Below, one piece after another: positions 1 through 64,000 of a stretch of DNA of 64,000 nucleotides (position 1 is the stretch's first letter; every line of letters starts with the position of its first letter). The notes beneath the pieces are model-generated. The model searched no databases. It was not told the DNA's origin and saw nothing but the letters and a program-made list of their open reading frames with translations. The stretch is from Nitrospira sp. GTDB taxonomy: Bacteria; Nitrospirota; Nitrospiria; Nitrospirales; Nitrospiraceae. The translations under genes were made by a program, and so were the position numbers. The stretch spans positions 1 to 64,000 of the forward strand of contig JACOEK010000008.1 of assembly GCA_024998595.1 (NCBI GenBank), in the 5' to 3' direction.

Positions 1-55
1 GCGCGAAGGCGGCAAGACCGTCGGCTCGGGCGTCGTTACGGAAATTCTAGCTTAG
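1..55 (+). CDS. tuf: Elongation factor Tu, C-terminal end (partial)
   Basis: Only the last 17 codons are in the window, ending GSGVVTEILA and TAG at 53-55. This matches the C-terminus of EF-Tu, the GTPase that delivers aminoacyl-tRNA to the ribosome. Its place directly before rpsJ is the common arrangement in which tuf precedes the S10 operon. The 5' part lies outside the window, so length and active-site residues cannot be checked. Confidence 0.85.
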   Translation, partial: REGGKTVGSGVVTEILA

Positions 56-95
56 GGATGCCCTGGTCTGTTGGCCGGCATGTTAGGAGTTGAGC

Positions 96-407
96 GTGAA
101 AGTCGATCAAAGAATTCGTATCAGGTTGCGTGGTTTTGATTATCGCGTGCTTGATCAGTCCGTGGTGGAGATTGTGGAGACGGTCAGGCGTAGCGGCGCG
201 CGGGTTGTCGGCCCCATCCCATTGCCGACTCGAATTGAAAAATTCACCGTGCAGCGTTCGACCCACGTTGATAAGAAGTCCCGCGAACAATTTGAGATTC
301 GTACGCACAAGCGTCTGTTGGATATCATGGAGCCTACGCCAGAGACCATGGACTCGTTGATGAAGCTCAATTTGGCGGCTGGTGTAGATGTGGAGATTAA
401 GCTCTGA
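96..407 (+). CDS. rpsJ: Ribosomal protein S10
   Basis: S10 sits in the head of the small subunit and, as NusE, also joins NusB in transcription antitermination complexes. The product is 103 residues and carries the family's N-terminal [11 protein letters not shown] segment and the [10 protein letters not shown] segment near residue 72. A TTG at 90 abuts the AGGAG at 85-89, while the GTG at 96 stands six bases behind it and gives a standard N-terminus, so GTG 96 is chosen. It opens the ribosomal cluster 40 bases after tuf. Confidence 0.95.
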
Positions 408-449
408 GGGTTGAAGTTCTTCGACCATACTTGAGCTGACAGGAAGACC

Positions 450-1070
450 ATGACAAACGGATTGTTAGGTAAAAAATTGGGGATGACCCAAATTTATGAC
501 GAAAGCGTTCTGGAGCCGGTTACGGTTATTGAAGCTGGCCCTTGTCGAGTGGTTGCGATCAAAACCAAGGAGCGTGACGGCTATGAGGCCGTTCAGCTAT
601 CATTCGGTGAGGTGAAAGAGCGGAGCCTCTCGAGCGGGGAGCTCGGACACTTGAAGAAACATCAGGCTCCTGCCAGTCGCTGGTTGCGCGAATTCCCCAA
701 AACGGGAGATGTGGCTGTTGGCGCGACCGTGAAAGTCGACATGTTTAAAAAAGGTGATTGGGTTGATGTTGTCGGTATTTCTAAGGGTAAGGGATTTCAG
801 GGAGTCGTGAAGCGGCACAATTATGCCGGTGGCCCTGAGACGCATGGTTCCATGTTCCACCGTGCTCCTGGTTCGATCGGCGCAAGCTCGTATCCGTCAC
901 GTGTTTGGAAAAATAAGGCGTTGCCTGGTCATATGGGGGATGAGCGTGTCACGGTTCAGCGCTTGAAAGTGATTGACGCCCGTCCAGATGAAAACCTGTT
1001 GTTCGTCCGCGGAGCAGTGCCTGGTGGTGCAAATGGGCTGCTGGTTGTGCGGAAGTCGAAAAAGAGTTGA
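450..1070 (+). CDS. rplC: Ribosomal protein L3
   Basis: Large-subunit protein L3 (206 residues), an early assembly protein near the peptidyl-transferase centre. The family signature is seen at residues 111-134 ([18 protein letters not shown], then THGS), followed by the RAPGSIG loop. In E. coli a glutamine just after GSIG is methylated by PrmB; the aligned stretch here reads ASS, so that modification site appears to be absent. ATG start behind GGAAG. Three bases separate it from rplD. Confidence 0.96.
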
Positions 1071-1073
1071 GCT

Positions 1074-1697
1074 ATGCCGATCGTTGATGTGGTTGATTCA
1101 AAAAAGAAGAAAGTCGGTAGCGTCGATCTGCCTGACGAAGTATTCGGCTGTAAGCCGCATGGTTCGCTGGTTCATGAGGCCGTTGTCATGCAGAGGGCGT
1201 GTGACCGCCAAGGCACCGCCTCAACTTTGCGTCGCGGTGAGGTGAGCGGATCTGGCAAGAAGCCGTGGAAGCAAAAGCACACGGGCCGTGCGCGGGCCGG
1301 CTCTTTGCGATCTCCTGTATGGCGGCATGGAGGTACTGTTTTTGGGCCTAAGCCTAGAAGCTACGCCTTCGGCATGCCCAGGAAGAAGTATCGGGCAGCC
1401 CTTCAGAGCGTTCTTTCCGCCAAGGTTTCTGAGGGCAACGTGCTAGTGGTGTCTGAGTTGTCTATTGCAGAGGCAAAGACGAAATTGTTGGCAACCGTTT
1501 TGGCTCAGCTTGGGATTTCAGGAACTGCCTTGCTCGTGGTTGCCGATCCAAACTCTCATGTGGTTCAAGCTGGGAAGAACCTGTCGAACGTTACAGTATT
1601 GCGACCCGAAGAATTGAACGTCTATGACGTGCTTCGTTGCCACTCCCTCGTCATTCCGCAGGGTGAGTTGGGTCGAGTGAAAGAGGTGTGGTCATGA
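1074..1697 (+). CDS. rplD: Ribosomal protein L4
   Basis: L4 (207 residues) lines the exit tunnel with a long basic loop; in E. coli it also represses the S10 operon. The loop is seen at about residues 40-80, rich in Arg, Lys and Gly (GSGKKPWKQKHTGRARAG), and then the HGGTVFGPKPRSY segment. The TGA stop overlaps the ATG of rplW, which suggests translational coupling. Confidence 0.96.
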   Translation: MPIVDVVDSKKKKVGSVDLPDEVFGCKPHGSLVHEAVVMQRACDRQGTASTLRRGEVSGSGKKPWKQKHTGRARAGSLRSPVWRHGGTVFGPKPRSYAFGMPRKKYRAALQSVLSAKVSEGNVLVVSELSIAEAKTKLLATVLAQLGISGTALLVVADPNSHVVQAGKNLSNVTVLRPEELNVYDVLRCHSLVIPQGELGRVKEVWS

Positions 1698-1987
1698 AAG
1701 GCGATCTTCATCAAGTGTTGATCCAGCCGTTGTTGACTGAGAAGATCACCGCTTTGCGTGAGCGGAGTAATACTGTGGGTTTTCTTGTTCATCCAGACGC
1801 AAACAAAATTCAGATTAAGCAAGCCGTCGAATCGCTCTTGAAGGTCAAAGTATCGAGAGTCAATGTCGTAAATATTCGCGGCAAGATAAAAAGGTTGGGA
1901 CGTTTTGTTGGGAAACGGTCCGATTGGAAGAAGGCATTTGTCACGTTGAAAGAAGGCGAGAAGCTCGAACTCTACGAAACTGTGTAG
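1694..1987 (+). CDS. rplW: Ribosomal protein L23
   Basis: L23 (97 residues) forms part of the tunnel exit and is the docking site for trigger factor and SRP. The N-terminal LIQPLLTEK motif and the central VNVVNIRGKIKR segment are typical. The ATG at 1694 overlaps the rplD stop in an ATGA junction and has AGAGGTG five bases upstream; the in-frame GTG at 1688 lies inside that Shine-Dalgarno sequence, so ATG is preferred. Confidence 0.94.
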   Translation: MKGDLHQVLIQPLLTEKITALRERSNTVGFLVHPDANKIQIKQAVESLLKVKVSRVNVVNIRGKIKRLGRFVGKRSDWKKAFVTLKEGEKLELYETV

Positions 1988-2019
1988 GCGTGAGCGTCTC
2001 GACGGAGTGAGAACCAGCT

Positions 2020-2847
2020 ATGGCACTAAAAGTTTATAAGCCCACGTCTCCGGGGCGTCGCGGTATGACCGCCATCCAGGGAGAAAAGCTCACCAAGAAG
2101 AAGCCAGAAAAGTCCTTAACCGGCTTTCATCTTCGCACGGGTGGGCGGAATAATGACGGGCGCCAGACTATTCGATTCCGTGGGGGAGGTCACAAGCGCC
2201 TCTATCGCCAAATTGATTTTCGACGCGACAAAGCCGGTGTTCCAGCCAAGGTTGCCGCGGTTGAATACGATCCGAATCGGTCTTCGAGAATCGCGCTGCT
2301 GCACTACTTGGACGGCGAGAAGCGCTATATCTTGGCTCCTGTGGGGCTGGCCGTCGGCGATACAGTGCAGTCTGGTGAAGGTGCTGAGGTGCGACCGGGT
2401 AATGCGCTCCCGCTCGTCAATATGCCTCTGGGTACCACCATTCACAATATTGAGTTGAAGCCAGGTAAGGGCGGGCAATTAATCCGCAGTGCCGGCGGCT
2501 CAGCCCAGGTGATGGGGCGGGATGGGGCGTATGTTCAAATTCGTCTCAAGTCCGGCGAAATGCGGAAAGTGTTGTCCACCTGTATGGCCACGGTTGGCCA
2601 AGTTGGAAACGTCGATCACGAAAATGTGGTTGTGGGTAAGGCTGGCCGTACGCGATGGAAGGGAAAGCGCCCCCATGTTCGCGGTGTGGTGATGAACCCT
2701 GTCGATCACCCGCATGGCGGCGGTGAGGGGAAGTCAGGTCAAGGTAATCCGCATCCAGTGTCACCTTGGGGTACCCCGGCCAAAGGCTACAAGACGCGGA
2801 AGAATAAGGCGACGGATAAGTTCATCATCGCGCGTAGGAAAAAGTAG
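2020..2847 (+). CDS. rplB: Ribosomal protein L2
   Basis: L2 (275 residues) is required for subunit association and peptidyl transfer. The conserved [13 protein letters not shown] block lies at residues 225-237; H230 aligns with the histidine (229 in E. coli) implicated in activity. The basic C-terminal tail ends IIARRKK. Length is normal for the family. It starts at ATG 2020, 32 bases after rplW. Confidence 0.97.
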
Positions 2848-2857
2848 GAGAGGATCA

Positions 2858-3145
2858 ATGCCTCGTTCAATTACGAAGGGCCCGTTCGTCGACGATCATC
2901 TGATCAAAAAAGTCGAACAGATGAATCAGACGAAGGACCGAAAGTTAATCAAGACCTGGTCGCGTCGATCAACGGTTATTCCTGACATGATCGGCCACAC
3001 GTTCGCGGTCCATAACGGGAAAAAATTTATTCCCGTTTTTGTTACGGAAAACATGGTCGGCCATAAGCTGGGAGAATTTGCTCCAACGCGCTTCTTCAAA
3101 GGGCACGGGCAAGCAAAGACCGAAAAGGCAGTGGCGCTTAAGTAA
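2858..3145 (+). CDS. rpsS: Ribosomal protein S19
   Basis: S19 (95 residues) is in the head of the small subunit, where it forms a complex with S13. The sequence starts [15 protein letters not shown] and has the [15 protein letters not shown] and [12 protein letters not shown] blocks of the family. The reading frame is open further upstream, but the ATG at 2858 has AGGAGAGG just before it and gives the usual length. Confidence 0.95.
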
Positions 3146-3189
3146 TTGCCGGTTCACTAATGGGCCAGCATGGTGGAGTGGGGTCAGCT

Positions 3190-3543
3190 ATGGCAGAGGC
3201 AAAAGCAAATTTACGTTTCGTAAGAGTCACGCCTAGGAAGGCTAGAGTTGTCATCGATATGATTCGGGGCCAGCAAGTGCCAATGGCCTTAGCCATGCTT
3301 CGGCATACCCCAAAGCACGCGGCCCGGGTCATCGAGAAGCTTCTTCGATCTGCAGTGGCCAATGCCGAGCAGAAGGAATTGGGCGACAGTGACGAGATGT
3401 GGGTGTCGCAGGCCGTAGTGAACTGCGGACCTATTTATAAGCGTTTTAGAGCACGATCGATGGGACGAGCCAACTCCATTCAGAAGCGGACGAGTCATAT
3501 CACGATCGCGGTTGCCGCTCCGAACGCCGCTCACAGCAGCTAA
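3190..3543 (+). CDS. rplV: Ribosomal protein L22
   Basis: L22 (117 residues) reaches into the exit tunnel with a beta-hairpin. The N-terminal LRFVRVTPRKARVVIDMIRG and the C-terminal FRARSMGRANSIQKRTSHI are family hallmarks. An in-frame ATG at 3160 would add ten residues with no family counterpart; ATG 3190, with GGAG at 3175-3178, is preferred, although the spacing is somewhat long. Confidence 0.92.
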   Translation: MAEAKANLRFVRVTPRKARVVIDMIRGQQVPMALAMLRHTPKHAARVIEKLLRSAVANAEQKELGDSDEMWVSQAVVNCGPIYKRFRARSMGRANSIQKRTSHITIAVAAPNAAHSS

Positions 3544-3575
3544 CGCTTTTACAATTAGACTGAGGGTTATTCTTC

Positions 3576-4244
3576 ATGGGTCAGAAGACACATCCAATTG
3601 GCTATCGCATCGGCTATAACTACACCTGGAGCTCGCGCTGGTACGCGGATAAAGACTATGCGCGACTGCTTCACCAAGATATCAAGATTCGGAAGATGGT
3701 GAAGGCCAAGCTGTACCACGCCGGAGTCGCCAAGGTGGAAATAGAACGATCCGGGGATCAAACCCGTGTGATTATTCACACCGCTCGCCCTGGAATTATC
3801 ATTGGTCGAAAGGGCGCCGAAGTCGATAAATTGAAAGCAGCTCTCGAGAAGGAATATTCGGGACAGGCCTACATCACGGTCAAAGAAATTAAAAAGCCCG
3901 AATTAGACGCTCAATTGGTAAGCGAAAATGTCGCCACTCAATTGGAGAAGCGTGTTGCATTCCGACGCGCGATGAAACGTAGTGTGCAGTCTGCGCTTCG
4001 TCTGGGTGCCCAGGGAATCAAGATTATGGTCGCCGGACGCTTAGGTGGTGCAGAAATCGCCAGAACTGAGTGGTATCGAGAAGGGCGGGTCCCGCTCCAT
4101 ACCTTGCGCGCCGAAGTGGATTATGGTTTTGCGGAAGCCCATACGACGATGGGGCAGATCGGGGTGAAAACCTGGATCTATAAGGGTGAGTTGTTGCCAG
4201 CGCTTCAGTTAAAGCCTGATTCTACGCTAGGACGACTTGGCTAA
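3576..4244 (+). CDS. rpsC: Ribosomal protein S3
   Basis: S3 (222 residues) lies at the mRNA entry site and contributes to the ribosomal helicase. It has a type-II KH domain with the GRKG loop at residues 77-80, and the C-terminal S3 domain with [20 protein letters not shown]. The N-terminus [13 protein letters not shown] is typical. It starts at ATG 3576 behind GAGGG. Confidence 0.97.
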
Positions 4245-4272
4245 AGAACTTCGATAAGGAAAAGGTGGGTCT

Positions 4273-4689
4273 GTGTTAGCGCCAAAGAAAGTTAAGTTCA
4301 GAAAAATGCAGAAGGGCCGGATGCGTGGGAAGGCCTATCGCGGGGGAGCGATTACTCTCGGGGAGTTCGGTTTGAAAGCGCTCGAACCTGGCTGGATCAC
4401 CAGTCGGCAAATTGAGGCCGCCCGAATCGCCATTACCCGTTTCGTCAAGCGCGGCGGACAGGTCTGGACGAGAATATTCCCGGACAAGCCAATTACTAAA
4501 AAGCCCGCTGAGACCCGCATGGGTAAAGGTAAGGGCAATCCAGAGTATTGGGTGGCCGTCGTGAAACCGGGACGCATCATGTATGAAATGGGCGGTGTTG
4601 CTCCTGATGTTGCCAAGCAGGCGTTAAAGCTTGCTTCCTATAAGTTGCCTATTGCCACGAAGTTCGTGGTCCGCGGCGAGTTTCAGTAA
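4273..4689 (+). CDS. rplP: Ribosomal protein L16
   Basis: L16 (138 residues) binds near the A-site tRNA elbow and is needed late in 50S assembly. The blocks [17 protein letters not shown] at the N-terminus and the [19 protein letters not shown] segment at about residues 77-96 are diagnostic. The start is GTG at 4273, preceded by AAGGTGGG. It is followed after ten bases by the first possible start of rpmC. Confidence 0.96.
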
Positions 4690-4717
4690 CCTGTAGCGCG
4701 TGTTGAGTGGTGATGTG

Positions 4718-4939
4718 ATGGATGTGAAGGATCTAAGCGGGCTCTCGCTGGAAGAGTTGTCCGAAAAGGAAAAGCAGTTACGCCAAGAACTATTTAATTT
4801 CCGATTCCAACTCGGCATTGGTCGCCTTGAAAACCCAATGCAGGTTCGAAGCACAAAGCGCGATATTGCCCGCCTGAAAACAGTCAGGCGTCAATTGGAA
4901 TTGCTGCAGACACAGGCCGACCCGTCGGTCGGAAAGTAA
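4718..4939 (+). CDS. rpmC: Ribosomal protein L29
   Basis: L29 is a small helical protein beside the tunnel exit. From ATG 4718 the product is 73 residues with the [19 protein letters not shown] helix and [11 protein letters not shown] near the end. In-frame GTG codons at 4700 and 4715 are alternative starts; none has a clearly better ribosome-binding site, and the ATG gives the family's usual length. Confidence 0.88.
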
Positions 4940-4953
4940 GAGAGAAGAGGCGT

Positions 4954-5223
4954 ATGAAGGAAGGCCAACAACATCGACGTGAGTGGTATGGCAACGTCGT
5001 CAGCAACAAGATGAATAAAACGGTTGTCGTCGCCGTTGAACGATCGGTCATTCACCCAATTTACAAAAAGGTCCTTCGCCGCGTCACCAAGCTCAAGGCG
5101 CACGACGAGGGTAATGTGTGTAAGGTTGGGGATCGGGTTCAACTGAGCGAAACGCGTCCAATCAGCAAGGATAAGCATTGGCGCGTGGTACGCGTCATGG
5201 TCAAAGGGCAACCTGAGAAGTAA
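4954..5223 (+). CDS. rpsQ: Ribosomal protein S17
   Basis: S17 (89 residues) is a primary 16S rRNA binding protein with an OB fold. The blocks [37 protein letters not shown] and [20 protein letters not shown] are all family signatures. Start ATG 4954 behind AGAGAAGAGG, 14 bases after rpmC. Confidence 0.96.
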
Positions 5224-5284
5224 CCACGGAATACACCTGAAGAGCTAAAGGGCCAGATCCTTTTGGCGGTGAGTAGGGCGGGGT

Positions 5285-5653
5285 ATGATTCAGAATTACA
5301 CATACATGGATGTGGCCGATAATTCCGGCGCGAAGCAGGTCATGTGTTTTCACGTTCTCGGTGGCACGCGACGTCGGTACGGATCACTTGGGGACATTGT
5401 CGTGGTAGCCGTCAAAGAGGCGATTCCGCAGGCCGGCGTAAAAAAAGGCGATGTGAGTCGGGCGGTCATTGTGCGGACGACCAAGGAAGTGCGGCGTGAC
5501 GACGGTTCGTATATCAAGTTTGACCGTAACGCCTGCGTCCTGATCAATGCTCAGGGCGAGCCAGTTGGGACTCGAATTTTCGGCCCAGTCGCGCGTGAAC
5601 TTCGCTGGAAGAAGTTCATGAAGATTATTTCGCTTGCGCCGGAAGTCTTGTAG
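5285..5653 (+). CDS. rplN: Ribosomal protein L14
   Basis: L14 (122 residues) sits at the subunit interface and is the binding site of the silencing factor RsfS. The N-terminus [20 protein letters not shown] and the C-terminus [20 protein letters not shown] are characteristic, and the length is exactly as usual. A 61-base gap separates it from rpsQ; no terminator is visible there. Confidence 0.97.
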
Positions 5654-5679
5654 TCGAAGGAAGAAAGGTTTTGGTAGGG

Positions 5680-6006
5680 ATGGCACGAATCAAAACGAAA
5701 ATTCGTAAGGGCGACACGGTCGTGGTGATGACTGGGCGTGAGCGTGGCAAGTCGGGTAAGGTGTTGTCCGTCGACACCATAACCGGAAAAGTGTTGGTAG
5801 AAAAGCTCAATATGATCAAGCGCCACACCAAGCCAAATCAGAAGCTCCGGCAGGGCGGTATTCTTGAGCGAGAGGCTCCTCTTGCAATTTCCAATGTGAT
5901 GTTTTTGTGCCCAGTTACCAAGAAGCCGACTCGGTTGGGAGTCAAGCGGCAGGAAGATGGCCGACGGACCAGACTGAGCAAGAAATCAAAAGAAACTGTT
6001 GAATAG
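5680..6006 (+). CDS. rplX: Ribosomal protein L24
   Basis: L24 (108 residues) initiates 50S assembly. A KOW motif is seen at about residues 7-33 ([20 protein letters not shown]). The ATG at 5680 gives [12 protein letters not shown], the expected N-terminus; a TTG at 5671 in the same frame is closer to the GAAGGAAGAAAGG sequence but is less likely. Confidence 0.93.
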
Positions 6007-6026
6007 TCGGAACAGGAAAGACGTTC

Positions 6027-6680
6027 ATGGCAAAAGTAGAGAAGGGTAAGGGCGGCAAGGGAGCAACTCCTCGGTCGTCAGCTAAGAAAGAAGTGGCAGC
6101 GCCTGAAATTTCACAGGAGGCTGGTACAGAACATCAGTTTGCGCCGCGACTCAGGGAGACCTATCGCGACCAAGTAGTCCCGGCTCTTATGAAAGAATTC
6201 GGCTACGGCAATTTGATGCAAGTGCCGCGTCTCGAAAGAATTGTTTTGAATGTCGGCATGGGCGAGGCAATTCAAAACGTGAAGTTGCTCGAAAGCGCTG
6301 CGAATGAGCTGGGCATTATCACCGGACAGAAACCGGTGACGACACGCGCGAAAAAGGCTATCGCCGGTTTCAAATTAAGGCAGGGGATGCCGATCGGTGC
6401 CAAGGTAACATTGCGCAGTCGAAGAATGTGGGAATTTTTGGACCGCCTGATATCTCTGGCACTGCCTCGTATTCGTGACTTTCGCGGTATCTCTCCCAAA
6501 GCTTTTGATGGCCGAGGCAACTATACGCTTGGACTGAAGGAGCAATTAATATTTCCAGAGATTGAATACGACAGTGTCGCATCCATTCACGGCATGGATA
6601 TCACCATCGTCACCACTGCGCGTACGAATGACGAAGGCAAGGCCCTGCTCAAGCATCTTGGCATGCCGTTCCGAGCCTAA
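6027..6680 (+). CDS. rplE: Ribosomal protein L5 with N-terminal extension
   Basis: L5 binds 5S rRNA in the central protuberance. The canonical protein begins at about residue 42 ([17 protein letters not shown]) and includes [14 protein letters not shown] and the C-terminal [18 protein letters not shown]. At 217 residues it is about 38 longer than the usual ~180. The extra N-terminal part is rich in Lys, Gly, Ala and Glu and looks disordered. An internal ATG near the canonical start has no ribosome-binding site, so the long form from ATG 6027 is kept. Confidence 0.93.
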
Positions 6681-6743
6681 GTATTTGGATTGAAAGTGAT
6701 CGGCATGGCCCAGGCGGGCCACGCAGGAGTAAAGGGGGATGTT

Positions 6744-6929
6744 GTGTCAAGATTAGCGCTCAAGAATAAGGCCGCAGTGAAATCCAAGTTCTCGTGTCGC
6801 GACTACCACCGTTGCGGGTTATGTGGTCGTGTACGTGGGTTTTTACGTCGATTTCGCATGTGCCGTATCTGTTTTCGGTTTTTGAGCCTCAAGGGAGAGA
6901 TTCCCGGAGTGCGTAAGTCCAGCTGGTAG
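6744..6929 (+). CDS. rpsN: Ribosomal protein S14, zinc-binding type
   Basis: S14 of the short zinc-binding (C+) type, 61 residues from GTG 6744. The zinc ribbon is C24-x2-C27 and C40-x2-C43, followed by the C-terminal [11 protein letters not shown] block. The frame is open from 6690, but GTG 6744 has AAAGGGGGAT at 6731-6740 and gives the standard length. Confidence 0.94.
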
Positions 6930-6974
6930 TCGCCTTGGCGGAAGCCTGCATTTGCGGGCATAAAAGAGGAATGC

Positions 6975-7370
6975 ATGATTACTGATCCGATTGCTGATTT
7001 GTTAGTTCGACTGGGCAATGCTGCTCGCCGTCGTCAGGATGTCGTTAAAGTCCCTGTCTCAAAAGTGAAGCGACAGATTCTGAATATCCTCGGCAAGGAA
7101 GGATTTATCCTCGGCTATGGGGAAACGCAGGAAGATGGGCACCCTATCTTCTCTGTCCAGCTTCGCTATGTCGAGGAAGCGCGTCCGATGATCACGGGCA
7201 TGCGTCGAATCAGCAAGCCGGGGCGCCGTGTGTATGTCGGGAGAGATGATGTGCCAAAGGTCAGAAATGGGATTGGCGTGGCCGTCATTTCAACCTCGAA
7301 AGGTCTTATGACCGATAGTGATTCCAGGCGGGCGGGCTTGGGTGGTGAAGTGCTTTGTTCTGTCTGGTAA
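6975..7370 (+). CDS. rpsH: Ribosomal protein S8
   Basis: S8 (131 residues) is a central-domain 16S rRNA binder and, in E. coli, the repressor of the spc operon. The N-terminus MITDPIADLLVRLGNA and the C-terminal GIGVAVISTSKGLMTDSDSR block are typical. ATG start behind AAAAGAGG. Confidence 0.97.
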   Translation: MITDPIADLLVRLGNAARRRQDVVKVPVSKVKRQILNILGKEGFILGYGETQEDGHPIFSVQLRYVEEARPMITGMRRISKPGRRVYVGRDDVPKVRNGIGVAVISTSKGLMTDSDSRRAGLGGEVLCSVW

Positions 7371-7427
7371 GAAGAGTCGGCTAAGACGCAGTAATAACCG
7401 GGATCGCTGTAACGTAACGGGGTTCGT

Positions 7428-7964
7428 ATGTCGAGGATTGGGCGGAAACCAATTTCAGTTCCAAGCGGCGTTGATGTGAAGGTCGCCGGTAAGCTCGTAT
7501 CAGTGAAGGGCCCCATGGGTAAACTCGATTGGAGGCTGACCAATGGGTTGAGCGTCGCGGTCGCAGACGGGCAGCTTGTTGTCAACCGGTCAGGTGATGC
7601 GCGTGAGATACGTGCCATGCATGGGTTAGTTCGCGCCGAATTGAGCAATATTATCCAAGGTGTCACCAAAGGGTACGAGAAATCGTTAGAGATAACGGGT
7701 GTGGGTTACAAGGCTCAACTTCAGGGACGTGAGATGAGTTTTAATGTCGGGTACATCAATCCGGTCACCTATACGGTACCTCAGGGAATTGATGTGAAGG
7801 TCGACAAGCAAACACTCATTTCCATTAAAGGTATCGATAAGCGACTGGTCGGTCAGGTTGCGGCCAACATTCGCTCTATTAAACCTCCCGATGTCTATAA
7901 GCAAAAAGGAATTCGATACGCCGGCGAAGTACTGAGGAAGAAGGCAGGCAAAACCGGCAAGTAG
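7428..7964 (+). CDS. rplF: Ribosomal protein L6
   Basis: L6 (178 residues) lies near the factor-binding site. It has two repeated alpha/beta domains: SRIGRKPISVPSGVDV at the start, and the second-domain segment SIKPPDVYKQKGIRYAGE near residues 148-165. Normal length. Nine bases separate it from rplR. Confidence 0.97.
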   Translation: MSRIGRKPISVPSGVDVKVAGKLVSVKGPMGKLDWRLTNGLSVAVADGQLVVNRSGDAREIRAMHGLVRAELSNIIQGVTKGYEKSLEITGVGYKAQLQGREMSFNVGYINPVTYTVPQGIDVKVDKQTLISIKGIDKRLVGQVAANIRSIKPPDVYKQKGIRYAGEVLRKKAGKTGK

Positions 7965-7973
7965 AGGCATCTG

Positions 7974-8339
7974 ATGAATACCCAAGAAAAAAATCGAAAA
8001 TTAGCGCGACGTAAACAGCGGGTCAGAAAATCGGTTATCGGTACGAGTGATCGTCCGCGTTTGAACGTCTTCCGTAGCCGATCGCACATCTATGCCCAAA
8101 TCATCGATGATCTTCGTGGACACACTGTGGCGGCAGCATCTACATTGGACGAATCCTTGCGGAAGGCTGTGAAATCAACCGGCAGCATTGAAGGTGCGAA
8201 AGCCGTAGGAAAACTTATTGCCGAACGAGCCAAGGCGGCCAAAGTTTCAATGGTCGTGTTTGATCGTGGCGGGCGGCAGTATCATGGACGGGTGAAGGCC
8301 TTGGCCGATGCATCCCGCGAGGGCGGATTACAGTTTTAG
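7974..8339 (+). CDS. rplR: Ribosomal protein L18
   Basis: L18 (121 residues) binds 5S rRNA with L5. It has the basic N-terminus [39 protein letters not shown] and the terminal [19 protein letters not shown] signature. ATG start at 7974 with GAGG upstream. Confidence 0.97.
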
Positions 8340-8407
8340 GAATGGGTCCGGCGGAACGCCTCGGCTTGCAGCAAAAGAACTGAGCCGACCTAAAGGAGAA
8401 TGACGTT

Positions 8408-8899
8408 GTGCGAGTCAATCCCGAAGAATTAAGTCTGAAAGACAAGGTGGTGTTCATCAACCGTGTCGCCAAAGTCGTGAAGGGCGGAAAGCGATTCAAC
8501 TTTTGCGCGTTGGTGGTGGTCGGCGATGGACAGGGCTATGTAGGTGTCGGCAAAGGGAAAGCCGCGGAAGTTCCGGTGGCGATTTCAAAAGCCGTAGAGC
8601 AGGCCAAAAAGCATTTGGTTCGCGTTCCCATCAAGGGGGGGACCATTCCTCACGAAGTCCATGGTCTTTTCGGCGCTGAGCATGTGCTCCTCAAGCCGGC
8701 TGCCGATGGCACCGGTATCATCGCCGGCGGCGCTGTGCGAGCGGTTGTCGAGCTGGCTGGTGCGCACAACATTATCGCCAAGACCTTAGGGCGAGGGAAT
8801 CCGTTCAATGCAGTCAGGGCCACTCTTAATGGACTTCAGCAGCTGTGCGACCCGCAGGAAATTATGCGATTGCGGCGGGCTGTTGGCAGTGAAGCGTAG
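8408..8899 (+). CDS. rpsE: Ribosomal protein S5
   Basis: S5 (163 residues) helps maintain decoding accuracy. The N-terminal double-stranded RNA-binding-like domain contains [20 protein letters not shown], and the C-terminal domain has [20 protein letters not shown]. The start is GTG 8408 with AAGGAG ten bases before it. Confidence 0.96.
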
Positions 8900-8906
8900 G
8901 GACATC

Positions 8907-9116
8907 ATGGCTACTGAAAAGAAAACAACGACTGCTCAAGGAAGTCTTCGAATTACTCTGAAGCGTAGTCCGATTGGAACCCCGTACAAACACCGCTTAG
9001 TTCTCAGGGGTTTAGGGCTGCGCAAACTCAATGCCACTGTGCTGCGTCCTGCCAGCGATCAGGTGAAGGGCATGATTGCCAAGGTGGGTTATTTACTGGA
9101 AGTGAGTCCCCAATGA
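8907..9116 (+). CDS. rpmD: Ribosomal protein L30
   Basis: L30 (69 residues) is a small protein of the large subunit. Following a short non-conserved N-terminus, the sequence has LRITLKRSPIGTPYKHR and LGLRKLNATVLRPAS, the family core. The frame is open further upstream inside rpsE; ATG 8907 is the start that matches the family. Its stop overlaps the rplO ATG in an ATGA junction. Confidence 0.94.
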   Translation: MATEKKTTTAQGSLRITLKRSPIGTPYKHRLVLRGLGLRKLNATVLRPASDQVKGMIAKVGYLLEVSPQ

Positions 9117-9562
9117 AGTTGCACGATCTTGCTCCTTCTCGAGGAGCGAAGCACAAGCCAAAAAGAATCGGTCGCGGCCCTGGTTCTGGCCATGGCAAGA
9201 CTGCCACAAAAGGGCATAAGGGTCTGAAAGCTCGTTCAGGCGGCGGTAAACGCCCAGGATTTGAAGGCGGCCAGATGCCGTTGATTCGCCGAGTTCCGAA
9301 GTACGGATTTACGAATCAATTCAGAACCGAGTATACGATCATTAATTTAAAAAGTCTGGCTGGTCTGGAAACAACAGAAGTCATTACGCCCCAACTCTTG
9401 ATGAATGAAGGCCTTGTTCGACGCAAAGGAGAGCTGATTAAGATCCTCGCCCAGGGAGAGTTGACGAAACCTCTCGTGGTCCAGGCTCACAAGTTCAGCA
9501 AATCAGCCGAGGCAAAGATTCAGGCAGCCGGGGGGAGGGCCGAGGTCATTCCCTGTGTTTGA
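9113..9562 (+). CDS. rplO: Ribosomal protein L15
   Basis: L15 (149 residues) is a late-assembly protein. The glycine- and lysine-rich N-terminal half (RIGRGPGSGHGKTATKGHKG) and the FEGGQMPLIRRVPKYGF block are diagnostic. It overlaps rpmD by four bases and secY by eight bases, so these three genes are tightly coupled. Confidence 0.97.
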   Translation: MKLHDLAPSRGAKHKPKRIGRGPGSGHGKTATKGHKGLKARSGGGKRPGFEGGQMPLIRRVPKYGFTNQFRTEYTIINLKSLAGLETTEVITPQLLMNEGLVRRKGELIKILAQGELTKPLVVQAHKFSKSAEAKIQAAGGRAEVIPCV

Positions 9563-10868
9563 GCGTCTGCTGACCAGTTTTCAAAACATCTTCAAGATAC
9601 CTGAGCTGCGGACCCGCGTATTGTTCACGCTGGGGATGCTGATCGTCTATCGCGTCGGGGCTCACATTCCCACGCCAGGTATCAACGGGGAAGCTTTATC
9701 CGAATTCCTTCAGAAGCAAGGGGGCGCGCTTCTGGGATTCTTGGATATTTTCTCCGGCGGATCGCTATCGCGTTTGACTATTTTTGCGTTGGGCATCATG
9801 CCCTACATCAGCGCCTCGATTATTCTCCAGTTACTCACCGTCGTCATTCCCCATCTCTCAAAGCTGGCAAAAGAAGGTGAGCGCGGGCGTAAAAAGATCA
9901 TTCAGTATACGCGTTTCGGAACAATTGTCATTGCCTTGATTCAAGGATTCGGGATCGCTGTGGGTCTTGAGCAGATGAACCAAGGCGCTTTCGTGTTAAG
10001 TCCCGGATGGGGATTCCGATTCATGACGGTGATTACGTTGTGTGCCGGAACCGGGTTCCTCATGTGGCTTGGCGAGCAGATCACCGAACGCGGAATCGGC
10101 AACGGTATCTCACTAATTATTTTCGCCGGAATTGTCGCCCGGCTTCCCGCAGCCGTTGCTCAAACTTTTGATCTCTATAAGGTCGGTCAATTGAGCTTTC
10201 CGCTCTTGGTCGTCCTGACGGTGGTGATGTTCGGGGTCGTCGCGGCGATCGTCTTCCTTGAGAGCGGGCGTAGAAAAGTTCCCGTTCAGTATGCGAAGCG
10301 TGTCATTGGAAGAAGGGTCTATGGCGGCCAAAGTACCCATATCCCATTGAAGATTAACACGGCCGGGGTGATCCCCCCGATTTTTGCCTCTTCCATTATC
10401 GCCTTTCCCGCGACGATTGCTGGTTTTTTTGAGACTCCGTGGATTAAAGCGATTGGATCGCAACTCGCTCCAGGATCACTTCTCTACACGCTCATGTATG
10501 TCGGATTGATCGTGTTCTTTTGTTTTTTCTATACCGCAGTCGTGATGAATCCTGTTGATATGGCCGATAATCTCAAAAAATATGGGGGGTTTGTTCCTGG
10601 TATCAGACCGGGTCAACGAACCTCCGACTATATTTACTCGGTTCTCACGAAAATCACATTTGCCGGTGCCATTTACCTGGCCATTGTGTGCGTTATTCCT
10701 GAGTTTCTGATCTATAAGTTGAATATGCCGTTCTATTTTGGCGGCACGTCACTGTTGATCGTTATCGGCGTGGGATTGGACACCGCCCAACAAATTGAAT
10801 CTCACCTTTTAAACCGCAATTACGATGGATTCCTCCAAAAAGGAAAACTTCGAGGCAGAACGTCCTAG
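9555..10868 (+). CDS. secY: Protein translocase subunit SecY
   Basis: SecY (437 residues) is the channel of the Sec translocon in the inner membrane. About ten hydrophobic segments can be seen. The family blocks YRVGAHIPTPGIN, GIMPYISASIILQLL, GIGNGISLIIFAGI and the cytoplasmic loop YGGFVPGIRPGQRT are present. The start is GTG 9555, inside the end of rplO. Usual length. Confidence 0.97.
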   Translation: MFERLLTSFQNIFKIPELRTRVLFTLGMLIVYRVGAHIPTPGINGEALSEFLQKQGGALLGFLDIFSGGSLSRLTIFALGIMPYISASIILQLLTVVIPHLSKLAKEGERGRKKIIQYTRFGTIVIALIQGFGIAVGLEQMNQGAFVLSPGWGFRFMTVITLCAGTGFLMWLGEQITERGIGNGISLIIFAGIVARLPAAVAQTFDLYKVGQLSFPLLVVLTVVMFGVVAAIVFLESGRRKVPVQYAKRVIGRRVYGGQSTHIPLKINTAGVIPPIFASSIIAFPATIAGFFETPWIKAIGSQLAPGSLLYTLMYVGLIVFFCFFYTAVVMNPVDMADNLKKYGGFVPGIRPGQRTSDYIYSVLTKITFAGAIYLAIVCVIPEFLIYKLNMPFYFGGTSLLIVIGVGLDTAQQIESHLLNRNYDGFLQKGKLRGRTS

Positions 10869-10877
10869 GACCATTTC

Positions 10878-11534
10878 ATGCGACTCGTTTTTCTCGGAGC
10901 ACCAGGGGTAGGAAAGGGTACTCAAGCCGATCGGGTCACCGCTCAATTCGGGTGGCCTAAGATTTCTACCGGTGATCTGTTGCGCGAAGCAGTCCGGAAT
11001 CAAACAGAACTCGGTGTTGAAGCCAAAAAAAGCATGGACGCCGGGAAATTAGTGCCGGATAGCGTAGTCATTGGTATGGTACGTGAAAAATTATCCGCAT
11101 CTTCATGTCAGAACGGTTTTGTGTTGGATGGTTTTCCTCGAACGGTTCCCCAGGCTGAAGAATTACTCACTATCTTAACCTCTCGCGGTCTGAAGCTTGA
11201 TCAGGTCATTAACTTCAGGGTTTCTCGGCAGGATGTGGTCACACGTCTCAGCGGACGACGGAGCTGTCCAAAGTGCCAGAGCGTGTTTCATATCGAATTT
11301 GCCCCGCCGAAAGTCAGTGGGCAATGTGATCGATGTGGAGCTGCGTTGGTGCAACGGAGCGATGACAAGCCTGAAACTATTGAAGCTCGGTTAAAGGTTT
11401 ATGATGAGCAAACGACTCCGCTCATCGCCTATTACCAGGCCAAGCACCTCCTGAGCGATCTGGATGGTTCCGGTGAAATGCCCGTTGTCTACGGTAGGCT
11501 CTCCGCGGTGCTGCGCGGGCTCGGCGCTCAATGA
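10878..11534 (+). CDS. adk: Adenylate kinase, zinc LID type
   Basis: Converts ATP and AMP to two ADP in the cytoplasm. The P-loop GAPGVGKGT is at residues 8-16, with DGFPRT at 84-89. The LID carries four cysteines, C130-x2-C133 and C150-x2-C153, typical of zinc-stabilised adenylate kinases. It is 218 residues long and its TGA overlaps the ATG of map. Confidence 0.97.
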   Translation: MRLVFLGAPGVGKGTQADRVTAQFGWPKISTGDLLREAVRNQTELGVEAKKSMDAGKLVPDSVVIGMVREKLSASSCQNGFVLDGFPRTVPQAEELLTILTSRGLKLDQVINFRVSRQDVVTRLSGRRSCPKCQSVFHIEFAPPKVSGQCDRCGAALVQRSDDKPETIEARLKVYDEQTTPLIAYYQAKHLLSDLDGSGEMPVVYGRLSAVLRGLGAQ

Positions 11535-12286
11535 TTGTCTTCAAGACGCCGGATGAGGTGACGTTAATGGCGCAGGCCTCCCGAGTGGTGGCGGAAGTAT
11601 TAGCGCTGTTGAAGGGGAAAGTGGCGCCTGGTATTACGACCGAGGATTTGGATCGTATGGCGGAAGAGGCCATTCGTGGTCGAGGAGCCATCCCAGCCTT
11701 TAAAGGATATCGCAATTATCCTAAAACCCTCTGTGCATCCATTAATGAGCAGGTGGTTCACGGGATCCCGTCGAAACGGAAACTCAAAGAAGGCGACATT
11801 ATCGGCCTTGACTTGGGCGCTATAGTCTCCGGCTTCTATGGAGACTCCGCGGTGACGGTCCCGGTCGGGGCTGCCAGCTCCGAGGCGTTACGGCTGATAC
11901 AGGTGACCGAGGAAGCGATGTACCGGGGAATTGCGAAGGCGGTTGTCGGGAATCGCCTTTCGGATGTCTCCCATGCTATACAGACCCATGTCGAGCAGGC
12001 TGGTTTTGCTGTAGTGACGGAATTTGTCGGGCATGGTATAGGAAGGCAACTTCACGAGGAACCCCAAGTCCCGAATTATGGCAAGCCTGGACAGGGCCCA
12101 CGCCTCCAGGTCGGTATGGTATTGGCTATCGAACCAATGGTGAATATGGGGGGCAGTGCCGTTCGTATTCTGGAAGATCGGTGGACGGCGGTCACTCAAG
12201 ACGGCCGTTGGTCTGCTCATTTTGAGCACACGATCGCCATTCAACCGAATGGCCCGGCGAAGATTCTTTCACAACTGTCACACTAA
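11531..12286 (+). CDS. map: Methionine aminopeptidase, type I
   Basis: Removes the initiator methionine from nascent proteins. The metal ligands of type I enzymes are all visible: D94, D105, H168, E201 and E232, with substrate-binding H77. At 251 residues it is a simple catalytic domain with no N-terminal extension. It overlaps adk by four bases, as in many S10-spc-alpha clusters. Confidence 0.97.
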   Translation: MIVFKTPDEVTLMAQASRVVAEVLALLKGKVAPGITTEDLDRMAEEAIRGRGAIPAFKGYRNYPKTLCASINEQVVHGIPSKRKLKEGDIIGLDLGAIVSGFYGDSAVTVPVGAASSEALRLIQVTEEAMYRGIAKAVVGNRLSDVSHAIQTHVEQAGFAVVTEFVGHGIGRQLHEEPQVPNYGKPGQGPRLQVGMVLAIEPMVNMGGSAVRILEDRWTAVTQDGRWSAHFEHTIAIQPNGPAKILSQLSH

Positions 12287-12307
12287 GACGGGGAGGCGTA
12301 CCGATAC

Positions 12308-12526
12308 GTGCCAAAAGAAGATGTCATAGAAGTGACCGGCACGGTGGCTGAGACCCTCCCGAATGCGATGTTTCGCGTAGAGTTGGAAAACGGGCACCGA
12401 ATTTTGGCTCATATTTCCGGAAAAATGCGAATGCATTTCATCCGGATCCTTCCCGGCGATAAGGTGACGATTCAATTGTCGCCCTATGATTTGACAAGGG
12501 GCCGGATTACTTATCGCTTCAAGTAG
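12308..12526 (+). CDS. infA: Translation initiation factor IF-1
   Basis: IF-1 (72 residues) occupies the A site during initiation. It is a single S1-like OB fold: [20 protein letters not shown], then [20 protein letters not shown] and the terminal RGRITYRFK. The start is GTG 12308 behind GGGGAGGCG. Confidence 0.96.
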
Positions 12527-12544
12527 TGGAGAAATGGAATTGCT

Positions 12545-12658
12545 ATGAAGGTCAAGTCGTCAGTGAAGCCGATTTGTGCAAAGTGTAAAGTGGTCCGCCG
12601 GCGTGGGGTCGTTCGCGTATTATGCGCCAATCCCCGTCATAAACAACGACAGGGATGA
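12545..12658 (+). CDS. rpmJ: Ribosomal protein L36, zinc type
   Basis: A 37-residue protein read from ATG 12545 to TGA 12656-12658: it starts [20 protein letters not shown] and ends [10 protein letters not shown]11, C14, C27 and H32 form the zinc site of the C+ form of L36, the smallest large-subunit protein. It lies between infA and rpsM, its usual place. The 135 bases that follow hold no recognisable gene. Confidence 0.95.
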
Positions 12659-12793
12659 CCGAATGTGGGTTGCCTTGGCAAGGCTCGCCCGAGGGTTGGT
12701 AAGAGATCCGTCCGTAGAACAACGGCATGCGGTTTCTGGAGCGTTGCTGAGCCAGCTCATCGTACGATCAAGAAGAGGAATTAGGGGGTAATT

Positions 12794-13183
12794 ATGGCAC
12801 GTATTGCTGGCGTGGATTTGCCAAAGGACAAGCGAATCGAAATCGGGTTGACCTACGTCTTCGGGATTGGTCGCGTCGCTGCGCAGACGATTCTCAAGAA
12901 GGCCGGTGTTGATGGCTCCATTCGTGTGAAAGATGTCAGCGAAGACAAGATCATCAAGATTCGCGAAGTGATCGAGCGGGATTACCGCGTAGAAGGTGAC
13001 TTGCGCAAAGAAGTGTCGATGAATATCAAGCGTTTGGTGGATACCGGAACATTTCGTGGGCTTCGGCATCGCAAAGGGTTGCCTGTTCGCGGACAGCGAA
13101 CCAAAACGAATGCACGCACTCGTAAAGGAAGACGTTCGGGTGTGGGCAGCAAACCGCAGAAGCCCGCTGGTTCCAGAGCATAA
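12794..13183 (+). CDS. rpsM: Ribosomal protein S13
   Basis: S13 (129 residues) contacts the P-site tRNA and 50S bridges. It has [20 protein letters not shown], the helix-two-turn-helix segment, and the C-terminal [20 protein letters not shown] signature. Start ATG 12794 behind AGGGGGT. Confidence 0.97.
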
Positions 13184-13224
13184 GAGTTTAGACCAAGCAG
13201 GCGCCACGCGCTGAGGGAGATTCT

Positions 13225-13608
13225 ATGAGTGTCAAGAAGGGGAAAAAGAAGGAACGGAAAATTGTCCAGAGCGGAGTGGCTCACGTTCAGGCATCGTTCA
13301 ATAATACGATCGTGACCATTACGGATATGAGCGGCAACACCGTCGTGTGGGCCAGCTCAGGCAATCAAGGGTTTAAGGGCTCACGCAAAAGCACCCCCTT
13401 TGCGGCTCAACGAGCCGGCGAGGCCGCGGCCAGAAAAGCCATGGAGAATGGCATGCGCCAGGTTGATGTCTATGTCAATGGTCCGGGAGCTGGACGAGAG
13501 TCTGCCATTCGTTCATTACAAAGTGCCGGATTGCGTATCAACTTGATCCGCGACGTGACGCCGATTCCTCACAACGGATGCCGGCCGCCAAAGCGTCGGC
13601 GGGTGTAG
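13225..13608 (+). CDS. rpsK: Ribosomal protein S11
   Basis: S11 (127 residues) forms the platform of the small subunit. Diagnostic blocks are [35 protein letters not shown] and the terminal [16 protein letters not shown]. Start ATG 13225 behind GAGGGAG. Confidence 0.97.
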
Positions 13609-13687
13609 AAGATCTGGGCATCCTCGCAGTAACGAAATATCTGATTCGGTTGTACTTGAGTTGTTGAGGTAGAGGAGGGGTAGTAGC

Positions 13688-14314
13688 GTGGCAAAATATA
13701 GTGGACCTGTCTGCCGCTTGTGCCGGAGAGAGGGCGAGAAGCTCTTTTTGAAGGGGTCTCGTTGTATGACCGAAAAGTGCGCAATTGAGCGCCGGAGTTA
13801 TCCTCCTGGGCAGCACGGTCAGGCGCGTCAACGGACGTCAGACTACAGTTTGCAGTTGCGTGAAAAGCAGAAGCTCAAGAGGATTTATGGCCTCCAGGAA
13901 TGCCAATTTCGAGGCATTTTTGAGCGAGCGGAGCGTCAGGCCGGCGTCACGGGCGATACGCTGCTGCGCCTCCTGGAATGTCGCTTGGACAATGTAGTGT
14001 ACCGGCTCGGCTTCGGTGCCTCCCGAAAAGAGGCCCGGCAATTGGTCAATCATGGTCACTTGATGATCAATGGCCGCAAAGTGAAGGCGCCCGGTGCTCT
14101 CGTCAAGGCTGGTGATTCCATCGAGGTCCGGCAAAAGAGCCGTGAATTGATCCCGATTCAAGGGGCGCTTGCGGCTGTGGACGGTCGTGGCATTCCTGAA
14201 TGGCTCGAGCTGGACAGGGCTGGCTGCAAGGGGACTATTCGGTCCTTGCCGACCAAGGAGCATATTGTATTGCCCGTAAATGAGCAGATGGTCGTCGAAC
14301 TGTATTCGCGCTAG
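13688..14314 (+). CDS. rpsD: Ribosomal protein S4, zinc-binding type
   Basis: S4 (208 residues) initiates 16S rRNA folding. The N-terminus has C9-x2-C12 and C26-x4-C31, matching the zinc site of Thermus S4. The S4 RNA-binding domain follows at about residues 97-160 (RLDNVVYRLGFGASRKEARQ, then LVNHGHLMINGRKV). GTG start at 13688 behind GAGGAGGGG. Confidence 0.96.
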   Translation: MAKYSGPVCRLCRREGEKLFLKGSRCMTEKCAIERRSYPPGQHGQARQRTSDYSLQLREKQKLKRIYGLQECQFRGIFERAERQAGVTGDTLLRLLECRLDNVVYRLGFGASRKEARQLVNHGHLMINGRKVKAPGALVKAGDSIEVRQKSRELIPIQGALAAVDGRGIPEWLELDRAGCKGTIRSLPTKEHIVLPVNEQMVVELYSR

Positions 14315-14396
14315 ACATACATGGTTGGCGAGCCATTGCTGCACCAATCATGGTTGAACGATATATGGGCATACACGAGTTAATGAAGGGGGAGTC

Positions 14397-15398
14397 ATGA
14401 TTAAAGCGATGAAAGACTTTCAGATCCCCATGCGGGTGGAAGTCGACAAGGACACTCTTTCCCCGACATTCGGAAGATTTACGACTGAGGCATTTGAGCG
14501 AGGATTCGGAACCACGGTAGGAAACTCCTTGCGCCGGGTATTGCTGTCCTCTTTGACAGGGGCTGCGGTCACCACGGTCAAGATCGAAGGCGTGCTACAC
14601 GAGTTCTCCACGATTCCGGGCGTGACCGAAGACGTGACCTCGATTATTTTGAATGTGAAGAGCCTCCGGTTGGCGCTTCAGGGTGACAAACCGAAGACCA
14701 TCCGTCTCAAGAAAAAGGGGCCAGGGGAAGCCAAAGGTTCCGATATCACCCACGATGGAGACGTCACGATTCTCACGCCTGATTTGCACATTGCGACGTT
14801 GGACAAAGATGCTGCGCTTGATATGGAAATGACCATCAAGCACGGCCGTGGCTTTGTGCCCGCTGAGCGCAATAAGGAAGAAGGGTTGCCGATCGGCGTG
14901 ATTGCCATCGACTCGATTTTCTCTCCTATCAAGCGGGTGAACTTCCACGTTGAAAATGCGCGTGTCGGTCGAATGACGGACTATGACAAATTAACGCTGG
15001 AAATTTGGACAGACGGTACGATTTCTCCGCGCGATGCCTTGTCCAACGCGGCAGGAATTCTTCGGGAACATCTGGATATCTTCATCAATCCTGAAGAGCG
15101 TTCTGATGCGAAGCCATCGGCCGGTAGCGAAGATCTGTCGGACGAAGTGAATAAGAATCTCTATCGAAGCGTCAATGAATTGGAATTGTCGGTTCGTGCG
15201 GCCAATTGCCTCAAGAACGCCAATATCAAGACGATCGCCGATTTGGTGCAAAAGACTGAAGCGGAGATGTTGAAGACCAAGAATTTCGGGAAGAAATCGC
15301 TCAATGAAATCAAGGAAATCCTGACCGAAATGGGACTGAGCCTTGGAATGAAAGTCGACGCCTTGCCGTCAGGCGACGCGGGCGTACGTTCAGAGTAA
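14397..15398 (+). CDS. rpoA: RNA polymerase alpha subunit
   Basis: Alpha subunit (333 residues). The N-terminal domain, which dimerises and binds beta and beta', contains [20 protein letters not shown]. After an acidic linker around residues 235-255, the C-terminal domain, which contacts promoter DNA and activators, has [18 protein letters not shown] and [19 protein letters not shown]. Start ATG 14397 behind GGGGG. Confidence 0.97.
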
Positions 15399-15416
15399 GA
15401 AAGGAACAGGACTACC

Positions 15417-15863
15417 GTGCGCCACAAAAAGAAGGGTCGACAGCTCGGACGTCAAACCAAACACCGATGGGCTCTGTTCCGGAGTCTCGTGACTTCGTTG
15501 TTGGAGCATGAGCGCATCGAAACGACGGAAGCCAAGGCCAAGGAAATCCGTGGCTTTACTGATCGAATGATCTCCCTTGGCAAAGAGGGCAGCTTGCCTG
15601 CTCGCCGTCGCGCTCTGAGCTTCTTGCGAAGCAAAGACGTGGTGTCGAAATTATTCAGCGATGTTGCGTCACGATTTCAAAATCGTCCGGGAGGCTACAC
15701 GCGTATCATCAGAACTCGTCGTCGGATCGGAGATGCCGCTGAGATGGTTGCCATTGAATTGGTGACCAGACCGGAGAAGCCGAAGGCGGTACCTTCCACC
15801 GAGACTGCGGTGGCGGAGAAAAAAGAGTCGACAGAAAAAAGTTCTGCCCCTGCAGAAAGCTAA
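15417..15863 (+). CDS. rplQ: Ribosomal protein L17 with C-terminal tail
   Basis: L17 lies near the tunnel exit. The family blocks [20 protein letters not shown] and the [20 protein letters not shown] segment near residues 96-115 are present. At 148 residues it is about 25-30 longer than usual; the extra C-terminal part is rich in Glu, Lys, Ser and Ala and probably disordered. GTG start at 15417 after AAAGGAA. It is the last gene of the ribosomal cluster. Confidence 0.95.
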
Positions 15864-15870
15864 GTGCGAG

Positions 15871-15904
15871 AATGCCACGACGACGTAAGAGTCGTCGTGG
15901 CATT
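15871..15904 (+). terminator. Hairpin closing the ribosomal cluster
   Basis: A perfect 14-bp inverted repeat (15871-15884 with 15891-15904) with a six-base loop, starting eight bases after the rplQ stop. There is no clean T run behind it, only a pyrimidine-rich stretch, so it may stabilise the mRNA 3' end or act as a weak intrinsic terminator. Confidence 0.7.
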
Positions 15905-15972
15905 CGATCCTTCCTCACCGTTCTTCCCGTTGCAATTCACATCATTTTCCTAGGCCATACTCAGTCTGTTTG

Positions 15973-16001
15973 TTTACTTGGCTTCGGTGGAATGCTACTA
16001 T
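15973..16001 (+). promoter_or_regulatory. Candidate sigma-70 promoter of the lpt operon
   Basis: TTTACT (15973-15978), 17-base spacer, TACTAT (15996-16001), with TGC just before the -10 box as in extended -10 promoters. It lies 50 bases before lptC and after the terminator-like hairpin. The -35 box is a poor match, so this is tentative. Confidence 0.45.
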
Positions 16002-16052
16002 CATGCCACCGGCTCTGACCTGGGAAGCTCTTTAAATTAGGGGCTTTTTTCC

Positions 16053-16625
16053 ATGTGGGAACGTTGGGTTCGGCGAGGTCTTCTAGCTTTCAGCGTGGTT
16101 CTTGCGGCATTTCTTGGCTATTTGCTCATCACACGCTCCAATCCTGGTTCTTCCTCACGGTCGGTCGCCCCGGTCACTGCCGAGTCTGCCGATGCGCGTA
16201 TTCAGGATTTTACCTTCACCCAGACCAAGGGCGATCTCGTTCAGTGGAAAGTACAGGCTGAACAAGCTCGTCTCTATGAGAAGGAGAGCCGGGCCGTCCT
16301 GAGCAACGTCCAGATAACTCTCTACGGAGTGCAGGGAAAAGAACTGACCTTGTCCGGCGATGAGGGAACGTTGGACACCCAAACGAAAAACTTTCAATTG
16401 TCGAATAGATCCACGCCAATTGTAGTTGAGACTCAAAGTGGCTATACCATTCAGACAAATCACCTCGTATGGACTGATGCACGGCATGAAATTCAAACTC
16501 CGGACCATGTCACTATTCAGGGGCATGGATTGCAAGTCACCGGCAGAGGGTTGCTGGGGAAGATGGATACGGAGGAATTCCAGGTCCTTGACGACGTGCA
16601 TGTGGATGTCGTGCCTGCTTCTTAG
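16053..16625 (+). CDS. lptC: LPS export periplasmic bridge protein LptC
   Basis: LptC (190 residues) is anchored in the inner membrane and passes lipopolysaccharide from LptB2FG to LptA. One N-terminal membrane helix is seen at about residues 8-27 (LLAFSVVLAAFLGYLLI), followed by a periplasmic beta-jellyroll region with the family-like ARIQDFTFTQTKGDLVQWKV. Its 3' end overlaps lptA. The identification rests on this pattern and on the lptC-lptA-lptB order. Confidence 0.88.
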   Translation: MWERWVRRGLLAFSVVLAAFLGYLLITRSNPGSSSRSVAPVTAESADARIQDFTFTQTKGDLVQWKVQAEQARLYEKESRAVLSNVQITLYGVQGKELTLSGDEGTLDTQTKNFQLSNRSTPIVVETQSGYTIQTNHLVWTDARHEIQTPDHVTIQGHGLQVTGRGLLGKMDTEEFQVLDDVHVDVVPAS

Positions 16626-17199
16626 TGGCGAGGCGGTGCTGGGCACCCAACACGCGTATGCGGCAGAGCCGCGTGCGGCCAAAGAGTCTCCGGCCAATTC
16701 TGCCCCTACCACGATTACGTCTCGGACTATGACGGTCAACAATCAAGAAAACACAGCGATTTTTGACGGAGCCGTCGTCTTGACGCGTGGGCTGTTGGTT
16801 GTGCATTCGGACCACATGGTGGTGTCCTTCCATCCGAGCCGCAATGGCGCCGATTCGAAGGACTCAGGTGGAACGACAAAATCAAAGAATCTCACGAGCC
16901 CGACGACAGCCGAGGCGAAGGAGCGGGACTCAACACCTGCTGTGTCCGAGCGCAGTATTCGCATGGTTGAAGCGACAGGTCGAGTCAACATTAAGAAAGA
17001 AGACGGCCAAGCCACCTGCCAGAAAGCTGTGTATTATGAGGACCAGAAGAAAATCGTCCTCACGGGCGAGCCGGTTGCCTGGCAAAAGGGTACTCGTGTG
17101 TCAGGCAAGCGGATCATTATGTTTCTGGACGAAGACCGAAGCGTGGTCGAAGGCGACTCCCAGGTCATTATCGAGGGTGAAGGCGGTGGCAAGCGGTGA
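16600..17199 (+). CDS. lptA: LPS transport periplasmic protein LptA
   Basis: LptA polymerises into the periplasmic bridge for lipopolysaccharide. From ATG 16600 (or 16606) the protein is about 199 residues with a signal peptide ending AYA before AEPRA. An OstA-like beta domain follows ([19 protein letters not shown]). An insertion rich in Ser, Thr, Lys and Glu lies at about residues 84-120. The start is chosen because it supplies the signal peptide; no strong ribosome-binding site is seen, and coupling to lptC, which it overlaps by about 26 bases, is likely. Confidence 0.85.
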
Positions 17200-17981
17200 T
17201 CGAGACCAAGTCAGTCACACAGGCGCCAAGAGAGGGCTTGGCGGATCAAGCCGGTACAGTAGATCGCCTGGCGGCCAGTGGATTGGTGAAGAGTTTTCGC
17301 GGCCGAAAAGTCGTCAAAGGCGTGTCTCTCGATGTGCAGGCCGGCGAGGTCGTTGGACTGTTAGGGCCGAACGGCGCCGGGAAGACCACGATTTTCGATA
17401 TGATGGTGGGGCTCTGTCAGCCGGATGAGGGCCAGATTGCCTTGAGCGGCAACGACATCACCGATCTACCCATGTATAAGCGGGCGCGGCGGGGAATTGG
17501 GTATCTACCCCAAGAGTCGTCGGTCTTTCGTCGACTGTCGGTGGAACACAATATCCTTGCGATTCTCGAGATGCTAGGCTATTCGAGAAGTGAGCGGATG
17601 GAGCGGGTGGAAACATTACTGAAAGAGTTGGATCTGGTGCATATTCGGAAAAGTAAGGCGTATGCCTTGTCGGGAGGAGAGCGCCGGCGTCTGGAGATTA
17701 CGCGTGCGCTGGCAACAAGTCCGCTCTTCATGCTGTTAGATGAACCCTTTGCCGGCATCGATCCGATTGCGGTCGCGGATATTCAGCAAATCATCATTCG
17801 ATTGAAGCAACGACATATCGGGGTGTTGATTACCGATCACAATGTGAGGGAAACCCTATCGATTACGGATCGAGCCTACATCATCAATGAAGGCACGATA
17901 TTGGAAACCGGTCCACCCGGCGTGATCGAGAAAAGTGAAATGGCCCGGGCGGTGTATTTGGGCGAAGGATTTCGCCTGTAG
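17196..17981 (+). CDS. lptB: LPS export ABC transporter ATPase LptB
   Basis: ATPase (261 residues) powering LPS extraction from the inner membrane. Walker A GPNGAGKT at 57-64, signature LSGGE at 158-162, Walker B FMLLDEP at 178-184 and switch histidine H215. [18 protein letters not shown] is typical of LptB. The GTG start overlaps the lptA stop in a GTGA junction. About 25 residues of N-terminal extension precede the ATPase fold, so an internal start is possible. Confidence 0.95.
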
Positions 17982-17999
17982 CAGGCGGGGAGTGGGGCG

Positions 18000-19517
18000 A
18001 TGAAGCTGCGACTGGATCTTCGGCTGAGTCAAAAACTGATCATGACGCCGCAATTGCAGCAGGCGATCAAGTTGTTGCAATTGTCCCGCTTGGAGCTTCA
18101 GCAAAGTCTGCAACAGCACCTCATGGAAAATCCTCTGCTGGACGAATTGGTTGCGGAAACCGAAGAGAGCGAGGAAACCGCGGCCACAGAGCGTGAACAA
18201 CCGGATACCGCGACCACTGTGGCTGCCGAGACCCGTGGGGAAGGCGATGACAAACCGGCGGAGAGCGGAGAAAATGCCGAAGAATTTTCCGCTTCGACCT
18301 GGGAAGACTACTTCGATACCGATATGCGCCGCGGCGAGACCGAATACAGCTCCTCGTCCAAGGAAGAATTTCCGTCCTATGAGCAGACCGTCGCGAAATC
18401 GACCTCGTTGGAAGATCACCTTGTCTGGCAGTTGTCCTTGTCTGGCTTATCCGATCGCGAGAAGGCCATCGGCCGCCTGATCATCGGGAATTTGGACGAT
18501 GACGGATATCTTCGGATGACATTGGAAGAACTGGTGGCGGGATCCGAATATTCCGTGGCGGAAGCTGAATCGGTGCTGAAAGACGTCCAAGGTTTTGATC
18601 CGAACGGCGTTGCGGCAAGAGACTTGTCCGAATGCCTACTGCTTCAACTCAAGTTTTTGGGACGGAGCCAATTGGGCTCTTTGGGATCGCGGCCAGGGGT
18701 GCTCAAAGGGTCGGTGCTGGAAGCCATCGTCCTTCACCATCTGAAGGATCTGGAGAAGAAGCAATATAATCGCATCGCCAAGGCATTGAATATTTCCATG
18801 GACGATGTGTTCGAGGCGACTCGAATCATCGAAGGCTTGGAGCCGAAGCCTGGGCGTCCGTTCTCCAACACGCAGAATTACGCGATTGTGCCGGACGTCT
18901 TCGTCGTCAAGAACGAAGGGGTGTGGGAAGTCTTGCTCAATGACGACGGCCTGCCGCGCATGAGGATCAGCCCGTACTATAAGCAACTAATGTCATCAGG
19001 GCAGTCAGGCTCGGCTGAGACGAAGGCGTATTTGGATGACAAGCTCCGCGCCGCGCAGTGGGTGATCCGGAGCATTGAACAGCGTAATAAGACGATTGTC
19101 AAAGTCGTCTCGAGCATCGTGAAGTTTCAAGAAGGTTTCTTTGAGCAGGGGATTCAGCATTTGAAACCATTGGTTCTGAAACAAGTGGCTGAAGATATCG
19201 GGATGCATGAATCCACGATCAGTCGGGTTACGGCCAATAAGTACATGTATTGTCCGCAGGGGATGTTGGAGCTGAAGTTTTTCTTCAACGCCGGACTTCA
19301 ACGCGCCGATCAGCCGACGGATATGCTTTCATCACTGACCGTCCGGGAAATGATCCGGCAAATGGTCGCGGCCGAAGATGCTCGCAAACCGCTCAAGGAT
19401 GAAGAGATTGCCGCGCGACTACGGATCCAGCAAGTGTTAATCGCCCGCCGGACCGTAGCGAAATATCGCGCGGAGGACAATATTCCCTCTGCCACGCAAC
19501 GGCGGAAGTTTTTTTGA
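18000..19517 (+). CDS. rpoN: RNA polymerase sigma-54 factor
   Basis: Sigma-54 (505 residues) directs transcription that needs AAA+ activators, often for nitrogen genes. The glutamine- and leucine-rich activator-binding region I is at residues 1-45 (LIMTPQLQQAIKLLQLSRLE). An acidic region follows, then the core-binding domain, the helix-turn-helix (MHESTISRVTANKYM) and the RpoN box ARRTVAKYR at about 482-490. It follows lptB by 18 bases, as in many Gram-negative bacteria. Confidence 0.97.
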   Translation: MKLRLDLRLSQKLIMTPQLQQAIKLLQLSRLELQQSLQQHLMENPLLDELVAETEESEETAATEREQPDTATTVAAETRGEGDDKPAESGENAEEFSASTWEDYFDTDMRRGETEYSSSSKEEFPSYEQTVAKSTSLEDHLVWQLSLSGLSDREKAIGRLIIGNLDDDGYLRMTLEELVAGSEYSVAEAESVLKDVQGFDPNGVAARDLSECLLLQLKFLGRSQLGSLGSRPGVLKGSVLEAIVLHHLKDLEKKQYNRIAKALNISMDDVFEATRIIEGLEPKPGRPFSNTQNYAIVPDVFVVKNEGVWEVLLNDDGLPRMRISPYYKQLMSSGQSGSAETKAYLDDKLRAAQWVIRSIEQRNKTIVKVVSSIVKFQEGFFEQGIQHLKPLVLKQVAEDIGMHESTISRVTANKYMYCPQGMLELKFFFNAGLQRADQPTDMLSSLTVREMIRQMVAAEDARKPLKDEEIAARLRIQQVLIARRTVAKYRAEDNIPSATQRRKFF

Positions 19518-19623
19518 GGTGCGCGAAGTCTGACACCATGGAGACGGCTCTGTGGCGGTACAACAATCGTCGCGACGGGCGTGAACGCGGAGTCGTGTTC
19601 GGGGCCCGAGAAACGAGGATGGC

Positions 19624-20178
19624 ATGCGTTTGATGATCACGGGGCGGCATGTAGCGGTCACTCCAGCCTTGCGGGAGTATATCGAGATACGCATGGAGCG
19701 GCTTGACCGCTATGGATTGAAGCTGGGCACGCTTCAAATTCTGCTGAGCGTGGAGAAGTTTCACCATGTGGCGGAAGTGGTAGGCGTTGTACAGGGGCGA
19801 CGGTTGCAAGCGAAGACTTCGACCGAAGAAATGTACGCATCGATTGACGAAGTCGTGGATAAACTCGGCGCGCAATTGCGCAAATTGAAAGAGCGCAAGG
19901 TCAACCACAAATTCGGCGATCAGCCGCGCGTGCGCGCCGTGGCTCGTAAGGCGGCCCCTCGCTCAGAAAATAACGGCATGGAAGTCGTACGTCCCAGGCT
20001 CGAAGCCTTGACCGTCGAGGAGGCGGTGGAGACGCTCACTACCGAGAAGCTCGCTCTCTTGATGTTTATCAATGCGCTGTCCGGGTCTATTCAGGTGTTA
20101 CAACGATTGCCCAACGGAAGACTTTCCCTGATTGATCCTGCGAGCGACCGTGCTCGCGTCGCTCATGGCCGCGCTTAA
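19624..20178 (+). CDS. hpf: Ribosome hibernation promoting factor, long form
   Basis: HPF (184 residues) inactivates ribosomes in the stationary phase. The N-terminal S30AE domain occupies about residues 1-100 (MRLMITGRHVAVTPALREYI), and a C-terminal dimerisation domain about 122-178 (LEALTVEEAVETLTTEKLAL). The long form is associated with 100S dimer formation without RMF. It is located downstream of rpoN, the usual place, and its 3' end overlaps rapZ. Confidence 0.93.
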   Translation: MRLMITGRHVAVTPALREYIEIRMERLDRYGLKLGTLQILLSVEKFHHVAEVVGVVQGRRLQAKTSTEEMYASIDEVVDKLGAQLRKLKERKVNHKFGDQPRVRAVARKAAPRSENNGMEVVRPRLEALTVEEAVETLTTEKLALLMFINALSGSIQVLQRLPNGRLSLIDPASDRARVAHGRA

Positions 20179-21031
20179 CCTTGTCGTCATCAGTGGTCTT
20201 TCCGGGTCGGGGAAGAGCCATGCGCTGAAAGCCTTCGAGGACGCGGGATATTTTTGCGTCGACAACCTTCCTCCGGCCCTGCTTCCAACATTCGTCGAAT
20301 TGTGCCACCAACAGGGTGGAGAAATTAAGAATGTCGCCCTCGGGATCGACATTCGCGAACGGGTATTTTTCGGCGACCTGGCAAAGGTCCTCGGCGAATT
20401 GAAGGCGCAGGGGCATGCCTTGCAGTTGGTGTTTCTGGAAGCTCGCGAGGAAGTGCTGGTTCGACGATTCTCAGAGAGTCGTCGCCCGCATCCGCTGCTG
20501 CCGCATATGCCTGTGGTGGAGGGGGTGCGGTTCGAGCGTGAGCGTCTCAGCGAACTACGAAAACATGCCGATCGAGTCATCGACACCTCCACGCTGACGG
20601 TGCACGAGCTGCGAGACTTGTTGATCAGGCAGTTTCGTGACGAGACGACTGTTCGGCGTATGACCATTTCACTGGTCACATTCGGATACAAGTTCGGCGT
20701 GCCGTACGATATCGATCTCCTGTTCGACGTTCGCTTCATCCGCAATCCCTTCTTTGTCCCCGAGCTGAAAGCCTTGACGGGTGAGGATGTCCGAGTCCAG
20801 CAATATGTCTTTGGAGACCAGACCGCCGGCCAATTCCTGGAGCATTTGCAAAAGCTCTTTGCCTTTTTGATTCCCCTGTACGAACGGGATCAACGGAGCT
20901 ACCTCAGTATCGGCATCGGTTGTACCGGAGGGCGCCATCGGTCGGTGACCATGGCATTACGCCTTCAGGAACAATTTGCCGCCCTCGGTTACGACGTGTC
21001 CGTGACCAACCGCGACCTGCAGAAATCCTAG
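20165..21031 (+). CDS. rapZ: RapZ/YvcJ-family P-loop nucleotide-binding protein
   Basis: In E. coli RapZ is an adaptor that presents the small RNA GlmZ to RNase E; in other bacteria the role is less clear. From ATG 20165 the product is 288 residues with Walker A GLSGSGKS at 11-18 and the C-terminal GCTGGRHRS motif. A TTG at 20132 would add eleven residues with no family counterpart. It overlaps hpf by 14 bases. No ptsN gene lies between hpf and rapZ, unlike E. coli. Confidence 0.92.
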   Translation: MAALNLVVISGLSGSGKSHALKAFEDAGYFCVDNLPPALLPTFVELCHQQGGEIKNVALGIDIRERVFFGDLAKVLGELKAQGHALQLVFLEAREEVLVRRFSESRRPHPLLPHMPVVEGVRFERERLSELRKHADRVIDTSTLTVHELRDLLIRQFRDETTVRRMTISLVTFGYKFGVPYDIDLLFDVRFIRNPFFVPELKALTGEDVRVQQYVFGDQTAGQFLEHLQKLFAFLIPLYERDQRSYLSIGIGCTGGRHRSVTMALRLQEQFAALGYDVSVTNRDLQKS

Positions 21032-21087
21032 TCCCAGAGCGCCATTTCCGCGATTTCCTTCGATAACCACTCCCAGGGTCCGCTTTC

Positions 21088-21115
21088 TTGACAGGTGGAC
21101 TATATCAACTATACT
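21088..21115 (+). promoter_or_regulatory. Strong sigma-70 promoter before the pil operon
   Basis: TTGACA at 21088-21093, a 16-base spacer and TATACT at 21110-21115. Both boxes are near-perfect. Transcription would start around 21122, before the MerR-like gene and pilMNOPQ. Confidence 0.75.
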
Positions 21116-21166
21116 TAATTCCGTGAGCTCGAATCATGCGATGAATAGCGGCGTTTGAGGCGGTGC

Positions 21167-21382
21167 GTGAAGAAAGTGAGCGATGCTCCCAAAAAGAAAC
21201 TCTACAAGACCAACGAGGTCTGCGAGATGTTCGACATCTCGCGCGCGACGTTGTTTCGTTGGGAGCGCGAAGGGCTGATCACCGGCCCGCCTCGAGATTG
21301 GCGTAACTGGCGCCTCTATACGGCCGAAAATGTCGAACAAATCAAGCATGTGATGGGTGGCGGGCGCAAGGAAGTTGCGTAG
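21167..21382 (+). CDS. Small MerR-like helix-turn-helix protein
   Basis: A 71-residue protein consisting almost only of a MerR-type winged helix: LYKTNEVCEMFDISRATLFR then WEREGLI and the wing WRLYTAENVEQIKHV. It has no effector domain, so it may be a DNA-binding regulator acting as a dimer, or an excisionase-like factor. GTG 21167 has GAGG six bases upstream; TTG 21155 and GTG 21176 are alternatives. It is 13 bases before pilM and behind the same promoter, so it may regulate pilus genes; this is inference. Confidence 0.75.
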   Translation: MKKVSDAPKKKLYKTNEVCEMFDISRATLFRWEREGLITGPPRDWRNWRLYTAENVEQIKHVMGGGRKEVA

Positions 21383-21395
21383 AGAGGGCAAAGGC

Positions 21396-22493
21396 ATGCT
21401 GGCTTCACTGAAACACCTCACTGACATGGATTTCCTGTCGATGTTTTCACCCCAGAAACAGCTCTTGGGGCTGGACATCGGGTCGAGCAGCATCAAGCTG
21501 GTGCAGATCAAGGAGCACCGGGGCCGTTATACCTTGCAGAAGTTCGGTGTGAAAGAGCTTGAGCCAGAGGTGATCGTCGACGGCACGGTGATGGACGAAG
21601 GGCGGGTGGTTTCAGCCATCAAGGAATTGTTGGAGGAACACAACGTCAAATTGAAGCAGGTTGCCGTGTCGATTTCCGGTCATGCGGTCATCGTCAAAAA
21701 GATCACCCTCCCGCCGATGCCGGACGAAGAACTGGATGCGCAGGTGAAGCTGGCGGCGGAGCAGTACATCCCCTTCGATATCAACGAGGTCAATCTCGAC
21801 TTCTACGTCTTGCCGCCATCGGAGAACCCGGACGAGCAGAGCGAAATGTCGATCGTGCTGGTCGCCGCGAAGAAAGACAAAATCAACGAGCTCACGGAAT
21901 TGGTCAAGGCGGCCGGTTTGACCCCCATCGTTATGGATGTGGATGCGTTTGCCGTGGAAAACATGTATGGCGTGACTTCACCCTCCACTCAAGATGACAC
22001 GACGATTCTGGTCAACATCGGCGCCAGCGTCATGAATGTGAACATCGTGGGCGGGGGTGTCTCTCTCTTTACGCGCGACATCCCGCTGGGGGGAAACCGC
22101 TATTCGGAAGCGGTGCAGCGTGAAATGGGCGTCTCGTATGAAGAAGCGGAGCAACTCAAGAAAAACGACGGAGATGACGATCATACACTTGCGGCCGTGA
22201 TGGAAAGCGTCAATGCCGAAGTGGCATCAGAGATTGCCCGTACGATCGATTATTTCAAGACCACGTCCTCGGAGAGCGAAATCGCACGGGTCTTGCTGTT
22301 CGGTGGGGGAGCGAAGGTGAAGGGTTTGGCTCAACAGCTTCGCGATCGAATGCATGTCGATGTGGAAATTGCGAACCCCTTTAATGAGATCGACACTTCA
22401 CAGTGCAACGTCGATCCTGAGCAACTGGCGGAAATGGGGTCGCTTGCGGCAGTGGGGGTTGGCCTCGCACTGCGCACGGTGGGGGACCGATGA
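21396..22493 (+). CDS. pilM: Type IV pilus assembly protein PilM
   Basis: PilM (365 residues) is an actin-like ATP-binding cytoplasmic protein that binds the N-terminus of PilN. The phosphate-1 motif LLGLDIGSSSIKLVQI begins near residue 22; the adenosine region VLLFGGGAKVKGLAQQL is near the end. ATG 21396 follows GAGAGGGCAAAGG. An in-frame extension upstream overlaps the preceding gene and is rejected. Stop overlaps pilN in ATGA. Confidence 0.95.
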   Translation: MLASLKHLTDMDFLSMFSPQKQLLGLDIGSSSIKLVQIKEHRGRYTLQKFGVKELEPEVIVDGTVMDEGRVVSAIKELLEEHNVKLKQVAVSISGHAVIVKKITLPPMPDEELDAQVKLAAEQYIPFDINEVNLDFYVLPPSENPDEQSEMSIVLVAAKKDKINELTELVKAAGLTPIVMDVDAFAVENMYGVTSPSTQDDTTILVNIGASVMNVNIVGGGVSLFTRDIPLGGNRYSEAVQREMGVSYEEAEQLKKNDGDDDHTLAAVMESVNAEVASEIARTIDYFKTTSSESEIARVLLFGGGAKVKGLAQQLRDRMHVDVEIANPFNEIDTSQCNVDPEQLAEMGSLAAVGVGLALRTVGDR

Positions 22494-23044
22494 TTAGAAT
22501 CAACTTGCTCGCAACTGGGCCTCGGTCCAGAAAAGCCAAACCGCAGTGGGATGTACGCGCGGAGGCATTGCTCGGCGTCGGGGTGCTGCTGATCACATTG
22601 ACCGGCTGTTGGTTTTATGCTGCATCGCTCGATGAGGACATCCAGGCCAAGCAAGGCGAAAAGCAGCTCAAGGACAAACAAGTGGCGCAGTTGAAAGAGC
22701 AAGTGAAGGCGGTCCAGGATTTTGAAGAGAAGAAAAAGCAGCTCGAAGCCAAGAACCGCATCATCGATCAGTTGGAGAAAAGCCGGACGGGCCCGGTCAA
22801 AGTGCTGGACCATGTCAGCCAGAGCCTGAATCCTCTCAAGGTCTGGCTGGTGCGGCTGAATCTCAAGGGTAACAGCGTGGAGCTTGAGGGCCGTGCCTTG
22901 ACCAACGATGACGTCGTCGAATTCGTCAATAACCTCCGGCGGACCGATCAGTTCGGTGCGATCAAGTTGATGGAAAGCCGGGCCGGGCTGGACAACAAGA
23001 TGAATACCTATCAATTCCGACTTGACCTGTCGATGAAAGGCTAA
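22490..23044 (+). CDS. pilN: Type IV pilus inner-membrane protein PilN
   Basis: PilN (184 residues) begins MIRINLLATGPRS, the conserved PilM-binding stretch. One membrane helix follows at about residues 30-48 (GVGVLLITLTGCWFYAA), then a coiled coil (KQGEKQLKDKQVAQLKEQVK) and a ferredoxin-like periplasmic domain. It forms the alignment complex with PilO. Confidence 0.94.
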   Translation: MIRINLLATGPRSRKAKPQWDVRAEALLGVGVLLITLTGCWFYAASLDEDIQAKQGEKQLKDKQVAQLKEQVKAVQDFEEKKKQLEAKNRIIDQLEKSRTGPVKVLDHVSQSLNPLKVWLVRLNLKGNSVELEGRALTNDDVVEFVNNLRRTDQFGAIKLMESRAGLDNKMNTYQFRLDLSMKG

Positions 23045-23045
23045 C

Positions 23046-23669
23046 ATGAGTCTGAATGCGATCAGCTTAGACAGCCTCCGCAGCATTCCGACAGGCCAAA
23101 AAGTCGCGCTGCTTGGATTACTGGTGGCGGGAATCTTAGTCGGGTTTTATTTCTACGTCGTCGACCCCAAGACCATCGAGCTTGAAGCCGTGCAAGGGCA
23201 GGTGGCGCAGTTGGATACCGAGATCCAGAATCTGACGCTCAAGGTCAAACACCTCGATGAGCTCGTGGCGGCTAACAAACAATTGGAGATCGAATTGGCG
23301 GCGAAGAAGGAACGCCTCCCGCCGGAAGAAGAGGCGGTGATGCTGCTGAAGCAGGTCTCCGATCTGGGGCTGCGGTTGGGCCTTGATGTGAAGTTGTGGA
23401 AGCCCGGCACGCAAGCCGAGGATCCGTCGAAGCTGTTCATTCGAATGCCCATCAACGTGGAAGTGGCTGGTGGATATCATACAGCCGCCATCTTCTTCGA
23501 TCGAATCAGCAAGTTGTCCCGTATCGTGACCGTTCAGGATGTCCGAATCGGCGCCGCCCGGGTCGACCAGGGCCGTGTGGTGACGCAAACAGTTTTCGAT
23601 CTGGTGGCCTACGCCGCTCCGCAGGAGAAGAAACCTGCGGCGCCGGTGACTGCGACGAAGCCGAAGTGA
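23046..23669 (+). CDS. pilO: Type IV pilus inner-membrane protein PilO
   Basis: PilO (207 residues) pairs with PilN. It has one membrane helix at about 18-37 (VALLGLLVAGILVGFYFYVV), a periplasmic coiled coil, and the conserved NVEVAGGYHTAAIFFDRISK segment in its ferredoxin-like domain. The gene starts one base after the pilN stop. Confidence 0.94.
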   Translation: MSLNAISLDSLRSIPTGQKVALLGLLVAGILVGFYFYVVDPKTIELEAVQGQVAQLDTEIQNLTLKVKHLDELVAANKQLEIELAAKKERLPPEEEAVMLLKQVSDLGLRLGLDVKLWKPGTQAEDPSKLFIRMPINVEVAGGYHTAAIFFDRISKLSRIVTVQDVRIGAARVDQGRVVTQTVFDLVAYAAPQEKKPAAPVTATKPK

Positions 23670-23685
23670 GAATGGAGCTCAGGTC

Positions 23686-24324
23686 ATGCCCAATGTAAGA
23701 GGACGCACCGTGAACACACGAGCCTGCTGGAATGAGTGGATCCGGCCGATGAGCATCGGAGCGGTGGTTCTGGTCATCGGAGGCACCTCACTGCCGGTGG
23801 AATCGAAACCCCTGCCGCACTTGCGCCAGATCGCGTCCATGCGACCGGCCGATTCGCTGAAGGTGATGCCTTTGCCTGAAGGACAAAAGCCGGTTCCGGC
23901 GATTGAATCGCCGGCTCCTCGCGCTGATGCGGCCGTTTCGCAACCGGGTGATTCGCTGTCGATGGAATTTTCCGGCGCCTCCTACGATCCTTCGGGGCGT
24001 CGAGATCCTTTCCTGCCAATGGTGCAACTGGGTCAGCAGGTGGAACAAGACGCGAGTCTTCCCCCGCTGCAGCGCGTCGGTCTCACGGAACTGAGTTTGA
24101 TCGGTGTGCTTTGGGGCAACTACGGATATACGGCCATGGTTCAGACGCCGGATGGAAAGGGTTACAGCATTCGTCGCGGAACACGAATCGGGCCTAACAA
24201 TGGTGTGGTCAGTTCAATCACCGAACGAGGCATCATCGTTCAAGAGCGGTTCACGGACGTGTACGGGAATAAACAGGAGCGCGAGTATGTCAAGCTCCTG
24301 CACCCGAAAGAAGGCACAGAATGA
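23686..24324 (+). CDS. pilP: Type IV pilus lipoprotein-like PilP
   Basis: PilP (212 residues) links PilNO to the secretin PilQ. The beta domain is at about residues 100-205: DPSGRRDPFLPM, LTELSLIGVLWGNYGYTAMV and GKGYSIRRGTRIGPNNGVV. The N-terminus is hydrophobic, but no cysteine lipobox is evident, unlike the classical lipoprotein. ATG 23686 or GTG 23710 could be the start. Its stop overlaps pilQ. Confidence 0.92.
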   Translation: MPNVRGRTVNTRACWNEWIRPMSIGAVVLVIGGTSLPVESKPLPHLRQIASMRPADSLKVMPLPEGQKPVPAIESPAPRADAAVSQPGDSLSMEFSGASYDPSGRRDPFLPMVQLGQQVEQDASLPPLQRVGLTELSLIGVLWGNYGYTAMVQTPDGKGYSIRRGTRIGPNNGVVSSITERGIIVQERFTDVYGNKQEREYVKLLHPKEGTE

Positions 24325-26282
24325 AACAAACACAGGTTGGTGTACATCCGCTGCTGAGTGTCACTGTGATGGCCGGACTGTTATGGCTTGCCGGGTACGT
24401 GCAAGCTGCCGCGCCGGGGGAAACGACCGGACTGTCCGGATTCACGCAGGCCACCGATCAGGCCGTCGCGGTTTCCGCTGAGAGCACCGCAGCTAAGGAA
24501 GAACACCCCTCAGGGGCAAATCCGATCGCAACATTGCTGACTGGCGTTGAAGCCAAGCCTGAGGGCGGACGGGTGGCGCTGATCCTGACCGGCAACGGCG
24601 TATTCGATCACACGGTGAAAATGGTCGGGGATCGCCGGATGGTGCTCGACATGCCGCACATCCAATCGCAGGGTCGTCAGACACAGTTGGCCGTCGGCCA
24701 TGCGCTGCTGTCGAAAGTGCGATTCGGGTATCACGCTGACAAGGTGCGATTGGTTCTTGATCTTGCCCAGCCCGCCGAGCACAGCGTCACGTCAATCGAT
24801 GGACGTCTGGTTCTCACGCTTGAGCCGAAGGCTGTGGCATCCACCACGGATATGAAGGTGGCGGACATGGACGCCACGCCATTGGCCGAACAGACTGCAA
24901 CCCCTCGCTCGATGGTGGTCTCTCATAAAGCGCCTCATGCGCTGTTCCGTGTCCAGCCTATTCAATTGACGGCAGAGTCGGTTCAGAAGGAAGACCGGAA
25001 GCCGGAGACGAACGAAGTGGTGAACGGTGCGTCGCGTTATGTCGGGCGGCGTATCTCCCTCGACTTTCAGCAAGCAGACATCAGCAATGTGCTTCGCTTG
25101 ATCGCAGAAGTCAGCGGCTTCAACATCGTGGTCGGCGAGGGCGTGAAGAATAAAGTCACCATGAAGTTGGCCAATGTGCCATGGGATCAGGCCCTCGACA
25201 TGCTGCTGAAGATGAATGCCCTGGGCATGATTCGCCAAGGCAATATCGTGTGGGTCGATACCCTGCAGAACATCGCGAAGCAGCAGGATGAAGAGGCGCG
25301 CGCCAAGGATTCCAAAGCCAAGGCGGAGCCGATCGTCACTCGGGTGTTCTACATCCGTAATCTGAACGCGACGGAAGTGCAAACCTCCTTACGGCAGAAT
25401 CTAAGCCCGCGCGGGACTATGACGGTCAGTGCCGCGAGCAATGCATTGATCATCAGCGATACGGAGTCCAAGCTGGAAGTCCTCCGGCAGTTGCTCGACG
25501 GGGTCGATCTCGAGGTCCCGCAGGTGCAGATCGAGGCGCGTATCGTTCAGGCCGATACGACCTATACTCGGTCGCTGGGTGTTCAATGGGGCATTCAGAA
25601 CGTCAATCAATTGGGAGCCTCGAGCGGCACGTCTGCCTTTAAGACCGGCACCACCGGAGCTTTCGGTGCCCAAGTGTCGGACTTCCTCATCAACTTGCCG
25701 GCTAACCCTGGATTGCCTTCTGTGCCAGGTGCCGGCTTCTCAATCGGAAAAACCGACGGCGCAATGCTCGATGTGCGGTTGTCGGCCGGCGAATTGCTCG
25801 GGTTGACCAAGGTCATCGCCGCGCCGAAGATTACGACGTTAGACAAGCGGGATGCCAAGATTGCGCAAGGTGAATCCATCCCGTTCCAGACGACCTCTCT
25901 CCAGGGCACGCAGACCACCTTCGTGGATGCGAACCTGGAATTGAACGTGACTCCGCAAATTACTTCCCGCGATCCCAAAGAAATCGGGAAGCAAATCCTG
26001 ATGAAGGTGCGAGCCACCCGCAATGCCGTGGGTGCCCGGAGCAACCCGGCCGGTCCGAGCATCGATCGTCGTGAAGCGACAACCCAGGTGCTGGTGCGTG
26101 ACGGGGAGACCATGGTCATCGGCGGCGTGTTCGTCGATACGCAATCGAACAACGTGGCGGGTATTCCTTACCTGTCCCGCGTCCCGGTGCTGGGCTGGCT
26201 GTTTAAAAACAAGACCGAGAACGTCTCGAAGCAGGAACTGTTGATCTTCCTGACTCCAACGATCGTGCGCTCCGCAACTTGA
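24321..26282 (+). CDS. pilQ: Type IV pilus secretin PilQ
   Basis: PilQ (653 residues) is the outer-membrane pore for the pilus fibre. A signal peptide ends near residue 33. An AMIN domain is seen at about 72-165, the STN/N0 domain near 240-300 (RRISLDFQQADISNVLRLIA), an N1 domain with VTRVFYIRNLNATEVQTSLR, and the secretin core from about 490, ending IPYLSRVPVLGWLFKNKTE. Only one AMIN domain is obvious. An inverted repeat follows the gene. Confidence 0.96.
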   Translation: MKQTQVGVHPLLSVTVMAGLLWLAGYVQAAAPGETTGLSGFTQATDQAVAVSAESTAAKEEHPSGANPIATLLTGVEAKPEGGRVALILTGNGVFDHTVKMVGDRRMVLDMPHIQSQGRQTQLAVGHALLSKVRFGYHADKVRLVLDLAQPAEHSVTSIDGRLVLTLEPKAVASTTDMKVADMDATPLAEQTATPRSMVVSHKAPHALFRVQPIQLTAESVQKEDRKPETNEVVNGASRYVGRRISLDFQQADISNVLRLIAEVSGFNIVVGEGVKNKVTMKLANVPWDQALDMLLKMNALGMIRQGNIVWVDTLQNIAKQQDEEARAKDSKAKAEPIVTRVFYIRNLNATEVQTSLRQNLSPRGTMTVSAASNALIISDTESKLEVLRQLLDGVDLEVPQVQIEARIVQADTTYTRSLGVQWGIQNVNQLGASSGTSAFKTGTTGAFGAQVSDFLINLPANPGLPSVPGAGFSIGKTDGAMLDVRLSAGELLGLTKVIAAPKITTLDKRDAKIAQGESIPFQTTSLQGTQTTFVDANLELNVTPQITSRDPKEIGKQILMKVRATRNAVGARSNPAGPSIDRREATTQVLVRDGETMVIGGVFVDTQSNNVAGIPYLSRVPVLGWLFKNKTENVSKQELLIFLTPTIVRSAT

Positions 26283-26308
26283 CAGGTCCCCGCTCGACAC
26301 GCTAATAA

Positions 26309-26349
26309 TCGCCCCCATTGATGATGGTACGCTGTCTCAATGGGGGCGA
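26309..26349 (+). terminator. Hairpin after pilQ
   Basis: A perfect 13-bp inverted repeat (26309-26321 with 26337-26349) with a 15-base loop, 27 bases behind the pilQ stop. No T run follows. The remaining 200 bases up to aroB contain no gene that I can support. Confidence 0.55.
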
Positions 26350-26550
26350 ATCCCATAGAACGTGTCTCCTCCCTGTTCTCGATGGCGCTTCTTCCGGGCT
26401 TCTTCTCCCTGTAGATCGTATAGCCAGCAATCCGGTCTCTGACCACATCAGTGCCTGCCGGGTGAGTCAACGACCCGTGCAGCTAGGTGGGGTTTCCACG
26501 CTAGGCGATGGCCACTAAGAGGCCTCATCCAAGTCACTGGATAAGAGTTC

Positions 26551-27711
26551 ATGGCAACATCTAACCCTGACGTGCCTCGGAACACGATTCATCTCGAATT
26601 GGGTGCACGCAGTTATGACATTCATATTGGGCGAGGTCTGCTGAAGGAAGTCGGCGTTGAATTGACTCGACTCCAATGCGCAGGCAAGGTGGGAGTGGTC
26701 ACTGATCGCAACCTTGCCGCATATTACCTGAAGCCCGTGACACGTGTGCTGAAGGCCGCCGGGTATCAAGTGGTGCCGATCGTGCTACCCCCTGGCGAAC
26801 GAACCAAAACCTTGCGCTCAATCGGAACGGTTATGGATGCTCTTGTCAACGCCCGCTTTGAACGCAGTTCAACGCTGCTGGCCTTGGGGGGTGGAGTGAT
26901 CGGCGACATTACTGGCTTCGCTGCGGCCATTTATCAGCGCGGGATTCCCTTCGTGCAGGTCCCAACCAGTCTGGTAGCGCAGGTTGATTCCAGCGTCGGC
27001 GGAAAAACGGGAGTAGATCACCCCAAAGGGAAGAATCTGATCGGCGCATTCAATCAGCCGCGAGCCGTCTTGATCGATCCGGCTACACTGCGCACATTAC
27101 CTGATCGGGAATGGATCGCCGGCCTGGCGGAGGTGATCAAGTACGGGGTCATCGAGGATGAAGCGTTTTTCGAGTATTTGGAACAGCATATCGCGCCGAT
27201 TTTGGACCTGAGTGATGTGCCGGTTACACACATTGTGAAGCGATCCTGCGAAATCAAGGCGCAGGTGGTTTCGGAGGACGAGCGCGAAGCCGACCGCCGA
27301 CGCATTTTGAATTTCGGGCATACGATCGGCCATGCGTTGGAATCCCTTGGAGGGTACCGTGGCCTGATTCATGGCGAAGCGGTCGCCGTCGGGATGGTGT
27401 ATGAAGCTGACTTGGCGAGGCATCTCGGGTATTGCGATCAGAACGTCGTCACCCGCGTGCGCGCCCTCATTGCGGCAGCCGGGTTGCCGGTTCGGCTGCC
27501 TCCGAACGTGCCGTTCCATGCACTTTGGGACGCGATGCAGCAGGATAAAAAGGTGTCCGCCGGGACCGTCTACTGTGTGGTTCCGGAACGGATCGGGTCG
27601 GTGCGAATTGTTCCGTTAGAGAAGGCGCAGACTCGCGCCTGGTATGAGACGGTGCGCGTAGGCGATACAGGCTCCAGGCAACGCATTCCCCGCAAGAAGC
27701 AGCCTCGGTAG
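26551..27711 (+). CDS. aroB: 3-dehydroquinate synthase
   Basis: Second step of the shikimate pathway: DAHP to 3-dehydroquinate, NAD- and metal-dependent. GGGVIGD at 113-119 binds NAD, and PTSLVAQVDSSVGGKTG at 138-154 is the phosphate and substrate region. The metal ligands are the Glu of GLAEVIKYG and the His residues of NFGHTIGHALE and HGEAVAVGM. 386 residues with a short basic C-terminal tail. The AGGAG of the next gene overlaps its stop codon. Confidence 0.97.
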   Translation: MATSNPDVPRNTIHLELGARSYDIHIGRGLLKEVGVELTRLQCAGKVGVVTDRNLAAYYLKPVTRVLKAAGYQVVPIVLPPGERTKTLRSIGTVMDALVNARFERSSTLLALGGGVIGDITGFAAAIYQRGIPFVQVPTSLVAQVDSSVGGKTGVDHPKGKNLIGAFNQPRAVLIDPATLRTLPDREWIAGLAEVIKYGVIEDEAFFEYLEQHIAPILDLSDVPVTHIVKRSCEIKAQVVSEDEREADRRRILNFGHTIGHALESLGGYRGLIHGEAVAVGMVYEADLARHLGYCDQNVVTRVRALIAAAGLPVRLPPNVPFHALWDAMQQDKKVSAGTVYCVVPERIGSVRIVPLEKAQTRAWYETVRVGDTGSRQRIPRKKQPR

Positions 27712-27718
27712 GAGTTCA

Positions 27719-28978
27719 ATGGCATCGAAGCGAACAGTGCCTCAGTTGGAGCAGGCGTTGCGTGAAAAAACACGTGAAGTCGATGTCCTGCACCGCATTA
27801 GCGAATCGATCAGCAGCACCTTGGATCTGGAGTCAGTCCTTCGGCATATCGTCGATGTGGTGGTCGAAGCGACGAAAGCCGATGCCTGTCTGTTGTATTT
27901 GCTTTCCGACAACCGGGACGAGCTGATTCTTCGAGCCTCGAAGAATCCACATCCGAAGCTCATCGGGCGTATCACAATTGGATTAGGAGAAGGCATCACC
28001 GGCTGGGTTGCGCGGGAGAGGACTCGCGTGGTGATTCCGAACAGCGCGAGCGATGATTCGCGATTCAAATTTTTTCATAATTTGCCGGAAGACCGCTATC
28101 AGGCGTTTGTCTCCGTGCCCATTACGACCAAGCAGGAAGTGGTCGGCGTCATCAATGTGCAGCACAAACGGTCCCGGCGGTACCGTCCGGATGAGTTGGC
28201 GTTGCTGTCGACCATTGCCACGCAGGTCGGCGGCGCCATCGAGAACGCGCGCTTGTACGATCAGATGACCCGCAAGGCGCTGCAACTCGACACGCTGTCG
28301 CAAGTGTCGGAAACCGTGTCGTCGAACCGCTTGATCGAAGATGTGTTGCAGCTGATTGTGACGATGACCGCACAAATGATGGGTTCGAAGATCTGCTCGA
28401 TTATCCTCTTGGACCAGACGACCGGTGAACTCCGCATCGCCGCCACGCAAAGTCTGAGCGAACAGTACCGACGCAAGCCCAATGTGAAGATCGGGCAAAG
28501 TATCAGCGGTCGCGCGGTCCAGGATCGCCGGCCGATCATCGTACCGGATGTCACCAAGGAAGGTTCCTACATGTACCCGGACATGGCCGCAAAGGAAGGA
28601 CTGTGTTCGCTCCTCTGCGTGCCGATGCTGGTGCGGGAAAAAGCGATCGGGGTCATCAATACCTATACCTCCAAGCCCCATACCTTCACGTCCGAGGATG
28701 TGAAACTCATGCAGGCCATTGCCAATCAGGCGGCGATTTCCATCGAGCACACGACGCTGCTGGAGAAGTCGTTTGAAATGCAGGAAGCGTTGCAAGTCCG
28801 CAAGTTGCTCGATCGGGCCAAGGGGTATCTCATGCGCTCTAAGCGTCTGTCGGAAGAGGATGCGTTCAAGCTGATTCAACGACAGAGTATGGACCTTCGC
28901 AAGTCCATGCGAGAGATCGCCGAAGCGATTTTACTGGCGGGTGAAATTGAGGACCGGGCCGACAAAAACCGAGGGTGA
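27719..28978 (+). CDS. GAF-GAF-ANTAR RNA-binding antiterminator
   Basis: A 419-residue cytoplasmic protein. A short coiled coil (residues 8-28) is followed by a first GAF domain (about 36-178, with GLGEGITGWVARERTRVVIP) and a second (about 207-347, with IGQSISGRAVQDRRPIIVPD). The C-terminal ANTAR domain is at about 352-407: RKLLDRAKGYLMRSKRLSEE, then DAFKLIQRQSMDLRKSMREI. ANTAR domains of the AmiR, NasR and EutV families bind paired hexaloop hairpins in nascent mRNA and prevent termination. Such hairpins occur at five sites in this window, so this is the likely trans-acting factor (inference). It follows aroB by seven bases. The GAF ligand cannot be read from the sequence. Confidence 0.92.
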   Translation: MASKRTVPQLEQALREKTREVDVLHRISESISSTLDLESVLRHIVDVVVEATKADACLLYLLSDNRDELILRASKNPHPKLIGRITIGLGEGITGWVARERTRVVIPNSASDDSRFKFFHNLPEDRYQAFVSVPITTKQEVVGVINVQHKRSRRYRPDELALLSTIATQVGGAIENARLYDQMTRKALQLDTLSQVSETVSSNRLIEDVLQLIVTMTAQMMGSKICSIILLDQTTGELRIAATQSLSEQYRRKPNVKIGQSISGRAVQDRRPIIVPDVTKEGSYMYPDMAAKEGLCSLLCVPMLVREKAIGVINTYTSKPHTFTSEDVKLMQAIANQAAISIEHTTLLEKSFEMQEALQVRKLLDRAKGYLMRSKRLSEEDAFKLIQRQSMDLRKSMREIAEAILLAGEIEDRADKNRG

Positions 28979-29003
28979 CAGAGTACTGCTGCCTTGTCCG
29001 GCG

Positions 29004-29927
29004 TTACGGCTTGCGTGAAGGCGTCTGGCTGCCTTTGGTCGGTTCGTTTCCCAGTTGACGTTTGATCTCCTGCAATTCCTTTCGCAGCTCTTCCACTTCC
29101 GATTCCTTCTGCTTCATCTGGTTTTTGATTTGTTGGATATCCTCGTGAAGCGGCGGGGCGACGGCAGGAGTCGGCTCGGAAACAGTCGGGGGCGTTGGCA
29201 GCGCGATGGTGGGCGTTTTTGCCAGAGCGTCATAGTCGATGACCAGAGTAGTCAACCCGTCTTCTGCTGCAAAAGGCGGCGCGTAGATGTCAGGGCGGAG
29301 CGCCGATTCCGGCGTAAACAGCACCGTCCGGTTTCTCAATCCGGTTGGTTCTGGGAGCCGGCGATTCGGCATGTTGATGTTGTCGGGCGGTTCCGTGTGG
29401 TAGCGGAACTGGTGAATCGTCAGGTAAAGCGATCGCCCATAGACGAACAGCCGGCCGGCCGTGGTGCTATCCTGATTCCGTTGGGGGGAGTCAGTTCCTG
29501 ACCCGACCCCGGCACCGGTTCTATCACGCCCATCGATAGTTCCCGCCTGCACGATCCGAAAACTCACCTGCTGATCCGGGGCGGCTTGACTCAATGCATC
29601 CGCAATGGCAGGAGCGAGCAGGGCGATGTCCTCCTGGGAAAAGACCGGGATCGTGCGGGTTTGTTGTGCGCTGAGGGATTGCAGGAGGCCTTTTGCCTCC
29701 TGGATCTGAACGCCCTGCAAACTTTTGGCAATGAGCGCAGGGGCAAGTCTGATCGGATGAGCTGCCTGAAACTGGCGTGTGGAAATACGTTCAAGGTAGA
29801 CCCCGCCCCGCAGGGATTCCTGAATCGTGACATCACGTTGGGAGCCGACACAGCCAACCACCCATAGAGACAGGACCATATACAGGGCCGGTGCGTAGCG
29901 ACGGCTTATGGGGGAAATGTTAATCAT
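29004..29927 (-). CDS. Lipoprotein of unknown function, paralogue of 43116-44048
   Basis: I do not recognise a named family. The 307-residue product has a lipoprotein signal peptide with lipobox VVGC (C26), a conserved middle with VFSQEDIALLAPAIADALSQ and APDQQVSFRI, a region of Thr, Pro and Ala, and a C-terminal coiled coil at about 260-295 (QQIKNQMKQKESEVEELRKE). It shares this plan and the SQEE/APDQ blocks with the protein at 43116-44048. Both genes are divergent from promoters with ANTAR-type leaders, which suggests a shared role in envelope function during nitrogen acquisition; that is inference. Confidence 0.75.
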   Translation of the reverse strand: MINISPISRRYAPALYMVLSLWVVGCVGSQRDVTIQESLRGGVYLERISTRQFQAAHPIRLAPALIAKSLQGVQIQEAKGLLQSLSAQQTRTIPVFSQEDIALLAPAIADALSQAAPDQQVSFRIVQAGTIDGRDRTGAGVGSGTDSPQRNQDSTTAGRLFVYGRSLYLTIHQFRYHTEPPDNINMPNRRLPEPTGLRNRTVLFTPESALRPDIYAPPFAAEDGLTTLVIDYDALAKTPTIALPTPPTVSEPTPAVAPPLHEDIQQIKNQMKQKESEVEELRKELQEIKRQLGNEPTKGSQTPSRKP

Positions 29928-30000
29928 AGATCGGCTTGCCTGCCGCGCAGTGTATCACAGGACACACTCAGGAAGGGCAGGAATGGCTGAGAGGAGACGC

Positions 30001-30030
30001 TTGACAAGATGATGGGCTGAGGCGTATAGA
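30001..30030 (+). promoter_or_regulatory. Sigma-70 promoter of the porin/urt leader
   Basis: TTGACA at 30001-30006, 18-base spacer, TATAGA at 30025-30030. A start near 30037 would place the first antiterminator hairpin about ten bases into the transcript, and gives a leader of about 175 bases before the porin. Confidence 0.7.
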
Positions 30031-30047
30031 CCTGTCCCGTATACGGT

Positions 30048-30114
30048 GAAGTCAGGACAACGACGTCCTGACTTCTCGTAGCCACCACATAGGCAGAGGA
30101 CAATGACGTCCTTT
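30048..30114 (+). promoter_or_regulatory. ANTAR-type antiterminator RNA, leader 1 (porin/urt)
   Basis: Hairpin P1 has an 11-bp perfect stem (30048-30058 with 30065-30075) closed by hexaloop AACGAC. Hairpin P2 has stem AGGAC/GTCCT (30097-30101 with 30108-30112) and hexaloop AATGAC. Both loops have A1 and G4, the ANTAR recognition pattern. The linker contains CACCACATA. P2 shares its loop end and 3' strand with the terminator that follows, so the two folds exclude each other. Confidence 0.85.
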
Positions 30115-30150
30115 TGGTCCAACGGTTGGACCGGAAGGGCGTTTTTTTTT
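30106..30150 (+). terminator. Intrinsic terminator in the porin/urt leader
   Basis: A continuous 17-bp stem with some G-U pairs (30106-30122 with 30126-30142) and a three-base loop, followed by T residues through 30150. It includes the 3' half of hairpin P2, as expected for an attenuator released by ANTAR binding. Confidence 0.88.
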
Positions 30151-30211
30151 GCCTGCGAGCCCATCCGGTCTGGTGACAGTCACATCGTTCCGAACCAGGA
30201 GGGCTACCAGG

Positions 30212-31582
30212 ATGGACATACAGGGGCTGGGAAAATTTGCACTCTGTGCGAGTGTGATGGTGGTCATGGCCATTGCAACGCCGGTGGGAGCAGAAGAACA
30301 GAGTGCGGGAGAGGCGGCAGGAGCCGGGCAACGATTGCGAGAGGTGGAGACCCCACCGGCTGTGATTTGCGGCGGCTGCGTCACGCCGACCTTTGCCGGC
30401 GAGGGCAAGGGCAGCATTGTTCCTTACGGGCGTATCGAATTAGATGGGATTTACAGCAACCGGAATACTAACCCGCTCGATCCGGGGCAGTTCAACGGCT
30501 ACGCCACCGCGGCGGGAAAGAGCAGCAATGCCTCGTCGACGTTGAATCCGCGCTATAGCGTGTTCGGGTTACGCGCGGATCGAACCGACGGCACCCACTC
30601 CCTCACGGGTGTCGTTGAAGCAGACTTCTACAGCCAAACCGACAACGCAGGCAATATTTCTCCCCGCTTGCGGTTGGCAAACGTCAAATACTCTCCGAAC
30701 AACAGTCGCACGACGATCACAGCCGGTATGGATTGGACGCCGATCATGTCGTCCCATCCGAACCTGATCGACTTCTCCATCATGGGCTACAACGGTAACC
30801 TGTGGCAGCGCCTTCCGCAGGTCACTGTGAAACATCAGTTCACCGAGAACGTCAACGGCCTGCTGACCGTCATGCGATTCGAACGCGGACTGTCGGCCAT
30901 ACAGCCTCAGACGCAACGACGGACTTTCCAAGGGGCCGGCGCTGCGGCAGCGGCGCCGGGCAGTTGCGGCAGCAGCGGATTTGCCTGCTCAGAAAATGCC
31001 TTCAATGATCCGGTGCAAATGCCCTATGTCGGGACCCGCTTCGCCTACATGGGGACGGGGGATCAAGCGGGCTTCATGGTGGCGCTCAACGCCGCCTTCC
31101 GTCACTACCGGTCCGCGCCCACGGCGGGCGGCATTCCTTCCGGTCAGGACATCAATTCCTATCTCGTCGGGGCCGAACTGGCCGTGCCCATTACCAACAG
31201 ACTGAAATTTACCGGCGAGATCGCCTATGGACAAGCGCTGGGCGTGGAGTTCTTCCGGTTCGGGCAGGAGCGCAACCTTGGTACGGGCAAGGCGATTCGA
31301 ACGGTGGTCGGCTGGGGTGAGTTGGATTATGCGTATGACCGGCAACTCACGCTCATTGCCGGATACGGCTTCGACAACCCGTTGAATTCCGATCTGAACG
31401 GCACGACTGCCGGTGCGGACACGCAATATATATTGAATCACCGGACTTATCTGACGGCCGTCCGTCACATTTGGGGCGATTTGTACGCATCCTTGGAGTG
31501 GAATCACCTCATGACCGAATGGTCCACGAGGGAGCATTTCGCCGGGGACAATTTCATGCTGTCCACTTGGTACAACTTTTAG
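30212..31582 (+). CDS. Outer-membrane porin upstream of the urea transporter
   Basis: A 456-residue protein with a signal peptide (GAEEQ after the cleavage region near residue 27) and alternating beta-strand pattern ending in FMLSTWYNF, with a C-terminal aromatic residue typical of outer-membrane barrels. SIVPYGRIELDGIYSNRN resembles DcaP-like porins. It is the first gene behind leader 1 and 30 bases before urtA, so it probably lets urea or related short amides through the outer membrane (inference). ATG 30212 has AGGAGGG eight bases upstream; earlier in-frame starts overlap the terminator and are rejected. Confidence 0.8.
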   Translation: MDIQGLGKFALCASVMVVMAIATPVGAEEQSAGEAAGAGQRLREVETPPAVICGGCVTPTFAGEGKGSIVPYGRIELDGIYSNRNTNPLDPGQFNGYATAAGKSSNASSTLNPRYSVFGLRADRTDGTHSLTGVVEADFYSQTDNAGNISPRLRLANVKYSPNNSRTTITAGMDWTPIMSSHPNLIDFSIMGYNGNLWQRLPQVTVKHQFTENVNGLLTVMRFERGLSAIQPQTQRRTFQGAGAAAAAPGSCGSSGFACSENAFNDPVQMPYVGTRFAYMGTGDQAGFMVALNAAFRHYRSAPTAGGIPSGQDINSYLVGAELAVPITNRLKFTGEIAYGQALGVEFFRFGQERNLGTGKAIRTVVGWGELDYAYDRQLTLIAGYGFDNPLNSDLNGTTAGADTQYILNHRTYLTAVRHIWGDLYASLEWNHLMTEWSTREHFAGDNFMLSTWYNF

Positions 31583-31612
31583 CCCAGACCTGACGGCGAA
31601 AGGAGCCGAACG

Positions 31613-32977
31613 ATGAACGAACAGAACGCACATGGCGACGATACAAAGATTTCGACGATCACCGATGAACACCTTCCCTCACGGCGAGACTTTTTGCGGC
31701 AGAGTTCGCGTACGGCCGCCGGTATCGGGATCGCGGCAATTCTGGGAAATCTTGGCACCTGGGCCCTGTCCCTCGGGGCGGACAATGAGCCGATCAAGGT
31801 TGGTGTGCTGCACTCGCTGAGCGGCACGATGGCTATCAGCGAAGTATCCTTGAAGGACGTCGTGTCGATGGCCGTTCAGGAGATCAATGCGAAAGGCGGG
31901 GTGTTGGGCCGCCAGCTGAAATTGGTGGTGGTAGATCCCGCTTCGAACTGGGACCTGTTTGCGGAGAAGGCCAAGCAATTGCTGGTGCAGGAGAAGGTGG
32001 CGGTGGTGTTCGGCTGCTGGACATCGGTCAGCCGGAAATCAGTCCTGCCGATATTCGAGGAGCATAACGGTTTGCTGTTTTATCCCGTGCAGTACGAGGG
32101 CGAGGAATGTTCGAAGAACGTTTTCTACACCGGGGCGGCGGTCAACCAGCAGGCCGTTCCTGCGGTGGAATACCTGATGAGCAAAGAGGGCGGCGGCTAC
32201 AAAAAGTTCTACCTCCTGGGAACGGACTACGTCTATCCGAAGACGACGAACAAGATTTTGCGCGCCATGTTATTGGCGAAGAAAGTGCCGGCCGCCAACA
32301 TCATGGAGGAATACACGCCGTTTCACCACCAGGACTACCAGACGATTGTCGGAAAAATTAAAAAGTTCGCCGCCGGCGGAGGCGCTTGTGTCATCAGCAC
32401 GATCAACGGCGACAGCAACGTGCCCTTCTATAAAGAGTTTGCCAACCAGGGCTTGCGCGCCGAGGATGCGCCGATCATGGCGTTCAGCGTCGCGGAAGAC
32501 GAGTTGCGCGGCATGGACAAGACGGCGCTGGTCGGCCATCTGGCGGCCTGGAACTATTACCAGAGTGTCGATACGCCGCAGAACAAACAGTTCGTGGCCA
32601 ATTTCAAAGCGTACTGCAAAAAGAACAATCTTCCGGACGGCGACAAACGTGTCACGGACGATCCGATCGAAGCGGCGTACTTCGGCGTGCATGTCTGGAA
32701 ACAAGCGGTCGAAAAGGCGGGGACCACGGAGGTGAATGCCGTGCGCAAGGCCGTCTACGGCCAGAAATTCCTCGCGCCGGGCGGAGAGATCATGATGGAC
32801 GAGGCCAATCACCATACGCATAAGCCGGTGTTGATCGGCGAAATCATGAAAGACGGCCAGATCAAAGTCGTCTGGCGATCCAAGGGCTTGGTCAAGCCAG
32901 AGCCCTGGAGCGAATACACCAATCCTGAGAAAGGCTGTGATTGGGTGCAACACCAGGGTACATATAAGAAGGCCTGA
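31613..32977 (+). CDS. urtA: Urea ABC transporter substrate-binding protein
   Basis: UrtA (454 residues) captures urea in the periplasm. A twin-arginine signal is seen (SRRDFLRQ at 23-30, then a hydrophobic stretch), so it is probably exported folded by Tat. The mature part starts IKVGVLHSLSGTMAISE and has FGCWTSVSRKSVLPIFEEHN and LLFYPVQYEGEECSKNVFYT, all typical of the urea/short-amide binding family. Confidence 0.95.
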   Translation: MNEQNAHGDDTKISTITDEHLPSRRDFLRQSSRTAAGIGIAAILGNLGTWALSLGADNEPIKVGVLHSLSGTMAISEVSLKDVVSMAVQEINAKGGVLGRQLKLVVVDPASNWDLFAEKAKQLLVQEKVAVVFGCWTSVSRKSVLPIFEEHNGLLFYPVQYEGEECSKNVFYTGAAVNQQAVPAVEYLMSKEGGGYKKFYLLGTDYVYPKTTNKILRAMLLAKKVPAANIMEEYTPFHHQDYQTIVGKIKKFAAGGGACVISTINGDSNVPFYKEFANQGLRAEDAPIMAFSVAEDELRGMDKTALVGHLAAWNYYQSVDTPQNKQFVANFKAYCKKNNLPDGDKRVTDDPIEAAYFGVHVWKQAVEKAGTTEVNAVRKAVYGQKFLAPGGEIMMDEANHHTHKPVLIGEIMKDGQIKVVWRSKGLVKPEPWSEYTNPEKGCDWVQHQGTYKKA

Positions 32978-33021
32978 TTGAAGACGCCTCGGCTGGAGAT
33001 ACGGATGAGGATGGTCAACGC

Positions 33022-34563
33022 ATGAAGTCTGTCATCGGGATCGGGGTGATCGCGTGGTGTCTGGGGTATTGTGTGATGGGTGGTCTGGCGGCGGAGGCGC
33101 AAATGAACGTGCCTCCGTCGTCTCAGCTGGAGCAGGCGCTAGTCGACTTATCGAGTGAGACCGAGGGTACGCGAGACCAGGCGGTTCGTCTCCTCATCGA
33201 ACAGGGTGATGCGGCGCTGCTGCCGAGACTGGAAGAGTTGCGCGCCAACGCGGATCGCAGCCTGCGAATGGCGATCAAGCCGGTAGCCGATGCCTGGCGT
33301 CATCGGATGAACCTGGCCAGTCCGGATGCCGATACGCGGCGTTCGGCTGCCACGGATCTCGGAACGAGCGGGCGTCCGGCGGCCATTCCTTGGCTGGAGG
33401 CGGCGGCGGTCAACGAATCGCATCGGTGGGTCCGGTATGCGATGGAGGAGTCCGCGCTGTTGTTGCATCTCGCCTCCGACAATCCGACGGTCAAGCAGCA
33501 AGCCGCGTCGAAGCTGGGCGACATGCGCAGCCAGAATGCGGTACCGGCATTAAAAGAGCTGGTGCAGGCCGGGAGCGAAGCGACGGCGAGCGAACCGCAG
33601 AAGACTCTGGCTCAGGCGGCCACTATTGCAATCGAGCGAATCGAATCCTGGAACGTCTGGTCCAGCGCGATCGAGACGCTGTTTCGCGGCATCAGTCTGA
33701 GTTCTATTCTCCTGATCATGTCCCTCGGGCTCGCGATTGTGTTCGGGTTGATGGGGGTCATCAACATGGCGCATGGCGAGCTCATGATGATCGGGGCCTA
33801 CGCGACATTCGTGATACAGGAGTGCTTTAAGCTCTATTTCCCTGAAAGTTGGTTCGACTCCTACTACCTGGCAGCCCTTCCGGCGTCGTTTCTTGCCGCC
33901 GCTCTATTCGGACTGATTCTAGAAGCGACAGTCATTCGCTTCCTCTACGGCCGCCCGCTGGAGACCATGTTGGCCACTTGGGGCGTCAGCCTGATCTTGA
34001 TTCAGGGCGCGCGCATGTACTTTGGAGATTTGACGGCCATTACCGCGCCGTCGTGGCTGAACGGCGGCGCGCAAGTGCTGGTGGGCGTGTTCCTGCCCTT
34101 CAATCGGCTGTTCATCATCGGCCTGTCCATCCTCAGCGTCATCGGAATTTACGCCCTGCTGTTCCGTTCAAGCATCGGATTGCGAGTGCGGGCGGTTACA
34201 CAGAATCGCAGCATGAGCGCCTGTTTGGGGATTCCTACGAGAAAAGTGGATGCCTACACGTTCGCCTTTGGCTCCGGCCTGGCCGGGATCGCGGGCTGGG
34301 CCTTGACCCTGGTGGGCAATGTGGAACCGGGCCTCGGTCAGAACTATATCGTGGATTCCTTTATGGTGGTCGTGACCGGCGGCGTGGGCAAATTAGCCGG
34401 CACCATCATCGCCTCGCTGGGGATCGGCGGATTGAACAAGCTGATGGAGCCGAGTCTCGGCGCAGTGTATGGCAAGGTGTTGATTCTGGTGTTGGTGATT
34501 CTGTTCCTGCAGCGGCGGCCCTCGGGACTCTTCGCGGTTAAGGGGCGCCACGCCGAAGGGTAA
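33022..34563 (+). CDS. urtB: Urea ABC transporter permease UrtB
   Basis: UrtB (513 residues) is a LivH-like permease. A signal-like helix (about residues 5-25) is followed by some 180 soluble residues with HEAT-like helical repeats (DQAVRLLIEQGDAALLPRLE). The membrane domain starts near 225 (SLSSILLIMSLGLAIVFGLM) and ends FLQRRPSGLFAVKGR. Such N-terminal parts are known in many UrtB proteins; their function is not settled. Confidence 0.94.
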   Translation: MKSVIGIGVIAWCLGYCVMGGLAAEAQMNVPPSSQLEQALVDLSSETEGTRDQAVRLLIEQGDAALLPRLEELRANADRSLRMAIKPVADAWRHRMNLASPDADTRRSAATDLGTSGRPAAIPWLEAAAVNESHRWVRYAMEESALLLHLASDNPTVKQQAASKLGDMRSQNAVPALKELVQAGSEATASEPQKTLAQAATIAIERIESWNVWSSAIETLFRGISLSSILLIMSLGLAIVFGLMGVINMAHGELMMIGAYATFVIQECFKLYFPESWFDSYYLAALPASFLAAALFGLILEATVIRFLYGRPLETMLATWGVSLILIQGARMYFGDLTAITAPSWLNGGAQVLVGVFLPFNRLFIIGLSILSVIGIYALLFRSSIGLRVRAVTQNRSMSACLGIPTRKVDAYTFAFGSGLAGIAGWALTLVGNVEPGLGQNYIVDSFMVVVTGGVGKLAGTIIASLGIGGLNKLMEPSLGAVYGKVLILVLVILFLQRRPSGLFAVKGRHAEG

Positions 34564-34590
34564 CGCACAGCGGAAGATCGAACGAAAAGC

Positions 34591-35739
34591 ATGGGAGAAT
34601 CAGTGCCACCACAACCGAGTGCGGAGCGACACGAAGGCACCATGTTCTGGATTGTCGGCTTCGTGCTGCTGTTTGTCCTGCCGGTGCTCAATGTGTTGCC
34701 GACGGAGGATTCCTGGCTGCATGTCTCAGACTTTGCGCTCAACCGGTTCGGGAAATTTTTGGCCTTTGCCATCCTGGCGCTGGGCCTCGATTTGATATGG
34801 GGGTATGCGGGCATCTTGAGTCTGGGGCAGGGAGTGTTTTTCGGGATCGGCGCCTACTGCATGGGCATGCACCTCATGCTGACGATCGGCAGCCAAAGCG
34901 TTTACGGCAGCGCGTTGCCGGATTTCATGGTCTGGAATCAGGTCACGGAATTGCCGTTTTTCTGGAAGCCTTTCTACAGCTTCTCTGCTGCTGTGCTGGC
35001 CGGTCTCCTCGCGCCAGCCTGTTTCGCGCTGATCTTTGGATTCCTCGCCTTTCGCAGCCGGATCAGGGGCGTCTATTTTGCCATCATCACGCAGGCCTTG
35101 GCGCTGATGGCGTGGCTGGTTTTCAATCGTAACGAAACGAATCTGGGTGGCACGAACGGGCTGACCGATTTCAAGACCATCCTCGGATTCCGACTGTCCG
35201 CGCCGGGAACGCAACTCGCGCTCTATGTCATTACCGTGCTCTGTCTCGGCGGAGCCTACGCTCTCTGCCGCTGGGTTATCGCCTCGCGCGCCGGCAGGGT
35301 CCTGATTGCCATCCGTGACAGCGAGCAGCGTGTCCTGTTTTCTGGCTACTCACCGGCCAATTACAAGTTGTTCGTATTTGTGGTGTCGGCTGCGTTGGCA
35401 GGGCTGGCGGGAATTCTCTACGTGCCGCAGGTGGGCATCATCACCCCGGCGCAGATGGGCGTGTTGCCCTCGCTGGAGATGGTGGTCTGGGTTGCAGTGG
35501 GTGGCCGAGCCACGCTGGTGGGGGCCATCGTCGGGGCCGTGGGCGTGAATCTCGGGCGCAGTATCCTGACGAACTCTTTTCCAGAACTGTGGCCGTTTTT
35601 TCTCGGTGGACTGTTCGTGGTGGTGGTGCTGCTGTTTCCGGATGGGGTGATGGGAGTCGCAAAGCAAGTACGGGGAAAACTTGCCGCGAGGGCCGTTCGG
35701 TTACCCAAATCATCGGCGGTGGAAGGGGAGCAGGTATGA
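34591..35739 (+). CDS. urtC: Urea ABC transporter permease UrtC
   Basis: UrtC (382 residues) is the LivM-like second permease. It has about nine membrane segments, with GLDLIWGYAGILSLGQGVFF near residue 67-86 and the cytoplasmic coupling region AIRDSEQRVLFSGY. It overlaps urtD by four bases (ATGA). Confidence 0.94.
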   Translation: MGESVPPQPSAERHEGTMFWIVGFVLLFVLPVLNVLPTEDSWLHVSDFALNRFGKFLAFAILALGLDLIWGYAGILSLGQGVFFGIGAYCMGMHLMLTIGSQSVYGSALPDFMVWNQVTELPFFWKPFYSFSAAVLAGLLAPACFALIFGFLAFRSRIRGVYFAIITQALALMAWLVFNRNETNLGGTNGLTDFKTILGFRLSAPGTQLALYVITVLCLGGAYALCRWVIASRAGRVLIAIRDSEQRVLFSGYSPANYKLFVFVVSAALAGLAGILYVPQVGIITPAQMGVLPSLEMVVWVAVGGRATLVGAIVGAVGVNLGRSILTNSFPELWPFFLGGLFVVVVLLFPDGVMGVAKQVRGKLAARAVRLPKSSAVEGEQV

Positions 35740-36503
35740 CGGAACACGGCTCCATCATTTATCTGGAAGGTGTGACCGTCGATTATGACGGATTCAAAGC
35801 GCTGAACAATCTGAACTTCATCGTCAATCACCGTGAGTTGCGCGTGGTGATCGGACCGAACGGTGCCGGAAAAACCACCCTGCTCGACGTGATATCGGGC
35901 AAGACGAAACCGGCAGCCGGACGCGTGATCTTCGGCAAAGACCGGGATCTGACGGGGATGCATGAGTATGAGATTACGCAACTCGGGATCGGGCGAAAAT
36001 TTCAGGCTCCGTCGATCTACGGCAACCTGAGCGTCTGGGAAAATCTGGATCTGTCGTTGAGCCGACCCAGCAAGGGCGTGCTGGCTACGCTAAGAGGCGT
36101 ATCAACGGCGGCCGAGCGGGAAGAGATCGACCGTACGCTGGAGACCATTGGATTGACGGAGCAGGTGCACAAGCGCGCCGGGTCCTTGTCGCATGGACAG
36201 AAACAATGGCTCGAAATCGGTATGGTCATTCTGCAGGACCCTGAGCTGTTGCTGGTGGATGAACCGGTGGCCGGCATGACGGACGAGGAGACGGAACAAA
36301 CCGGGCGGCTGCTTCAATCGCTGGCGGAAAAACACGCCATCATCGTGATCGAGCACGACATGGAGTTCGTGCGGCAGATTGCTCGCATCGTCACGGTGTT
36401 GCACGAAGGTACGGTGATCTGCGAGGGCACGGTGGAAAAAGTGCAGGCCGATGACAGGGTGAGAGAGATCTATCTCGGACGTCAGAAAGTGGCGCATGTG
36501 TAA
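35736..36503 (+). CDS. urtD: Urea ABC transporter ATPase UrtD
   Basis: UrtD (255 residues) is a LivG-like ATPase: Walker A GPNGAGKT at 40-47, LSHGQKQWLEIGM as signature, Walker B LLLVDEPVAGM. The ATG at 35736 overlaps the urtC stop; the frame is open upstream but lies inside urtC. A dispersed repeat directly follows the gene. Confidence 0.95.
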   Translation: MTEHGSIIYLEGVTVDYDGFKALNNLNFIVNHRELRVVIGPNGAGKTTLLDVISGKTKPAAGRVIFGKDRDLTGMHEYEITQLGIGRKFQAPSIYGNLSVWENLDLSLSRPSKGVLATLRGVSTAAEREEIDRTLETIGLTEQVHKRAGSLSHGQKQWLEIGMVILQDPELLLVDEPVAGMTDEETEQTGRLLQSLAEKHAIIVIEHDMEFVRQIARIVTVLHEGTVICEGTVEKVQADDRVREIYLGRQKVAHV

Positions 36504-36505
36504 CA

Positions 36506-36623
36506 GATGTTGAAAAGCGACTCCAGCCGCGTTCCCGGCTCGACATGCTCCTCAACGTACCCCAAAGGGGACGCCTCCGGCCTTGTCTCACCTGCGGCCT
36601 TGCTGGAGCCCCTTTTGAACATC
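36506..36623 (+). repeat. Dispersed ~120-bp palindromic repeat, copy 1
   Basis: Starts GATGTTGAAAAG and ends CTTTTGAACATC, an imperfect inverted repeat with one mismatch. The middle has CCTCAACGTACCCC, GGGGACGCCTCCGG and CCTGCGGCCTTG. It fills most of the gap between urtD and urtE. Three related copies occur at 38710-38832, 40569-40690 and 44249-44367. Confidence 0.85.
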
Positions 36624-36647
36624 CTTTCGAGGTAATCAATACATACG

Positions 36648-37358
36648 ATGCTACGACTTGAAACTGTCAACGTGTACTACGGCGAGAGCCACATCCTGCG
36701 GAACGTGTCGTTTCATATCGAGGCGGGGCAAGTGGCCTGTGTGATGGGTCGCAATGGCGTGGGTAAGTCGACCACGCTCAAGGCCATCATGGGACTGTTG
36801 CCCGTGCGCAGCGGCCAGGTCTTTTTTGACGGAGCGGAGATTACCAAGCACCCGACTGACCGTCGCGCCAAGCGCGGTCTCGCCTATGTGCCGCAGGGGC
36901 GGGAGATCATCCCCCATCTGACCGTGCGCGAAAACCTCAAGCTGGGATATTGGGCGCGCGAAAATATGTCCAACGGTATGCCCGAAAAGGCCGCGTTCGA
37001 CGAAGTCTACACCTTGTTTCCCAAGCTCACGCAGATCCTGGAGCGGCCGGGCGGTGTGCTGAGTGGTGGAGAACAACAACAACTCGCCATCGGACGGGCG
37101 ATCCTGTCGAGCCCGAAAGTGCTGTTGCTCGATGAACCGACGGAAGGCATTCAGCCCTCCATTGTCGATCAGATCGAAGACGTCATCATCGGCTTCAAGA
37201 CGGCCCGCCGGTTTGCGATTGTGCTGGTCGAACAGGGCCTGCATTTCGCCGCGCGGCTGGCGGATAGTTACGTCGTCATGGCCAAAGGGGCGGTGATGGC
37301 GGCGGGAAAAAAAGACGAGCTGAGCGCCGAAATGGTGAAGCAGCATTTGACGGTCTAG
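36648..37358 (+). CDS. urtE: Urea ABC transporter ATPase UrtE
   Basis: UrtE (236 residues) is the LivF-like second ATPase: Walker A GRNGVGKS at 34-41, LSGGEQQQLAIGRAIL as signature, Walker B VLLLDEPTEGIQP. Start ATG 36648 with GAGGT upstream, directly behind the repeat. Confidence 0.95.
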   Translation: MLRLETVNVYYGESHILRNVSFHIEAGQVACVMGRNGVGKSTTLKAIMGLLPVRSGQVFFDGAEITKHPTDRRAKRGLAYVPQGREIIPHLTVRENLKLGYWARENMSNGMPEKAAFDEVYTLFPKLTQILERPGGVLSGGEQQQLAIGRAILSSPKVLLLDEPTEGIQPSIVDQIEDVIIGFKTARRFAIVLVEQGLHFAARLADSYVVMAKGAVMAAGKKDELSAEMVKQHLTV

Positions 37359-37485
37359 GCCGGGAGGATTTCTTAGCCCAACATTTTGCCTGCCACGCGG
37401 AACATGATGTTGTTGATCTGCCGGGCGTCCCTGGCTACTATGTGCCCGCAGGTCGGGCGCATGACAATTTCTCCGTGTAAGTGAA

Positions 37486-37878
37486 ATGATAGTGCAGGCA
37501 CTGCTCAAGGCGTCGTTCATGGTGTGCATCGTCACCTGTGCCGCATGCGCCACCGGCCAATATACGCCACTCGTCGGCGCCGATAAGGATGAGGTCGAGC
37601 AGCTCAAGGAGAATGTCTACCGCGTCGAGTATCGCGTCAGTTCGTTCTCGTCCCAGGCACAGTTGGATGCCTATTTGCGTCGTCGCTGTGCGGAACTGAC
37701 GTTGCGCGAGGGATACGATTTCTTTCACCTGGCACAACGGGCGGATGTGTTGGCGCTCTCGCGTCGCACGTCGATGACGGTGACGATGTATAAGGGCAAG
37801 AAGCCGGTCGGTGCGGATGATGTCTACGACGCGAAAGAAGTGCTGGCCGCGCCTGTGGCTGTTCCGAATCGGGATTGA
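37486..37878 (+). CDS. Small lipoprotein, CC0125/CC1285-like
   Basis: A 130-residue protein with a short signal peptide and cysteine-rich lipobox region (CIVTCAACATG). The segment YRVEYRVSSFSSQAQLDAYL then RRRCAELTLREGYDFFHL resembles the CC0125/CC1285 lipoprotein family, whose role is unknown. It is between urtE and ureA in the same direction, so it may be co-transcribed with urease; nothing else links it to urea metabolism. Confidence 0.65.
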   Translation: MIVQALLKASFMVCIVTCAACATGQYTPLVGADKDEVEQLKENVYRVEYRVSSFSSQAQLDAYLRRRCAELTLREGYDFFHLAQRADVLALSRRTSMTVTMYKGKKPVGADDVYDAKEVLAAPVAVPNRD

Positions 37879-37904
37879 CGCATGGCCATTGACGAGGATG
37901 TACG

Positions 37905-38207
37905 ATGCATCTGACACCGCGTGAGCAGGAAAAGCTCTTGATCTATGTGGCGGCGAATCTGGCTAAGGAGCGCAGAAAACGCGGCCTGAAGCTCAATCAT
38001 CCGGAAGCTGTCGCGTTGATCACCGCCGAGATCCTGGAAGGCATTCGGGACGGGAAATCAGTGTCGGAACTGATGAGTTATGGCGCCACGCTGCTGACTC
38101 GTAAAGACGTGATGTCCGGTGTGCCGGAGATGATTCCTGAACTTCAGGTCGAGGGCACGTTCCCGGACGGCACGAAACTGGTGACGGTCCATGAACCGAT
38201 CAGGTAG
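37905..38207 (+). CDS. ureA: Urease gamma subunit
   Basis: UreA (100 residues), the smallest structural subunit of urease, which hydrolyses urea to ammonia and carbamate. Start [20 protein letters not shown] and the blocks [20 protein letters not shown] and [14 protein letters not shown] are diagnostic. It starts the urease operon and precedes ureB by eight bases. Confidence 0.97.
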
Positions 38208-38215
38208 GTGAGAAG

Positions 38216-38680
38216 ATGAAAAAGAAATCGAAGGTCGTTGCAAAAGAGTCGCCGTCGAAGATGGCGCCTGCATCGCATTCGCGGAAGGCACCGGAGCCTG
38301 CTCCTATCATCCCCGGCGAAATCATTTCCGGCGAAGGGGACATTATCGCCCTGCACGGCCGCCCGACGATCGACCTTTCTGTGTCGAACACCGGCGATCG
38401 GCCGATTCAGGTGGGCTCGCATTGCCATTTCTTCGAGGCGAATCGCGCACTGAAATTTGATCGAGCGCAGAGCTACGGATTTCGTCTTCAAGTGCCGGCG
38501 GGAACGGCGGTGCGGTTTGAGCCTGGTGAATCCAAGCGCGTGACCTTGGTGGCGCTGGGTGGCAACCGCGTCGCCTATGGCATCAATGGATTAGTGAACG
38601 GCAAGCTCGACGATGCGAGCGTGCGAGACAAAGCGATCTCAACCGCTCGTGAACAAGGTTTTATTGGGACAAATGACTAG
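38216..38680 (+). CDS. ureB: Urease beta subunit
   Basis: UreB (154 residues). The core has [20 protein letters not shown], the [15 protein letters not shown]-like stretch and [20 protein letters not shown]. About 30 Lys-, Ser- and Pro-rich residues precede the core, so it is longer than the usual ~105; a part of the excess is also C-terminal. The start ATG 38216 has AGGTGAGAAG upstream. Confidence 0.96.
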
Positions 38681-38709
38681 GATCGTGGCCTTTCTAAGAG
38701 AAGGGAGCA

Positions 38710-38832
38710 CGGCTGCTCAAAATGGCACTCCAGCAAGCCGCAGGCGCAGCACAACCCGGAAGCGTACCCGCAGCGGTACGTTGAGGATTGTGGTGAGCCG
38801 AGAACGAAGTTGAAGGCTGGTTTCAGCAGCCG
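38710..38832 (-). repeat. Dispersed ~120-bp palindromic repeat, copy 2 (reverse)
   Basis: On the plus strand it starts CGGCTGCTCAAAA and ends TTTCAGCAGCCG, with internal GCGTACC, GGTACGTTGAGGA and GCCGAGAACGAAGTTG, the reverse complement of the other copies' core. It fills the ureB-ureC gap and ends six bases before the ureC ATG, where a ribosome-binding site would be expected. Confidence 0.82.
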
Positions 38833-38838
38833 CTTAAG

Positions 38839-40566
38839 ATGAAAATTCCTAGACGCCAATACAACGACCTCTACGGCCCCACGACGGGGGATCGGATTCG
38901 CCTGGCCGACACAGACCTGCTGGTAGAGATCACGCGCGATCTGACCGTGCCTGGCGAGGAAGCCAAGTTCGGCGGCGGGAAGGTGATTCGAGACGGCATG
39001 GGGCAGTCGCCGGCGGCGACGCGCGCCAAAGGGGGCCTGGACCTCGTCATTACGAATGCGATCGTTATCGACTGGTGGGGCGTGGTGAAGGCCGACATCG
39101 GGATTAGGGACGGCCGCATTGTCGGTATCGGCAAGGCGGGGAATTCCGACCTCATGGACGGCGTTACGAAAGGTATGGAGATCGGACCCTGTACCGAAGT
39201 CCTCTCGGCGGAGGGGAAGATCGTGACCGCCGGCGGGATCGACACGCATATCCATTTCATCTGTCCGCAAATCATTACCGAAGCGCTGGCGAATGGGTTG
39301 ACGACGTTGATCGGCGGCGGCACGGGCCCGGCGACCGGTACAAATGCGACGACCTGCACGCCTGGACCATGGAACATCCATCGCATGCTGGAGGCGGCGG
39401 ATGGGTTCCCGATCAATTTGGGGTTCCTGGGCAAGGGGAACTCGTCCTTGCCGGAGGGTTTGAACGAGCAGGTCGAAGCGGGAGCCATCGGGTTGAAGTT
39501 GCATGAAGACTGGGGAACGACGCCGGCCGCTATCGATACCTGTCTGAGTGTTGCGGAGCGGTATGACATTCAGGTGGCGATCCACACGGACACCATCAAT
39601 GAAGCGGGCTTTGTCGAGGACACGATCAAGGCCTTCAGGGGCCGGACGATCCATTCATTCCACACCGAAGGCGCCGGCGGCGGCCATGCGCCGGACATTA
39701 TCAAGGTCTGCGGCGAGCCGAACGTGCTGCCTTCCTCGACGAATCCCACGATGCCGTTTACCGTGAATACGATGGACGAGCATCTCGATATGCTCATGGT
39801 GTGCCACCATCTGAACCCGCGCGTGCCGGAAGACATTGCCTTTGCCGAGTCGCGTATCCGCCGTGAGACGATTGCGGCCGAAGATATTCTCCATGACATG
39901 GGCGCGATCAGCATCATGTCGTCTGATTCGCAGGCGATGGGGCGCGTGGGGGAAGTCATCATCCGGACCTGGCAGACCGCCCATAAAATGAAGGTGCAGC
40001 GGGGGCATCTGTCCGAGCGTGGAATTGAGGCGGCAGACGGGCTACACGACAACTGGCGTGCGCGACGGTACGTGGCAAAGTATACGATCAACCCGGCGAT
40101 TGCCCATGGGATCGCTCATGAAGTGGGGTCGATCGAAGTGGGCAAACTGGCGGACCTCGTCTTGTGGAAACCGGCGTTCTTCGGCGTGAAACCCGAGATC
40201 GTGTTGAAGGGCGGTTTTCCCATGTCGGCGGCGATGGGCGATCCTAATGCGTCGATCCCGACGCCGCAGCCGGTGCTGACGCGGCCGATGTTCGGCAGTT
40301 TCGGTCGGGCGCCCTTCCAGACGAGCCTGACGTTTCTGTCGCAGAAGGCGTTGGAGCGTGAGGTGCCGAAGCAGTTGGGGTTGCAGAAGCGGGTGGCCGC
40401 GGTCAAAGGCTGCCGGAACATCGGCAAGCGTGATCTTAAGCTGAACGACGCGCTGCCGCAGATCGAAGTCGATTCGGAAACGTACGAAGTGCGCGCGGAT
40501 GGTCTCTTGTTGAGATGCGAGCCGGTCGATGTGTTGCCGATGGCGCAGCGTTACTTCCTCTTCTAG
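38839..40566 (+). CDS. ureC: Urease alpha subunit (catalytic)
   Basis: UreC (575 residues) holds the di-nickel centre. The residues expected from Klebsiella urease with an offset of three are present: H137, H139, carbamylated K220, H249, H275, catalytic-flap H323 next to C322, and D363. The start [20 protein letters not shown] is standard. No Shine-Dalgarno sequence is visible before ATG 38839 because the repeat abuts the gene. Confidence 0.98.
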
Positions 40567-40568
40567 TC

Positions 40569-40690
40569 GGATGCTGAAAAAGGTTTCCAACGTCGTTCTC
40601 GGCTTGGCAAAGTCCTCAACGTACCCCCGAGGGTACGCCTCCGGCTTTGCCTTCGCCTGCGGCCTAGTTGAGAAACCTTTTTGAGCATCC
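40569..40690 (+). repeat. Dispersed ~120-bp palindromic repeat, copy 3
   Basis: Starts GGATGCTGAAAAAGGTTT and ends AAACCTTTTTGAGCATCC, an 18-base terminal inverted repeat with one mismatch. The core has CCTCAACGTACCCC, GAGGGTACGCCTCCGG and CGCCTGCGGCC. It begins three bases after the ureC stop, in the ureC-ureF gap. Confidence 0.87.
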
Positions 40691-40765
40691 GTGCGCGTCG
40701 GGTGCGGCTCTATTAGAGAGCCGGATTGAGCATTCCGCAGTCATGAAGGGATCAGGTGCCATCCT

Positions 40766-41455
40766 ATGCTGAATACGCTTTCATTGCTTCACGGGCTCCG
40801 GTTCATCGACAGCTTTTTCCCATCCGGGGGCTACGCCTATTCGTCGGGCCTGGAAGCGGCGGTTCAAGGAGGTGCGGTGCGGACTGGGGAACAACTCTCC
40901 CACTATGTGGAACAGATGTTCCGGCATGGCGTGGCGCGACGAGAGGCTGTGGCCGTAGGGATCGCTCACGAGTCGTTGCTGCGCAACGACGTACAAGTGG
41001 CACTGGCGATCGATCATGAATTGCATGCGATGAAAATCGGACATGAATGTCGTGTGGCCAGTCAGCAAATGGGGCGACAGGTGGTGAGGATTGCGGCGGA
41101 ACGACCGGCCGCCCACGCGGTCCTGAGAGATTTCTATGCCGCGATGGAGGCGGATCGGACGCCGGGCCATTTCCCCGTCGTGTTGGGGATAACCTTGGCT
41201 GATGCCGGATGGGACAGAGGCGAAACCATTGCCGCGTTCTGCTATCAGACGGCGATCGGATTTGTGTCCGCCGCGCTGAAACTCCTGCCGATGGGCCAGC
41301 GAGAGGGGCAACATCTGCTGGAGCGTTGGACGCCGCTGTTCGACGAATGTGCCAAAGAAGCAACAGCTGCCACCACGATGACGTCATGGTCGCCGGTGCA
41401 GGATATCTACGCCATGCGCCACAGTCGCCTGGAGTCGCGGCTGTTTCGATCCTGA
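40766..41455 (+). CDS. ureF: Urease accessory protein UreF
   Basis: UreF (229 residues) joins UreD and UreG in the complex that loads nickel into apo-urease. The N-terminus LRFIDSFFPSGGYAYSSGLE and the GRQVVRIAAER region are family signatures, as is MTSWSPVQDIYAMRHSRLES near the end. Its ATG lies 75 bases behind the repeat. Confidence 0.93.
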   Translation: MLNTLSLLHGLRFIDSFFPSGGYAYSSGLEAAVQGGAVRTGEQLSHYVEQMFRHGVARREAVAVGIAHESLLRNDVQVALAIDHELHAMKIGHECRVASQQMGRQVVRIAAERPAAHAVLRDFYAAMEADRTPGHFPVVLGITLADAGWDRGETIAAFCYQTAIGFVSAALKLLPMGQREGQHLLERWTPLFDECAKEATAATTMTSWSPVQDIYAMRHSRLESRLFRS

Positions 41456-41513
41456 ATTTTGCTGAGACCCTCTGCGAGATGCTTCCGGGATACGAATAGC
41501 GAAGGACGATACG

Positions 41514-42185
41514 ATGCATCGTGAAGACGAACATTTTTGCGGAACTGGTCGCACGACCGACGCGCGGGCGAAGGGTATTCCGATCATCGGGATCGGAGGA
41601 CCGGTCGGGTCCGGTAAGACGGCGCTGGTGGAAGCGCTCTGCTTGAAATTGCGCGACCGCTACAGTCTTGCGGTGGTGACCAACGATATTTTCACGAAAG
41701 AAGACGCGGAGTTTTTGACCAAACGCGGCGCCTTGCCCCAGGACCGTATTCTCGGCGTGGAAACCGGAGGCTGCCCCCACACCGCGATTCGCGAAGACGC
41801 GTCGCACAATCAAGCCGCGCTCGACGATTTGCTGAAGCGTCATCCGAATGTGGAACTGATGTTCGTGGAAAGCGGGGGCGACAACCTGGCTGCCACCTTC
41901 AGCCCTGAGTTGGTCGACCGTGTCATTTATGTAATTGACGTGGCCGCCGGCGATAAGATCCCGCGCAAGGGCGGACCGGGGATTACACGGTCCGATTTGC
42001 TGGTGATCAACAAAATCGATCTCGCTCCGCACGTCGGCGCGGACTTGGCCGTGATGGATCGAGACAGCCGGAAGATGCGCGGCGCGCTGCCGTTTGTCTT
42101 TACCAACCTGCATAAGGGGGAAGGGTTGGAACGCATCGTCGAGTGGATCGAACAGACTCTTCCCTTACACGCACATCCTCACTGA
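41514..42185 (+). CDS. ureG: Urease accessory GTPase UreG
   Basis: UreG (223 residues) is the GTPase that drives nickel insertion. P-loop GPVGSGKT at 29-36, [14 protein letters not shown], and the metal-binding Cys-Pro-His motif in [32 protein letters not shown] follows. About 20 residues precede the core. No ureE nickel chaperone gene is found in the operon. Confidence 0.97.
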
Positions 42186-42199
42186 GGGCCGAGGCGCTC

Positions 42200-43069
42200 A
42201 TGCCGCCGTTGCTTGCGAATCAATCTGCCATGGCGGAGATCGGGCGGGTCGGCTGCCTGGATCTCCAGTACCGGCGCGAGGGCCTGCGCACGATTCTGGC
42301 CACCTCCCGCTGCTCCACTCCCTGGCATTTGTTTCCCCCTGCCTATTTGGATGACAGCGGGTGCGCCTTCACGTCCCTCGTCAACCCGTCGGGCGGATTC
42401 GTGGCCGGTGATCACCTGTCGATTCATGCCGCACTGGAAGAGGGGGCGCATGTGGTGATGTCCACTCCTTCTGCCAACCGCGTGTATCGTTCTCTCGGGG
42501 AAGAGTCCAGGCAGTTCGTGACGATCTCGGTTGCGCCGGGTGCCCTCGTCGAGTGGTTTCCCGAAGTCACCATTCCGTTCGCCGGCTCACGTTTTGCCCA
42601 AACAATGGCGATCACATTGGCCAAGGGGGCGACAGCGTTGATCTGGGACAGTCTTGCGTCCGGTCGTGTGGCGCGAGGTGAACGCTGGGCCTTCAGCTCG
42701 TTGCGCAATGAGATTCACGTGACCACGGCGTCTGGAGCTCGATTGCTGGAGCGATACGATGTCAGACCGGAACAGGATTCGGACTCGCTCGGATTATTAT
42801 CCGCGTACGACTATGTCGCCTCGTTTTTTGTGATGAGTGATGCCATCGATCCGGAACGGTGGCCGGCGGTCCGCGATAGGGTGTCTGGAATATTGGGCTC
42901 GCTGGGCCCGGATCTTCTAGGGGGAGTCACGGAGCCGCCTGTCCCCGGATTAGCCGTTAAACTGGTAGCCCGCTCGGCAGAGGTGTTGGGCAGGGCGAGG
43001 GAGCTTGTTTGGGAGGCGACCCGCGGTGAGCTGTTCGGGCTGGAGAGGCCGGCGCTTCGGCAGTATTAA
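42200..43069 (+). CDS. ureD: Urease accessory protein UreD
   Basis: UreD (289 residues), the scaffold of the activation complex. It has NPSGGFVAGDHLSIHAALEE, TPSANRVYRSLGEESRQFVT, WFPEVTIPFAGSRFAQTMAI, all typical. ATG 42200 is the start that fits; the frame is open upstream into ureG. It is the last gene of the urease operon. Confidence 0.93.
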   Translation: MPPLLANQSAMAEIGRVGCLDLQYRREGLRTILATSRCSTPWHLFPPAYLDDSGCAFTSLVNPSGGFVAGDHLSIHAALEEGAHVVMSTPSANRVYRSLGEESRQFVTISVAPGALVEWFPEVTIPFAGSRFAQTMAITLAKGATALIWDSLASGRVARGERWAFSSLRNEIHVTTASGARLLERYDVRPEQDSDSLGLLSAYDYVASFFVMSDAIDPERWPAVRDRVSGILGSLGPDLLGGVTEPPVPGLAVKLVARSAEVLGRARELVWEATRGELFGLERPALRQY

Positions 43070-43115
43070 GAACGTGTTGAAGCAGGTGCGGTAGGTTATC
43101 CTTCGAGTACCACCG

Positions 43116-44048
43116 TTACGGTGTCGGCGCCGGCTTGCGAGGAGAAGTCTTGGGTTTGGCCTTGGAGGCGGCTGAGTCTTTCTCAGCAAGTTGTCGTCGC
43201 AATGATTCCAGTTCCGCCTTGAGTTGCTGGAGTTCCTGCGCCTGTTTAACGACCACGTCCTTCGTGGCTTGCAGCTCCTGTTGCACGCTGGTCTGTTCGG
43301 ATGCGGGTGAAGCCTGAATAGGTGTGACTTCAATGACTGGCTTGTTCATAGTCGAGACAGGAACTGTAGGAGGGAGCTGATTCAGGGCGTCAAGCCACAC
43401 TGCCACGCGGGGCTGCTCCGGTTCGATAATCATCCAGGATTGCGGCACATCGTCCGGCACGATCGCTTCTGAGGGCGTAAACGACAAGGTGAGCGCCGCC
43501 GGCCTAGTTTCGTGTTGACCCTTAGAGGCACGATAGTGGGACAGACTGACTCGGAGGGTCGTCCTGTGCAGATACAGCGTGCCCTGGGTGATGAGTCCGT
43601 CATCCTGAAGGGTGAACCTCACTCGTTGATCCGGTTGGGCTTGTGAGAAGGCGCGTACGATGAGAGGCGTTAAAAACTCTGTTTCTTCCTGAGAAAACAG
43701 CGGATACCGCTCTTGTCTCGGTGCGGCCCCTGGCCGGTCAACGCCTGCGATGGACAGCCCGGAAAGCAGCCGTGAGACGGGTGATGCGGATATTGTGGCC
43801 GGATGGGATGCTTGAAAGGCGCTCTGAGGACTGCCGTATTTGGCGGTGGTGCCCCGGCTGACCAGGCGTTCAAGCGCGACGGTCCCTAACGGCCCCTCTC
43901 CGACGGACGTGAGCGGAGAGGTTGCGCTGCACGCGACCAATAGTAGACAGGGGAGAATGATTAGCCAGGTTGTGCAAAGACGTAGGGGGTATCCTACGAG
44001 CAACATTGTCTGTTGAATCACTTGGCGCATGGGGCGGGATTGTAACAT
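43116..44048 (-). CDS. Lipoprotein of unknown function, paralogue of 29004-29927
   Basis: A 310-residue protein with a long signal region and lipobox LVAC (near residue 40), the block PLFSQEETEFLTPLIVRAFS then AQPDQRVRFTLQ, and a C-terminal coiled coil at about 255-295 (AQELQQLKAELESLRRQLAE). The plan matches the lipoprotein at 29004-29927. An internal ATG at residue 7 may be the real start. It is divergent from the nadE leader promoter. Function is not known to me. Confidence 0.72.
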   Translation of the reverse strand: MLQSRPMRQVIQQTMLLVGYPLRLCTTWLIILPCLLLVACSATSPLTSVGEGPLGTVALERLVSRGTTAKYGSPQSAFQASHPATISASPVSRLLSGLSIAGVDRPGAAPRQERYPLFSQEETEFLTPLIVRAFSQAQPDQRVRFTLQDDGLITQGTLYLHRTTLRVSLSHYRASKGQHETRPAALTLSFTPSEAIVPDDVPQSWMIIEPEQPRVAVWLDALNQLPPTVPVSTMNKPVIEVTPIQASPASEQTSVQQELQATKDVVVKQAQELQQLKAELESLRRQLAEKDSAASKAKPKTSPRKPAPTP

Positions 44049-44099
44049 AAGACCGGCCTCGGGCCGTGGAGGATCTGAGACAAGCCCCTCCCGTATCGG

Positions 44100-44129
44100 T
44101 TGACAGTCGATTCCGGCTGATGCTATATC
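44100..44129 (+). promoter_or_regulatory. Sigma-70 promoter of the nadE leader
   Basis: TTGACA at 44100-44105, 18-base spacer, TATATC at 44124-44129 with TGC directly before the -10 box. A start near 44136 is just before the first antiterminator hairpin. Confidence 0.7.
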
Positions 44130-44142
44130 ATCGCCAGCTTTT

Positions 44143-44205
44143 CCAGGGACAACGGAGTCTCAGGAGGCTCTCCTTTATAGAGATGGCGTAGGACAACGAC
44201 GTCCT
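44143..44205 (+). promoter_or_regulatory. ANTAR-type antiterminator RNA, leader 2 (nadE)
   Basis: P1: GGGAC/GTCTC stem (44146-44150 with 44157-44161), extended by CC/GG after one mismatch, hexaloop AACGGA. P2: AGGAC/GTCCT stem (44190-44194 with 44201-44205), hexaloop AACGAC. Both loops have A1 and G4. The 3' strand of P2 is also the 5' end of the following terminator. Confidence 0.8.
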
Positions 44206-44241
44206 CTGATCCACCGAGGTGGGTCCGAGGACTTTTTTTTT
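44201..44241 (+). terminator. Intrinsic terminator in the nadE leader
   Basis: Stem 44201-44214 with 44219-44232 (six pairs, one mismatch, seven pairs; tetraloop CGAG), followed by nine T (44233-44241). It uses the 3' strand of hairpin P2, so the two compete. Confidence 0.87.
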
Positions 44242-44248
44242 ATCAACG

Positions 44249-44367
44249 GCATGCTGAAAACCGCCGCCCGCTGCGTTCTCGCTGACTCGGATCTTCAACG
44301 TACTGCTCGAGTACGCCTCAGATCCTTATTGCGCTGCGGCCTTGCGGGACAACTGTTTTGAGCATGC
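44249..44367 (+). repeat. Dispersed ~120-bp palindromic repeat, copy 4
   Basis: Starts GCATGCTGAAAAC and ends GTTTTGAGCATGC, with internal CTTCAACGTACTGCTCGAG, GAGTACGCCTCAG and GCGCTGCGGCCTTG. It fills the space between the leader-2 terminator and the nadE start. The end bases differ from copy 3, but both strands of the inverted repeat have changed together. Confidence 0.83.
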
Positions 44368-44416
44368 TGCGTAAATTCTATTGCATCTCCAAATTGCCGA
44401 GACCTGGGAAATATTG

Positions 44417-46186
44417 ATGCGCTCCCTGCGAATGGCCATGGCCCAGATTAATCCGACGGTCGGCGACATCGCCGGGAACACCGCATTGATCAAGGCCTGG
44501 ATCAAGGACGCGCGCCGCGCCAAGGCTGACCTCGTGGCATTTCCCGAACTGGCCATCACCGGGTATCCGCCCGAGGATCTGTTGTTCAAGCCCCGCTTCA
44601 TTGAAGACACCCACCGCGCGTTGAAAGCGGTTGCGGCGGAAGCGCATGGATTGGTGGTGGTAGTGGGGTACGTTGCGCGCGAGGCAACCGGAGCGACCGC
44701 GTCGGAGACGTCTGCCTTTTCACCGGCCGGTCGGCACGATCTGTACAATGCGGCGGCAGTGCTGTGTGAGCGCCGCCTGATCGCCAACTACTGCAAGCGG
44801 CTGTTGCCGAATTATGGCGTGTTTGATGAGAGCCGGTATTTTCATTCCGGCATGCGCCTGCCGTTGCTGGTCCTGAATGGCACGACGATCGGGGTGAACA
44901 TTTGCGAGGATATCTGGTTTCCCGAAGGGCCGACACGCGCGCAGGCCGCGGCGGGCGCCGAGGTGATCGTGAATATCAACGCCTCGCCGTTCCATGTGGG
45001 CAAAAGCCGCCTGCGCGAGCAGGTGTTGGCGACGCGGGCACGGGAGAATCGCGTGATCGTGACCTATACCAACACGGTCGGCGGGCAGGACGAGCTGGTC
45101 TTTGACGGCTGCAGCATGATCGTGGATCAGACCGGCGAAGTGGTGGCGCGCGGCAAGTCCTTTGAACAGGATCTGCTCATTGCGGACCTCGATGTTGCGG
45201 CTGTGGGACGAGCGCGACAGGGCGAACGGCATACTAAGCCCTTGCCGTCGCGTGTGGCCGCGCTGGTGGATCGTGTGGCGGTCCGGCTGCCGGCGAGAAA
45301 GTCGTCGTCGATTGTGGTCCCGGCCCTGGAATCGCCGTTGGATCGACTTGAAGAGGCCTATCGCGCGCTGGTTCTTGGTGTGCGTGATTATGTCCGGAAG
45401 AACGGGTTCAAGCGGGTGGTCATCGGCCTGAGCGGCGGCATCGACTCGGCCATCACGGCCGTTATCGCGGTGGATGCGGTCGGCGCAAAAAACGTCCTCG
45501 GAATCTTCATGCCTTCGCCCTATACGTCGCGGGCCAGTCGCGAGGATGTTGCCGATCTCGCCCGAGGTCTTGGCATCCAGGTGGATACACTCTCCATCAC
45601 GACGACCTTCAACAGTTATCTCCGGACGCTTTCCAAACCATTTTCCGGGCACCGTTCCGATACGACCGAAGAGAACTTGCAGGCCAGGATCAGGGGCAAT
45701 CTGCTCATGGCGTATTCCAACAAATTCGGCCACCTGGTGTTGACCACTGGGAACAAGAGCGAAATGAGCGTCGGCTACGCCACCTTGTACGGCGACATGG
45801 CCGGGGGATTTGCGGTGATCAAGGACGTGCCCAAGACGATGGTGTACGAACTGTCGCATCTGCGAAATCTGAGCGGACCGGAGCAGGTGATCCCGAAACG
45901 CGTGCTGGAGCGGCCTCCGACGGCAGAGTTGCGCCCGGATCAAAAAGATGAAGACAGTTTGCCGCCCTATTCGGTTCTTGATCCTATTCTAAAGGCCTAC
46001 GTCGAGGAAGATCGGGCCTTGGAGGATATCGTCGCCATGGGGTTTGAACGGGAGACGGTGGCCCGGGTCATGCTGATGGTTGACCGCAGCGAATACAAAC
46101 GCAGGCAAGCCCCGCTCGGCATTAAGATTACGCATCGGGCATTCGGTAAGGATCGGCGGATGCCGATCACCAACGGGTATCGGTAG
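44417..46186 (+). CDS. nadE: Glutamine-dependent NAD+ synthetase
   Basis: Makes NAD+ from nicotinate adenine dinucleotide with ATP, using ammonia released from glutamine. The N-terminal nitrilase-like amidase has its catalytic triad at E44, K127 and C163; the synthetase domain has the ATP pyrophosphatase motif SGGIDS at 339-344. 589 residues from ATG 44417; ATG 44432 is an alternative. It is the first gene behind ANTAR-type leader 2, an unusual regulatory setting for NAD synthesis that could reflect its use of glutamine nitrogen. Confidence 0.95.
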   Translation: MRSLRMAMAQINPTVGDIAGNTALIKAWIKDARRAKADLVAFPELAITGYPPEDLLFKPRFIEDTHRALKAVAAEAHGLVVVVGYVAREATGATASETSAFSPAGRHDLYNAAAVLCERRLIANYCKRLLPNYGVFDESRYFHSGMRLPLLVLNGTTIGVNICEDIWFPEGPTRAQAAAGAEVIVNINASPFHVGKSRLREQVLATRARENRVIVTYTNTVGGQDELVFDGCSMIVDQTGEVVARGKSFEQDLLIADLDVAAVGRARQGERHTKPLPSRVAALVDRVAVRLPARKSSSIVVPALESPLDRLEEAYRALVLGVRDYVRKNGFKRVVIGLSGGIDSAITAVIAVDAVGAKNVLGIFMPSPYTSRASREDVADLARGLGIQVDTLSITTTFNSYLRTLSKPFSGHRSDTTEENLQARIRGNLLMAYSNKFGHLVLTTGNKSEMSVGYATLYGDMAGGFAVIKDVPKTMVYELSHLRNLSGPEQVIPKRVLERPPTAELRPDQKDEDSLPPYSVLDPILKAYVEEDRALEDIVAMGFERETVARVMLMVDRSEYKRRQAPLGIKITHRAFGKDRRMPITNGYR

Positions 46187-46200
46187 ACAGGCAGCATTCC

Positions 46201-46243
46201 GACCGACAACGACGTCGGTCAGCAACACTGGCAATGGCGCCAG
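46201..46243 (+). promoter_or_regulatory. ANTAR-type antiterminator RNA, leader 3 (between nadE and OMP)
   Basis: P1: perfect GACCGAC/GTCGGTC stem (46201-46207 with 46214-46220), hexaloop AACGAC. P2: perfect CTGGC/GCCAG stem (46228-46232 with 46239-46243), hexaloop AATGGC. Both loops have A1 and G4. It begins 15 bases after the nadE stop and no promoter was found before it, so it probably acts inside the operon. Only an imperfect competing hairpin follows. Confidence 0.78.
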
Positions 46244-46292
46244 AGAGACGGAACTTCCGGATCGTCGGGCACGACGGTCTCGGAGCGGGCCA
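46235..46292 (+). terminator. Possible weak terminator behind leader 3
   Basis: TGGC and CC at 46235-46241 can pair with GGGCCA at 46287-46292, and GAGAC at 46245-46249 with GTCTC at 46277-46281, across internal loops and an inner CGTCG/CGACG hairpin (46263-46276). It would disrupt P2. It is followed by a pyrimidine-rich stretch, not a T run, so termination is uncertain. Confidence 0.35.
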
Positions 46293-46321
46293 CTTTCACT
46301 TCTTCTCTCTTTGGAGGCGTC

Positions 46322-47194
46322 ATGAATATGCTGGTAGGGCGAAAGGCACGGGCATGGGTGTTGGGGTTGGCATTGATGGCAGTCGGTGGAGGGGGCGCTC
46401 TTGCCGAGGCGGGAACGACAGACGACCTGATGGACACCACCAAACACCCCGTGTCGGTGACGATGGCGATGCAGGCCGACAGTTTTTTCGGATTCAATCC
46501 ATCCATTTATGGAACCTACGGTTTGACCGACAACATCGCACTCGCCTTTAACTTCACCTATTGGACCATGATCAGCGGCGTCGGTGTGCACGACAATGCG
46601 CCCTGGCTTGAAACGGACGTGGGTCTCAATTTTACGTTTCTCGAAAAACGCCTGTCCGTCACGCCGATGATCGGCTTTGTGCATGGCAGCCTGCTGTCGT
46701 CCCGCGGCGGGTTCTTTCCGAACGGCGGCGGCAGCGTCAATGAGCGAACCACTGCCTTTGAAGGCGCCGTGCCGAACATCATTGCGAACTATATCGACAA
46801 TCGGTTTGAAGGTGAGTTCTACCTGGGCTACTACAAATCAATCCGCAGTGAAGGCGGCAGCGGCGGAGGCGGCGCGATCGGGTGCGCCAACCCGGGCGGC
46901 ACCAACTGTTTGGGCCCGATTCAAGGCGGCGGCCGGGGAACCTGGGATTTCCTGCATTACTGGGTGAGTGCCGGCATGCGCGTGAACAGCATGTGGTCTC
47001 TCGGAGCGCACTATGAGCATTTGCTGACGACGCGTGACAGCAGCGCGCCGGGGGCGGCTCAGGACTACTATCGCTGGATCGGCCCGTACGTTGAAATGAA
47101 ACTGCCGGGGAACATGGCCTTCCGGTTCACGGTCGGTAAAGATCTGACAGACAATCAGGATTTTTATAAGCTCAAGTTCACGAAGACGTTTTAA
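46322..47194 (+). CDS. Outer-membrane beta-barrel protein beside amt
   Basis: A 290-residue protein with a signal peptide (cleavage after ALA, near residue 29) and a pattern of amphipathic strands ending KLKFTKTF, with C-terminal phenylalanine as in outer-membrane barrels. Glycine-rich loop GSGGGGAIGCANPGG. I do not recognise the family with certainty. Lying between nadE and amt, it may be a porin or a structural outer-membrane protein of nitrogen uptake; that is inference. Confidence 0.7.
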   Translation: MNMLVGRKARAWVLGLALMAVGGGGALAEAGTTDDLMDTTKHPVSVTMAMQADSFFGFNPSIYGTYGLTDNIALAFNFTYWTMISGVGVHDNAPWLETDVGLNFTFLEKRLSVTPMIGFVHGSLLSSRGGFFPNGGGSVNERTTAFEGAVPNIIANYIDNRFEGEFYLGYYKSIRSEGGSGGGGAIGCANPGGTNCLGPIQGGGRGTWDFLHYWVSAGMRVNSMWSLGAHYEHLLTTRDSSAPGAAQDYYRWIGPYVEMKLPGNMAFRFTVGKDLTDNQDFYKLKFTKTF

Positions 47195-47205
47195 GCTCCT
47201 GCCTG

Positions 47206-47238
47206 GACCTCCTCCTGAGCAAGGTGAAGGAGGAGGTC
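47206..47238 (+). terminator. Hairpin between OMP gene and amt
   Basis: A perfect 11-bp inverted repeat (47206-47216 with 47228-47238), loop of eleven bases, nine bases after the upstream stop... no T run follows, so it may be a partial terminator or an mRNA stability element reducing read-through into amt. Confidence 0.5.
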
Positions 47239-47271
47239 TCTTGGCATGCAGCGTAGCCGAAGGAGGACAGC

Positions 47272-48985
<1,714 letters not shown>

Positions 48986-48987
48986 GT

Positions 48988-51672
48988 ATGTCGCAGGCGT
49001 TGGACGCGGGTTCCCATATGGTGCACGACGCGGCTCCCATGGCGGTGTCCCAACTGCTGGCTGAACAGCGCCAAGCGATTCAGCAGCGATTGTTGGCCGG
49101 TGCGTCAGGCGATGAGGTGGTCGCAGCCACGACGGATCTGGTTGATGGAGTGATCGTCGGCCGGTATCGGACCGCGGCGCGGACCGGCGGCGAGGCACTC
49201 ACGACGGCAGGCTTTCAGCACTGCTGTCTGGTGGCGATCGGGGGCTACGGTCGGCGGGAATTGGCGCCGCACTCAGACATCGATCTGATGTTCCTCTTTC
49301 ACCAGGATGCGGCAAAGGTGATTCCCGATCTGGTGAAACAAGTGCTGCATCCGCTGTGGGACAGCGGATTTCAGGTCGGCCATAGCGTGCGGACCATTCA
49401 GGACTGTATTGATTTGGGTTTGGCTGATCTGACCGTGCGTACCTCCATGATGGAGGCACGCTTTCTTGCGGGCAGCCCCGAGCTGTTTCAGCAATTTCAT
49501 GCGCGCTATGTGCGAAAGGTCGTATCGAGCGGCTTCGACGGGTATCTCGATCAGAAGGTGGCAGAACGGCAGCGTGAGTACCAGAAGTTCGGCGAGACGG
49601 TGTATCTGTTGGAGCCGAACGTCAAGAAAAGCAAAGGCGGCTTGCGCGATCTGCACCTCTTGCAATGGATTGGATCCGCGCGATTTCAAGCGCCCACCAT
49701 CCGTGAATTATCCGACCGGGGCATTTTGTCCCAGGCGGACTATCGCGCGATCAAGGAAGCTCGTGAGTTCCTGCTGCGGGTCCGTTCATTTCTGCATATT
49801 CGGGCCGGCATGGCGCAGGAAATCCTGACATTTGATGAACAGGTGTGGTTGGCCAAACACTGGGGCTTTGCAGACCAGCCGCATTTGCTCGCAGTCGAGC
49901 AGTTCATGCAGCAATACTATCGGCATACGATGGGGCTGCATGCGGCCTTGATGCGATTTGTCGAGCGCTGTCGCCGCCGATCGCTATGGCAGCGAATCGT
50001 ACGATGGCTGCCGTCTCCTCGAATCGAGCAGTATTTTGCCATCGATGGCGAGGCATTGACCGTGCCGGCGGAACTGCGTTCTCAGGTCCTGGCGCAACCG
50101 GCGTTGCTCCTGACCCTGTTCAATCTGGCCCGATCGCGCAAGCTGAACATCGATCCCTCTCTCCTGGAAGACATTCATCGGCATGCCGAAATTTTGTCCG
50201 CCGAGCAGTTCCACACGCCTGAAACCGGCCGTACCTTTTTGTCAATTCTGGCCGGCCCGGGCACGGCGCAGACATTGGAAGCCATGCATCGCGCGCATTT
50301 GTTGGAGAAGCTTGTGCCGGCCTTCTCGCGCGTGCGGGGCTTGATGCAATTCAATCAGTATCACAAGTACACCGTCGATGAGCACAGTCTGTTGGCCGTG
50401 GCGAAGGCGGAAGCGCTGGCCGATCATGCCGGGGTCCTCGGAGAGGTGTATCGGGAGATCAAGCGGAAAGACCTGCTTCACCTGGCCCTGCTTCTTCACG
50501 ATCTGGGGAAAGGGCATGAAGAGGACCATAGTGAAGTCGGGAAGCGGTTGGCGGAAGAAACCGCCGCGCGCCTGGGGTTCGATGAGCGAGAATCGCGCAC
50601 GCTGGTGATGCTGGTCCATCGGCATCTGTTGATGGCCCACACGGCTTTCCGTCGCGACCCCTATGATGAAAAAGTGCTGTTGCCGTTCGCGCGTGAAGTC
50701 GGCACGCCGGAAGTGTTGCGCAAATTGATGGCCCTGACCGCCGCGGACATCGCCGCAGTCGGGCCCGATGTGCTCACGAAATGGAAAGAGTCCCTTCTGG
50801 TTGAACTGTATCTGCGAGCCATGCAGGAAGTATCCGGCGAGCGCGAGACGGCTGATGAGCCGCAGCGGCTTGCGCGTATTGCGGATGACGTGGTGGCACA
50901 GTCGCCTGGCGATCAGCAGCTCCCGGCCGACAAGGCCTGGATCCGCTCGGAGCTTGAACAGTTCCCATTGCGGTATGCCTATGGCACGAGTCCGCGACGC
51001 ATTGCCGCTCATTTGGGCGCCATTCGACGGCTGCAGGATCGCGGCGTAGTGGTGGAGACCGACTTTAACGCGCCGCTTGGCACGTGTGAATATGCCGTGA
51101 TTGCGCACAATGATCTGATCCCGGGATTGTTTTCGAAGATTGCCGGGGTGATGGCGGCGGGTGGATTACAGATTCTGGACGCGCAGATCGTGACGCGAAA
51201 AGACGGGGTCGTCGTCGATACCTTCCAAGTGGCCGACCCCGATTATCAGGGCGCACCGCCGGCCGATCGGTGCGAATCGATCGGTGCGATTATCGCCGAG
51301 GTGTTGACCGGCCGCCAGTCGATCGAAGCGGTGATGCGGCGCGGCGCCCGGTTGAACATGGGGCGATCATTACCCGCCCATCGGCAACCGGCGGAAGTGC
51401 GCATCGACAATGAGACATCCGACCGGTTTACGATTCTTGATGTTTTTGCGGATGATCGGCAGGGATTGCTGTACATTATCACGAACGCAATTTTTCAATT
51501 GGGCCTGTCGGTCCATGCGTCTCGGATTTCCACCCGGCTCGATCAGGTGGCCGACGTGTTTTACGTGACGGGGATGGATGGCAAAAAGGTGGAAGAGGCC
51601 GGCCGCCTGGAAACGATTCGGGCGTCGATTCTCAACGAGATTGAACTGTTTCTCGGAGCTCATGCGGCGTAA
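48988..51672 (+). CDS. glnD: PII uridylyltransferase/uridylyl-removing enzyme
   Basis: GlnD (894 residues) modifies PII according to glutamine level. The nucleotidyltransferase motif GGYGRRELAPHSDIDL is at 85-100, the HD hydrolase motif LLLHDLGKGHEEDHSEVG near 505-522, and two C-terminal ACT domains are seen (from about 700, and FTILDVFADDRQGLLYIITN near 812). All catalytic motifs are intact, so both activities are likely. Confidence 0.96.
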   Translation: MSQALDAGSHMVHDAAPMAVSQLLAEQRQAIQQRLLAGASGDEVVAATTDLVDGVIVGRYRTAARTGGEALTTAGFQHCCLVAIGGYGRRELAPHSDIDLMFLFHQDAAKVIPDLVKQVLHPLWDSGFQVGHSVRTIQDCIDLGLADLTVRTSMMEARFLAGSPELFQQFHARYVRKVVSSGFDGYLDQKVAERQREYQKFGETVYLLEPNVKKSKGGLRDLHLLQWIGSARFQAPTIRELSDRGILSQADYRAIKEAREFLLRVRSFLHIRAGMAQEILTFDEQVWLAKHWGFADQPHLLAVEQFMQQYYRHTMGLHAALMRFVERCRRRSLWQRIVRWLPSPRIEQYFAIDGEALTVPAELRSQVLAQPALLLTLFNLARSRKLNIDPSLLEDIHRHAEILSAEQFHTPETGRTFLSILAGPGTAQTLEAMHRAHLLEKLVPAFSRVRGLMQFNQYHKYTVDEHSLLAVAKAEALADHAGVLGEVYREIKRKDLLHLALLLHDLGKGHEEDHSEVGKRLAEETAARLGFDERESRTLVMLVHRHLLMAHTAFRRDPYDEKVLLPFAREVGTPEVLRKLMALTAADIAAVGPDVLTKWKESLLVELYLRAMQEVSGERETADEPQRLARIADDVVAQSPGDQQLPADKAWIRSELEQFPLRYAYGTSPRRIAAHLGAIRRLQDRGVVVETDFNAPLGTCEYAVIAHNDLIPGLFSKIAGVMAAGGLQILDAQIVTRKDGVVVDTFQVADPDYQGAPPADRCESIGAIIAEVLTGRQSIEAVMRRGARLNMGRSLPAHRQPAEVRIDNETSDRFTILDVFADDRQGLLYIITNAIFQLGLSVHASRISTRLDQVADVFYVTGMDGKKVEEAGRLETIRASILNEIELFLGAHAA

Positions 51673-51715
51673 GCAACAGGGTAGTTCTTTTATCGGCGGT
51701 TGAAAGGAGGAGGGG

Positions 51716-53125
51716 ATGAACGTTCGTGAGGTGTTAGATTTTGCAAAGAAGAATAAGGTCCAGGTTGTGGACATGAAGTTCGTCGACCTGATCGGCACCT
51801 GGCAGCATTTTACGATTCCTGTCAGTGAGCTGACCGAGGGCCTGTTCAAGGATGGCTCCGGGTTGGATGGGTCCTCGATTCGAGGGTGGAGGGCGATCAA
51901 CAACAGCGACATGCTGCTCGTGCCGGACCCGACAACCGCTTGTATGGATCCCTTTTGCTCCGTGCCCACACTGAGCCTGATCGGGAATGTGGTCGATCCG
52001 ATCACGCGCGAAATGTATGATCGCGATCCGCGGTTCATCGCCCAGAAGGCGGAAAAATATCTCCAGAGCACCAAGATCGGCGATACCTCGTACTGGGGGC
52101 CGGAAGCCGAGTTCTTTATTTTCGACCATGCCCGTTACGATCAGACGAACCACAGCGCCTACTACCACATCGATTCCGACGAAGGCGTGTGGAACATGGG
52201 CCAGGAAGGCGTCAACTTGGGCGGGAAGATCCGCCACAAGGAAGGCTATTTCCCGGTTCCACCAACGGATACGCAGCAGGACATCCGCACGGAAATGATT
52301 TTGGAAATGGAAAAGGCCGGCATCGCGACCGAGAAGCACCACCACGAAGTGGCGACGGCGGGCCAGGCGGAAATCGACATTCGCTTCGACAGTCTGCTGC
52401 GCACTGCCGACAAGATGATGATGTTCAAGTACATCGTCAAGAACGTGGCACGGCGGCACGGCAAGACGGTGACCTTCATGCCGAAGCCAATTTTTGGCGA
52501 CAATGGATCGGGCATGCACACCCACCAGAGCATCTGGAAGGACGGCAAGCCGCTGTTTGCCGGGAAGGAATATGCAGGCGTCTCACAGATGTGTCTGCAC
52601 TATATCGGCGGCATTCTGAAGCATGCGCCCGCGCTGGCAGCCTTCACCAACCCGTCGACCAACTCCTACAAGCGGTTGACGCCGGGATTTGAAGCGCCGG
52701 TGTTGCTGGCCTATTCGAGCCGCAACCGGTCGGCCGGTATTCGTATTCCCATGTACTCCCCGAGCCCGAAGGCGAAGCGGATCGAAGTGCGGTTCCCGGA
52801 CCCCGCCGCCAACCCCTACCTGGCCTTTGCTGCGATGTTGATGGCCGGTCTGGACGGCATCGAGAATAAGATCAATCCTGGAGAGCCGGCTGAAAAGGAT
52901 CTCTACGATCTCGAAGCCAAGGAAGCCGCGAAGATCCGGACCATGCCGGGCAGCCTCGATGAGGCACTCAACCACCTGGAGAAGGACCATCAGTTCCTCC
53001 TCAAGGGCGGGGTGTTCAGTGAGGACCTCATCGAGGCCTGGATCGGGTACAAGCGGACCAAGGAAGTCGATACCATGCGGTTGCGGCCGCATCCGTACGA
53101 GTTTTTCCTGTATTACGACGTGTAG
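51716..53125 (+). CDS. glnA: Glutamine synthetase, type I
   Basis: Makes glutamine from glutamate, ammonia and ATP. 469 residues with DGSSIRGW at 51-58, metal-binding EAEF at 130-133, [20 protein letters not shown] near 255-274 and the adenylylation tyrosine Y397 in [12 protein letters not shown]. That tyrosine and the nearby glnE genes show GSI-beta type regulation. AAAGGAGGAGG precedes the ATG. Confidence 0.98.
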
Positions 53126-53150
53126 CCTGCGGCCTCCTCGTCAAGGGAGC

Positions 53151-53179
53151 TTGACGAATCCGAGAGGCGATGGTATACA
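53151..53179 (+). promoter_or_regulatory. Sigma-70 promoter of the nitrite-channel leader
   Basis: TTGACG at 53151-53156, 17-base spacer, TATACA at 53174-53179 with TGG before the -10 box (extended -10 type). It lies 26 bases after the glnA stop. A start near 53186 is about twelve bases before hairpin P1. Confidence 0.72.
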
Positions 53180-53197
53180 TGCAGTGCGTGGGTGAAA

Positions 53198-53259
53198 TCA
53201 GGCAACGACGCCTGAAGTCGACCTCGCACCACATACAGTACACGGACAATGGCGTCCGT
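53198..53259 (+). promoter_or_regulatory. ANTAR-type antiterminator RNA, leader 4 (first of tandem)
   Basis: P1: TCAGGC/GCCTGA (53198-53203 with 53210-53215), hexaloop AACGAC. P2: ACGGAC/GTCCGT (53242-53247 with 53254-53259), hexaloop AATGGC. Both have A1 and G4. The linker contains CACCACATA, as in leader 1. P2 overlaps the terminator at 53251-53289. Confidence 0.85.
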
Positions 53260-53289
53260 CATTCTTCCAAGAGTGGCGGACGCCTTTTT
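53251..53289 (+). terminator. Intrinsic terminator of leader 4
   Basis: A continuous stem of about 15 pairs (53251-53265 with 53270-53284, two G-U), tetraloop TCCA, followed by five T. It contains the second half of the P2 loop and its 3' strand, so P2 and the terminator exclude each other. Confidence 0.87.
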
Positions 53290-53295
53290 CATTTC

Positions 53296-53367
53296 TGCCG
53301 ACGTTGAAGTCGGCACACTATACATAGACGAGGAATAACACCCTCGCTGAACCGGACAAAGACGTCC
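53296..53367 (+). promoter_or_regulatory. ANTAR-type antiterminator RNA, leader 5 (second of tandem)
   Basis: P1: TGCCGAC/GTCGGCA (53296-53302 with 53309-53315), hexaloop GTTGAA, which has G4 but G instead of A at position 1. P2: GGAC/GTCC (53354-53357 with 53364-53367), hexaloop AAAGAC, with A1 and G4. It follows leader 4 with no gene between, giving two attenuators in series before the nitrite channel. Confidence 0.7.
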
Positions 53368-53402
53368 TCCTCCCCGTTGCGGGATGAGGGCGTCTTTTTT
53401 TT
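53361..53402 (+). terminator. Intrinsic terminator of leader 5
   Basis: Stem 53361-53374 with 53381-53394 (nine pairs, one mismatch, four pairs; six-base loop), followed by eight T (53395-53402). It takes up the P2 loop end and 3' strand. It ends 28 bases before the downstream start codon. Confidence 0.87.
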
Positions 53403-53430
53403 GCTGGCGGATCACCAAAAGGAGAGTCTC

Positions 53431-54261
53431 ATGCACACAGCGGATCATGAGCGGATCGCGGGGGTAGCGGCAAAGAAGTGGGCGTTTTTGGAACAAGCGC
53501 CCGGCGGGTATTTCATCCTGTCGGCCTTGGCAGGGATTTATCTCGGGTTCGGCATTGCGTTGATCTTCAGCCTCGGGGGCCCGTTGGCAGCAGCCGGATC
53601 TCCGGTGGTCAAACTGGTCATGGGCGTGTCGTTCGGTATCGCGTTGACGCTTGTGATTTTTGCCGGATCCGAGCTGTTCACCGGCAACAACCTGATCGGT
53701 GCCATCGGCGGTCTGTCGCGAAGCCTGTCCTGGACGCAAGTCATTCAGCTCAATGCCTGGTCCTGGTTCGGAAATTTAGCCGGATCGATGGGGCTGGCCT
53801 GGTTGATCGTCGAATCAGGTGTGTTTGCGAAGGGGCCGTCGGCAGACCTGATCGAAAAGGTGGCGGCAGTGAAAATGTCTCTCCCGGCCTGGGAGCTGTT
53901 CGTACGGGGGATTCTTTGCAATTGGCTGATTTGCCTGGCCGTGTGGATGACCGGGCGGACGACAAATGATACCGCGAAGATCCTGCTGATTTTCTGGTGC
54001 CTGTTTGCCTTCATCGGCACGGGGTTCGAGCATAGCATCGCGAATCAATCGTTGTTGGGCATGGCGTTGTTCTTGCCCCATGAAACAGCCGTGACCTGGG
54101 CGGCCTTTTGGTACAACCAGCTCTTTGTCGTGCTGGGGAACCTGGTTGGGGGCGGGCTGTTTGTCGGCGGGCTGTACTGGATGGTGAGTCCCTATCGTGT
54201 GGCCGAAGTCCCGGTGGCTTCGGTCTCGCGTCCGGCCACATCGGCGGTGGTCGGGTCGTAA
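53431..54261 (+). CDS. nirC: Formate/nitrite transporter family channel (nitrite)
   Basis: An FNT-family channel (276 residues) with six membrane helices. FAGSELFTGNNLIGAIGG and the TGFEHSIANQSLLGMALF segment are family signatures of the pore. With nirA and cynS downstream, nitrite is the likely substrate. ATG 53431 is behind AAAAGGAGAG; earlier in-frame starts fall inside the terminator of leader 5 and are rejected. Confidence 0.9.
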   Translation: MHTADHERIAGVAAKKWAFLEQAPGGYFILSALAGIYLGFGIALIFSLGGPLAAAGSPVVKLVMGVSFGIALTLVIFAGSELFTGNNLIGAIGGLSRSLSWTQVIQLNAWSWFGNLAGSMGLAWLIVESGVFAKGPSADLIEKVAAVKMSLPAWELFVRGILCNWLICLAVWMTGRTTNDTAKILLIFWCLFAFIGTGFEHSIANQSLLGMALFLPHETAVTWAAFWYNQLFVVLGNLVGGGLFVGGLYWMVSPYRVAEVPVASVSRPATSAVVGS

Positions 54262-54312
54262 GTCAGAGTGGCGAGCGCATCTTTGCAGGCGGATCAATCA
54301 CAGGAGGAGACG

Positions 54313-54753
54313 ATGGAGAAGGAAGCAATGCGAAAGGCGATCAAGGCGCAACGGTTGAAGAAGAAGGTCACGATTGCCGAGGTGGCCAAAAAGGTGGGCA
54401 AGAATCCGACGTTCGTGGCGGCAGCTCTAAACGGCAATCACCGCCTGGTTCCGGCTGATGCGGCGAAGGTCGGAGTGCTGCTGGGCCTGAATAAAGAGCA
54501 GGTCGCTGCCTTGAGCGCATTTCCGGTCCGTGCAGATTTCCCGAATCTGACTGATCCGTTCAAATATCGGCTGATGGAGGTGATCGGGGTGTACGGTGAC
54601 TCAATGCGGGAGATGGCGAATGAAATGTTTGGTGACGGGATCATGAGCGCCATCGATTTTACCCTAGATATGGAAAAAGTCACCGGCAGTCAGGGAGAAG
54701 CTCGCTGCAAAATCACCCTGAACGGCAAGTGGCTCGAGTACAAGACGTTTTAG
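54313..54753 (+). CDS. cynS: Cyanate hydratase (cyanase)
   Basis: Converts cyanate and bicarbonate to ammonia and CO2 (via carbamate). The catalytic residues R86, E89 and S112 keep the spacing of R96, E99 and S122 in the E. coli enzyme (KYRLMEVIGVYGD and FGDGIMSAIDF). The N-terminal helical domain is HTH-like. 146 residues from ATG 54313 behind CAGGAGGAG; upstream in-frame codons have no family counterpart. Confidence 0.97.
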   Translation: MEKEAMRKAIKAQRLKKKVTIAEVAKKVGKNPTFVAAALNGNHRLVPADAAKVGVLLGLNKEQVAALSAFPVRADFPNLTDPFKYRLMEVIGVYGDSMREMANEMFGDGIMSAIDFTLDMEKVTGSQGEARCKITLNGKWLEYKTF

Positions 54754-54766
54754 ACAGATCACTCAA

Positions 54767-54786
54767 AGTGCCGCAGAGCCGGCACT
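54767..54786 (+). other. Hairpin between cynS and the winged-helix gene
   Basis: A perfect 7-bp inverted repeat AGTGCCG/CGGCACT with the six-base loop CAGAGC. The loop lacks A1 and G4, so it is not an ANTAR site, and no T run follows. It could be an mRNA processing or stability element. Confidence 0.4.
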
Positions 54787-54805
54787 CAGACGAAGGGAGG
54801 ACATC

Positions 54806-55003
54806 ATGAAGACGAATGAAGAAACCGCAGTGCTGACGCTTCTCAGGCGGCAGGCGCCCCAGTCATTCGAGCAATTGATGGCCCTCTCCGGTCTGAGCGC
54901 CTCGCAGGTGCTGCTGGTGGTAGATCGATTGAGTCGTGAGGGCTCAGTAGTGTTGAGAAAATCGGGCCTGGACTATTCCGTCGCACTGGGGAGCACGATA
55001 TGA
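54806..55003 (+). CDS. Mini winged-helix protein before nirA
   Basis: A 65-residue protein that looks like an isolated winged helix: VLTLLRRQAPQSFEQLMALS, then GLSASQVLLVVDRLSREGSV and a short wing. It resembles the core of MarR-like regulators but has no dimerisation helices. It overlaps nirA by four bases (ATGA), so the two are probably translated together. It could be a regulator or a partner of NirA. Start ATG 54806 behind AAGGGAGG. Confidence 0.72.
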   Translation: MKTNEETAVLTLLRRQAPQSFEQLMALSGLSASQVLLVVDRLSREGSVVLRKSGLDYSVALGSTI

Positions 55004-56607
55004 ACAAAATTGAGGCCATCAAAGCAGAGCGTGACGGATTAACGGTGCGCGAGATGCTTGGGCATTATGCGCAAGCGGGGTGGGAGTCCATTCCTGAAGA
55101 CGATATTCAACGGCTGAAATGGTACGGGCTGTTCTTGCGGAATCCCACGCCGGGATTCTTCATGTTGCGGGTGCGCATGCCGGGCGGCCAAACCACCTCG
55201 GCTCAGCTGCGAGCGCTGGCGGATATCGCCCTCGCCTACGGCAACGGAGTTATCGATGTGACCACGCGGCAACAAGTGCAACTGCGCCATCTGACGATTG
55301 CTCATGTGCCGGCGGTCTTCGCCAAGCTGGAGGAGGCCGGGCTCACGTCGATGCAAACCGGCATGGACAGCGTGCGCAACGTGATGACCTGTCCGGTCGC
55401 GGGCTTGAATCCCAACGAATTGCTGGATGGAACGGAGATTGTTCGCGCTATTAACAGGGAAGTGCTGGGCAACCCGGCTTATACGAATTTGCCGCGCAAG
55501 TGCAATATCGCAGTGACCGGCTGTACGGACAATTGTCTGCATACGGAGACGCAAGATATTGCGCTGGTGCCCGCCTACCATGATTTGGGGCACGACAAAT
55601 GTTTTGGCTACAACGTGTTGGTCGGGGGCAAGCTGGGCTCCGGCGGATATCGCGTGGCGAGTTCGTTGGATATGTTCGTGAATCCGGCAGAGGCGTTCGA
55701 GGTCTGCCGGACCCTGTTGCACATCTACCGCGATCATGGCCCCCGCGAGAATCGCACCCAAGCACGGTTCGCATTTTTGGTTGAAGCCTGGGGCGAGGCC
55801 CGGCTGAGGCACGAGGTGGAAGTGCGCATGGGCCGCGCCTTACCGTCTGCGGGCGTGGATGCCAGGGCGGCGGGCGAGCGCGATCACATCGGCATTTTCC
55901 GGCAAAAGCAACGCGGCTTGAACTACATCGGCCTCAAAGTATTGGTGGGGCGGATCAAGGCCGCTGATCTCCGCAACATCGCAGCACTGGCAGAGCGGTA
56001 CGGGACGGGCGAGGTACGGCTCTCGCCCGCGCAAGCCTTCGTGATCCCGCACATCAGTGATCGTGTGGTGGGGGAACTGGCGGAGGAGCCGCTCGTGAAG
56101 CAATTTGCCTATAACCCGTCACCACTCTACAAGGGGCTGGTCAGCTGTGTGGGCAGCGACTATTGCAACCTGGCCGTCATTGAAACCAAAAGCCGGGCCG
56201 TGGAGACGGCCCGGGTGCTGGAGCGTAAATTGGGCGAGGGGCTGAAGCCGATCACGTTACATTGGTCCGGTTGCCCTGCCGGTTGCGGCAATCATCTGGT
56301 GGCGGATATCGGGCTTCTCGGCAAGAAAGCGCGCGTCGGCGGCAAAGTGGTCGATGCTGTCGATATCTTTGTAGGCGGTCGTTCCGGGCCTGATCCGAAG
56401 TTGGCGACCAAGATCATGGAGGATGTGCCTTGCGACAAGCTCCCTGCGGTCCTGGAGAACCTCATGCCTTACCATACGCGGGAGAAAATGCATCGCGTGC
56501 GGGGAAAGGCCGCGCCGAAACCGACAGGCTCGGGAAAGCCGGCGCCTTCGGGCAATGAAGCGACTGGAGCCATATCCAGTCTCACGCCTCAACCGTTTCC
56601 GGCCTAG
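55000..56607 (+). CDS. nirA: Ferredoxin-dependent assimilatory nitrite reductase
   Basis: Reduces nitrite to ammonium with six electrons at a sirohaem-4Fe4S centre. The cluster ligands C383-x5-C389 and C425-x3-C429 are in SCVGSDYCNLAV and HWSGCPAGCGNH. N-terminal DVTTRQQVQLRHL matches the sirohaem-side domain. 535 residues with a Pro- and Ser-rich tail. With the nitrite channel it forms the nitrite-assimilation arm of the cluster. Confidence 0.94.
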   Translation: MNKIEAIKAERDGLTVREMLGHYAQAGWESIPEDDIQRLKWYGLFLRNPTPGFFMLRVRMPGGQTTSAQLRALADIALAYGNGVIDVTTRQQVQLRHLTIAHVPAVFAKLEEAGLTSMQTGMDSVRNVMTCPVAGLNPNELLDGTEIVRAINREVLGNPAYTNLPRKCNIAVTGCTDNCLHTETQDIALVPAYHDLGHDKCFGYNVLVGGKLGSGGYRVASSLDMFVNPAEAFEVCRTLLHIYRDHGPRENRTQARFAFLVEAWGEARLRHEVEVRMGRALPSAGVDARAAGERDHIGIFRQKQRGLNYIGLKVLVGRIKAADLRNIAALAERYGTGEVRLSPAQAFVIPHISDRVVGELAEEPLVKQFAYNPSPLYKGLVSCVGSDYCNLAVIETKSRAVETARVLERKLGEGLKPITLHWSGCPAGCGNHLVADIGLLGKKARVGGKVVDAVDIFVGGRSGPDPKLATKIMEDVPCDKLPAVLENLMPYHTREKMHRVRGKAAPKPTGSGKPAPSGNEATGAISSLTPQPFPA

Positions 56608-56670
56608 ACTATGAGACTTGAGCCGATACCGGAGTTGGGTTATTCTCTTGGGCTCAACAAGGGAGGCAGC

Positions 56671-57450
56671 ATGGCCAAGAGAGTGAAATCGAGTCAGGAA
56701 CCGGCCGATCTACTCAGCCGGCACATAGAAGGAATCCGGGAGACGCTGGTGGCATTCCAACCGTTTTTGTCTCGACGGAAAGGAAACGCATCGTTGGACG
56801 CGTTTGACGAGCAGGCTGAAGAGGTACTCAGCGAAACCTTCGGCGGAGCGTCCGAGGAGCTTGAAGCCTATCATTACGCCAAGCTCGGTGAAGCGGCCAT
56901 TCTTCCGGAGGAAGCGCAGGAGGCAGGAACGCACAATCTCGATCGTGAGAGCCTGCATCAACGCAAGCAGGTCTTGGAGAGTTGTCTCGCGCAGCTGGAG
57001 CTGAAAAAGAGCGCCAGGGTCGGGCGGGATTGGCGTCGGACGCTTGGTGAGCGGATCGATGGCCGCACCGTGGCCGAGTTTATGTCGTCCGAGGTCCGCA
57101 GCGTGCACAAGGGCGCATCGATCAAAGAGGCCGGTCGGTTATTGCAGAAGTGGCGTATCGGGTCACTGCTCGTCGACGACGGGTCCCGCTATCTCGGCAT
57201 CATCACGGATACGGATCTGAGCCGGAAGGCCGTAGCCAAAGGGTTGGATCCGAACAGCACCACCGTGATGTCATGCATGAGCAAGGCGGTGGTGACTATC
57301 GAGGACAGTGAGCCGATTAAGGAAGCCTTACGGGTGATGAAAAAAGAAGGCATCCGGCACCTGCCGGTCACAGAAGACGGCACCATCATCGGCGTGTTGT
57401 CGGTGGGAGATTTGCTGCGCGCCTACCAGAAGATGCTCGAATTATTATAA
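56671..57450 (+). CDS. CBS-domain protein
   Basis: A 259-residue cytoplasmic protein. Residues 1-125 are a charged helical region that I do not recognise (TraR/DksA-like context cannot be confirmed: no zinc-finger cysteines). Two CBS domains follow: about 133-185 (VAEFMSSEVRSVHKGASIKE, SLLVDDGSRYLGIITDTDLS) and 198-255 (MSCMSKAVVTIEDSEPIKEA, RHLPVTEDGTIIGVLSVGDL). CBS pairs bind adenosine nucleotides. ATG 56671 has GGGAGG upstream; an earlier in-frame start at 56611 is less likely. Located 63 bases after nirA. Confidence 0.8.
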   Translation: MAKRVKSSQEPADLLSRHIEGIRETLVAFQPFLSRRKGNASLDAFDEQAEEVLSETFGGASEELEAYHYAKLGEAAILPEEAQEAGTHNLDRESLHQRKQVLESCLAQLELKKSARVGRDWRRTLGERIDGRTVAEFMSSEVRSVHKGASIKEAGRLLQKWRIGSLLVDDGSRYLGIITDTDLSRKAVAKGLDPNSTTVMSCMSKAVVTIEDSEPIKEALRVMKKEGIRHLPVTEDGTIIGVLSVGDLLRAYQKMLELL

Positions 57451-57456
57451 TGGCGA

Positions 57457-57490
57457 GTGGCTCTGCGGCATGCTCGTGCCGCGGAGCCAC
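57457..57490 (+). terminator. Hairpin between convergent genes
   Basis: A 14-bp inverted repeat (57457-57470 with 57477-57490, one G-U pair) with a six-base loop, just after the CBS gene and before the end of the convergent lipoprotein gene. No T run, but the position suits a two-way transcription end. Confidence 0.6.
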
Positions 57491-57538
57491 GGTAGAAGCT
57501 ATAACTCCTTGACGTAGCGCGCCGGGCTTCACTGCTCA

Positions 57539-57964
57539 TCAGGCTCCGCAGGCGGCTTTGAGCAATCCGCCAGTGGCCGTGCCAGGGTTTGCCGGAGCCC
57601 ACTGGTTGGAACTGTTCGCCGAGCGTACTGCCGATCCGCTTCCCATCTGACCTGAATACCAGCTCGATTTGAGCGGCTGGCTCTTCTTGGCCTGACAATC
57701 GTATTCACGTTGAGTCACTTTCGACAAAGCAGCAGGACCGCCGTCCGTCTGCGGCGTTTTGTAGTCGAACAGATCTGACATCACAACCGTTTCATCCGCC
57801 TTCTTGATGCTCGCGTAGTCGGCATAGTATACGTAGTTTTCCGTTTCGCCGACCTTCGCCCAATCCGCCGCCGACTTCACGGCAGACCCCGCGCCATCAT
57901 CGCCGCCACTACATCCGGACAGTACCGCACAGGACAGTACGACAAAAGCGACTCGTGCTAGCAT
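57539..57964 (-). CDS. Small lipoprotein, surface-adhesin E-like
   Basis: A 141-residue protein with signal peptide and lipobox LSGC (C18). YVYYADYASIKKADETVVMS, then SKVTQREYDCQAKKSQPL and SWYSGQMGSG, resembles the surface-adhesin protein E family, small envelope proteins whose role outside pathogens is unclear. Two further cysteines may form a disulfide. Confidence 0.68.
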   Translation of the reverse strand: MLARVAFVVLSCAVLSGCSGGDDGAGSAVKSAADWAKVGETENYVYYADYASIKKADETVVMSDLFDYKTPQTDGGPAALSKVTQREYDCQAKKSQPLKSSWYSGQMGSGSAVRSANSSNQWAPANPGTATGGLLKAACGA

Positions 57965-58037
57965 GGCGCCTCCTCCGTGAGCAACTGTGGTTTCTTACTA
58001 TACCACGTCGCGGTTCATGTGATTCGAAAGGAGTCGT

Positions 58038-59213
58038 ATGTACGAGCCAGTAGCGGGAATGTCCACGCGGAACGGCGTGACTTCGCTGATAGCCGGAGTG
58101 ACGCATTCAATGCGCATCGCGGTTCTCCTCCTCACCGTTCTCGTGCTGTCCTGGGACTGTCTTGGTGCCCGGGCGGCAGTCGCTGGAGAAGTGCCGACGA
58201 AGCCGGGGGTGGTGAAATGGCACCCGGGTCACTATTACACCCCGATGACATTCATGCGAACGAACCCGAGCATCATGGCGCAGGTCTATGCCGAGTTGAA
58301 GGCGACGCCCGCGCTACGCGGTCTTCAGATACGATTTCCGTGGCCGGAATTGGAACCGGAGGAGGGGGGGTACGATTTCAAGGGGATCGAGCAGCTCCTC
58401 ACGGAGCTGGTACCCTTGAACAAGCATTTGGTCATATTACTGGAATTGAAATCGTTCAACCCGCAAACCCTGCCGGTGCCGGCTTACATGCGAACAGAGG
58501 CGTACGAAGGGGGTGCCTTTCCCTTTAGCACATATGGGCAGAGCGCTCCGCGCGGGTACAACCTCAAGCTGTGGAACTCGGGCGTGCATGATCGGTTGGT
58601 GGCGCTTGTGGCAGAGTTGGGAAAGCGTTTCAACAGCCACGCGAACTTCGAAGGCATCGGTTTGACGGAAACCGCCCTCGGGCAACCGATCGAATCGGTG
58701 TCCAGTCACGACACCGAGAAGTATTACGACAATCTGTTGGATGTGCAACGCCACATGCGCGCGGCCTTTCCCAATACGATGACTTACCAGTTTGTAAATT
58801 ACCCGCGGGAGATGCTGGCCGGGTTTGTCGATCACATGCGGACGATCGGCACCGGGTTGGGCGGGCCGGACATTTTCCTGGACGATCCAGGATTGAACTT
58901 CGATCACCCCAACAAACCGAAGGGGATCTATCTCTATTACCCGCACATGTCGGGCTTGATTCCGTTGACGCCGTCGGTGATGCAGGCGAACTACGACAAC
59001 AGCAGGCATGACGGAAAGGGGCGGGTTCCAACCATTGCCGAACTGCACTCGTTCGGCCGCGACAGGCTTCGGGCTAACTACCTCTTCTGGACGCGTGCAC
59101 CAGGCCATTTTCAGCAGGTCCTGGACCACTTGCGGCAGATTCCACTCCAGGGCAATCCCGCCGGTGGACTGGATGCCTCCTGCCCGAAGGCCTACCAAGG
59201 CTGCGTGGAGTAG
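58038..59213 (+). CDS. Secreted TIM-barrel glycoside-hydrolase-like protein
   Basis: A 391-residue protein whose hydrophobic stretch at about residues 25-42 (MRIAVLLLTVLVLSW) suggests export. The rest looks like an (alpha/beta)8 barrel of the cellulase/beta-galactosidase type: LRGLQIRFPWPELEPEEGGY, HLVILLELKSFN, FEGIGLTETALGQPIE and DIFLDDPGLN. The Glu of LTET is a candidate acid/base, but substrate and activity are not known. ATG 58038 has AAAGGAG; ATG 58110 would give a more typical signal peptide. Confidence 0.6.
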   Translation: MYEPVAGMSTRNGVTSLIAGVTHSMRIAVLLLTVLVLSWDCLGARAAVAGEVPTKPGVVKWHPGHYYTPMTFMRTNPSIMAQVYAELKATPALRGLQIRFPWPELEPEEGGYDFKGIEQLLTELVPLNKHLVILLELKSFNPQTLPVPAYMRTEAYEGGAFPFSTYGQSAPRGYNLKLWNSGVHDRLVALVAELGKRFNSHANFEGIGLTETALGQPIESVSSHDTEKYYDNLLDVQRHMRAAFPNTMTYQFVNYPREMLAGFVDHMRTIGTGLGGPDIFLDDPGLNFDHPNKPKGIYLYYPHMSGLIPLTPSVMQANYDNSRHDGKGRVPTIAELHSFGRDRLRANYLFWTRAPGHFQQVLDHLRQIPLQGNPAGGLDASCPKAYQGCVE

Positions 59214-59312
59214 AAGCTATTGGCTAGGAGAACGGGATTCAGTAGCGTTGTAGCAAGCTGCGCGATGTGCACAGCTCTCGTGCATAAAGGCTCCGCCTCG
59301 ACACGGTGTTCG

Positions 59313-60290
59313 TCAGGGCAAGCCGCGTACAAACTTCGCTGAGCCCTGGGCGACCAGCATGGCAGGACGCAGTGCTGTCTGTTCCACCATGGCTGCATAA
59401 CCTTCGATGTCCCCGAGTAACTGTTCGTGATAGGTCGCCAGCGTCGCTCGGTTCGTCTGACTCTGTGCGGCTGCGCCATAGCCGGCGGGGGCCAGACTCA
59501 GCTGGCCTTCCTGTACCCGTTCTTTCACCGCCGCTCTATATCGTAGCAAGACGGCACGGCGTGCTTTGAGAATGTCCGCTTCCCTCGACAAAACCTTCGG
59601 CCAGATCTCCTGCTCGTAGGCCTGCCATTCCCTCTGGCATGTGGCCTCGCAACCGATCGAGTCCCAATCCATCTTGGGCTTCTTGCCCGCCAGTGGTTTC
59701 TGGCTGAGCTGTTGCGCCGCCTGTTCCCACTCCTGCGTGAAGGTGGTCAAGGGACCGGTCAGCCACGTCGAGTAGTTGACCGTGTAGTTTGTGGCCGCTT
59801 CGGCGGCGGCTTCGACCTCCGCTGGTTCCTGGCCCATGGCGCGTGCATCCTGCTGGGTTGCTTGCAGCTGCGCTTGCATCAATCTCTGGGCGAATGCCAT
59901 CTTTTCCTGGGTGGTCATGCGCTCCGTCCTCTTTTGCAGCTCTGCCTGATAAGCCGGGTCGCGCTGCAGCCGGGCCGCGTCGATACCTGATTCATTCAAG
60001 CCTTTCTTCGTGGGATCTTCGGAGAGAGTTTTCGCCGCCGTCTGGCGAAGGAACCGGCTGAAGCCTTTACTGGCCGCCAGGTCTCCGCGCAGACCCAGCA
60101 AATCCGGATGAGTCAACTTACCTGGGCCCGGCTTACCCGCTTCAGGTGTAAACCACGTCGCCGCGTCCTGTGCGGTGGCCGGAACCTCCGGTACGCGGCT
60201 GAGCAGATCTACGAGTGACTTTGGCTCGGCGGCCCAGACGGGCACTGTGAACGAGAAAAGCAGTGCGAGCAACGAGACGGTGATGTGCAT
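59313..60290 (-). CDS. Secreted protein of unknown function
   Basis: A 325-residue protein, not recognised. It has a signal peptide (MHITVSLLALLFSFTVPVWA, cleavage before AEPKS) and is then mainly helical, rich in Gln, Ala and Glu (AFAQRLMQAQLQATQQDARA). Two cysteines occur in GCEATCQREW. It is probably periplasmic. It lies between the glycoside-hydrolase-like gene and the glnE-like gene, in the same direction as the latter. Confidence 0.65.
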   Translation of the reverse strand: MHITVSLLALLFSFTVPVWAAEPKSLVDLLSRVPEVPATAQDAATWFTPEAGKPGPGKLTHPDLLGLRGDLAASKGFSRFLRQTAAKTLSEDPTKKGLNESGIDAARLQRDPAYQAELQKRTERMTTQEKMAFAQRLMQAQLQATQQDARAMGQEPAEVEAAAEAATNYTVNYSTWLTGPLTTFTQEWEQAAQQLSQKPLAGKKPKMDWDSIGCEATCQREWQAYEQEIWPKVLSREADILKARRAVLLRYRAAVKERVQEGQLSLAPAGYGAAAQSQTNRATLATYHEQLLGDIEGYAAMVEQTALRPAMLVAQGSAKFVRGLP

Positions 60291-60416
60291 GACCGGGCCT
60301 CCAGGAAGAAGGCGCCGATTCTACAAGAGCCGCAACTAGCTGGTCTAGAAGGGGAATGGAGGGGCGGGGGACTTGCCGGTGAGAGAGCGTAGATCCGGAA
60401 ATGGTAAGTCGCCCCT

Positions 60417-62765
60417 TCACACCCTTCCGAACATTTTTTCAAAAAACTCTCGGTTCTGTTTCATGTGCTGCTCGATATCCGACAGCAGATGTTTGGCTCC
60501 GGTCTGCCAATCCTCAGTTTGATAGCCGACCCGGCGGGCGAGAAAGATGAATTCGTCAGACTCCGGTGGCGGGAGGACGAGGTCCTTGGTGTTGCCGCGC
60601 ACCATGCGAAGGCCGTCGATCAGCATGCGGATGAAGAGGTAGGATTTGCGCAGACTCTCACCGGTGGCACGGGGGATGAGATTGGCATCGATCAGGGCGG
60701 CCAGGGCTCGCAGCGTGTTGGGGGTTCGTAAGCTCGAGTGGCGATGGCCGTGCATGACCTGGAGGTATTGAATCGCGTATTCCAACGTGACGATGCCGCC
60801 GTGGCTGTGTTTCAGATTGATCTGCCCGGGCTCGACGAGTTGCTTCACCTGCTGCCGTCGCAGATCGAGCGCGGTCGCAAGATCCCAGGGAGCGCCGCTG
60901 TACACAAAGTTGTCGCGATGAGCCTCAACCTTCTTCCCGAGCGCGGTGTCTCCCGCGATATGGCGCAACTTGATGAGCGCCTGCCGCTCGAACGGAGCTG
61001 CCAATCCGTCGGCGCTGTAGTATTTGCAGACCTCATCGAACGCGTTCGATAGTGATCCTTTTCCGCCGTGTGGCCGGAGGCGGACGTCGATGTGGAAGAT
61101 GCCTTCCTGCTTGGCTTCGATCCATTGCAACAGTTCCTGCGCCAGCCGCTCGAAATATTCGCTATTCTCGATGCCTGCTTTCCCTGTCGTGTGTCCTGGA
61201 CCACCATAGACGAACAACACTTCGATGTCGGAGGCGTACCCCAGTTCGCGGCCGCCGAACTTTCCCGCGCCGAGAATGGCAAAGGGGCAGGGCTTCTTAT
61301 TGGCGAGGCGAGGCGAGCCATAAAGCTTGGTGAGCTTGGCCTGGCAGTCGATCAAGCTGCGCTCGACGATGACTTCGGCCAGTTCGGAAATTGCCAGCGA
61401 GAAATCGGGCAGGTTGGTCCCAGGCTCGACGATGTGCTTCATGTCGATGCGGAAGAGTTCCTGATCTTTGAAGCGGTTGAGCGCCTCCTTGCGCGCTTCG
61501 TCGGTCTTGGCCTTCGCCACGACGCGGTTCAATTCCTTACGCAGTGTGGTTTGGGGCTTGATCAGCGGCGCATCGCGATAGTCCTTGAGCAGCGGCAGGA
61601 GGTTGACATGTTGCCGTCGGAGAAAGTCTTCCCACAAAAAGTCGCTGGCGCCGAGCAGGCGCGCCAGGATGGGGAACGTTTTCTTGTCGTTGACGAAGTC
61701 CCAGGCCTGTTTCTTTCCGGCTTGGCGCGAACCCTCGAGGACGAGGTCGAGAAACTGATCGAAGGATTCCAGCGCCTTGGCGGGATCAGGCGCCCAGGTG
61801 AGCGCATGGGTGAACTGTTTGATGAGCACGGCGGTGAGGCGGAGTTGCTCCTGGTCGCCGGGGTCCAACAGCTTCTGTCCGAAACGATTGCGGACATAGA
61901 AGCGGTCGTGCAGTTTTCCCTCTTCGATCGCGAACTGAGCCTTGCTGATGTAAACGTTGCGCATGGCCAGCGCATTGGCGAAGGCATAGAGAAACGCCGG
62001 CGTGTCGTCCGACCGGATGTCCATGATCGTATCGGTTGCCGACTGGCTGTTATCGAAGGTGATGTGGACGGTATGGAGCAGGCCGCTGAAGGAACTGCGC
62101 TGTTTGCCCAGGTGTTCGATCAGCTGCCGATTGACCTGCTGTCGGGCCTCATCGAATTCGTTCGTGTCCAGCAGCACGATCATGCGGAAGAGTTGCTCGG
62201 CCAGCCGTTTCTGGTCTTCGACGGCGAATGGTTGTCCTTCGGTGGGGCTTACGGTGAAGACATCCACGATCTTTTTTCTCGTGAGTCCCGGACGGCCCTG
62301 GGGTCTTGGGCGTGTGCCGTAGGATGGACTTGAGCGACCGGACCGTGCCGGTTCGCTTTCCGCGGAGGTAAAGATGCGGCCTTCTTCGATATTTAAACCG
62401 AAGGCGGAGAGCAGCCCGCAGATCGTGGCGAATTCCGAAAAGTAGTCGTAGGCGACGATGGTGATGGTCCACCGTGTGCGGTCGAGTTTTGCAAATCGGA
62501 TCTCACAGGGATGGTCGGGCGTCAGCAGTGCGGCCAGAGTCACATGACCGGCAAGGATGTTGGGAGGAAAGGCCGCGAAATAATCCGGATCCATCCTGGT
62601 AGTGAAGTCTTGCAGGATGTCGACATCGACGTCCGGACAGAGCGGAGCCAGGGTTGCCAGGATCTGGTCGCGATCAGCGTTCGCGTGCAGCATGATTTCC
62701 GTGGAGTATACCCGAAGGTGGTCTCGTTGTACCGGAAGAATTGCGTCAGTATAATGCGTCGCCAT
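60417..62765 (-). CDS. ACT-domain GlnE-like nucleotidyltransferase
   Basis: A 782-residue protein from ATG 62765. Two N-terminal ACT-like regions are seen: about 96-175, interrupted by a Ser/Arg/Pro-rich insert, and about 245-296 (DTIMDIRSDDTPAFLYAFAN), similar to the C-terminal ACT pair of GlnD. From about 470 it is GlnE-like: GAGKFGGRELGYASDIEVLF at 499-518, then FHIDVRLRPHGGKGSLSNAF and AAPFERQALIKLR. D513 and E515 take the place of the usual Asp pair, so activity is possible. A GTG at 62825 would add 20 residues. Probably acts on glutamine synthetase or PII; target unknown. Its start codon overlaps that of the divergent glnE. Confidence 0.78.
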   Translation of the reverse strand: MATHYTDAILPVQRDHLRVYSTEIMLHANADRDQILATLAPLCPDVDVDILQDFTTRMDPDYFAAFPPNILAGHVTLAALLTPDHPCEIRFAKLDRTRWTITIVAYDYFSEFATICGLLSAFGLNIEEGRIFTSAESEPARSGRSSPSYGTRPRPQGRPGLTRKKIVDVFTVSPTEGQPFAVEDQKRLAEQLFRMIVLLDTNEFDEARQQVNRQLIEHLGKQRSSFSGLLHTVHITFDNSQSATDTIMDIRSDDTPAFLYAFANALAMRNVYISKAQFAIEEGKLHDRFYVRNRFGQKLLDPGDQEQLRLTAVLIKQFTHALTWAPDPAKALESFDQFLDLVLEGSRQAGKKQAWDFVNDKKTFPILARLLGASDFLWEDFLRRQHVNLLPLLKDYRDAPLIKPQTTLRKELNRVVAKAKTDEARKEALNRFKDQELFRIDMKHIVEPGTNLPDFSLAISELAEVIVERSLIDCQAKLTKLYGSPRLANKKPCPFAILGAGKFGGRELGYASDIEVLFVYGGPGHTTGKAGIENSEYFERLAQELLQWIEAKQEGIFHIDVRLRPHGGKGSLSNAFDEVCKYYSADGLAAPFERQALIKLRHIAGDTALGKKVEAHRDNFVYSGAPWDLATALDLRRQQVKQLVEPGQINLKHSHGGIVTLEYAIQYLQVMHGHRHSSLRTPNTLRALAALIDANLIPRATGESLRKSYLFIRMLIDGLRMVRGNTKDLVLPPPESDEFIFLARRVGYQTEDWQTGAKHLLSDIEQHMKQNREFFEKMFGRV
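62727..62755 (+). promoter_or_regulatory. Sigma-70 promoter of glnE, leaderless type
   Basis: TTGTAC at 62727-62732, 17-base spacer, and a perfect TATAAT at 62750-62755. The start would fall at about 62761-62764, at or next to the glnE ATG 62764, so the mRNA may have no 5' leader. The promoter lies within the beginning of the minus-strand gene. Confidence 0.65.
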
Positions 62766-64000
62766 GGTACGACGTTCTTCGCAGAATGACCCCCTCGCCG
62801 CACCTTCTAGAACGGGCACCTCCACGGTTTTTCCCGATCCGACCCCCTTGCTGGTCGCATCCGGTCTGGAACCGGAGCAGGTGGTACGGATCCTGGGGCC
62901 CTATGGAGTGGCGAATCCGGCCGAGGCGGATACGAACATTCAGAGCATGGCGGGGGAACCCCATACGCGCCGTCTGCTGGCGGCGATTCTCCCGCGTCTA
63001 TTAGCGGAGGTGGCTCGCACGGCAGATCCCGATCAAGCGCTGAATCATTGGGAACGTCTCTTTGCCGGAAGCGCAACCCGTTCATCCCTCCTACAGTACC
63101 TGCAGGCTTCACCCAGGATGTTGGGGTTGCTCTGCACGATTTTCGGCAACAGCGACTCCCTCGCATTCGCACTGATCCGGGACCCCATGCTGGTCTATTG
63201 GCTGGCGGAAGAGGATGTGTTGACGACGGCCCCGACCAGAGGTCGGATGGTCGCGGCGTTACGCCAGAGCCTCGGCTCGCTCAAGGCCACCGAATTGAAG
63301 CTGGAGGTACTGCGGCGCGTGCGGCGTCGGGAAATGTTGCGAATCGGCGTGCGCGACCTCCTGCGCCTGGCCACGGTTGAAGAGACGGTCGGATCGCTGT
63401 CCGATCTCGCCTCGGTTCTGATTCATGCCGCTTATGAGATCGTTGATAAGGACCTCAAGGCTCAGCATGGGGCGCCGATGCACCAACGAGCAGACGGCAC
63501 CTGGGTGGAAACCGAATTCGTCGTGATCGGCATGGGCAAGCTGGGCGCGCATGAGTTGAATTACAGTTCGGATGTCGACCTGATCTATGTGTATGCGTCG
63601 GCAGATGGTGAAACCCGAAAGGGAAAAGGCCATCGTCAGGCCAACCTCGAGCCCCTGTCCAATGAAGAATATTTTGAAGTACTCGCACGGTCGCTGACGA
63701 AAGCCTTGGCTGAACAGACTCGCGAAGGCGCGGTATTTCGCGTGGACCTCCGGCTCCGTGCGGAGGGAAGCGTGGGGCAATTGGCGCGCTCGGTGCAGGC
63801 CTATGCGAAGTACTATGCACAGCGCGGACAGGTGTGGGAGCGGTTGGCATTGCTGAAGGCGTGGCCGGTGGCCGGTTCGCCTGCGCTCGGACAGGCATTC
63901 GTGCAGATGGCGGAAGAGTTCGTGTTTCAGCCGGATCCTCAGCCATTGACGCGAGAGCGGGCCTTGGCAGTGATCCGCGATGTGCGTTCAGTCAAAGAAA
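62764..64000 (+). CDS. glnE: Glutamine synthetase adenylyltransferase (partial)
   Basis: The first 412 codons of GlnE, which adenylylates and deadenylylates glutamine synthetase under PII control. The nucleotidyltransferase motif GMGKLGAHELNYSSDVDL is at 256-273 with D270 and D272, and FRVDLRLRAEGSVGQLARSV follows. The gene runs off the window at 64000. The frame is closed by TAA at 62752, so ATG 62764 is the first ATG; a later TTG or GTG start near residue 30-40 cannot be ruled out. No ribosome-binding site precedes the ATG. Confidence 0.88.
   Translation, partial: MVRRSSQNDPLAAPSRTGTSTVFPDPTPLLVASGLEPEQVVRILGPYGVANPAEADTNIQSMAGEPHTRRLLAAILPRLLAEVARTADPDQALNHWERLFAGSATRSSLLQYLQASPRMLGLLCTIFGNSDSLAFALIRDPMLVYWLAEEDVLTTAPTRGRMVAALRQSLGSLKATELKLEVLRRVRRREMLRIGVRDLLRLATVEETVGSLSDLASVLIHAAYEIVDKDLKAQHGAPMHQRADGTWVETEFVVIGMGKLGAHELNYSSDVDLIYVYASADGETRKGKGHRQANLEPLSNEEYFEVLARSLTKALAEQTREGAVFRVDLRLRAEGSVGQLARSVQAYAKYYAQRGQVWERLALLKAWPVAGSPALGQAFVQMAEEFVFQPDPQPLTRERALAVIRDVRSVKE

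Follow-up and report, generated by a model that had tools for sequence, protein, structure and literature searches.

The 64,000-nt stretch of Nitrospira DNA analysed here (the window) is a nitrogen-acquisition island, which holds genes for a urea transporter and urease, nadE, amt-glnB-glnD-glnA and nirC-cynS-nirA. A first-pass annotation had placed two ANTAR attenuators, leaders 4 and 5, in series in front of the nitrite channel gene nirC. This raises two questions: are both of them targets of an ANTAR antiterminator, and why should a single operon carry two? We consider it likely (a probability of about 0.8) that positions 53151-53430 form a leader in which two transcription attenuators, each under ANTAR control, follow one another. 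The genes on either side of this leader are as follows:

51716..53125, + strand: glnA, type I glutamine synthetase, directly 5' of the leaders (TIGR00653, E 1.1e-205)
53431..54261, + strand: nirC, formate/nitrite family channel, first gene 3' of the leaders (PF01226, E 7.6e-65)
54268..54753, + strand: cynS, cyanase, second gene 3' of the leaders (TIGR00673, above cut-off)
55000..56607, + strand: nirA, ferredoxin-nitrite reductase family (NF007125, E 6.6e-167, slightly below the curated cut-off)

The close relatives found with nirC belong to Nitrospira and include Candidatus Nitrospira defluvii (FP929003.1), in which the tandem of leaders is present as well. For genomes with nirA, published synteny maps of this cluster show nirC 5' of the cyanate gene (PMC6311188); the passages concerned deal with which genes are present and not with control by RNA. 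Close 3' of nirA (56611-57450) is a gene for a CBS-domain protein of unknown function, which may be a member of the operon. An Rfam scan of the window gave no ANTAR-type match. Its single match was 5_ureB_sRNA (80.8 bits, 38989-39280, minus strand), antisense within the urease alpha gene, and this may merely mirror the protein-coding conservation of that gene.

Anatomy of the leader

The gap that separates the glnA stop (53125) from the nirC start (53431) holds both attenuators, with no gene between them, in agreement with the first-pass annotation. The loops of leader 4 (AACGAC, AATGGC) with its 15-bp terminator and T5, and those of leader 5 (GTTGAA, AAAGAC) with its terminator and T8, were all recovered where that annotation had put them. 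To these we add a hairpin, M, at 53329-53346 and a helix that extends P1 at its base (53184-53188 pairing with 53225-53229). The features of the leader, with those of leader 5 marked by a prime, except M and T2, are listed below:

53151..53179, + strand: probable promoter, TTGACG-N17-TATACA, with a TG one base 5' of the -10 (read from the sequence)
53184..53229, + strand: basal helix enclosing P1 of leader 4 (minimum free energy fold)
53198..53215, + strand: leader 4 P1, hexaloop AACGAC (hexaloop hairpin search)
53242..53259, + strand: leader 4 P2, hexaloop AATGGC (hexaloop hairpin search)
53251..53289, + strand: terminator T1, a 15-bp hairpin (53251-53284) and T5, overlapping P2 (terminator scan; -26.6 kcal/mol)
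53296..53315, + strand: leader 5 P1', hexaloop GTTGAA, with G1 and G4 (hexaloop hairpin search)
53329..53346, + strand: leader 5 extra hairpin M between P1' and P2', here with loop AATAACAC (folding)
53354..53367, + strand: leader 5 P2', hexaloop AAAGAC (hexaloop hairpin search)
53358..53402, + strand: terminator T2 with a T8 ending at 53402, overlapping P2' (core 53361-53394, -22.3 kcal/mol)

The promoter 5' of leader 4 is kept in the same-genus leaders, and a single transcript bearing both attenuators is the simplest reading. A consensus promoter scan did not list it, as its -10 ends in A. An inverted repeat, TCGTCAAG-GGAG-CTTGACGA (53138-53157), spans the -35 box; it is partly conserved and could be an operator. 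A second promoter within leader 5, suggested by a TATACAT at 53319, was considered and rejected: the motif is unconserved in other species and the promoter scan lists none there.

The best studied ANTAR targets provide a yardstick. By binding to a dual hexaloop, EutV prevents terminator formation, an effect that depends on both loops and on the distance between them (PMC3369931, PMC8934654). The fourth loop base, G4, is the sole base specifically contacted in the EutV structure (PMC8934654), and a change of the first, A1, lowered induction and binding, though A1 is uncontacted in the crystal structure (PMC3369931, PMC8934654). The eut linkers measure 5-12 nt, and one of 14 nt already failed (PMC3369931). 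In leader 4, both hairpins carry hexaloops with A1 and G4, and P2 (53242-53259) shares an arm with the intrinsic terminator T1 (53251-53284). The P1-P2 linker of 26 nt is longer than those of eut, and part of it is occupied by the P1 basal helix, which is also predicted by RNAalifold (23 species). Leader 5 likewise has two hexaloop hairpins with G4 in each, and an arm common to P2' (53354-53367) and T2 (53358-53397). However, P1' mostly begins with G; because A1 is not present in both loops, we call leader 5 ANTAR-like and not a canonical member. Its P1'-P2' linker of 38 nt is far beyond the eut range. Since the search of Ramesh and colleagues allowed a variable linker (PMC3369931), the short linker is a feature of the eut set and not of all ANTAR targets. 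R1, a model of canonical elements, matched leader 4, itself part of its training set, at 64.6 bits over 53198-53259, and only the P2' half of leader 5, at 13.1 bits.

In both leaders the 5' arm of the terminator starts in the P2 loop and takes in the P2 3' arm, so that the P2 and terminator folds are mutually exclusive. T1 (-26.6 kcal/mol) and T2 (-22.3 kcal/mol) are far more stable than P2 (-8.1) and P2' (-4.0), and termination is therefore expected as the default. Against 200 dinucleotide shuffles, the folding z was -6.5 for leader 4 and -5.5 for leader 5, no shuffle (0/200) folding as well. The succession of two A..G.. hexaloop hairpins and a T run occurs three times on the same strand of the window, compared with 0 or 1 in each of 20 Markov resamples. 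On the whole alignment, RNAalifold predicted P1 with its basal helix, T1, P1' and T2; P2 and P2' are invariant in the same genus and hence show no covariation. The T1 U tract is broken in several species, and that of T2 is the better of the two in the window's genus. The T1 stretch GTCCGTCATTC (53251-53284) is identical across genera, more so than pairing requires.

A tandem behind glnA

Among same-genus genomes with a close nirC, the tandem lies between glnA and nirC in 23 of 24; in the remaining genome (G017) it is again 3' of glnA but 5' of an nrtA-like gene. Taken over nine genera, 57 of the 60 glnA-adjacent leaders inspected are tandems directly 3' of glnA, species counts not being independent events, and the other three (G074, G083 and G089) are single units. 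Together with the anatomy and the folding scores, these counts bear out the proposal of two ANTAR-type attenuators in series. Its wording, "before the nitrite channel", fits the present locus, where nirC follows, but is too narrow: the next gene may be nirC, cynS (G004, G013, G034) or an nrtA-like ABC gene. Where the order is nrtA-cynS-nirC, an additional single unit sits in the cynS-nirC gap. We thus rejected a tie of the tandem to nirC; on sequence comparison, the tandem goes with the glnA junction and not with the nitrite channel alone.

In the loci inspected, the elements found ahead of urt, nadE and other genes stand singly. Those of the window are:

30048..30151, + strand: single ANTAR attenuator before the urea-transport unit (R1, 53.4 bits)
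44145..44242, + strand: single ANTAR attenuator before nadE (R1, 45.9 bits)
46202..46244, + strand: dual hexaloop element before DUF6733-amt-glnB-glnD-glnA (R1, 37.8 bits; no intrinsic terminator seen)

These three elements also belong to the R1 training set. When R1 was run on the genome to which the window belongs, leader 4, urt and nadE gave the only significant matches, all within the window, and the amt leader was matched only when the window was searched directly. In that genome scan 150 of the 1519 first-look candidates received a score, and the amt element was passed over; further elements are therefore possible. The amt element has both canonical loops, 25 nt apart, and may work differently, through translation or Rho. 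The glutamine-dependent NAD synthase gene nadE, preceded by a canonical attenuator, is an unexpected member of a nitrogen regulon; an ANTAR element also precedes nadE in L095, L139 and L142. In three genus-g10 loci (L052, L061 and L063), about 160 bp of similar extra sequence, resembling a repeated mobile piece, lies between the second terminator and nirC.

Because the elements away from glnA are single, we read the doubling as a means of keeping the operon silent. Its likeliest purpose is to protect an operon that needs silence from promoter output and from glnA read-through, and we infer that it guards against either glnA read-through or strong promoter output. Alternatively, the doubling could serve glnA: T1 would be the glnA terminator, standing near the next leader, and leader 5 would be the attenuator proper of the operon, the ANTAR features of T1 allowing glnA read-through to be released. 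The tandem is indeed always directly 3' of glnA, whatever gene follows, with single units elsewhere, and a terminator scan from glnA to T1 found no good terminator, the only hit being a weak 5-bp match inside glnA. However, the promoter between glnA and leader 4 is conserved and leader 4 therefore governs the operon's own transcripts too; moreover, the more canonical of the two elements is that of leader 4. We rate this alternative as rather improbable. It overlaps with the silencing of the operon, which we prefer, and differs from it in which transcript matters most.

Leader 5, the ANTAR protein and a proposed mechanism

The conservation of the loops was followed in a nirC-linked set of 35 species, made up of the same-genus tandems and 12 from other genera, in which P1' was chosen for each species on stem strength alone (cut-off of 3 pairs), blind to the loop bases. 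Both hairpins of leader 4 have A1, A2 and G4 in 35/35 species, and the P2 stem is kept too. In leader 5, the P2' loop reads AANGRC in 35/35, and a P1' hairpin with G4 was found in 34/35, the exception (L042) having A at position 4. The first base of the P1' loop is G in 27 species, T in 5 and A in 3, and the P1' stem pairs covary between genera (AT/TA, GC/TA, CG/GT/AT, GC/CG). The G at the start of the second P1 loop, pointed out in the first pass, is real and no quirk of one species; a G-first P1' loop is a conserved trait of leader 5. The asymmetry is reversed in L138 (G048), with a G-first P2' loop (GACGGC) and ACTGAA in P1'.

Hairpin M is present in nearly all species by per-species folding and is a G4 hexaloop in some other genera. 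On a MAFFT alignment 57.9% of its cells are paired; the loop lengths slide, and covariation is uninformative. Forty of 43 species have a G4 hexaloop hairpin 5' of P2', where resampling of the spacers would predict 5.9. Under a tighter stem cut-off, in a set of 57 species, 50 had such a hairpin: the distal one only in 33, the proximal one only in 7 and both in 10. Most genus-g2 genomes and G002 carry it on the proximal hairpin only. The proximal loops lie 22-28 nt, mostly 24-25 nt, 5' of the P2' loop; by residue numbers (A29, A53), the E. faecalis eutP loops are 24 nt apart (PMC3369931). From these comparisons, the hairpin serving as P1 seems to have switched between lineages.

These patterns bear on the possibility that leader 4 alone answers to the ANTAR protein, leader 5 being a second terminator with a poorly binding P1' and acting mainly as a fixed leak-limiter. 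The G1 loop, the 38-nt linker, the detection of P2' only by the canonical model and the better U tract of T2 in the window's genus would all fit. However, a plain terminator needs neither the kept loops of P2' and P1' nor covarying stems, and in genus g2 and G002, which lack a G4 hexaloop at P1', the proximal hairpin provides one. Moreover, a strong permanent terminator would shut the operon for good. A leader 5 deaf to the ANTAR protein is, in our view, unlikely.

The proposed regulator is encoded in the same island as the leaders and is the sole ANTAR protein found in its genome:

27719..28978, + strand: GAF-GAF-ANTAR protein (PF03861, E 9.5e-19)

Its ANTAR domain aligns with those of Rv1626, EutV and NasR and carries RNA-contact residues of EutV (taken from PMC8934654): five of eight are identical (R142, K143, K149, E160 and M172), and K147, Y164 and R168 are replaced by R, F and Q, respectively. 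The tyrosine of EutV that stacks on G4 is a phenylalanine here. With one ANTAR protein found, the same regulator would serve both sites and the "AND-like" response put forward earlier finds no support; multiplicative repression or a raised threshold is expected, not two-input logic. Among 147 genomes of the family, 93 have both an ANTAR gene and the RNA element, 40 have neither, 6 have only the ANTAR gene and 8 only the RNA element (Fisher P ~1e-21, relatedness being ignored). Both states occur within genus g6, where gene and element agree except in G097 and G137. ANTAR binding being a prediction, the eight genomes with the element alone would suit a different binder of these hairpins, another RNA-binding protein or a metabolite. 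Six of the eight are only 72-89% complete, however, the presence of gene and element matches across genomes, including within g6, and the loops obey the ANTAR rule, with G4 throughout and A1 in leader 4, which makes a different binder very improbable. Equally slight is the chance that the palindrome of P1' acts as a DNA operator or belongs to a second promoter within the leader: its arm pair stands beside TATACAT in the window, but that motif is lost in other species, with none listed there by the promoter scan, whereas the hairpin is kept, and G4 persists while the stems covary, as fits an RNA hairpin.

We thus propose the following model for the serial pair. Transcripts would start at the promoter just 3' of glnA, probably joined by glnA read-through. 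When active ANTAR protein is absent, RNA polymerase would halt at T1 (about 53289), and escapees would halt at T2 (about 53402). The active GAF-GAF-ANTAR protein would grip P2 (with P1) and next P2' (with P1' or, in certain genera, M); both terminators would be kept from forming, and nirC-cynS-nirA would be expressed, alongside the urt and nadE units that bear the same element. The releasing signal is probably nitrogen shortage. By the precedent of EutV, we infer both the binding of the leader by this protein and termination in vivo. Without the protein, the leak through the pair would be roughly that through T1 multiplied by that through T2, and expression would require two successive bindings; tight repression and a steep response, as predicted for a serial pair, are therefore plausible. 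G1 in P1' may weaken the leader 5 site, because changing A1 in EutV targets lowered induction and binding. A more tentative extension, possible but less likely than not to hold in full, is that leader 5 represents a second class of ANTAR target, in which the distal loop begins with G, a helper hairpin is present and affinity is lower. The strong-then-weak pair would then set a threshold needing high levels of active ANTAR protein, and would have arisen to insulate the operon from glnA transcription.

Relation to known systems

If the model is true, one RNA-binding protein runs a nitrogen regulon in nitrite-oxidising Nitrospira. Natural G1 loops with a strict G4 bear on how loop position 1 matters, and the family-wide spacings and loops offer a test panel for an ANTAR dimer reading two hairpins. 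The serial pair also lends itself, as a natural example, to measuring the combined effect of two attenuators under one regulator.

ANTAR attenuators on nitrogen genes, including those for nitrite transporters and nitrite reductase, were already predicted in 2012. The covariance search concerned placed the same motif 5' of genes for PII, for nitrite reductase and for transporters of ammonium, urea and nitrite, and in Desulfotomaculum acetoxidans it predicted at least 13 ANTAR elements on six units (PMC3369931). The main text of that report contains no Nitrospira and is silent on elements in series. Among the open-access papers searched, none mentions "Nitrospira" and "ANTAR domain" together; within that set, the apparent novelty is that two attenuators with unequal loops directly follow each other, conserved 3' of glnA, and that such a pair occurs in Nitrospira.

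The EutV-controlled eut leaders of Enterococcus faecalis share with the present ones the two G4 hexaloop hairpins, the overlap of P2 with the terminator and the ANTAR protein (PMC3369931, PMC8934654), and in both systems a gene cluster has several attenuators. Those of eut, however, are spread over eutP, eutG, eutS and eutA, whereas the two of Nitrospira stand back to back. In eut, all loops begin with A and the linkers measure 5-12 nt; in Nitrospira the linkers are longer, and leader 5 has G1 and an extra hairpin. The eut regulator is a response regulator, in contrast to the GAF-GAF-ANTAR protein of Nitrospira. The NasR-nasF leader of Klebsiella oxytoca resembles our case in the ANTAR antitermination of nitrate/nitrite assimilation genes (PMC3369931, PMC7496416), but has one leader and a regulator with a NIT sensor domain instead of two GAF domains. 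Finally, more than one decision per leader is also made in the tandem attenuators and riboswitches described for mgtCBR (PMC3641672) and PRPP-guanine (PMC5912903). In the accounts of those tandems, the sensors are RNA aptamers or leader peptides, often answering to two signals, whereas in Nitrospira one protein is expected to act on both elements.
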